A stretch of 32,936 nt of DNA from a candidate division TA06 bacterium B3_TA06 (lineage in GTDB: Bacteria; Hydrothermota; Tepidihabitantia; B3-TA06). The stretch spans positions 1 through 32,936 of the forward strand of contig NJBO01000021.1 in NCBI GenBank assembly GCA_005223075.1, given 5' to 3'. The notes under the pieces are model-generated. The model made no database searches. It was given only the letters and a program-made list of their open reading frames with translations, and was not told where the DNA came from. Positions within the stretch are counted from its first letter, which is position 1, and every line of letters begins with the position of its first letter. Positions 1 to 32,936 of this stretch are shown here, one piece after another. The position numbers and the translations under genes were made by a program.

Positions 1-267
1 GGTGTACTGGACTATATCAAGGATCCCTTGCCAACGCTGACTAGAATAAGAAGATTGACCAGGGAGAAAGCCTTTCTTAGCTTTCCAAAACTTTGGAGTT
101 ACAGAACCCCCTTGCGGAAGCTAAGGCTAGGATTAAAACGATGCCCTGTCTATTTCTACACAAGGCGCAGGATCTATGAGTTGATCACTTATGCCGGGTT
201 CAAACGAATCACAATCGAGCAGATGGGTCCCATGTACTTTGTGATCGTTGTCCCGGATAACCCCTGA
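1..267 (+). CDS. 3' end of a methyltransferase-like protein (partial, open at left edge)
   Basis: The reading frame is open from the first base of the window to a TGA at 265-267, so this is the C-terminal part of a longer protein (88 residues visible). The visible end is basic and finishes with an aromatic-rich beta-hairpin-like segment (YELITYAGFKRITIEQ then MYFVIVV). This resembles the last strands of class I SAM-dependent methyltransferases, where 'll..aGF..v.i' precedes the final strand. The SAM-binding motifs would lie outside the window, so the family call is an inference from the tail only. No terminator hairpin is obvious directly after the stop, and the next promoter starts about 60 bp downstream. 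Confidence 0.45.
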   Translation, partial: GVLDYIKDPLPTLTRIRRLTREKAFLSFPKLWSYRTPLRKLRLGLKRCPVYFYTRRRIYELITYAGFKRITIEQMGPMYFVIVVPDNP

Positions 268-330
268 TCTGATTAAAGATAATCCGACAGAAAATTCTGG
301 CTGGAAGCTTGGGTTTAGAAATACCTAACC

Positions 331-358
331 TTGACAAACCTCAAATTTTGATTATGTT
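331..358 (+). promoter_or_regulatory. Sigma70-type promoter for the C39-like peptidase gene
   Basis: TTGACA at 331-336, a 16-bp spacer and TATGTT at 353-358. It implies an untranslated leader of about 150 nt before the ATG at 517. The leader holds an inverted repeat (GCGCCTC near 376 with GAGGCGC near 403) and a longer palindrome at 472-493. Confidence 0.55.
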
Positions 359-471
359 TCGGCTGTGTTGGAGTGGCGCCTCAGTTGATTCTTGAACGTC
401 GGAGGAGGCGCTTCCTTCACCCCCATAGACACAAGAGGTTGACTGGAACAAGGGACGGAACCAAAACCACG

Positions 472-493
472 ATCGACGGAGTACTCCGTCGAT
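472..493. repeat. Perfect 22-bp palindrome in the 5' leader of the C39-like gene
   Basis: The 11-bp arms ATCGACGGAGT and ACTCCGTCGAT are directly abutted. It ends 23 bp before the ATG at 517, just upstream of the AAGGAGG ribosome binding site. It could be an operator for a dimeric regulator or an RNA hairpin near the ribosome binding site. The sequence cannot separate the two. Confidence 0.5.
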
Positions 494-516
494 TGAGAAA
501 ACCGAAGGAGGATTAA

Positions 517-2109
517 ATGAATAATCAGTGTAAGAGAACCTTATTGTTCCTTCTGGCGATGGTTCTTCTCATCACCACACCAGCGTGGGCTCAGCTAGGA
601 GAGCCATTGCTGCGAGTCGGAGACTGGCTCAACCCTGAACCCTGGCATAACTGGATAGGAGGAGAAAACAACACCACACAGGTCCAGCTTCACGTTCTGG
701 ATCCCGAAGGAGAGATCCAATACGTAGACTTCTTCTATTCCATAGACGAAGGAAGAACCTGGAAGCTCTTCGGCACCGACCAAGATGGATCTGAACCTAT
801 ATATGCCGTAGAGACTGCAGGTAACCCTGAGGGGGACGGATGGTCTGCTTACTTGCCTCACAATATTGTCCCCCAGGAGGATATGAGCGTCATGTTCCGG
901 GCCACTGCTCACATGGAGCGTGAAGAGTTCAGCGTGGAGACCGACCGCACCTACGATCCCACCCCCCTTGACGATGTAGCGGTCGAGTTCGAATGGCATG
1001 ATGACACCTTACTGGTTTCCGTCCAGGACATTTATGAGGAGATAGCCACAGTTATTGACTACACCGACCTGAAGCTGGCGAAATTTGAAAAGGGAATACC
1101 GGAGATCGACCAGCGCGTTCATTCCGACAATCACTGCGCTCCCACCGGGGCGGCAGCCTGCCTTAAGTACTTTGAGAATCAAGGAGATAACCAGATTGGA
1201 GGCGGACTGAGTGATCATGACCTGGTGGATGCCCTTGCGGCGGAAATGGGAACCAGCGCAACCTCCGGAACTACGGGTTCGGGCATTGTAACGGGTCTGG
1301 TGGATTGGATTGCAGCCCACGGTAATGGCTATACGGTTACAAACCCAGGCTACGACTGGGACATAATGCGCAATGAACTGGAGAGGGGCCAGGATGTTTT
1401 GTGTGGAGTTATCTGGCCTGGCGGAGGAGGCCACATCATGACTTTGAACTCCATCGTAAACACACCGCTTCCCAACGATAACTTTGAGGTTGACTTCATG
1501 GATCCATGGACCGGTGAGACTGAAACAGGAGAACTGGACCCCAACACAGGCCTTCTGACTAACCTGACCGGGACAGGCCCCACAGGCACCATACTTGTGA
1601 TGTTCATCGTCTGCCCTAAAGAATCGAATTCCGGCGGGGACGGCCCGGGTGAACCCCAAGGCAGCTCCGAGGGACCCAATCCACCTCCAATTCCCCTCAC
1701 CTTTGATGAGCCAGGGGACTACTTCGTTCACGTCGTGCTCGTGGATCGGACGGGCAACGCGCACCGTTTTATCGAAATCGTATCCTATGAACCAAGCGCC
1801 GTTGAGCAGGATCAGGGTGTGATCCCGCAAGAGATCTACCTCGGACAGAACACACCTAATCCCTTCACATCAACCACGGAGATTGCCTTCGGTATACCCA
1901 CGAGGAACGAGGTAAGCCTTTCAGTCTACAACTCGGCCGGGCAGAAGGTAGCCACCCTGATTCGGGGTATGGTTGAACCTGGAACCCATCGCGTTTCCTG
2001 GAACGGCAGAGACGAGCAGGGCAGAGGACTCACAAGCGGCGTTTACTTCTGCGAACTCAAGACGGCCGACGGATTCAGGCAAACTAGGAAGATGCTTCTG
2101 GTTGAGTAA
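517..2109 (+). CDS. Secreted C39-like cysteine peptidase with C-terminal sorting domain
   Basis: 530 residues. A signal peptide is visible (hydrophobic LLFLLAMVLLITTPAWA, probable cleavage after AWA). A strong AAGGAGG site precedes the ATG. The middle domain has a papain-fold C39_2-like triad: Cys207 in NHCAPTGAAACLKYF, His306 in GGGGHIMT and Asp329 in FMDPWTG. A low-complexity Gly/Pro/Ser linker (about 370-395) follows. The last 85 residues form a FlgD-like, Por/T9SS-type sorting domain (QNTPNPFTSTTEI, VYNSAGQKVATL, GVYFCELKT). The role inferred is an exported, cell-surface or released peptidase or peptidase-like adhesin. The family match rests on motifs only. Activity is not proven, but all three expected catalytic residues are present. 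Confidence 0.75.
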   Translation: MNNQCKRTLLFLLAMVLLITTPAWAQLGEPLLRVGDWLNPEPWHNWIGGENNTTQVQLHVLDPEGEIQYVDFFYSIDEGRTWKLFGTDQDGSEPIYAVETAGNPEGDGWSAYLPHNIVPQEDMSVMFRATAHMEREEFSVETDRTYDPTPLDDVAVEFEWHDDTLLVSVQDIYEEIATVIDYTDLKLAKFEKGIPEIDQRVHSDNHCAPTGAAACLKYFENQGDNQIGGGLSDHDLVDALAAEMGTSATSGTTGSGIVTGLVDWIAAHGNGYTVTNPGYDWDIMRNELERGQDVLCGVIWPGGGGHIMTLNSIVNTPLPNDNFEVDFMDPWTGETETGELDPNTGLLTNLTGTGPTGTILVMFIVCPKESNSGGDGPGEPQGSSEGPNPPPIPLTFDEPGDYFVHVVLVDRTGNAHRFIEIVSYEPSAVEQDQGVIPQEIYLGQNTPNPFTSTTEIAFGIPTRNEVSLSVYNSAGQKVATLIRGMVEPGTHRVSWNGRDEQGRGLTSGVYFCELKTADGFRQTRKMLLVE

Positions 2110-2130
2110 TCCAAACGGTTCGGATGCGAT

Positions 2131-2160
2131 CTTTTGTCCTCCGACAAAAGGAGCATTTTA
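2131..2160 (+). terminator. Probable terminator after the C39-like gene
   Basis: An 8-bp perfect stem CTTTTGTC/GACAAAAG with loop CTCC (2131-2150) is followed by GAGCATTTTA. The stem is A/T-rich and the T-run short, so the call is moderate. It abuts the opposite-strand terminator of the 5S gene, giving a convergent termination zone. Confidence 0.4.
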
Positions 2161-2186
2161 AAAAGGCCCGCCTTGCAAGGCGAGCC
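2157..2186 (-). terminator. Intrinsic terminator of the 5S rRNA transcript
   Basis: On the minus strand a 10-bp stem (GGCTCGCCTT with AAGGCGGGCC, one G-T pair, loop GC) spans 2186-2165. It is followed at once by TTTTTAAAA. It begins about 12 nt after the 5S 3' end. Confidence 0.85.
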
Positions 2187-2197
2187 TTCACAATGAC

Positions 2198-2310
<113 letters not shown>

Positions 2311-2347
2311 AAAACTCATTGTCCAATCCCTCTCTCACAGAAACGGA

Positions 2348-2375
2348 ATTATACTTACCCATTACCCGCTGTCAA
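2348..2375 (-). promoter_or_regulatory. Perfect consensus promoter driving 5S rRNA
   Basis: Minus strand TTGACA (2375-2370), 16-bp spacer, TATAAT (2353-2348). The start site is predicted near 2341, about 30 nt before the 5S 5' end. It matches the 23S promoter box for box, including spacer length. Confidence 0.85.
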
Positions 2376-2387
2376 CCTTTGGCTTTT

Positions 2388-2547
2388 TGGAGTGCATAAA
2401 CCATGTTGATGCCGCAATGACCGTGTCATTGCACTCCATAGCAGTCTGTTCGCACAGGCTGGAGAGCCTGTGCCACATGCCTGGCTTAATTAATGAAGCG
2501 GGCCGAGCTGACGCAAGGCGGGCGTCCAAAGACGCCAACGTCGGCCC
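2388..2547. repeat. Cluster of three nested hairpins in the spacer upstream of 5S
   Basis: No gene is supported between 2376 and 2606. The stretch holds three inverted repeats. At 2388-2438, TGGAGTGCA/TGCACTCCA encloses an inner CAATGAC/GTCATTG stem. At 2452-2473 there is GCACAGGCT/AGCCTGTGC with loop GGAG. At 2500-2547, GGGCCGA/TCGGCCC encloses GGCGTC/GACGCC. None has a T-run on either strand typical of a terminator. They may be palindromic repeat elements or transcript-end structures of the upstream gene. Confidence 0.6.
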
Positions 2548-2606
2548 CTACGAACTGTTCGCGGGTACTCATGTCTGTTCTATTCGTCAACTTGACAAAG
2601 TGAGAG

Positions 2607-3827
2607 TTATTCTTTTTCTGATTTGTTTACTGACGATGATTGGGGCTCGGGCCAGTACCGGCCAACGTTTTCCCTGAACTCCTTGCCGGTGATGACCATC
2701 TCTTCCTCGATATCCAGCCCGCTGAGCCGTGACAGGATTGCGATCGCGGTATCAGAGCTCTTGTTTTCTGCGGTTCGGCATTCTTCAAGGAACCGGGGGA
2801 TGAGCTCCGGATTTCCGGACTTTTCCACCACCTTGGCCCAGAAGTAGGGAGCGAGAAGATAACCGAAGACATCAACCGACCTTCCACCCCTGAGATTAAT
2901 AATCTGAGCTTCCTTCCAGGTCCTGAGATCGTAAGTCTTTTTTGGATCATACCTTGGATAGTCATCCCGGTGCAGACGGGAATAGCCTTCTGGATAATAA
3001 CGCTTTTCAATCTCGAAAGCGGCGTAGTTGGCCAACCCGTCTCCAATCCAGCGGCCATCAACGTTGTAAATACTACCAAGAGAACTCTCCACCCATTCAT
3101 GTGGAATGGTTCCGAAGACGTATGAACTGTCAATCTCAGGGGTGGTCCACCACCCTCCGCCTATATGAAGTTCAAAAGTTGCCGTATCCTGTTTCAAGAC
3201 CACCTTAACTGGTTTCAATTCCATATCGAGTTCACTTTCTATAACCTTTCTGCCTTTCAGGACCGCATCCAGAACCTGGCCTGCTTGTTTGTTGAATTCA
3301 CTCGGATAAAGAACCCGAATTCCATCTTCTTCCAACTCAGGCATACCGTAAGATAAATACAAAGGTGCATTCCTCGCTGCTATGAAAAGTTTGAAAAAGA
3401 CTGTGAGGGAACCGATTAGACCCAAATTTGTTGATTCCGAACCGGCTGACCCAGTCAAAGGGAATTCTCCCTTGACTGGCTGGCAGGAATATACCTTAAA
3501 ACCTGTTATTCTTCGTGCCTTCCTCGGGATCCAAAACACAACTTCACCGTTTTTATCGGATGTCTTTTCGAACCTCCCTTTCTTTGTCTCAACCACGCAT
3601 AAAACACCCGAAGCTGGTTTCCACAGGGAATCGTGGAAGGCAAAGAAGATAGGCAGGCTGTCTGCCCTGGTAATCTGAGACATAAAAAAGAGCTCGTCCC
3701 TTGCGTACTCGGTGAGGTCAAGGGTGTCGGTGTAGGCTTTGGTTTCCTGAGCTATTACAGCGCTGAAGGTTAATGCCAAAAGGATTGACGTTCCCCAAAT
3801 CGATCCTGGCGTCCATCTCTTATGCAT
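2607..3827 (-). CDS. Secreted gluzincin-like (peptidase MA-type) protein with altered zinc motif, lying between 23S and 5S
   Basis: 406 residues. The start ATG at 3827 follows AAGGAGGTAGGA. The N-terminal hydrophobic stretch (SILLALTFSAVIAQ) is a signal peptide. Residues about 50-115 look like an Ig/CarboxypepD-reg-like beta domain. The C-terminal half carries a metallopeptidase-like signature IPHEWVESS then WIGDGLANYAAF. In MA-clan enzymes the pattern is HExxH followed by an E (often WxxEGLA). Here the second His is Glu247 (after H243, E244) and the downstream Glu is Asp263. Either an all-carboxylate variant site or an inactive relative is possible. It shares the rRNA orientation but is isolated from 23S by a terminator, and no consensus promoter of the local type is visible just upstream. 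Confidence 0.6.
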   Translation of the reverse strand: MHKRWTPGSIWGTSILLALTFSAVIAQETKAYTDTLDLTEYARDELFFMSQITRADSLPIFFAFHDSLWKPASGVLCVVETKKGRFEKTSDKNGEVVFWIPRKARRITGFKVYSCQPVKGEFPLTGSAGSESTNLGLIGSLTVFFKLFIAARNAPLYLSYGMPELEEDGIRVLYPSEFNKQAGQVLDAVLKGRKVIESELDMELKPVKVVLKQDTATFELHIGGGWWTTPEIDSSYVFGTIPHEWVESSLGSIYNVDGRWIGDGLANYAAFEIEKRYYPEGYSRLHRDDYPRYDPKKTYDLRTWKEAQIINLRGGRSVDVFGYLLAPYFWAKVVEKSGNPELIPRFLEECRTAENKSSDTAIAILSRLSGLDIEEEMVITGKEFRENVGRYWPEPQSSSVNKSEKE

Positions 3828-3887
3828 TCCTACCTCCTTGATTCACTTATTAAGACGAAGCTTTTATTAGAAAGTTTCTTGCCTGGA

Positions 3888-3919
3888 GAAAAAATACCCC
3901 TGACCGAAGCCAAGGGTAT
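3888..3919 (-). terminator. Intrinsic terminator of the 23S transcript
   Basis: On the minus strand an 11-bp stem (ATACCCTTGGC with GTCAGGGGTAT, two G-T pairs) closed by a TTCG tetraloop lies at 3919-3894. It is followed by TTTTTT (3894-3889). A second hairpin (3967-3937, CCCCAAACGG/CCGTTCGGGG, one mismatch) lies between it and the 23S 3' end. Confidence 0.85.
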
Positions 3920-3993
3920 ATAAAACTCTACGAGGTCCCCGAACGGATGCAAAGCAGCCGTTTGGGGTACAAAGGTAGGGAGTGCATTAAGAG

Positions 3994-7013
<3,020 letters not shown>

Positions 7014-7116
7014 GTACTCTCCGCTTGCACTCCCAATTTTCCAAAGAACATAGGCTGAAGGACACCGTCCTTCCGCCGTTCACTTTTGTACCACTCTCCT
7101 CTCCCTCCAACTGATG

Positions 7117-7144
7117 ATTATAGGCGAATCTTTTCCCTTGTCAA
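7117..7144 (-). promoter_or_regulatory. Perfect consensus promoter driving 23S rRNA
   Basis: Minus strand TTGACA (7144-7139), 16-bp spacer, TATAAT (7122-7117). The predicted start near 7110 gives a leader of about 97 nt containing the upstream half of the processing stem. Confidence 0.85.
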
Positions 7145-7153
7145 GTGTCTAAG

Positions 7154-7166
7154 AGGCAAGTTGCCT
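7154..7166. promoter_or_regulatory. Small palindrome just upstream of the 23S -35 box
   Basis: AGGCAA-G-TTGCCT, 6-bp arms around one base, 9 bp upstream of the -35 hexamer. The position suits an activator or repressor site for rRNA synthesis. Function is inference. Confidence 0.3.
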
Positions 7167-7237
7167 ATATCAACCAGCTTAAGGAACCTGTCTATTCAGA
7201 AACCGTTTCTGTCTTAGGTATCTTGCGCAAGATCAGG

Positions 7238-7271
7238 ATAAAGCGGCCCGGCTCCCAGGGAGTCGGGCCGC
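7238..7271 (-). terminator. Intrinsic terminator after the C25 peptidase gene
   Basis: A very G/C-rich near-perfect stem at 7271-7243 (GCGGCCCG/CGGGCCGC plus CTCC/GGAG) is followed on the minus strand by TTTAT. It separates the peptidase transcript from the 23S promoter about 95 bp downstream. Confidence 0.75.
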
Positions 7272-7300
7272 CGGTGCTAATCCACCGAGTTGAAAACGCC

Positions 7301-7717
7301 TTATCTCAGAAGGACGATCTTGGCGGTGCGGTTGAACTGCGGCGTAGTTATTCTTATGAAATACAGGCCGTCTGCAAGCCTTCTGCCGGCATCGTCCGTC
7401 CCGTTCCATGAAAGGCTGCCCTCACCTGAAAGCTCGCCCTCCTGAAGCGTACGCACCAGCTTACCGGTCACGTCAAAGATGCGAACTGTTACCTTGGTCG
7501 GGGTCCCAACAGAGTAACTCACAAAGGTGCCTGTTGCAGAAGGGTTAGGCCCTGCAATTTCTATCCGAAGCACATCGGGTTCTTCAGCTATGCCTGTCCA
7601 AGGCACGCCCTGGAACATCACACCCATAGGGGTGGACGCCAGATAATCCTCAGTTGCACTGGTAGCGTAGAAGGTGGGCCATGTATAGAAGGCTGTCGTC
7701 GCAGACCCAGGAGGCAA
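7301..7717 (-). CDS. C-terminal sorting-domain fragment of the C25 peptidase (frameshifted part)
   Basis: This frame overlaps the end of the main C25 frame and has no ribosome binding site of its own, so it is the displaced 3' part of the same gene. Residues from about ATEDYLAST onward give a linker and then a FlgD-like sorting domain: GPNPSATGTFVSYSV, VRIFDVTGKLVRTL, WNGTDDAGRRLADGLYFIRI. The join is expected between about 7650 and 7690. Because the sorting domain is needed for export to the surface in this protein class, an intact gene would read both frames as one polypeptide. A base error in the assembly is the simplest explanation. A true mutation or recoding is possible. Confidence 0.7.
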   Translation of the reverse strand: MPPGSATTAFYTWPTFYATSATEDYLASTPMGVMFQGVPWTGIAEEPDVLRIEIAGPNPSATGTFVSYSVGTPTKVTVRIFDVTGKLVRTLQEGELSGEGSLSWNGTDDAGRRLADGLYFIRITTPQFNRTAKIVLLR

Positions 7718-10328
7718 ACTTCACGTTAGTGGAGTCGCCGGGCTCCAAAGGCCCTGCCACGTAGAAGCTGTCGTGGTAAGGTGCGGTGTGATAGCTCATA
7801 GAGGCGATCTCCGAGTGGCAGTAGAACCCCTCTGCCGGCTCGGTGCCGATGCTCGTAAACCAAGCCTCAGGAATCATCCTGGCACAGACTGAGTCCTGCT
7901 CAGGAGCCACGATGGTGGTGGCCGTGACCTCAACGCCAGCCAGTATGTCGCAGTAGCCGACCTGGGTGTTGTTGGATGGATTCTCATCCTCTGTCGTCTT
8001 CTCAGGCCAGAGGTATACGGTCACCTCGACCCTGTAGCGGTCCCCCGGTCCACCCGGTGGCGTCCATGAGGGGAAGTTTACGTCGTCCTCTTCGCCCGGA
8101 TCGAGGTAAACGATGCCCTCAAGATCGCCTTTTTCGTAGTGGGCACCCGGCCCTGTGATACGGCACTTGGCGTAGCATGAGTCCACGCCTCTGCCGAGGT
8201 TGGCGATGACCGCTCTGGGCTTTATCTCTCCTCGCTCGATCTTGCCCACCGGATCGATAATGCGGGTACATGCAAGGTCGCGACCCAGCGCCTCTAGATC
8301 GTTATCAATCCACACACGGTGATTTGCTCCGCTCACGGTAAGGCTCATCGGACCCGCTACCGGATTGATATCCAGATAGGCCTCGCCCTCCGCGTCGGTC
8401 CTTGCCCAAGCGTACACGTAAGGCTCCTGGCGAACGCAAACGAGCATACCCTCCACCGGGTAACCGGCCTCTGAGCCGACCGTGACCTTGAAGGTCTGAG
8501 GACCTGCGTGCGGCTCGTCATGGGTGACAATGAAAGCCGAGATCTCACGCGAATGGATTGGCATCGCAGGATCGCCGAAGAGGCTGAGTTCGTATATGCA
8601 CCAGCGTCCGACCCGGTAGGAGCCCCAGTATCCGGCGTTATCGTCCTTAGCCGCAATAAGGGTCGGGCCCGCCTCGGGGTTCGCCTTATCGTAGATGGTC
8701 TCGAAGAAGGATACGTCCAGGTCCTCGGAGGGGCCGCGTGCTGGTGGTGTACCCCAGCCGTAGCGGGAGTTGCCTACCCAGGCCACAGTGCCGCCCTCTT
8801 GGGCGTTCTGGAACGCCTCAACCAGACAGTCCGGGCTGTTGTAGTCGAAAGCCCCCACCAGACATGCGATGGAAACGTAGACCGGGGTCTTGCCAGCATT
8901 GGTAAGATTGTTCGCATGGGTGGTGATGAACAGACCATTTGCACATGAGATGCCGATCACATTCCCGTGGGCCATGTGGTGAACGATGCCCACCCCCTCG
9001 TTCAGCGAATCCTGGACCGCTGCACGTGAAAGCGTACCCTGGGTCTCGTACATCCTGGCGATTCTCGTTTCAGGATGCGTAAGATCGGCGATGGTGTTGT
9101 TGGTTGCGTCACCCGGGTAATAGGGGTTTGTCCATAATATCTCAGCCGGCAGCATAAGCTTGTCGGCGAAACCTTCAGGCGGATTCTCCTGGTAGGCCTT
9201 CACCTTATCAACAAAAAGCTCAACCTGGTCTGCATTGTCAACACAGGCACGACCAACCGCAACCTCGGCATACAGGTCAGGGTTGTCGTTCATCTCCCCG
9301 AAGACATCATCGCCGTCGGCATCCCAATCGCCGTCCAGCGCCCCGAAATACATGTCCGTTGGGATCGTATCATAGGGATGAGGCCACCAGCCGTACTGGA
9401 ACACCCAGCAATCCCGCGTGGGTACCAGCTGCGCGTCTCCTCCAAGCAGTAGATACTCAAGCCCCCACTCCTCGTGCGCATAAGAGACGAAGTTGCGTAT
9501 CTTTTCGGCAAGATCCCGGCCACTAAAGCCGGCATCGATGCTCTCCAAAGAAACAACCGTGTCCCGGTCGCCCAGCTTTGTGTTCCAGTCGGCAAGCGGC
9601 TGGAAAGAGCTTACGAGCGATGCGGGCGTCACGATGGCATGACGATACTCGTCAGGGGCAGGGGCAGAGAAGGTGGTAAGCGCGCCGGCCAGCTCGGGGT
9701 TCTCGACCAAACCCCGAAGCCTCTGCCTAAGACTCGCTACCTGGCCAGCGGAAAGACGGACCGATCCGCCGTCATAGGTAAAGTCCTGCTCGTACTCGAT
9801 CGTAAGTACCATGTTTTCAGCGACTTCTATCTTGCCCTGGGCCGGTATGTAGCGGATAGGACGCAGTGCAATCGCCGCGATCCGTTCGCCCTCCAGGAGA
9901 CCCTCGGATAAAAGCTCGGCTTGGAAATCGAACAAGGGCACAGTGGAGGAATAGACCTCTGCAAGCGGCTCGACAAACTCAACCTTCTGTGAGCTGAAAG
10001 GCCTTGCGGGCTGCGCAGGATAGAGGGGTTTAGCCACGCTAAGCGTCCTGATGCTTGTGGCCTCAAGGCGAACCCGGCTCACGCACATACCCCTTGGAAG
10101 AAGATAGCGCCTGGCCATGAAAGGCACGAGTGGATGCCCTGGCTGGGCGTCGTAGCAGGCGTCGGAAAACGAGATAAGGGTATACTCGCCCACTGCTTCT
10201 ATACGAAGCTCGCTTGAGGAAAACTCTAAAACGTACTGCAGCTCGCCCGCTTGAATCGCCCCGGCCGCAAGGGGCAACAATATCACGGCAAGTGCAAGTA
10301 GGGGAATACTACGGCCATTGGCTCTCAT
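7650..10328 (-). CDS. Gingipain-like (peptidase C25) secreted cysteine peptidase, catalytic part
   Basis: The start ATG at 10328 is chosen because CTGGAGG precedes it at the right distance. An in-frame ATG 24 bp upstream has no such site. The signal peptide is SIPLLALAVILLPLAAGAIQA. A prodomain-like region (to about 210) precedes the C25 domain (about 225-590). Motifs include YLLLGGDAQLVPTR, DMYFGALDGDWDADGDD, the catalytic His in VHHMAHGN (about residue 453) and the catalytic Cys in VSIACLVGAFD (about 488). Two CARDB/Ig-like beta domains follow (about 690-885). The frame stops at LLRYQCN shortly after the second one, while the sorting domain continues in the next frame. The substrate is unknown. 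Arg/Lys-type specificity as in gingipains cannot be read from the sequence. Confidence 0.85.
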   Translation of the reverse strand: MRANGRSIPLLALAVILLPLAAGAIQAGELQYVLEFSSSELRIEAVGEYTLISFSDACYDAQPGHPLVPFMARRYLLPRGMCVSRVRLEATSIRTLSVAKPLYPAQPARPFSSQKVEFVEPLAEVYSSTVPLFDFQAELLSEGLLEGERIAAIALRPIRYIPAQGKIEVAENMVLTIEYEQDFTYDGGSVRLSAGQVASLRQRLRGLVENPELAGALTTFSAPAPDEYRHAIVTPASLVSSFQPLADWNTKLGDRDTVVSLESIDAGFSGRDLAEKIRNFVSYAHEEWGLEYLLLGGDAQLVPTRDCWVFQYGWWPHPYDTIPTDMYFGALDGDWDADGDDVFGEMNDNPDLYAEVAVGRACVDNADQVELFVDKVKAYQENPPEGFADKLMLPAEILWTNPYYPGDATNNTIADLTHPETRIARMYETQGTLSRAAVQDSLNEGVGIVHHMAHGNVIGISCANGLFITTHANNLTNAGKTPVYVSIACLVGAFDYNSPDCLVEAFQNAQEGGTVAWVGNSRYGWGTPPARGPSEDLDVSFFETIYDKANPEAGPTLIAAKDDNAGYWGSYRVGRWCIYELSLFGDPAMPIHSREISAFIVTHDEPHAGPQTFKVTVGSEAGYPVEGMLVCVRQEPYVYAWARTDAEGEAYLDINPVAGPMSLTVSGANHRVWIDNDLEALGRDLACTRIIDPVGKIERGEIKPRAVIANLGRGVDSCYAKCRITGPGAHYEKGDLEGIVYLDPGEEDDVNFPSWTPPGGPGDRYRVEVTVYLWPEKTTEDENPSNNTQVGYCDILAGVEVTATTIVAPEQDSVCARMIPEAWFTSIGTEPAEGFYCHSEIASMSYHTAPYHDSFYVAGPLEPGDSTNVKFASWVCDDSLLYMAHLLRYQCN

Positions 10329-10374
10329 CAAAACCTCCAGGTTTGTTTGCATCGTTTCATCTATGCTCTACTTG

Positions 10375-10403
10375 ATTCTACCCGTGATAGCAAAGGTTGT
10401 CAA
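10375..10403 (-). promoter_or_regulatory. Promoter of the C25 peptidase gene
   Basis: Minus strand TTGACA (10403-10398), 17-bp spacer, TAGAAT (10380-10375). The predicted leader of about 40 nt contains the GGAGG used by the ATG at 10328. Confidence 0.7.
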
Positions 10404-10483
10404 GCAAATCGAGTCTGTGCGCCAAGAGATGGTTAGCAAGCAGAGTCTATGTTCCTTTCCCATTCCCATTTTCAGCGCACCTA

Positions 10484-12673
10484 TCAGCGCAGCATAACGA
10501 ACTTGCCAACCAACTGCTGGTCGCCGGCCTGGACCCGCACGAAGTAAACACCTGAAGGCTGAGCCTGTCCCACGCGATCTATGCCATGCCACTTTACACT
10601 CGCGTTACCTGAGGGATCGGGATCAGCTGAAGTTTCATATACCCTGCGTCCAAGTTTGTCATAGATGGCCAGCTTCACGGGTTCCCAACAGCCAGTGATC
10701 GTAAAGCTTGTTACATTGCCGCGAGAAAATGGCAGCATCTCGAGAACCAGTGGTTCTCGCATCACAGAGGAGGGCGAGGAGGGCTCGGCAACACCTAAAA
10801 CACGCACACCCTCATAATCCGTGATCATGAAGTCAGTAAGCTTACCTGGAGCAAACTTCACAGCCGATTGGCTCGACCTCTCTTCGTAAGAATAGGTGGA
10901 GCAATGTCCAAGATCATACTCGGCATCAACCTGAAGTCGTAAATCCGTACCCTCAAATGAAACGGTACCGGAGATAACCTCGCCCATCTCAGCATGGTTG
11001 TTGAAGAACACAATGTAACAGACTTCCTCAGAGGGTAATGGGAGAGTGGAATCGATCTTTGCTTCGATGGAGAAGTGCTCGTAGGTGTAGAAATCAAGTT
11101 CGCGTGGCTGGGGTTTGTAGTTGGTGGTAAGTGTGCAAGGGATAGCAAAATGCGTACCAGCGGGTGCCGAAGTGGAATCAATAATCTGCCCCAGGCTCTG
11201 CAGGTAAACCGAGGCGTAGTAGTTCTGTTCTTCTCCAAGTGTAGTTGTGTAAACCCCATTACGGTCAGTAATCCCGGAAAATCCTCTATATTTCTGAATC
11301 GTTTTCCAGCCTTCGCTTAACAGCTTGACGTCAGTGTTCGGTACAGAATTACCGTCCTTGTCGTATACGTTTACACTCAGTGTGCAGGAGGCCGAGTAGG
11401 TCTCGATCGAACTCCACTGAAAGCCGTCAGGCCGCCAGTTCCAGATCATTGAGCAGTACTTGCCGCCGCCGCGATCCTTGTCGTAAGCACAGCCTGAGTC
11501 AGCGGCGTGCGTAACCCCGCCGCCCAGATCAACCTGGCATGGATACCACCCGCCCGATTCTGAAGATAGATAATCATCAGGCCACCAGAACGCGTTCCAC
11601 ACGTGGTCCTCGTTGATGTCCATTACACCCAGAGCCGGTATCAAGCCGGTTCGCAGCCCGGCGCAGAAGAGGTCCTGGCACTCGCCGCAGTTGCCGTCGT
11701 GATCGACAGCGATCTCCGAGGGCTGAATCGGACGGGGGTTGGTGGCAGATCGAGGCAGAACCCTCGAGGTCCACCAGCCGATGGCATTGATGGCACCCAT
11801 ATCAGTCGAATGCTCGCGATCACCGGGCCAGATGTGTCTTTCGCCGTCCCAGACGTAGGCGATATCGGCAAGCGCGTCGCGCAGGAGAGGATAGGGATCT
11901 CCTGCTGAATTGGCGGTGTAGGAGGAGGTCCCGTTATCGTAGTAAAGGAACTCTCGCCAGAACTTGTTATAGATGATCTTGGGCAGCTCGTCTGTGATGT
12001 GCGGCATGATTACGTACCAGTAGTAAATCTCAGTGTGTATTTCAAAGGTTACGGTATCCTCACCATCCAGCCCCTTGTAGCGGGCAGTGGAGTAGTAATC
12101 ATCATCGGTTTCAGGATCGCCGTAATCAACGATCTCAACATAGTTCAGTTCATCGTCGATCGCGAACAGGGAATCCAGGTTGCGCTCAATGATGGAAAGA
12201 TCCATAGCCATAAGGTGTGGAGGTGAGATATGTGCCACCTGAAAGGCGATCTCGTCACGCAGACGGACATCCGCAGGATTTAGGATCATCTCAGCCAGGG
12301 TGTTCTGGCGCGAATCGCTCACCTGCATCAGGTTATCAACGAGATCGGGCCGGAGCCAGCGAGGAGCCGCCTCAACCGCGGCCTCGGCATCTGCAGTCAG
12401 ACCGTAGTCCGGTGCAAGGGTATCGGCAAGGGTAAGGGCGTCAGGATCGCAGCGCAGGACGAGTCCGGTCAAAGGCGGAAGCAGCAAGCGGAAACTAACC
12501 TCATCATAGGTCTGGCCGTCATAGACGACCCGCAACCCCAGCTGTTCTGCCTGCCAAGACTCCGGAATCTCCCCAACGACAGCCTCAGGTTCCACCGGCC
12601 ACATCTCAGCAGTTATCCCCCGATCCACCTCGCCAGAGGCAATGAGGGAAAGCATCACTAACAACCAGTTCAT
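10484..12673 (-). CDS. Secreted transglutaminase-like cysteine protein with C-terminal sorting domain
   Basis: 729 residues. The ATG at 12673 follows AAGGAGG. A short signal peptide is present (MNWLLVMLSLIASG). The central transglutaminase-like core has Cys329 in DGNCGECQDLFC, His357 in NEDHVWNAFWW and Asp382 in PCQVDLGG, the usual Cys-His-Asp order. A CarboxypepD-reg/Ig-like segment (CTLSVNVYDKDGNSVPNTDV) follows. The last 80 residues are a FlgD-like sorting domain (VKLAIYDKLGRRVYE, WHGIDRVG, SGVYFVRVQAG). The inferred role is an exported peptidase or cross-linking enzyme. It has its own promoter and lies upstream of the C25 gene in the same direction, with a spacer of about 150 bp holding the C25 promoter. 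Confidence 0.75.
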   Translation of the reverse strand: MNWLLVMLSLIASGEVDRGITAEMWPVEPEAVVGEIPESWQAEQLGLRVVYDGQTYDEVSFRLLLPPLTGLVLRCDPDALTLADTLAPDYGLTADAEAAVEAAPRWLRPDLVDNLMQVSDSRQNTLAEMILNPADVRLRDEIAFQVAHISPPHLMAMDLSIIERNLDSLFAIDDELNYVEIVDYGDPETDDDYYSTARYKGLDGEDTVTFEIHTEIYYWYVIMPHITDELPKIIYNKFWREFLYYDNGTSSYTANSAGDPYPLLRDALADIAYVWDGERHIWPGDREHSTDMGAINAIGWWTSRVLPRSATNPRPIQPSEIAVDHDGNCGECQDLFCAGLRTGLIPALGVMDINEDHVWNAFWWPDDYLSSESGGWYPCQVDLGGGVTHAADSGCAYDKDRGGGKYCSMIWNWRPDGFQWSSIETYSASCTLSVNVYDKDGNSVPNTDVKLLSEGWKTIQKYRGFSGITDRNGVYTTTLGEEQNYYASVYLQSLGQIIDSTSAPAGTHFAIPCTLTTNYKPQPRELDFYTYEHFSIEAKIDSTLPLPSEEVCYIVFFNNHAEMGEVISGTVSFEGTDLRLQVDAEYDLGHCSTYSYEERSSQSAVKFAPGKLTDFMITDYEGVRVLGVAEPSSPSSVMREPLVLEMLPFSRGNVTSFTITGCWEPVKLAIYDKLGRRVYETSADPDPSGNASVKWHGIDRVGQAQPSGVYFVRVQAGDQQLVGKFVMLR

Positions 12674-12714
12674 ACCGCCTCCTTGTTTGGTTATCTTGAT
12701 GCGATTTCACCTCG

Positions 12715-12743
12715 ATCTTAATCACTGCGGCTTGATTTGTCAA
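12715..12743 (-). promoter_or_regulatory. Promoter of the transglutaminase-like gene
   Basis: Minus strand TTGACA (12743-12738), 17-bp spacer, TAAGAT (12720-12715), about 40 bp upstream of the ATG at 12673. Confidence 0.65.
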
Positions 12744-12825
12744 GTGGATAAGACTCAGAACCAATCTTTAATTAGCTGTAGGTGTTTTTCTTTTCAGAAA
12801 TCGCCTATTGACTCAGTGAGTTGAT

Positions 12826-13467
12826 CTAGGACTCGGGTTCGCCCACGAAGTTAACGCGCACCTCCTTTATATCCCAGAGATGATCGAGCTTCTCGTGGAT
12901 CTCCTCGGAGATGTGGGCGGCGAACTTGTGATCAGGTGTAAGATCAAGATCTATGATTATCACCCCGTCGGCGACGTCGAAGTTCACCAGGAGCTGCATG
13001 CGCACAATCGACGCACCGGTAAGGGGGTTGAGCACGTTGCGAAGCTTTCGCAGGAGTACGTCAGGGGTGGTAGGTTTTTTATCTACGAGCCCGTGCTTCT
13101 CCTTCCACTGCTCAATAGCCGAGCGAAGGGCATCCACTGCCAGAACTGCACAGTGCATCTTGACAGGGGGCAAGCCGCCAAGCTCTTCTGCAGCCTGCTT
13201 CCATGAGATCTTCTCCGCCTCCTCAATCGTGCGCCCCTTAACAATCTCGGTAAGTATAGAGGCGGTGGCGATGTTTGAAGCGCAGCCGAAGCTCTCGAAC
13301 TTGATGTCGGTAATCACATGGGTCTTCTCGTTAACCTTGAGGGATATCTTCAGCATATCGCCGCACGCCGGGCTTCCCTCCATTGCCACAGCGTCGGCGT
13401 CCTTGATCTCTCCTACGTTCCTTGGATGCTTGAAGTGCTCGATTACCTTCTTGGAGTAGGGCAGCAT
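12826..13467 (-). CDS. IscU/NifU-type Fe-S scaffold fused to a MIP18 (DUF59)-like domain
   Basis: 213 residues. Residues 1-125 are an IscU-type scaffold with all ligands: Cys35 and Asp37 in SPACGD, Cys62 in FGCASN, His105-Cys106 in KMHCAV. Residues about 135-213 (LLRKLRNVLNPLTGASIV to IKEVRVNFVG) resemble MIP18/SufT-type (DUF59) domains, which aid Fe-S delivery. The 'P.tG..iv' and 'v.vnf' parts match, but the conserved Cys seen in many such domains is absent. The ATG follows the stop codon of the desulfurase gene with no gap (TAG then ATG), so expression is probably coupled. It acts with the desulfurase to build and pass on Fe-S clusters in the cytoplasm. Assigning the second domain to MIP18 is moderately sure. 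Confidence 0.85.
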   Translation of the reverse strand: MLPYSKKVIEHFKHPRNVGEIKDADAVAMEGSPACGDMLKISLKVNEKTHVITDIKFESFGCASNIATASILTEIVKGRTIEEAEKISWKQAAEELGGLPPVKMHCAVLAVDALRSAIEQWKEKHGLVDKKPTTPDVLLRKLRNVLNPLTGASIVRMQLLVNFDVADGVIIIDLDLTPDHKFAAHISEEIHEKLDHLWDIKEVRVNFVGEPES

Positions 13468-14631
13468 CTAGGCCTCCTTGTCGGGTGTCAAGGGTGAGAG
13501 CTTGCGAAGATCGGCAACGATCCCCTTAAGGGCATCGAGGGTTCTTTTAATCTCCTCTTCGGTGTTGAAACGCGAGAAGCTGAAGCGCATTGAGCCGTGA
13601 GCCTGCTCGTGCGGCCTGCCCATTGCAAGAAGAACGTAGGACGCCTCAAGCGCCTTGGAAAAACACGCAGAGCCGGTTGCGGCCGCGATTCCCTGCATGT
13701 CAAGGTGCAGAAGGATGGATTCACCCTCGATGTAGTCAAAGGTCACGTTAATGATATGGGGCGCACCGCGATCAATGGAGCCGTTCAGATGCACCCAGGG
13801 TATCTCTTTCTTGATCCCCCACCAGAGCATCCTCTTGAGCTTATCGATATGTTCTATATGTTCGGGCTTCATCATCTCGACAGCCCTGGCCATGCCCACA
13901 GCACCTGGAAGGTTCTCGGTACCCGGACGCAGCTCGAACTCGTTGTATCCGCCATACATGATGGGTGAAAGTTTTACATCTTTGCGCTTGTAGAGAACAC
14001 CTATGCCTTTGGGCCCGTGAATCTTGTGTGCGGTAAGGGCGGCAAGCGAGAGGTTCATCTTTTTAACATCAAAGCCAACCCTGCCCCAGCCGTTCACTGC
14101 ATCTGTGTGGAAAGGGATGCTCTTTTCCGCACATAGCTTGCCGATTTTTTTCAAAGGCTGGATAGTGCCTACCTCCTGGTTTACCAGCTGGACTGAACAG
14201 AGGATCGTTTCAGGTCTCAAGGCCTTCTCGAGTTCATCCAGCTTAACACGACCATCGGGATCCACACCGACCACGGTAAGCTCAAGGTCTTCTTTCTGAA
14301 TGGCTCGCAGGGTGTTAAGCACCGACTCATGCTCTATGGCGGTGGTGACAAGATGGGCAGGTTTCTTGAGCGCCCGCGCCAAGCCCAGGAGGGCAAGGTT
14401 GTTGGCCTCTGTGCCACCTGAGGTAAATATGAGCTCTTCGGGTTCGGCGTTGATTGATCGGGCGATCGTTGCACGTGCCTGCTCCAGCTTCTCCTTCGCA
14501 TCCAGCGATGCCTGATATCCGAAATGCCCTGAAGGAGCTGCATACTCCTGCAAGAGGAAGGGTTTCATCTCCTCAAGCACCCATGGATCAAGCTGGGTGG
14601 TGGTGGCATTATCCAGATAGATCTCGTTCAT
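13468..14631 (-). CDS. Cysteine desulfurase (NifS/IscS family)
   Basis: 387 residues, full length for the family. PLP-dependent removal of sulfur from cysteine, passed to the IscU-type scaffold encoded next. Visible motifs: YLDNATTTQLDP at the N-terminus, SGGTEANNLAL, the His-rich TTAIEHESVL, FHTDAVNGWG, the PLP lysine in TAHKIHGPKG (about K202), LRPGTENLPG, and the sulfur-accepting Cys in TGSACFSKALEASYVLLAMG (about C321). It is the middle gene of an operon. Its ATG overlaps the stop of the RseC-like gene by 4 bp (ATGA), and the scaffold gene abuts its stop. nifS versus iscS naming cannot be settled from sequence alone. Confidence 0.95.
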   Translation of the reverse strand: MNEIYLDNATTTQLDPWVLEEMKPFLLQEYAAPSGHFGYQASLDAKEKLEQARATIARSINAEPEELIFTSGGTEANNLALLGLARALKKPAHLVTTAIEHESVLNTLRAIQKEDLELTVVGVDPDGRVKLDELEKALRPETILCSVQLVNQEVGTIQPLKKIGKLCAEKSIPFHTDAVNGWGRVGFDVKKMNLSLAALTAHKIHGPKGIGVLYKRKDVKLSPIMYGGYNEFELRPGTENLPGAVGMARAVEMMKPEHIEHIDKLKRMLWWGIKKEIPWVHLNGSIDRGAPHIINVTFDYIEGESILLHLDMQGIAAATGSACFSKALEASYVLLAMGRPHEQAHGSMRFSFSRFNTEEEIKRTLDALKGIVADLRKLSPLTPDKEA

Positions 14632-15062
14632 TGGGCTGGCTCCTGGCTCCCACCTTTAGTCTTCTCAGCACGCGGCAGAAACCAGCCCGAGCGCTTTAGG
14701 CGTCTATTCAGGCTGATTAGAAATACCCAGTAAACCAGCAAAGCAGCGGCGGCTGAAGCAACCCTTAACCAAAGCGGAGCCTTGGCCAACTCCGCAATGA
14801 GCCACGTGGTCAAAGGAACAGACACCGAACCGACGAAGATCAGTAAAGAGGAGATAATTGACGATCCGGAAGGGAAATCTATCGAAACCACATCGCCCTC
14901 ATGAATCCCAGTTTGAGCCCGTGCAATCAGGACACGGTATTTGCCAGCAGCAAAGCACACACCCTTCTGGCCGCAAGCCGCACAGGCGGATTGGGGGCGC
15001 ATCCTCACCTTCACTATCGGCCCTTCTACCGCGATAATTTCTCCAAACTCTTGCTCTGCCAT
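14628..15062 (-). CDS. RseC/MucC family membrane protein
   Basis: 144 residues. The N-terminus (EFGEIIAVEGPIVKVRMRP) and the Cys-rich segment SACAACGQKGVCFAA are typical of the RseC/MucC family. Then come a beta-rich part and two hydrophobic helices (about 75-97 and 103-122) and a charged tail. Family members act in redox-linked membrane functions (SoxR reduction, sigma-E control, association with Rnf-type complexes). Which applies here is unknown. It is first in the operon with cysteine desulfurase and the scaffold, hinting at a link between membrane redox state and cluster assembly. No Shine-Dalgarno precedes the ATG, and the -10 box ends 6 nt upstream, so the mRNA is predicted to be leaderless. 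Confidence 0.85.
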   Translation of the reverse strand: MAEQEFGEIIAVEGPIVKVRMRPQSACAACGQKGVCFAAGKYRVLIARAQTGIHEGDVVSIDFPSGSSIISSLLIFVGSVSVPLTTWLIAELAKAPLWLRVASAAAALLVYWVFLISLNRRLKRSGWFLPRAEKTKGGSQEPAQ

Positions 15063-15068
15063 CGCTTA

Positions 15069-15096
15069 ATTATAGTTTTTATCTAGGGTTTGTCAA
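15069..15096 (-). promoter_or_regulatory. Consensus promoter of the rseC-like/desulfurase/scaffold operon, predicted leaderless
   Basis: Minus strand TTGACA (15096-15091), 16-bp spacer, TATAAT (15074-15069), then TAAGCG and the ATG at 15062. Normal -10 to start spacing puts transcription at the A of the start codon. Confidence 0.85.
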
Positions 15097-15106
15097 CCTC
15101 TGCAGA

Positions 15107-15161
15107 AGTTGGACAAAAGCTGGTCAGAAGTTGGTCAGAAAGTAGTCAGAAGGTGGTCAAA
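15107..15161. repeat. Five tandem 11-bp repeats upstream of the Fe-S operon promoter
   Basis: Plus-strand units: AGTTGGACAAA, AGCTGGTCAGA, AGTTGGTCAGA, AAGTAGTCAGA, AGGTGGTCAAA. They begin 11 bp upstream of the -35 hexamer relative to the minus-strand promoter. The 11-bp period is about one helical turn, so the repeats present on one DNA face, as expected for cooperative regulator sites or iterons. The binding protein is unknown. Confidence 0.75.
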
Positions 15162-15171
15162 ATCCCGGGAT

Positions 15172-15318
15172 CCCCGCAGAGTTGCGAAGCAACGGCGTGG
15201 GGTGAAGAGATTGCTTCGTCGCACGATCTGGGAGATCGTGCTCCTCGCAACGACAGGGTATCGATGATTGCCGCTGCGATCTTTTACCCCTCCGGGGAAC
15301 AGGTTAGCCTCCGGCTAA
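15172..15318. repeat. String of small hairpins in the non-coding stretch 15162-15332
   Basis: 15172-15202: CCCCGC/GTGGGG outer stem around GTTGC-GAA-GCAAC. 15221-15241: GCACGATCT-GGG-AGATCGTGC, flanked by TTGCTTCGTC and CTCCTCGCAACGAC. 15287-15297: CCCC-TCC-GGGG. 15304-15318: TTAGCC-TCC-GGCTAA. The first has a near copy at 31812-31842, which marks a dispersed repeat. An open frame through this area lacks homology-like features and follows the repeats, so I do not call a gene. Confidence 0.6.
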
Positions 15319-15332
15319 AAAGGAGCACCCAC

Positions 15333-16016
15333 TCACCGGTTCCTTATCTGCTCTGGGGAGCAGGCGCGGACGCATATCCCGCAGATGTGCTGACCCACGA
15401 TACGTTTTCGCACGAAACTATCAAGCTGGGCATAGCAGCGGTGGTGATCGAACGCCGCAGGATCGTCTTTGATCGCCTCTGCCGGACATACCGCAAGGCA
15501 GGCACGGCATACGCCGCAGTCTTCATGAAGCGGCTTGGCTGCTTCTAGGGGTGCATCGGTAAGGACTGATACCAAGCGAACCTGGGAGCCGAACTGAGGG
15601 GTAACCAGGAGATTCGAGCGTCCGATCCAACCCAGTCCTGCCTGGACAGCGGCGTGCTTGTGTGAAAATATCCCTTGCTGGTTCTTCCAGTCTGTGATCT
15701 GGGAGGCAGGCACCGGATAGGCGGCAAAGTCACGCTCCTGAAGGAAGCGGGTGACGGAAAGGGCAAGTTGATCCAGCGCCATATTGACCATCCGGTAGTG
15801 GTGGTAGTAACTCTTGGTGGGATGGTCGGTTATCTCGGAAAGCACGGTCTCCGAGAGTCTTATTGCCCCAACTACGGCATACTTCAACCGAGTCTTTAAT
15901 GCATCGGAGACAAGATTGCGTTCAGGCGAGATGCGAGAAAGATCAGCAATCCCGAAAAGATCAGCTCCTCTCTCCTTGCTGAAGGAAATCAGCTCAGCTG
16001 TCAGGCTCTGGCTCAT
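15333..16016 (-). CDS. QueG-like double [4Fe-4S] protein
   Basis: 227 residues. It resembles the N-terminal and ferredoxin parts of the COG1600/epoxyqueuosine reductase group: an N-terminal LISFSKERGADLFGIADLS, a core segment AAVQAGLGWIGRSNLLVTPQFGSQVRL, then CGVCRACLAVCPAEAI and CYAQ...CGICVRACSPE, ligating two [4Fe-4S] clusters. It is much shorter than canonical QueG and lacks the C-terminal HEAT-like region, so epoxyqueuosine reduction is not assured. The wider family includes short reductase-like proteins of unknown role. Its start overlaps the end of mnmG by 23 bp, in the same operon. Confidence 0.75.
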   Translation of the reverse strand: MSQSLTAELISFSKERGADLFGIADLSRISPERNLVSDALKTRLKYAVVGAIRLSETVLSEITDHPTKSYYHHYRMVNMALDQLALSVTRFLQERDFAAYPVPASQITDWKNQQGIFSHKHAAVQAGLGWIGRSNLLVTPQFGSQVRLVSVLTDAPLEAAKPLHEDCGVCRACLAVCPAEAIKDDPAAFDHHRCYAQLDSFVRKRIVGQHICGICVRACSPEQIRNR

Positions 16017-17868
16017 CTCCTGCCTTAAGGTAGCGATAGAGCGCCAGAAGCGCCACCGGCGTTATACCTGAGATGCGCGAGGCCTGACCCAGGGTGGAAG
16101 GACGGATCGCGGTAAGCTTCTCGATAACCTCGTTGGAAAGGCCGGGTACCTGCTCAAAGGAAAGCTCTTCAGGAATCTTCACCTTCTCGATGCGCTGAAA
16201 ACGCTTGACCTCCTCAAGGGTGCGATTGATGTATCCTTCGTACTTGATCTCGATCTGTACTCTTTCCTTAACAAAATCTGAAAGCCCCTTTAAGTTCTCA
16301 TCGATTTCATCGAGATCGTTAATGGAGAGCTGCGGTCGGCGCAGGAGATCGGCAAGGCTCGGCTTATCCGTGGTCGAGGGAAGTCCGTGCTCTGAGAGGA
16401 TCTTATTCGTTTCCTCTATCTTCGGTCGGGTCTTTTCAAGGTGCTCAATCGTTTCTTTGCATCTGGCCTCCGCCTCCTGGACCATTCGGTAGTCCTTCTC
16501 GCGCAGAAGTCCTAACTTATAACCTTTCTCTGAGAGCCGGGCGTAGGCGTTATCTTCACGAAGAAGCAAGCGGTACTCAACACGTGAGGTGAACATCCGA
16601 TAAGGCTCGTTGGTGCCGCGTGTTACCAGATCATCAATAAGGACACCGATGTAGGCCTCGTCACGGCCCAGGGTAAAAGGTTCCTCTCCCTTAATCCTCA
16701 GCGCCGCGTTGATGCCTGCGACCAGCCCCTGCGCAGCCGCCTCCTCGTAGCCGGTGCTACCGTTTATCTGACCTGCAAAGAACAGATCGCGAATAGTCTT
16801 GGTTTCAAGCCAGGCAAAAAGCTGTGTTGGCTGGACAAAGTCGTGCTCTATGGCGTAGCCGGGACGAATGAACTCGGCGCGTTCAAGGCCGGGAACGGCA
16901 TGGATCATCCTCTGCTGAACATCCAAAGGCAGGCTGGTGGAAAGCCCGTTGGGATAAACCTCGTTGGTGGATAGTCCTTCGGGTTCAATGAACACCCGGT
17001 GGGAGTCTTTGTCTTGAAACTTGACCACCTTGTCCTCGATAGACGGGCAGTAGCGGACACCGGTTCCGGTGATCTTACCTGTATAGAGCGGGGAGCGGTC
17101 TAGATTCTCATTGATGATCTCGTGCACCTCGGGCGTAGTCCGGGTGATATGACATAAAGCCTGGTTGCGCAACTTGCGCCTGGTGAAGAAAGAGATACCA
17201 GGAGGCGGCTCCTCTCCGGGCTGGGGCTCTAGCTTCTCATAACCCAGACTGCGTCCGTCAAGCCTGGGTGGTGTGCCTGTCTTGAAGCGTCCCATCTCGA
17301 AGCCCAGGACCCGCAAGGTGTTGGACAGGCTGTTTGCGGCCTGATCCCCCAAACGCCCGCCTTCAAAATGCTCGCTGCCGATATGCATAAGCCCCCCCAG
17401 GAAGGTCCCGGGGGTCAGCACCACTACCCTTGAACGGATTCGACCCGCCGCCAAGGCATCAACTCCTGCTACCCTGTCGCCTTCGACATAAAGCCCCTTG
17501 ACCTTATCCTGCCATATATAAAGGTCTTCCGTCTCCTCAAGCACACGGGCTGAGAACTCCCGGTGAAGCGCCTTGTCGCACTGGATTCGGGTAGATTGCA
17601 CAGCCGGCCCCTTGCTGCGGTTGAGCCTGCGGAAGTGGATGCCGCAGCGGTCGGCAAGCCTTCCTTGCAATCCCCCCAGCGCGTCTATCTCCCTGGTAAG
17701 CTGGCTCTTGCCCAGACCACCTATGGCAGGGTTGCAGGACATCTCTCCTATCCTCTCGATATTCAAGGTTATAAGTAAAGTTCGACACCCCATCCGAGCT
17801 GCCGCATGCGCGGCCTCTATCCCCGCGTGTCCTGCACCCACCACGATCACGTCATAGTGCCCGCTCAC
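15994..17868 (-). CDS. mnmG: tRNA uridine-5-carboxymethylaminomethyl(34) synthesis enzyme MnmG
   Basis: 624 residues, the usual full length. FAD-binding VIVVGAGHAGIEAAHAAARMG at the N-terminus, then the family signatures SCNPAIGGLGKSQLTREIDALGG, LNRSKGPAVQSTRIQCDK and the later GQINGSTGYEEAAAQGLVAG, with a C-terminal helical MnmE-interacting region ending in ISGITPVALLALYRYLK. With MnmE it modifies U34 of tRNAs reading split codon boxes. The ATG overlaps the stop of the upstream fusion gene by 4 bp, so it is translated within that operon. No mnmE is in the window. Confidence 0.97.
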   Translation of the reverse strand: MSGHYDVIVVGAGHAGIEAAHAAARMGCRTLLITLNIERIGEMSCNPAIGGLGKSQLTREIDALGGLQGRLADRCGIHFRRLNRSKGPAVQSTRIQCDKALHREFSARVLEETEDLYIWQDKVKGLYVEGDRVAGVDALAAGRIRSRVVVLTPGTFLGGLMHIGSEHFEGGRLGDQAANSLSNTLRVLGFEMGRFKTGTPPRLDGRSLGYEKLEPQPGEEPPPGISFFTRRKLRNQALCHITRTTPEVHEIINENLDRSPLYTGKITGTGVRYCPSIEDKVVKFQDKDSHRVFIEPEGLSTNEVYPNGLSTSLPLDVQQRMIHAVPGLERAEFIRPGYAIEHDFVQPTQLFAWLETKTIRDLFFAGQINGSTGYEEAAAQGLVAGINAALRIKGEEPFTLGRDEAYIGVLIDDLVTRGTNEPYRMFTSRVEYRLLLREDNAYARLSEKGYKLGLLREKDYRMVQEAEARCKETIEHLEKTRPKIEETNKILSEHGLPSTTDKPSLADLLRRPQLSINDLDEIDENLKGLSDFVKERVQIEIKYEGYINRTLEEVKRFQRIEKVKIPEELSFEQVPGLSNEVIEKLTAIRPSTLGQASRISGITPVALLALYRYLKAGDEPEPDS

Positions 17869-20258
17869 CCAAGACCCTTAAGCAGGAAGAAAACCATCAA
17901 CCCTGCCAGCACAATGAATAGAATCGCGGTAAGAAGCTTGGTGAGCGCGGCGTGACGGGTAAGGAACGTCTGGAAGTGTCTCTCGGTCATGCCGAACCGG
18001 ACCAGGATGAATACCACCACCAGGGGGATGATGAAGGCGATGTTGTAGATAAGCAGATAGAGCAGCGCTCGGGCGCGGAACTCGGAGACCTGAACCACGT
18101 AAACCAGGGTAGGAAGATAAACCTGACCGGTGCAGATTAGCTCAAACAGCGACACAAAGAAGCCGGTAACCGCAGCACCAATCACTATCCCGCCAAAGGT
18201 GGTGCGCTTGCGAATGATTTGGTTCAGGCGCTTGCGGATCCTGTCAGGCAGTTTGAGCTTGATCTTCTCGCCTTTACCGCGTTTGAGCAAAACGAAATCG
18301 TTGAATGAATAGGCGGTCAGGACGAGAAGAAATACAATGGTTGCGGCTACAATGATAATAGAAACCCATCTAAGCACCGAGAGCAAGGCAAGTATCTGAT
18401 AGGCCAGGAAGCCCAGAAGGAAGTAGGTGGCAAAGACCGAGGCAATGAAGGGAACAGCCACCCAGATGACCCGGCGGCGATGGACCCCAAGCACCGAAAG
18501 GTAGGTGATGAAGAATATGAGTGTGGCGAAAGCGCAGGGGTTGATCCCGTCGATTAGACCGGCCCCGATTATGGGCAGTATGCGAAAACCCTTGAACTCC
18601 CTTATAATCTTTTCAGCGCCCTTCTCGCGAGCCTCCTCGATCTCCTCCCAGGGGATGCTTTCTTCTCCTTGCTCTTCGAGCAAGGCCTTGAGATTGGCGG
18701 AGTGGATATCTGACTTCAGAAAATAGCCGCGCCCGAAGAAGATAACAGGTGTAAGAAGCCTTTTATCTTTAGGGATGTTATATACCTCACCGAACGCAGC
18801 AAGAAGCTCCTTTGCCTCGGGATCCTCTATGCTGTAGGTGCGGATCGCCAGGGTTGAATCCTCACGAGCTAATCCTTTAAGCAACGAAAACGCCCGGTCG
18901 CACTCCTGGCACCCGAAGGTCTCAAAGAAGACGATTTCCTTCTTCCCAACTGCCTCCAGACTATCCAAAGTTAAAGCCACCGCGGTATCTATCTCTAGAT
19001 CAAACTCCTGCCCTGAATATCTTACAGAATCCTGCGCAGAGTATTTGGGCCGCAGCTTGATGAGCAGTCCCTCCAGATCGCGCTTTACCTCCTCCTCGCC
19101 GCCCAAAACCTTACCCTCGAAGAATAGAACAGGTATATCGTTCTCTAGATCGTTGGCCTTGGCCTCCATCTCCTCAAGCAGGAAGAACTCCTCGGTCTTG
19201 TCTATGTTGTGAAGCTTGAGGGTGAAAAGACCGGGATAGCGCTTGGCCAGGCGGGGTAGATCAACCTTAAGAATCCTGATGCAGTGGTCGCAGTCAGGGG
19301 CGTAGAAGAGATCTATCGATACCGGGGAGTGGGCTTCGGTCGTGACGGACTGTGTATCGGCTGGAAGCAAAGTTGAGTCAACCTCCACATCTCCCGCTTC
19401 GATGTAGGGGGCTATTATCCGCTGTATGCTGGGCTCTTCCGGATACTTATCTGAAAGGGTTTCGATTCTGTTGGAGAGCAGAACGAGGGAATCCGCCTCA
19501 AGCCTGAACCTAGCCAGGCCGAAGTGCTTGGCATCAGAGCCTGAACCCATGATAAAGGTAGTACCCACACGCTCCGGCTGAGGGAGATATGCCGGGGTGT
19601 GCCCGGAGACGATCACGTCTATATCAGGAAACTCCTGAGCGATCTTTCGCTCGGCATCAAACCCCAGGTGGGAGAGCAGGATTATAACCTCGCCTGCCTG
19701 TTTCAGCTCAGGAAGCAGAGCCTCTAGCTCGGATACCGGGTCCTTAAGCTCAACCCCGTCAAGATCGGAAGGCTCGTAGAAGAGGAAGGCGTCCTTGTTT
19801 ATGAGAGAGGTAATAACTATCCTTACCCCACCCACTTGCTTCACTATATAGGGTTTAAGAAGACGCCTGCCGTCACGATAGGCGTTGGCCGAGATGATGG
19901 GTAAGCTGCCTTTGATCCGCCGGGAAAAGAAATCGTAGTCCTCAATAAGCTCCTGATCACCAAACGCCACCGCATCGATAGGGATTCTTCTGTAGACTTC
20001 CACGAAAACCGAGTCCTTGGTACGCGAGGGGAAGGGAGCGAGGATATCGCCGGCATCAAGGATAAGTAACGAAGGCTCAACCCCTTGGGCTTCCTTGATA
20101 GCGCTCGCCCGTCGGGGAAGTCCACCGTCTGGACCTTCCGGGCAGCGGCACCAGCTGAGAGTCCCGTTAGCAGATGCTATGTAGAACACACTGAACTCCT
20201 GAGCGCCAAGACCCAACGCCCCTGCAAGGATCAGGCAAATCCCCACGAATTTCCTCAT
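17865..20258 (-). CDS. Fusion protein: UshA-like metallophosphatase, two thioredoxin-like domains, CcdA/DsbD-like membrane domain
   Basis: 797 residues. Signal peptide (FVGICLILAGALGLGAQ). Residues about 22-300 resemble the UshA/5'-nucleotidase metallophosphatase fold: GGLPRRASAIKEA, LLILDAGDIL, LLSHLGFDAERKIAQEF, DVIVSGHTPAYL. The usual DxHG start is replaced by ASANGTLSWCRCPEG, and GNHE is GDQE. Two thioredoxin/glutaredoxin-like segments follow with CDHC (about 322-325) and CQEC (about 449-452). The last 230 residues hold about six membrane helices, with DGINPCAFATLIFF (Cys about 575) and ELICTGQVYLPTL (Cys about 708), the paired intramembrane cysteines of CcdA/DsbD-type electron carriers. 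The inferred role is moving reducing power across the membrane to extracytoplasmic thiols. It is first gene of the mnmG operon. Confidence 0.8.
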   Translation of the reverse strand: MRKFVGICLILAGALGLGAQEFSVFYIASANGTLSWCRCPEGPDGGLPRRASAIKEAQGVEPSLLILDAGDILAPFPSRTKDSVFVEVYRRIPIDAVAFGDQELIEDYDFFSRRIKGSLPIISANAYRDGRRLLKPYIVKQVGGVRIVITSLINKDAFLFYEPSDLDGVELKDPVSELEALLPELKQAGEVIILLSHLGFDAERKIAQEFPDIDVIVSGHTPAYLPQPERVGTTFIMGSGSDAKHFGLARFRLEADSLVLLSNRIETLSDKYPEEPSIQRIIAPYIEAGDVEVDSTLLPADTQSVTTEAHSPVSIDLFYAPDCDHCIRILKVDLPRLAKRYPGLFTLKLHNIDKTEEFFLLEEMEAKANDLENDIPVLFFEGKVLGGEEEVKRDLEGLLIKLRPKYSAQDSVRYSGQEFDLEIDTAVALTLDSLEAVGKKEIVFFETFGCQECDRAFSLLKGLAREDSTLAIRTYSIEDPEAKELLAAFGEVYNIPKDKRLLTPVIFFGRGYFLKSDIHSANLKALLEEQGEESIPWEEIEEAREKGAEKIIREFKGFRILPIIGAGLIDGINPCAFATLIFFITYLSVLGVHRRRVIWVAVPFIASVFATYFLLGFLAYQILALLSVLRWVSIIIVAATIVFLLVLTAYSFNDFVLLKRGKGEKIKLKLPDRIRKRLNQIIRKRTTFGGIVIGAAVTGFFVSLFELICTGQVYLPTLVYVVQVSEFRARALLYLLIYNIAFIIPLVVVFILVRFGMTERHFQTFLTRHAALTKLLTAILFIVLAGLMVFFLLKGLG

Positions 20259-20268
20259 AATTGCATGG

Positions 20269-20296
20269 ATTATAGGTCGCTTACCAGTTATGTCAA
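20269..20296 (-). promoter_or_regulatory. Consensus promoter of the fusion gene-mnmG-queG-like operon
   Basis: Minus strand TTGACA (20296-20291), 16-bp spacer, TATAAT (20274-20269). The ATG at 20258 is 10 nt past the -10 box, so the leader can be only a few nucleotides and holds no Shine-Dalgarno sequence. Confidence 0.85.
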
Positions 20297-20303
20297 TCAG
20301 GGC

Positions 20304-20331
20304 TTTACAAAAGGCTCAGGTTGAATAGAAT
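20304..20331 (+). promoter_or_regulatory. Divergent promoter of the PPC-domain gene, predicted leaderless
   Basis: TTTACA (20304-20309), 16-bp spacer, TAGAAT (20326-20331), then TGGTTA and ATG at 20338. It lies back to back with the minus-strand promoter at 20269-20296. Confidence 0.75.
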
Positions 20332-20337
20332 TGGTTA

Positions 20338-20799
20338 ATGAAGGAGTACTCGGACGGCAAGGTGTATCTATTGAGATTCGACCGCGGTGAAGAGGTAATA
20401 ACCGGTCTCTTGAACTGGGCACGCGAACGGAGACTGGAAGGGGCGTTCTTAAGCGGTCTTGGAGCAATCGAGAATCCGCACCTGGGCTACTTCGACGCCA
20501 AGAAGCGCTCTTACATCGACAAGGAGTTCGAAGGCGAGTTCGAGATAGCATCACTTACCGGGAACCTGGCCTGGGACGACGCCGGAGGCGGCGAAGGCGA
20601 TGTCGAGCCAAAAGGCGAGACGGAGCCTCAACCCATCGCTCATATTCATGTAGTCATCTCCGGCCCCAACTTCCTTGCCTTCGGAGGACATCTTTACTCG
20701 GCGGTGGTCTCGGGAACGGTAGAGATAGCGGTGATACCGTTCGGTAGCAAGCTTGAGCGTAAGTATAAGGAAGAGTTGAACCTAAAACTCCTGGATTAG
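20338..20799 (+). CDS. PPC/DUF296-domain protein
   Basis: 153 residues, a single PPC (DUF296) domain. It starts with the typical VYLLRFDRGEEVITGLLNWARERRLEGAFLSG and G-A-ENP..GYFD pattern, and contains the conserved histidines in IAHIHVVISGPNFLAFGGHL. A Gly/Glu-rich loop (about 80-100, GGGEGDVEPKGETEP) is inserted before the HIH motif. In plants such domains accompany AT-hooks. Stand-alone bacterial versions form trimers with a probable metal site, and their biochemical role is poorly known. No AT-hook is visible. The ATG is 6 nt after the -10 box, so a leaderless mRNA is predicted. A tRNA gene follows 23 bp after the stop, probably in the same transcript. Confidence 0.85.
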   Translation: MKEYSDGKVYLLRFDRGEEVITGLLNWARERRLEGAFLSGLGAIENPHLGYFDAKKRSYIDKEFEGEFEIASLTGNLAWDDAGGGEGDVEPKGETEPQPIAHIHVVISGPNFLAFGGHLYSAVVSGTVEIAVIPFGSKLERKYKEELNLKLLD

Positions 20800-20822
20800 C
20801 CGGGATGCATATTTCCTCCGAC

Positions 20823-20895
20823 GGGCCCGTAGCTCAATCGGCAGAGCAGCTGACTCATAATCAGTTGGTTGCAGGTTCAAGTCCTGCCGGGCCCA
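20823..20895 (+). tRNA. tRNA with CAU anticodon (elongator Met or Ile2)
   Basis: A 73-nt cloverleaf: acceptor GGGCCCG/CGGGCCC, D stem GCTC/GAGC, anticodon stem GCTGA/TCAGT with loop CTCATAA (anticodon CAT at 20856-20858), variable loop of 5, T stem GCAGG/CCTGC with loop TTCAAGT, discriminator A. CCA is not encoded. The first pair is G-C and the acceptor is fully paired, so it is not the initiator. Elongator Met and TilS-modified Ile2 cannot be told apart with certainty here. It sits between two protein genes in the same direction. Confidence 0.93.
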
Positions 20896-20911
20896 TTTAT
20901 CTTGCGGGACA

Positions 20912-21511
20912 GTGAACGTCGAATCACCCAAGAAAAAGACGACGCACACCACTGCAAAGAAGACGCCGAAGGCCTCAAGCAAAGGAACAACGCAAGTCAA
21001 GAAAACGGCTAAGAAGAAATCCCCTGTAAAGAAAGTACCCAAGGAAATCCGCTGGAGGGTCTTCCTTGCGCCCGAGCATCCATGGAAGACGGTTATCATT
21101 CTTATAATCCTTGCCGGCATAATCTTCGCCATCGGCAAATACGTCTACGATATCGTGCCTGGCGAGGCACCATCCAGGATCCTGCTTGCAATCCTTGCCG
21201 GAGCACTTGTCTTTCTTCTTTTCTTCGGCTCATTCAACCCCCACTTTGTTCCCATAAACTACCATCTTACCCAGGAGGAGATAGTCATCCGCAAGTTCTA
21301 CCATACCGACCACAGGTCCTGGAAGATGTTCCGCCGCTTCTTCCTTACCCGATCGGGTGTCGTGCTTTCGACATTTGCAATCCGCAAGCGTTTCCTTGAC
21401 AACTTCCGGGGGGTGCAGCTGTTTTTACCCACGGATAAAGGGAAAAGGGATAAGGTGTTGGACTTTATCGAGACTAAGCTACCGCTTGATGCCGGTCAGA
21501 GCCGCGAGTGA
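20912..21511 (+). CDS. Lys-rich N-terminus, two-helix membrane protein of unknown function
   Basis: 199 residues from a GTG 16 bp after the tRNA. No Met codon offers a better start, and the upstream GCGGGAC is only a weak ribosome site, so the start is uncertain. The first 45 residues are almost all Lys, Thr, Ala, Pro and Ser (histone H1-like composition). Two membrane helices follow (about 58-78 and 87-107). The cytoplasmic-type C-terminal part (YHLTQEEIVIRKFYHTDHRSW to the end) looks like a bacterial PH-like beta domain. Its last 33 bp overlap the convergent gene on the other strand. No function can be assigned. Confidence 0.6.
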   Translation: MNVESPKKKTTHTTAKKTPKASSKGTTQVKKTAKKKSPVKKVPKEIRWRVFLAPEHPWKTVIILIILAGIIFAIGKYVYDIVPGEAPSRILLAILAGALVFLLFFGSFNPHFVPINYHLTQEEIVIRKFYHTDHRSWKMFRRFFLTRSGVVLSTFAIRKRFLDNFRGVQLFLPTDKGKRDKVLDFIETKLPLDAGQSRE

Positions 21512-22294
21512 GGAGATAGCCGCCTCAAGCGGCCGAACCTCGATAATAAGATAGGCACCGCACTCATTGGCAAATCCAAGATAAGGTTCAAGGGACGCCG
21601 GATCGGTAACCGGCAGATGTGCGTCCCACTCACCGTCGTTGTCATGAACGTGAACCACCCGGATGTCGCGAACGTGTTTCCTATAGAAGTCGAACTCCGC
21701 ATCGGCAATACGAGAATGAGCTGCCTTTAAATGCCCGATATCCATCGTGTAGGAAAGGCCATCGATGCGTTCAAGGATATCCCTGACGAACTGTTGATGA
21801 AATCCGCCCACGTTTTCGATGCATAAAGGCGGACCCTTGCGCAAGAGATTAGCTGCGCGGCGCAGACGCACAAGCAGGGTAGTCTCGTAGTACTCTCGGA
21901 AAAGATCAATCCCTTGACGGCGCTGTCCGGAGTATGCGAAATACGGAGCCGAACCCAAATGAACCGTAAGAGCACGGCAACCGGCCTCACCTGCTTGCTT
22001 CTGGAGCCGAACAAGCCACGTAAGGTAGCGAGCAAAGACCTGCTCTGCGATCTCGAAGAACCCCATAGTTTCAGGTAGATGCGCGACCCAGGTTATCCCC
22101 TCATCTTGAGCGACCTTTGCAATCTCTGCGCGTTCCGGTTCCGCGGTTAACTTGGCAAGAAAGTAAGGGTTGTTGAGGTTGATCTCAACCACACGCACAT
22201 TGCGTACAGCGAGGTAGCTGAACGCCTCGGCAATGGATGAAAATCCCTCAAGAACCTGCACCCCCACGCGTTCAACTAAAGAGGAATCAGACAT
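21479..22294 (-). CDS. TIM-barrel sugar phosphate isomerase/epimerase-like protein
   Basis: 271 residues with the strand-end motifs of the AP endonuclease 2/xylose isomerase-like barrel: VEINLNNPYF, WVAHLPE, ALTVHLGSAPYF, LCIENVGGFH, YTMDIGHLKAAH, VVHVHDNDGEWDAH and YLIIEVRP. These supply the Glu, His and Asp ligands of a divalent metal site. The substrate is unknown and could be a sugar epimer or an abasic site. The ATG is 6 nt from a -10 box and has no Shine-Dalgarno, so it is predicted to be leaderless. The gene ends convergently, overlapping the preceding plus-strand gene. Confidence 0.8.
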   Translation of the reverse strand: MSDSSLVERVGVQVLEGFSSIAEAFSYLAVRNVRVVEINLNNPYFLAKLTAEPERAEIAKVAQDEGITWVAHLPETMGFFEIAEQVFARYLTWLVRLQKQAGEAGCRALTVHLGSAPYFAYSGQRRQGIDLFREYYETTLLVRLRRAANLLRKGPPLCIENVGGFHQQFVRDILERIDGLSYTMDIGHLKAAHSRIADAEFDFYRKHVRDIRVVHVHDNDGEWDAHLPVTDPASLEPYLGFANECGAYLIIEVRPLEAAISSLAALTGIKR

Positions 22295-22300
22295 CTGTGG

Positions 22301-22328
22301 ATTCTAGCGAGGATTTGAGGATTGTAAA
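22301..22328 (-). promoter_or_regulatory. Promoter of the TIM-barrel gene, predicted leaderless
   Basis: Minus strand TTTACA (22328-22323), 16-bp spacer, TAGAAT (22306-22301), then CCACAG and ATG at 22294. Both hexamers, the spacer and the 6-nt distance are the same as for the promoter at 20304-20331. Confidence 0.75.
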
Positions 22329-22342
22329 GGGCTGTTATTTAG

Positions 22343-23641
22343 CTAAGCCCCCTCTTCCTCTGAGCGAAGCCTTTCTATGCGTGCAAGTTCTCGACGAGTG
22401 CGCGTAAGAAGCTCCTCGCGGAACTCCTCTGGAACCCCCTGATCACCTTCCAGGCGGGAGACAGACTCGGAAAGTATCTCCTGCCTTCTCTTTAACTCGG
22501 CAAGCCTTGCGGCACGTTTAGGATCGGACCTGCGACGCAGGAAAGCCCAAAGATAGTAAGCTCCCAACGGGAAGATTATTAAAGCTCCTGCGCCGATCAT
22601 CCACAGCCAGCTCGCCTGCGGGTATAAGAGTTGCAAGACCCCGAGAAACACCCCGGCTGCGGCAACCAGCGCTACCCAGGCCACAAACAACCTCTCCTGT
22701 TTGCCCGAAAGCCTGCGCAGTTCGGAAAGGGCAACATCTACGGCTTCCTCCTGCCTGACTAAGAAAAGCTCCGCAAGCCTCCGGCTCGTTGGATCGAAAT
22801 CCTCTGCAAGCAGGAAAAACTCCGATCCCACCTCTAGATACGGAACCGGTAGGTGTGAGGCTTCGAAGCGACGCTCCCGGATAATAAACCTGTTTACGCG
22901 TCTGAGAAACCTTGCAAAATCTCGAAGATGGGCACGATTAAGTGAGGCACGAACGTCATCCATCCGCTCAAGCCAGCGGCGCAATGAAAACCTGTGCCAG
23001 GCCGAGGCACCCTCCCGATAGGACCAGCGCTCTATCTCACCAAGTGCTGCTTCATCCTCCGACTCCAGGTGGTAGACCCCGTCCAACAAAACGGTATCAG
23101 GACCTGATGCAATCTTCTCTCCGCCTTTTGGAAGAACGCCTATCTTTATGAGTGTGGAGCCAGGGGTGAATCCAAAGTCCAACTCCCCTGCGATTCGCTC
23201 AGGAACTATCCCTAACCTTGCGAGCGCTTCGTCTGCACCGGATGCGTACTTGAGCCCCTCTGGATCGCGTGTTGAGAGGGCCGTCTCAAGGAAACGAGCG
23301 AGCGCGGAGGAGAGTTCGCGTCTGCGCCAAAGAACCCCTGACTCCACATCAAAGGCATGGCCTGAAAGGTCAAGATCAAGCCTTACAAAACCGCCGCCGT
23401 CCTCAAAGAGCCTGACCGTAAGCTTGTATGGAATCTGGGCTGCCAGGCTGCCCTCGTCAAGGAGAAAGACAAGCGAGCGCCTCCCTGCAAAACGTTCCCA
23501 GGCAGGTGTGCCCAGACCAACACTGAGATGCTGCGAGATGCAGTAGAGGTCGGCCTCTGAGCCGAGCGAGAACACTGCAAGCTCGAGGATTCTTTTCGGC
23601 GTGGGCGTCTCCTTTTCCTTCAAAAGGTCAAAGATACCCAT
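22343..23641 (-). CDS. Unknown protein with C-terminal membrane helices and coiled coil
   Basis: 432 residues. GGGAGG precedes the ATG at 23641. I do not recognise the family. It has a long soluble N-terminal region (to about 325) rich in charged helices and beta segments and without an export signal. Two membrane helices follow (VAWVALVAAAGVFLGVLQLLY about 330-352, and MIGAGALIIFPLGAYYLWAF about 358-380), then a strongly charged C-terminal coiled coil (about 385-432, many Arg/Glu). The arrangement suggests a membrane-anchored protein with the soluble parts in the cytoplasm. It has its own promoter and lies downstream of the TPR/MBL pair in the same direction. Confidence 0.65.
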   Translation of the reverse strand: MGIFDLLKEKETPTPKRILELAVFSLGSEADLYCISQHLSVGLGTPAWERFAGRRSLVFLLDEGSLAAQIPYKLTVRLFEDGGGFVRLDLDLSGHAFDVESGVLWRRRELSSALARFLETALSTRDPEGLKYASGADEALARLGIVPERIAGELDFGFTPGSTLIKIGVLPKGGEKIASGPDTVLLDGVYHLESEDEAALGEIERWSYREGASAWHRFSLRRWLERMDDVRASLNRAHLRDFARFLRRVNRFIIRERRFEASHLPVPYLEVGSEFFLLAEDFDPTSRRLAELFLVRQEEAVDVALSELRRLSGKQERLFVAWVALVAAAGVFLGVLQLLYPQASWLWMIGAGALIIFPLGAYYLWAFLRRRSDPKRAARLAELKRRQEILSESVSRLEGDQGVPEEFREELLTRTRRELARIERLRSEEEGA

Positions 23642-23674
23642 CAGCGCCTCCCACCAAACTTTTAATCATAACGT

Positions 23675-23702
23675 AGGATATTGAGTTACGGCCGATTGTC
23701 AA
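23675..23702 (-). promoter_or_regulatory. Promoter of the unknown membrane protein gene
   Basis: Minus strand TTGACA (23702-23697), 16-bp spacer, TATCCT (23680-23675), about 34 bp upstream of the ATG. Confidence 0.6.
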
Positions 23703-23711
23703 GGTGTTAGA

Positions 23712-25379
23712 TCAACCGAGAAGACAGTTCTTGCAGAGGTACCGAAGCTTACCAAAAGGCACCTCTGGTGCAGTAACAAAAATCTCTTCGTAGGGGACGA
23801 ACTCTCCACATCTTGAACAACGGATATCGAGTTTACGTAGACCTATGATACAGCTCACATCTCCAGGGATAATCTTTACCTCACGACTTTCCCTCTTAAG
23901 ATCATAAAGAAGCTTCTGCACAAGCTCTATGCGACAGTCTCCTCTTCCACCCCAGAATTCAGAAATTACATATAGATTAGCTTCTGTCTCTTTAATCAAA
24001 CGCAACAGCCCTGTGTATCCCAGGTGCCGTGTGTGAGATTCCTTGCCTTCGTAGTCTGCCGGTTCTGCGTATGAGAAATGTGCTATGATAATATCGCAAT
24101 TCGATAAATACTTGGGAAGCCTCTTGAAAAACGCTGTGTCAGATGTATAACCAATGCTACGCTTACGGTCTCTCGCTACTATAAGATTGAGAACGAAACC
24201 TATTGAGTCAGGGATTCTATTGTCTGGGTCATGCTCTGTGTGGAAAACCTTCAAGGTTACCTGTTCGTTGATAGAATAATTCGGCTGTTGTGAATTTATA
24301 GGGCGAACATTCAGGTTATCAACCCCCGTATCTAACAGCCTCGGGCGATGGCCTTCATGCGTATCAATATCTAAATGAAAACAGATATTTGGTTTCCTTT
24401 CAGCCTTAGGATCATATAACCTCCATTGGTGCTCCAGATCGGCAAGCCGAATAAGGTCAGCACAATGATCGATATGGTTATGGGAAACGATAACTTGCGA
24501 CACCTCCTTAATGTGAAAACCTATCGTACCGAAGTTTGCCAGAAAATCCAATCCCGGATCAATGACAATTCCTTCCCTCTCAGTTTTAACAAAGTAACCT
24601 CCTCCTTGGCAGATCTGACCTCCGAAACGCTCACGATCTACAGCGGATATGATAGGAATGGAAGAAGACCAACCTTTAAGAATAGCCAGTATATCCGTGT
24701 CTTCCCGGCCATCCCTTTCAGCGTACTCTCCAACCTTATTCCGATTCTCAGCCAGAATATCCCTAATGCGAATGAGGGGGTCAGTGGATTCTCTAGTACT
24801 CAAGCTAGCAATTTTTCCTACCTCTTCAGCAGCCTTATTAAGTCCCCGCTTTCTTAGTTCTTGCTGTCGCCGAATGGAACTTATGTGATAATCAACATTT
24901 TCTACCCCTCTAGGTTCATTAGCGAGGTACCATTCTCGCGCTTTTCGCAACCATTGAAGCGCTTCTTCAAATTCACCTCTAAGCCTGTGAGTAATCCCCA
25001 TGTTGTGCCAAGCTTTGCCGGGAGTATCATAATTGGGGTCCCCTAGAGCCTTCTGATAAGAAAGAATAGCCTGTTCGTAAAGTTTCATTCTATCCTGAAC
25101 CCACCCTATCCGGAGATAGGCATCCCCGCGGAGATGCAGAGCAGGCTTTTCGACAATTGGACTCAAAAAGCTGATTACGTCTTCGAACTTCTTATCAATC
25201 AAAAGGATGGACGCTTCAAAAACGGCAGCATCCTCCTCCCATCCTGCCCTTACGGCTAGCTCTTTCCCTTCCTTATAAAGTTCCTTTGCCTCATCGAATT
25301 CTCTACGGCGCCGAGCTTCTCGCCCTTCACGCAGAAGGCGTTTGAGTTCTTCAAGAAGTTTGGCTTCCTCTTCACTCAC
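23712..25379 (-). CDS. TPR / metallo-beta-lactamase-fold / zinc-ribbon protein, intact metal site
   Basis: 555 residues from a GTG at 25379. N-terminal helical repeats (about 1-180, with TPR-like AILSYQKALGDPNYDTPGKAWHNMGITHRLRGEFEEALQWLRKA) precede an MBL-fold domain (about 245-510) with SHNHIDH (about 298-303), HTEHD, GYTSDTAFF and HLGYTGLL, the ligand set of a two-metal hydrolase. The end is a zinc ribbon (CSRCGE...CKNCLLG). The substrate is unknown. The good AGGAGG site lies before an ATG at 25405 whose frame ends after nine codons. One extra A in the A5 run (25385-25381) would join it in frame to this gene, so the real start may be 25405. It is a paralogue of the next gene upstream. Confidence 0.8.
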   Translation of the reverse strand: MSEEEAKLLEELKRLLREGREARRRREFDEAKELYKEGKELAVRAGWEEDAAVFEASILLIDKKFEDVISFLSPIVEKPALHLRGDAYLRIGWVQDRMKLYEQAILSYQKALGDPNYDTPGKAWHNMGITHRLRGEFEEALQWLRKAREWYLANEPRGVENVDYHISSIRRQQELRKRGLNKAAEEVGKIASLSTRESTDPLIRIRDILAENRNKVGEYAERDGREDTDILAILKGWSSSIPIISAVDRERFGGQICQGGGYFVKTEREGIVIDPGLDFLANFGTIGFHIKEVSQVIVSHNHIDHCADLIRLADLEHQWRLYDPKAERKPNICFHLDIDTHEGHRPRLLDTGVDNLNVRPINSQQPNYSINEQVTLKVFHTEHDPDNRIPDSIGFVLNLIVARDRKRSIGYTSDTAFFKRLPKYLSNCDIIIAHFSYAEPADYEGKESHTRHLGYTGLLRLIKETEANLYVISEFWGGRGDCRIELVQKLLYDLKRESREVKIIPGDVSCIIGLRKLDIRCSRCGEFVPYEEIFVTAPEVPFGKLRYLCKNCLLG

Positions 25380-25488
25380 CTTTTTCCTGGCTTCTTTGCA
25401 GGCATTAACCCTCCTAATATTAAGTCAACATACATATACTCAAATTCTTACGGATGTCAAGTGACTGACGTGTCAGCTTACTCTTCTC

Positions 25489-27240
25489 CTACCCAAGAAG
25501 GCATTTCTTGCAAAGGTAGCGCAGCCTGCCGAACTCAGCGTCAGGTTTGGAAACGGCTATCCGCTTGTGGGAGGTAAACTCGCCGCAGCTTGAACAGAGC
25601 ACCTTAAGGTCGCGCAGGTCGAGAAGACAGCCCACGTCGCCAGGGATTATCTCGGCTTTTCTTTTGTCTTTCTTGAGATCATAGGTAAGCTTCTGCACGA
25701 GCTCTATGCGAGCATCACCCGCCCCTCCGCGGAAATCAGAGACGATGTAGAGCTTGGCGTTAGTCCCCTGAACGAGTTTAAGCAAACCGGTGTAACCCAG
25801 GTGATCTTCGCTGAGTTTGTTATCCCTGATATCATCCACGCTGGAATCGGAAAGGTTGGCTATGATGACGTCGCAATCGGCCAGCTTGGTGCAAAGTTCC
25901 GGGAAGAAACCTGTGTCCGAGGTGTAACCGATGCATCGCTTCTGGCCGTTATCAAGCCTTGCCTCGAGCCAGAAGCCGAAGGAAGATTTGAGGCTCCCTT
26001 TCGTCTCGAAGGGCTTCAGTTCAATATCCCCGGGCAGGGAGTACCTGGGCTGCCCAGGCTCAAGCGGGTGGATATTCTCGTCTGCAACGTCCTCAAGCGG
26101 GTGATCCTTGTAGGTGGAAAGATCAAAGTAGAACTGAATCGGAATACGCTCCTTTGCTGCAGTATCATAGTTGCGCCATTGATCTGCAAGATACGCAAGA
26201 TTCTCAAGCTCTTGGTAGCTCGGCCTTTGACGGTGCGAGGAAATAACCTGGGTGACCTCCCGGATGTGAAAACCCATCTCACTGAAGTATCTTAAGGAAT
26301 CAAACCCTGGATCAATAAGAATCCCCTGGCCTGAGGTTTTTATGAAGCAGGCCCTGCCCTGGGTTAACCGCTGGGACAGACCTCCATCAAGTAAAGATTC
26401 GGTGGAAGTGACGCTCGGCCAGCCCGCAAGGATCACAAGTACATCCGAGTAATGGGTGCCCGGCTTAGCAGCATACTCGGCCAACTTGTTGCGATCATCA
26501 CCCATAATATCCATGATGCGGTTAAGTGGATCGGCCTTGGGTATCCTCTCACCCTCGGCCATAGCCGCTGCTTCCTCGGCTGCCTGAGTCAGTCCAAGCT
26601 TGGCTGATGCCGCGTTTATCTTCTCCCACGCGTCCTTAGGCGTATCGTACTCAGGGGAGTCAATGGCCTTTCGCAAGCACTCAATAGCCTCTTCGAAGGA
26701 ACCCTTGTTGAAGTAAGCAAGCCCCATATTGTACCAGGCCTTACCAGGGGTTTCGTAGTTTGGTAAATCAAGCGCCTTGCGGTAGCACAAGATAGCCTTA
26801 TCGAACTCGCCCTTCTCCGCGTAGGCATTGCCCATGTTGTTCCAGGCCTTGCCAGGGGTATCGTAGAGCGGATCGTCCAGGGCCCTGGAGTAGGAGATGA
26901 TCGCCGCATCATACTGCTTTAATTCATCCTGAGCAAATCCCAACCGAACGTAGGCATAACCTCGCAGGTGAAGCCCCGGGCTTTCAACCACGGGCACCAA
27001 AACCCGCACCATCTCATCAAACTTGTTCTCAAGCCGAAGCAAGGACGCCTGGAAAACAAGGGCATCCTTCTGTAATCCCGCCTCAAGAGCAAGCTTCTTA
27101 CCTCTCGCAAGAAGCTTGCTGGCCTTTGTCTCCTCCCCACGCCTTGCAAGAACCGGTGCTTCCTTGAGTAACCGCTTCAGCTCGCCAAGAAGTTTGCCCT
27201 TCCCCTCGCCACCTCTCGAATCGGATATATCTGCACGCAT
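25489..27240 (-). CDS. TPR / degenerate metallo-beta-lactamase-fold / zinc-ribbon paralogue
   Basis: 583 residues from the ATG at 27240, which follows AGGAGGG. A further upstream in-frame ATG lies upstream of the promoter's -10 box and is rejected. At least three clear TPRs (about 100-225, e.g. ALDDPLYDTPGKAWNNMGNAYAEKGEFDKAILCYRKALDLPNYETPGKAW). The MBL-like domain aligns along its length with its neighbour, but the SHNHIDH motif is SHRQRPS (about 335-341) and HTEHD is ETKGS. TSDTGFF and HLGYTGLL remain. The C-terminal zinc ribbon (CSSCGE...CKKCLLG) is kept. It is therefore probably a non-catalytic partner or sensor derived by duplication. It has its own promoter. The ligand and binding partner are unknown. 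Confidence 0.8.
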   Translation of the reverse strand: MRADISDSRGGEGKGKLLGELKRLLKEAPVLARRGEETKASKLLARGKKLALEAGLQKDALVFQASLLRLENKFDEMVRVLVPVVESPGLHLRGYAYVRLGFAQDELKQYDAAIISYSRALDDPLYDTPGKAWNNMGNAYAEKGEFDKAILCYRKALDLPNYETPGKAWYNMGLAYFNKGSFEEAIECLRKAIDSPEYDTPKDAWEKINAASAKLGLTQAAEEAAAMAEGERIPKADPLNRIMDIMGDDRNKLAEYAAKPGTHYSDVLVILAGWPSVTSTESLLDGGLSQRLTQGRACFIKTSGQGILIDPGFDSLRYFSEMGFHIREVTQVISSHRQRPSYQELENLAYLADQWRNYDTAAKERIPIQFYFDLSTYKDHPLEDVADENIHPLEPGQPRYSLPGDIELKPFETKGSLKSSFGFWLEARLDNGQKRCIGYTSDTGFFPELCTKLADCDVIIANLSDSSVDDIRDNKLSEDHLGYTGLLKLVQGTNAKLYIVSDFRGGAGDARIELVQKLTYDLKKDKRKAEIIPGDVGCLLDLRDLKVLCSSCGEFTSHKRIAVSKPDAEFGRLRYLCKKCLLG

Positions 27241-27300
27241 CAATTCCCTCCTAGTATATTCCCGAAGGACATCATTCTGGTTCAAAAACCCTTCTCTATA

Positions 27301-27328
27301 GGAATACCCAAATATCACACGATGTCAA
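27301..27328 (-). promoter_or_regulatory. Promoter of the degenerate MBL paralogue
   Basis: Minus strand TTGACA (27328-27323), 16-bp spacer, TATTCC (27306-27301). It gives a leader of about 55 nt to the ATG at 27240. Confidence 0.6.
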
Positions 27329-27346
27329 GCACCGGACAAGGAGAAC

Positions 27347-27374
27347 TTGACAAAAGCTCTGCAGTCAGTTAAAT
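27347..27374 (+). promoter_or_regulatory. Promoter of the resB-ccsA-like operon
   Basis: TTGACA (27347-27352), 16-bp spacer, TTAAAT (27369-27374). The GTG start at 27382 lies 7 nt after the -10 box and lacks a Shine-Dalgarno, so this is another candidate leaderless transcript. The -10 match is weaker than at the other sites. Confidence 0.5.
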
Positions 27375-27381
27375 CCTAATC

Positions 27382-28389
27382 GTGACCAAATCGCTCGAAA
27401 GAAAAAAAAACCCTGCCTTCGGTATCTTCGTCATCGTATCTCTCATCCTTCTGATCTTGATCGGGCTTGCTGGATTCATAGGAGCCTTCTTGCGCCCACC
27501 TTTGATCTACGTGATTCTCGGTCCCCCTACACTCATCCTGCTGGCATTCTTCATTCTTCGATTGGCACGAGGGCCACACAGGGATCAAGGTTGGGGTGCT
27601 GTAGGTGAGGAATCCAAAAAGAAACCTCCCCTGAGGTGGCATGGACTCCTGGGCTACATAGGCGGATCGCTTGCGCTGCTTGGTCTCCTTGGAATCCTTG
27701 AAGGTGCCGGCTGGGGTCATATATTCGGAGCCAAACAAACCCTCACCCTTACAGAAGGGGAAACCCAACAACTACTATCAAACCCCAAAGACTCACTTTA
27801 TCTTTACAAGTTCCGCCCCACCTTCTACCCCCAATCCCAATCTGTAAACGACTACAAGGCGCTGGTAATCACCCTTGTTGACTCGGTTTTCACCTGGGAT
27901 ACGGTAAGCCTCAACTCTCCTATAAAGATCGGCAACCGCCGCATCTACCTTGCCGATTACGGGATGAGCGCAGACTCGCTCTACCTCCTGTTCAGGCTGG
28001 TTCTGCCCTGGGGTGATACCATACCCTACGAGTTTCCACCCGAAGGGGTGATTGATGACCCGCGCTTCCCTTTAATCGTTTCCTTTGAGAAATTCCACAT
28101 AGACAGAACCCAGCTATGGCCCGAGCCCGAGGTGCCCGAGGTATCGATTAAACTTATGCTTCCTGGGGAGCTTTTGCTTTCCGAACGCCTGCGTGCACCT
28201 GACTCGGTGAGCCTGGAAGACTACACCATGTTCTTCGACGGCATACGAATGCGGCCCACCGTCACCTTTATCTGCCTGAAGGACAAAAGCTGGATGATCG
28301 CTGCGGCAGGTGGAGCGCTGTTGATAATAGGACTGATCCTCGGCTTTATATCAGGGGCGGCCGCGGGATTCGGAAAAGAAGATGTTTGA
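27382..28389 (+). CDS. ResB-like cytochrome c biogenesis protein
   Basis: 335 residues from a GTG. Two N-terminal membrane helices (about 13-35 and 40-60), a third after a basic stretch (about 88-105), a large extracytoplasmic beta domain (about 115-300) with GWGHIFGAKQTLTLTEGE, YKALVITLVDSVFTWDTVSLNSPIKIG and RRIYLADYG, and a final helix (about 305-327). This is the layout of ResB/Ccs1, which works with CcsA in system II haem delivery to apocytochrome c. It is shorter than typical ResB. The next gene is a CcsA homologue overlapping by 8 bp, which strongly supports the call. Confidence 0.75.
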   Translation: MTKSLERKKNPAFGIFVIVSLILLILIGLAGFIGAFLRPPLIYVILGPPTLILLAFFILRLARGPHRDQGWGAVGEESKKKPPLRWHGLLGYIGGSLALLGLLGILEGAGWGHIFGAKQTLTLTEGETQQLLSNPKDSLYLYKFRPTFYPQSQSVNDYKALVITLVDSVFTWDTVSLNSPIKIGNRRIYLADYGMSADSLYLLFRLVLPWGDTIPYEFPPEGVIDDPRFPLIVSFEKFHIDRTQLWPEPEVPEVSIKLMLPGELLLSERLRAPDSVSLEDYTMFFDGIRMRPTVTFICLKDKSWMIAAAGGALLIIGLILGFISGAAAGFGKEDV

Positions 28390-29194
28390 TCCCTTAACCG
28401 CGTTCACGCTGGAGCGTCCCCTGATTATCATACTTTCAACCCTTTACGGCCTCGCGCTTGTGTTCTACTGCCCGCCAAAGATAAATGCCAAGCGAGCAAT
28501 CAAGATAACCGGACTTGCACTGCACATCACAGCGTTGCTCATCCACTCCTTCGTTTTGTCCTTAAGGTTCTCAAGCACCGGACATGCGCCGTTTGCAAAC
28601 CTCTATGAGACGCTGCTTTTTGTATCGTGGAGCACCTCGTTTGTTTTCCTTGTTCTTTCGTGGAAACGCGGCGCGTTCGGTTACGGTCGTGCTGCAGCGG
28701 CCACATCGTGGATCGTAATATTCGCTTGCCTCATGCTGCACGTATTCGCATACGAAAAGGTTGTGCCGCGCTATCTGCCAGCGGTACTGCATACCTCTCC
28801 GTGGTTCGAACTGCACACCGCACCTGCCTTGCTTGCCTACGGACTCTTCACGCTTGCGTTCTTTGCGGCATTAACCTCCCTTGGTGGCAATAAGGAGGTA
28901 AGGTCTGTGCGCCGCTCAGTGGCCTCCTTCTACCTGTGGCCAGGGATGATACTATTCACGGCATCACTCGGACTGGGTGCTGCGGCATCGCACCTTGCAT
29001 GGGGCTCCTGGTGGGTGTGGAACGCAAAGTCGGCGTTCTCTTTAGTAACATGGGGGCTCTTCTTCCTTGCTCTCCTCTCGCGGGAAGAGAAAAGGTGGGC
29101 AAAACGAGCCTTCCCCTGGCTGGTGATAGCAGGCTTCACCGCCATGATCTTCACCTACCTCTTCACGAACAAAGGCCTGCACGACTTCCTGTAG
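28382..29194 (+). CDS. CcsA/ResC-like cytochrome c assembly protein
   Basis: 270 residues with about eight membrane helices. Motifs: STGHAPFANLYETLLFVSW, WFELHTAPALLAYGLF and the tryptophan-rich WWD-type segment AWGSWWVWNAKSAFSLVTWG. In the usual motif (WGxxWxWDPKExWsLiTW), D-P-K-E is conserved. Here it is N-A-K-S. The His normally found just after it (YLHxR) is also absent (LALLSREEKRW). The terminal TNKGLHDF is kept. It is therefore a divergent family member that may still bind haem via the two earlier histidines and the last one. It overlaps resB-like by 8 bp and is followed after 4 bp by the Yip1-like gene. Confidence 0.8.
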   Translation: MFDPLTAFTLERPLIIILSTLYGLALVFYCPPKINAKRAIKITGLALHITALLIHSFVLSLRFSSTGHAPFANLYETLLFVSWSTSFVFLVLSWKRGAFGYGRAAAATSWIVIFACLMLHVFAYEKVVPRYLPAVLHTSPWFELHTAPALLAYGLFTLAFFAALTSLGGNKEVRSVRRSVASFYLWPGMILFTASLGLGAAASHLAWGSWWVWNAKSAFSLVTWGLFFLALLSREEKRWAKRAFPWLVIAGFTAMIFTYLFTNKGLHDFL

Positions 29195-29198
29195 GATT

Positions 29199-29750
29199 AT
29201 GAGTATCCTCTTTAATCCCCGCCGGTTCTTTTCAGAGATAGGCAAGACGCTTCAGCTTGCGCCGATGCTTGTGGTGATACGCTGGGTAGGCACCGCGTCG
29301 TTTATCACCCTGCCGCTCTGGCTTTTCAGGATGGAGCCCTTTGTTAAACCCTGGCTGCCGATACCTGCCGAAGGCTACTACTTCTGGCAGCTTATCTTCC
29401 TGCTGCCCTACGGCATCGTGCTGACCCTTCTCCTCTCGGGTTCCTCGCTTCTCATCCTTCGGGGCGGGGGCAGGTTCGGAACGCGCTTCCGTGCGGTTTT
29501 CGCGATCATCTCCTATGGGTTGTTCCTGCCATGGATTTTCTGTCTTGCCTGGGACCTTTTTCTCATCTTCTCAGGTCACTGGACGCTGGCCTGGGCAATG
29601 CCGATCCATACGACAGCGGTGGTCGCTGAAGGTTTCCTCTACGCCTACGGCTTCCACAGGGTGTTCGGGACCTCGTGGGGAAGAGCGGCGCTGATCGCTA
29701 CTCTCAACAGTCTGATATTCATCGGTCTTTCCGCACTAATAGTCAGATAG
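29199..29750 (+). CDS. Yip1-family-like membrane protein
   Basis: 183 residues. About four to five hydrophobic segments (roughly 28-45, 65-85, 98-122, 130-150 and 160-182). The N-terminal ILFNPRRFFSEIGK is the common opening of bacterial Yip1-domain proteins (NP..ff..i.....). Function is unknown. It is third in the resB-ccsA-like cluster, 4 bp after the ccsA-like stop, so it is co-transcribed and perhaps an accessory to it. Confidence 0.65.
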   Translation: MSILFNPRRFFSEIGKTLQLAPMLVVIRWVGTASFITLPLWLFRMEPFVKPWLPIPAEGYYFWQLIFLLPYGIVLTLLLSGSSLLILRGGGRFGTRFRAVFAIISYGLFLPWIFCLAWDLFLIFSGHWTLAWAMPIHTTAVVAEGFLYAYGFHRVFGTSWGRAALIATLNSLIFIGLSALIVR

Positions 29751-29821
29751 ACACAGTCGATTCAAGCTCATAAGACGGCATCATCTTCTTATACGTCCAT
29801 GAATCTTTTTAATTTGACACA

Positions 29822-29849
29822 TTGACGCCTGCCTCTTTCGCACTACAAT
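29822..29849 (+). promoter_or_regulatory. Promoter before the 39-residue ORF
   Basis: TTGACG (29822-29827), 16-bp spacer, TACAAT (29844-29849). An overlapping TTGACA at 29814 has a 24-bp spacing and is unlikely to be used. Confidence 0.55.
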
Positions 29850-29871
29850 GACAGTGTATGCGGAGGAATGA

Positions 29872-29991
29872 ATGAGTACGGGTGTGACGTTAAAAACGGT
29901 GGAACTTCCTGAAGCAACTGAATGTTCGTTCTGCTGGAGCTTGTGCGCAATTCTTCGCTATTTGGATGAACTTCTATTCCGAATCGAATAG
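29872..29991 (+). CDS. Possible small protein of 39 residues
   Basis: ATG to TAG, 39 codons, preceded by CGGAGGA (29861-29867) and by a promoter of the local type. The product begins MSTGVTLKTVELPEATECSF and contains three Cys (CSFCWSLC) in an amphipathic, mildly hydrophobic stretch, with an acidic end. It resembles no family known to me. A competing ATG 4 bp upstream gives only 14 codons. The CxxC...C spacing could bind metal. It may be a real small protein, or a remnant between the Yip1-like gene and the beta-barrel gene. Confidence 0.4.
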   Translation: MSTGVTLKTVELPEATECSFCWSLCAILRYLDELLFRIE

Positions 29992-29999
29992 TTGACAGG

Positions 30000-30028
30000 T
30001 TGACAGACAGCATAAACTCAGATATGCT
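30000..30028 (+). promoter_or_regulatory. Promoter of the beta-barrel protein gene
   Basis: TTGACA (30000-30005), 17-bp spacer, TATGCT (30023-30028). The start site is near 30035, about 14 nt before the GTG at 30049, with GGGAGAG as the ribosome site. A second TTGACA lies 8 bp upstream (29992). Confidence 0.55.
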
Positions 30029-30048
30029 TAAGGGATGGGAGAGCATGA

Positions 30049-31128
30049 GTGAAACGAAGCATCCTCGCTACCCTTATCTTCACAGGCGTATGGGCAGCCA
30101 TGTGGGATACACCCGAGGCCGATCTGTCATTGGCACGACTCCACATAACAACCCCAGCAGGATCTATCCAGAATCGTGTGAAACTATCAGTCAACCTTTC
30201 AGGCCTAACAAGTCTAACATACCTATATCTTGAGGATACAGCTTCAGAGCGAACAAGTTCCTTACCCATAATCAAGGAGTATCCCCAAGCCCAGGTGTCT
30301 TTAAGATTCGGTAAGTTCGAAGTAGGCTTATCAGGAGAACAGACCCTTGATGCAGGCGGTGAGATTTGGGAGCAAGAGTCGCCGGATGTCTTAAGGAGCC
30401 TTGATCTCTACCGGTTGTCAGCCGAAGCGGCGTGGTGGCCGAGCCAAAGGGTGGGGTTGGTGGCAGGATACAACCATCATCTGGGATGGTTAACGCGTGA
30501 AGAAAAAGACTCCACAGCATCCCAGGTAATTGAAGCCTTTGGACACACCCCTGGGTTCTCAGCAGGACTTCTCCTCGCTCTCACCGAGCGCTTGCAGCTC
30601 GACGTGGTCCTGCATTCACCCACCACTCCACTACAGCTTAAAGGGACCATAAGCAACCAGAAGCACATCCAAGCAAGCATCCCGTTGCCGCTAAAAGTCT
30701 TAACCGATGTCCGCATCGCAGCGACCGACCGCTTTGAGTGGTTCTTTACATTGAGCTATGCATTCACCTCATCAATGGACTCTCTATATCTTGATTCAGG
30801 CGCAGACTACGTCGGCCCCCTTTCTACAATCCCGCTTTATGAATACAATACGCTGGCTCTGCAAATAGGGGCAGGCTACCGTATCATTCCTCCTTTGAGC
30901 TTGCGTTTGTGGGGTAAGTATTCCTCCTGTCCGGTTGATAGCCTTGACTTATCCTGGCCGAATCCGAGCGGGATAAGCGTGGCGGCTGAAGGCATCTGGG
31001 AGCAGGGAGCGTGGAGATTTGCCGCTGGGATCGGTACCCGGCGGTTTCATCCCATTCTATCCGAGACCGGTGCACGATTGGAAGGAAACTCCTACCATCT
31101 CAGGATAGGGCTTGGACTGGTCATTTGA
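30049..31128 (+). CDS. Probable outer-membrane beta-barrel protein
   Basis: 359 residues from a GTG. A short signal peptide (MKRSILATLIFTGVWAA) is followed by repeated amphipathic strands ending in aromatic residues (e.g. VSLRFGKFEVGLSGE, RVGLVAGYNHHLGW, FEWFFTLSYAFTSSMDSLYL, LALQIGAGYRIIPPLSLRLWGKYSS, WRFAAGIGTRRFH). It closes with YHLRIGLGLVI, an outer-membrane-type last strand apart from lacking a terminal Phe. The layout resembles FadL/OMPP1-like or related barrels, but no family-specific motif is visible. The presence of a barrel agrees with a two-membrane envelope. Confidence 0.6.
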   Translation: MKRSILATLIFTGVWAAMWDTPEADLSLARLHITTPAGSIQNRVKLSVNLSGLTSLTYLYLEDTASERTSSLPIIKEYPQAQVSLRFGKFEVGLSGEQTLDAGGEIWEQESPDVLRSLDLYRLSAEAAWWPSQRVGLVAGYNHHLGWLTREEKDSTASQVIEAFGHTPGFSAGLLLALTERLQLDVVLHSPTTPLQLKGTISNQKHIQASIPLPLKVLTDVRIAATDRFEWFFTLSYAFTSSMDSLYLDSGADYVGPLSTIPLYEYNTLALQIGAGYRIIPPLSLRLWGKYSSCPVDSLDLSWPNPSGISVAAEGIWEQGAWRFAAGIGTRRFHPILSETGARLEGNSYHLRIGLGLVI

Positions 31129-31130
31129 CC

Positions 31131-31158
31131 TTGACTTGGCTGGATAATCCCCTAGACT
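31131..31158 (+). promoter_or_regulatory. Promoter of the ferritin-like gene
   Basis: TTGACT (31131-31136), 16-bp spacer, TAGACT (31153-31158). The leader of about 20 nt carries TAGGAG before the ATG at 31186. Confidence 0.45.
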
Positions 31159-31185
31159 TTAATCCGGATAAAACTTAGGAGCCAG

Positions 31186-31677
31186 ATGAAAGCTGAAACA
31201 CATTATTCCTTACAAGACCTCTTCGGGATAGCCATAAAGGCAGAGATAGAGGCCCAGGAGATATACACAGAGATCAGCACGTACACCAGGAACTTTGTGC
31301 TCAAGGAAAAGATGCGGTTCATGGCCAGTGAAGAAGAGAAACACGAAAGCATCCTGAGAGGCCTGTTCAAGCAGAAGTTCGCAGGGGCTGAACCTGTGAT
31401 TCCCCAACAGACGGTAGCACCGGTGCCCGGATGGAAGCCGGACGAGGGCGGTAATGTAAGTGAGGCCCTTAAGTCTGCAATGCAGACCGAGGAGGACGCA
31501 AAGGCGTTTTATGAAGCCATGGCTGAAAGGATTGCCGAACCGAAGGCTCAATCCATGCTTAAGTACATGGCCGCGATGGAGCAAACCCATTACCACCTGC
31601 TTGAGACTGAATACAACGCCGCGATGGAGATTGAGGACTACGACCGTTTCGACCCGGCCGTTCACTGGGGCGCGTAG
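31186..31677 (+). CDS. Ferritin-like diiron protein (rubrerythrin-type, COG1633-like)
   Basis: 163 residues, two helical pairs. The first has AIKAEIEAQEIYTEI and EEEKHESIL (ExxH). The second has AMQTEEDAKAFYEAM and EQTHYHLLETE (ExxH). Together they supply the E...ExxH plus E...ExxH ligands of a ferritin-like diiron centre. A Pro/Val-rich linker (about 68-85) separates the halves. There is no C-terminal rubredoxin domain. It probably reduces peroxide or handles iron or oxygen in an anaerobe. The electron donor is not evident. Single gene, with its own promoter and a TAGGAG ribosome site. Confidence 0.8.
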   Translation: MKAETHYSLQDLFGIAIKAEIEAQEIYTEISTYTRNFVLKEKMRFMASEEEKHESILRGLFKQKFAGAEPVIPQQTVAPVPGWKPDEGGNVSEALKSAMQTEEDAKAFYEAMAERIAEPKAQSMLKYMAAMEQTHYHLLETEYNAAMEIEDYDRFDPAVHWGA

Positions 31678-31800
31678 GAAGAATCTAAACCATTCAGATC
31701 GAATAATTAAGGCTGGCCGATAGGCCGCCTTCTTATTCCCTCCCCCTATCGATACACCCCATGTATCCGGATAGATGTAATGCCACGCCTTGTAGATATA

Positions 31801-31887
31801 ATGTTCGGGGTCCCCGCAGCGTTGCGAAGCAACGATGTGGGGTGTATGTTCGGGGTCCCCAACAAAACACGCAGTGTTTTGTTGGGG
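31801..31887. repeat. Paired hairpin repeats with a 15-bp direct repeat
   Basis: An exact 15-bp direct repeat (ATGTTCGGGGTCCCC) occurs at 31801-31815 and 31846-31860. Each copy leads into a hairpin: 31812-31842 (CCCCGCA/TGTGGGG around CGTTGC-GAA-GCAACG) and 31857-31887 (14-bp perfect stem CCCCAACAAAACAC, loop GCA). The first hairpin is a near copy of the one at 15172-15202. No gene is seen from 31678 to 31899. Confidence 0.65.
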
Positions 31888-31899
31888 TAAAAGGTTACC

Positions 31900-31927
31900 T
31901 TGACGCGGGCAAAACACGTCCTATAAT
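31900..31927 (+). promoter_or_regulatory. Near-consensus promoter of a candidate small RNA
   Basis: TTGACG (31900-31905), 16-bp spacer, TATAAT (31922-31927), followed by no ORF but by an intrinsic terminator about 40 bp later. Confidence 0.7.
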
Positions 31928-31933
31928 CAAGAT

Positions 31934-31997
31934 AACTACCCTCCCCTAACCATCAACCCCTCCCGCGAGCGGGACATCGCGTCCCGCTCGCTTTTAT
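31934..31997 (+). ncRNA. Candidate C-rich small RNA
   Basis: A strong promoter and a perfect 11-bp terminator hairpin bound a stretch of about 64 nt with no start codon. The 5' half is single-stranded-looking and C-rich (ACCCTCCCCTAACCATCAA, then CCCCTCCC). It can pair with AGGGGAGGG-type Shine-Dalgarno sequences, as C-rich regulatory RNAs in Firmicutes do with their UCCC motifs. It matches no family I recognise. Expression and targets are inference. Confidence 0.55.
31965..31997 (+). terminator. Intrinsic terminator of the candidate small RNA
   Basis: Stem GCGAGCGGGAC (31965-31975) with GTCCCGCTCGC (31981-31991), loop ATCGC, followed by TTTTATAT. Confidence 0.85.
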
Positions 31998-31999
31998 AT

Positions 32000-32030
32000 C
32001 CCATCAAAATCACGAAGTGATTTTGATGGG
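32000..32030. repeat. Long perfect hairpin between the small RNA and hypA
   Basis: A 14-bp perfect stem CCCATCAAAATCAC/GTGATTTTGATGGG with loop GAA. It lies 13 bp beyond the hypA stop codon on the minus strand, so it may mark the hyp transcript end, but no T-run follows on that strand (GATATAAAAG). It shares the short GAA loop with the hairpins at 15172 and 31812. Confidence 0.6.
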
Positions 32031-32043
32031 GGCCCAGAATTAA

Positions 32044-32445
32044 CTAGCCTGGGGACTCCTCGAGATCGCTTTGCTGAAGGATTTCTATAGAAGAAACGAT
32101 GCAATCCCTGCCCTCCAGAATCTCAAGCGAACCCCGCTCGCACTTCGGGCAGGCAAAAACCGGCAAGGCTTGGTGAAACAAAGGGTCCTCCTTGACCTGA
32201 AGCGGTCCCTCGTATCCGCATTTGCCGCACCGCACCCTGGCCGGAACCATCTTGTGGCTGATCTCCGCGGCTTCCGCTTCGGTGCCTTTAAAAAGCTCGG
32301 CAAGCCAGAAGATCACCTGTTCGGGGTTAAGAAAGGTAAGTTGACCTATTTCGATATTTATATGGGCAACCTTGACCGCCTCCTCCCTTTTGGCAGTGCG
32401 CAAAACAGCGCGGGCTATCTGCTGAGCCACCGACATCTCGTGCAT
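32044..32445 (-). CDS. hypA: Hydrogenase maturation nickel metallochaperone HypA
   Basis: 133 residues. It starts with MHEMSVAQ, whose His2 with Glu3 is the nickel-binding N-terminus of HypA. The zinc-binding loop has two CxxC pairs, Cys73/Cys76 (CGKCGY) and Cys99/Cys102 (CPKC). It delivers nickel with HypB to [NiFe]-hydrogenase large subunits. It follows hypB by 5 bp on the same strand and is probably co-transcribed. The hydrogenase structural genes are not in the window. The C-terminal tail (QSDLEESPG) is a short acidic extension. Confidence 0.93.
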   Translation of the reverse strand: MHEMSVAQQIARAVLRTAKREEAVKVAHINIEIGQLTFLNPEQVIFWLAELFKGTEAEAAEISHKMVPARVRCGKCGYEGPLQVKEDPLFHQALPVFACPKCERGSLEILEGRDCIVSSIEILQQSDLEESPG

Positions 32446-32450
32446 GAATC

Positions 32451-32936
32451 CTAAAGCTCCAAAGCCCCTATCAGCTCCTCGATTCCTTCACCATCACGGG
32501 CGGTCATCACCACCACCCTGGTTTCGGGATTGATGCCATGGATGTCGTTGGTAAGATCCTCGATGGAAACCTCCATGGAATCAGCCAGATCTTTTTTGTT
32601 AATTACAGCAACGTGGGCTTGGCCGAAGATGTAGGGATGCTTTTTGACCATGTAAGGCCCTTCGGTCACGGAAACCACAACCACCCGCTTGTCGGTGCCG
32701 AGTGGGAAATCCGCAGGGCAAACAAGGTTACCCACGTTCTCTATAAACAAGAGATTGGTATCGGCAGGTATATCCTCGATAGCGTGGGAGATAAGGTGCG
32801 CGTCAAGATGGCACTCCTTGCCGGTGTTGATCTGGAAGGTTTGAACGCCGTGCGCGCCGATACGATCCGCATCAATGGTGGTGGTCAGGTCACCTGCAAG
32901 GACCGCGATGCGGTACTGGTTTTTGAGGCGCTCGAC
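32451..32936 (-). CDS. hypB: Hydrogenase maturation GTPase HypB (5' part cut by the window edge)
   Basis: The frame is open to the last base of the window (162 residues visible). The N-terminal metal-binding part and the P-loop are missing only because the window ends. Visible family motifs: YRIAVLAGDLTTTIDADRI, QINTGKECHLDAHL (Cys and His of the nucleotide-dependent metal site), LLFIENVGNLVCPADF, VVSVTEGPYMVKKHPYIF and the guanine-specificity motif INKKDLAD. HypB couples GTP hydrolysis to nickel insertion together with HypA, whose gene follows 5 bp downstream. Confidence 0.95.
   Translation of the reverse strand, partial: VERLKNQYRIAVLAGDLTTTIDADRIGAHGVQTFQINTGKECHLDAHLISHAIEDIPADTNLLFIENVGNLVCPADFPLGTDKRVVVVSVTEGPYMVKKHPYIFGQAHVAVINKKDLADSMEVSIEDLTNDIHGINPETRVVVMTARDGEGIEELIGALEL

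Follow-up and report, generated by a model that had tools for sequence, protein, structure and literature searches.

A very probable small-RNA gene with a C-rich arm, conserved beside hypA in a family of Candidatus Stahlbacteria/WOR-3

We describe a short locus that, judging from its sequence and its conservation, is very probably a stand-alone, conserved small-RNA gene. The window, by which we mean the whole stretch of 32,936 nt that was analysed, is contig 21 of a 2.41 Mb draft genome (G000). The family sample comprised eight draft genomes (G000 to G007) from three genera of Ca. Stahlbacteria/WOR-3, the relatives' genomes having been deposited as Candidatus Stahlbacteria or candidate division WOR-3. 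A regulatory RNA of 60-odd nt is very probable because the promoter, the C-rich middle and the hairpin are kept in all eight genomes while the surrounding DNA has changed. The initial annotation had described TTGACG-N16-TATAAT followed by a C-rich segment and a perfect 11-bp hairpin, with no ORF between, as a candidate regulatory RNA; its coordinates and description are correct, and the proposal is strongly supported by conservation in 8/8 genomes against diverged flanks. The features of the locus and its neighbourhood are as follows.

31186..31677, plus strand: rubrerythrin-like gene upstream (context; absent from this position in genus g3)
31900..31905, plus strand: -35 hexamer TTGACG (TTGAC present in all 8 family genomes)
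31922..31927, plus strand: -10 hexamer TATAAT after a 16-nt spacer (unchanged in 8/8)
31934..31938, plus strand: predicted transcription start at about 31934, placed from the position of the -10 hexamer, and 5' leader
31939..31946, plus strand: C-block 1, CCCTCCCC (altered in genus g3)
31947..31956, plus strand: linker, TAACCATCAA (ACCATCAA invariant in 8/8)
31957..31964, plus strand: C-block 2, CCCCTCCC (like the linker, open in each of the 8 predicted folds)
31965..31991, plus strand: terminator hairpin, perfect 11-bp stem and 5-nt loop (lower 8-9 bp invariant, top variable)
31992..31999, plus strand: terminator tail, TTTTATAT
32044..32445, minus strand: hypA, convergent neighbour (Pfam; kept in 7/8, the contig ending in the eighth)
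32451..32936, minus strand: hypB (Pfam; context)

The whole C-rich arm, CCCTCCCCTAACCATCAACCCCTCCC, spans 31939-31964. A single ORF reaches into the promoter (31210-31917, minus strand), and it is mostly the reverse of the rubrerythrin gene. In the predicted 64-nt RNA the terminator alone is paired, with a folding energy of -24.5 kcal/mol as against -8.7 kcal/mol for shuffled sequences (z = -7.7; 0/200 shuffles). Dispersed hairpin repeats with a GGGGTCCCC frame and variable arms lie on either side of the element (window 31801-31887 and 32000-32030); the genome holds about 30 matches to them, and in relatives the arms at this position are different ones.

Several scans addressed how far this arrangement exceeds chance. 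The combination CCCTCCCC-N2-14-CCCCTCCC had one occurrence, and none in 100 shuffles. A promoter (at least 10/12 positions) running into a strong terminator within 220 nt was found at three sites in 300 kb of the genome plus the window, and at none when the 300 kb were shuffled five times, which shows the arrangement to be both rare and real. Exact TTGACN-N16-TATAAT sequences number 116 in the genome and 0 in the reversed control, and the 16-nt spacer is the one that the genome prefers (47/71 near-consensus sites). Nearly all of about 100 promoter sites that we inspected precede either an ORF with a Shine-Dalgarno (SD) sequence or a tRNA. The element has what marks a stand-alone small-RNA gene, namely its own promoter, an intrinsic terminator, no ORF and conservation as a unit. 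Nothing at the site reached the curated threshold in a search of Rfam 15 with gathering and loose thresholds.

A 111-nt query matches every other family genome, four in the same genus and three in the other two genera, with E-values in these seven relatives from 1e-9 to 1e-46. With a covariance model, each of the eight family members gives a single strong match (80-98 bits), and the class's other 57 genomes give no convincing one. Weak model matches outside the family (25 bits or less) were rejected, as they have no correctly placed promoter and C-block, and many are C/G-rich repeats. An exact 18-mer scan of 84,980 species returned family members plus chance-like matches; those in Myxococcales, Solimonas, Bacteroidetes and a virus were set aside, having no promoter-block-hairpin order and a count close to chance expectation. 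A counterpart near hypA was sought in 30 genomes of the class's other families, and none was found; within the family, the position beside hypA is retained.

TTGAC-N17-TATAAT and the hairpin accompany the element in all eight family genomes, which bears out the promoter, C-rich segment and hairpin conservation on which the initial annotation had made its proposal depend. Four parts of the element show no change in the alignment of the 8/8 genomes: TTGAC, the -10 hexamer, the block ACCATCAACCCCTCCCGCGAGCGG and the 3' arm CCCGCTCGC. An A-U to G-C exchange is seen at the top of the hairpin in three genomes, and compensatory changes are confined to this top. Because 8 of the 11 pairs never vary, covariation statistics are weak on their own, and the argument rests on sequence invariance. 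The core is identical over 35/35 nt between G000 and G005. In the adjacent rubrerythrin gene, by contrast, identity at four-fold sites is 27% for G000 against G005 and 38% for G000 against G002, at or near saturation. Beyond the closest relatives the flanks of the element are unrelated and hold different hairpin repeats. Purifying selection is very strong on the promoter, the C-rich core and the terminator, which have been kept together as one unit. A coding explanation does not fit, since the loop and leader lengths differ by non-multiples of three.

It is extremely unlikely that the site is not a gene, whether as the place where the rubrerythrin mRNA ends or is terminated, or as a fossil of the dispersed C/G-rich hairpin repeats. 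Rubrerythrin does lie upstream in six genomes, there are hairpin repeats on both sides of the site, and C/G-rich repeats whose C-arms are similar occur elsewhere, but the element has its own near-consensus promoter in 8/8, is present in one strong copy per genome, and stays the same among relatives in which the flanking repeats differ. Moreover, G006 keeps the element behind a different upstream gene, so it is not the 3' UTR of rubrerythrin.

The other two sites from the 300-kb scan are further orphan RNAs of the window's genome, which share with the window RNA a consensus promoter that leads into a C/U-rich arm and then directly into a terminator.

G000, contig C1, 207060, plus strand: second orphan RNA, s2 (same design, 8/8 family genomes)
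G000, contig C1, 93958, plus strand: third orphan RNA, s3 (AACCTCCC plus terminator; G000 and G001 only)

The s2 RNA combines its consensus promoter with two CCUCC-containing blocks of anti-SD type, followed directly by the terminator, and carries CACCUCCU, which we take to be the anti-Shine-Dalgarno tail octamer of 16S rRNA. The stretch from TAGCCCTCCTCAGAAACACCTCCTGTACCGCCCCC to CCGGGGGCGGT, covering core and terminator stem, is unchanged save for the initial base and a C insertion in G002, and the promoter spacer and flanks diverge among the family genomes. In the window's genome s2 adjoins a convergent ferredoxin-like gene. While the architecture of s2 and the window RNA is the same, their sequences differ, and s2 fits the local SD consensus whereas the window RNA does not.

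This difference is seen in the target tests. The full scan covered 282 gene starts, about 14% of the genome, with pattern searches used elsewhere; starts were picked with a simple rule combining ORF and SD, whose preference for starts that carry an SD is the same for every RNA in the comparison. A ranking of start sites by duplex energy gave no SD bias for the window RNA, s2 or s3, and a seed test was therefore used instead. In this test, 6-mer matches in the start regions were found for s2 in 115 genes (29 for shuffled versions) and for s3 in 117 (33 shuffled), about fourfold better than their shuffled versions, and for the window RNA in 51 genes as against 52.3 for composition-shuffled versions. 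Control stretches outside the start region gave 28-51 matches for the real RNAs. From these counts we infer that s2 and s3 are directed at SD sequences and that the window RNA shows no such preference once its C content is allowed for. The SD-targeting role that had been proposed for the window RNA thus applies to its siblings (115 and 117 versus 29 and 33 genes) and is not specifically supported for the window RNA itself (51 versus 52.3), the target prediction against ribosome sites that the initial annotation had called for yielding seeds no better than shuffled ones over the 282 starts.

The usual SD of the genome is AAGGAGG, not GGGAGGG, which accounts for the lack of SD enrichment: GGAGG is present in 85/282 start regions, GGGAGG in 7/282 and GGGAGGG in 1/282. 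GGGAGGG-N1-12-ATG was not enriched over the reversed control in the window's own genome (93 versus 111). The complementarity to GGAGG that had been pointed out is real in so far as CCUCC is found in both C-blocks, but the extra conserved C's fit the rare GGGAGGG. A general anti-Shine-Dalgarno RNA, pairing with many genes at their common GGAGG sites, would agree with those CCUCC motifs, with the 85 GGAGG-bearing starts and with the behaviour of s2 and s3 in the seed test; given that the window RNA's seed matches equal the shuffled ones and its conserved C's do not suit AAGGAGG, we regard this role as unlikely.

The predicted folds of the eight homologues narrow down the part that would be available for pairing. 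The 5' leader between the -10 hexamer and the C-rich arm differs in length and sequence among relatives and pairs with C-block 1 in four of them; this block is closed in a 5' hairpin in G002, G004, G006 and G007, partly unpaired in G005 and fully unpaired in the other three. Linker and C-block 2 are open in all eight folds, and the universally exposed segment is therefore ACCAUCAACCCCUCCC. Its complement, GGGAGGGGUUGAUGGU, looks on direct reading like an SD at normal distance from an AUG.

No close match to GGGAGGGGUUGAUGGU (up to 3/16 mismatches) stood up at gene starts, and no conserved target of the window RNA was found in the 282 start regions and the pattern searches. A candidate leader on C42 was rejected, since it lies inside a longer ORF that has an SD of its own. 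The best leader match, 11 bp, belongs to a DUF559 gene, and DUF559 leaders were also rejected because the complementarity is not conserved (6-9 bp in readable relatives). In several family genomes DUF559 genes lie in C/G-rich hairpin repeats (CCCTCCCC/GGGGAGGG) just before their start codons. Pairing of the window RNA with 23S or 5S rRNA was no better than shuffled. At window 2196-7011 an ORF (2607-3827) stands between the 5S and the 23S rRNA gene, which amounts to a split rRNA operon; a 16S gene was not found anywhere in the window.

With no conserved mRNA target found, the RNA could instead mainly bind or sponge a protein that recognises C-rich RNA, rather than act on mRNAs. The long invariant block, which includes the lower terminator stem, and the repeated motif formed by the two C-blocks would suit such a partner, but the linker ACCAUCAA varies as little as the C-blocks do, a constancy that a simple poly-C binder would not call for, and we consider this role quite improbable. 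A further alternative is a DNA element: a G-quadruplex might fold from the template strand GGGAGGGGTTGATGGTTAGGGGAGGG, with an i-motif on the other strand, and stall polymerase between convergent genes. Four G-tracts are kept in all eight genomes and the site does lie between convergent genes; the loop letters, however, are invariant although quadruplex folding does not require this, and a near-consensus promoter and an aligned terminator are kept along with the block, which makes this element very unlikely.

We favour a narrow, leader-directed RNA over a general SD blocker, a protein binder and a quadruplex, because there is no SD enrichment and ACCAUCAACCCCUCCC is universally exposed. The window RNA is thus moderately likely to be a trans-acting small RNA that pairs through C-block 2 and the linker with a few G-rich leaders. 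A vegetative sigma-70-type promoter would produce an RNA of about 60-80 nt, whose 5' arm is C-rich and exposed and whose hairpin doubles as terminator; ACCAUCAACCCCUCCC would then bind G-rich stretches near the starts of a small set of mRNAs, and this pairing would block ribosome entry. Against this mechanism, the invariance of about 24 nt, including the lower terminator stem, exceeds what a 7-8-nt seed needs.

Other sites in the genome also resemble RNA genes or leaders. In the region of G000:C16:22394, on the minus strand, a possible RNA gene consists of a consensus promoter, some 105 nt containing CCCCTCCTTTGGAGG, and a terminator. An orphan promoter and terminator at G000:C2:142610, minus strand, would give an RNA of about 85 nt that has no C-rich arm. 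At G000:C16:22865, and also in G001, a CCCCTCC leader could pair with the AAGGAGG of its own gene, which may be a 5' UTR switch.

Our literature search found no paper that joins WOR-3 with small RNAs, and these may therefore be the first conserved small-RNA genes indicated for this uncultured group. Their exact sequences are now given and can be checked directly in metatranscriptomes.

C-rich single-stranded RNAs that block SD sequences are an established mechanism, as in LhrC, FsrA and RsaE with their UCCC motif (PMC4132741) and in alpha-r14/NfeR1 (PMC10746234). Like the Gram-positive LhrC, FsrA, RsaE and SprD, the window RNA is small and has repeated single-stranded C-rich motifs suited to G-rich sites before start codons, together with a terminator hairpin (PMC4132741). 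CUCCC lies in both blocks, both unpaired in the window RNA, which gives at least two UCCC motifs in unpaired regions. Unlike the LhrC-type RNAs, it shows no Rfam sequence similarity to them, comes from a different phylum and has, in three genomes, a linear arm with no 5' hairpin. With the alpha-r14 or cuckoo-type anti-SD sRNAs of alphaproteobacteria (NfeR1), it shares an ultraconserved, repeated C/U-rich motif of anti-SD type in an otherwise variable RNA, but those RNAs carry CCUCCUCCC in three hairpins (PMC10746234). The window RNA lacks both the motif and the three-hairpin structure, and is a member neither of alpha-r14 nor of any Rfam family. The csRNAs with a CiaR-controlled promoter are a streptococcal system. 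These Streptococcus csRNAs of the CiaR regulon are complementary to SD plus AUG (PMC4507080), a shape that GGGAGGGGUUGAUGGU has as well; they differ in being 87-151 nt long and CiaR-driven, and no mRNA with a matching site was found for the window RNA. Tentatively, the family may possess a class of its own of minimal RNAs of about 60 nt (promoter, two C-rich blocks, terminator), in which s2 would be a mimic of the 16S rRNA tail and the invariant 16-nt block of the window RNA would read one dedicated SD-plus-AUG site or a protein, a specificity not described for known C-rich RNAs. Together with s2, the window RNA suggests an independent origin of C-rich, ribosome-site-directed RNAs in another phylum.
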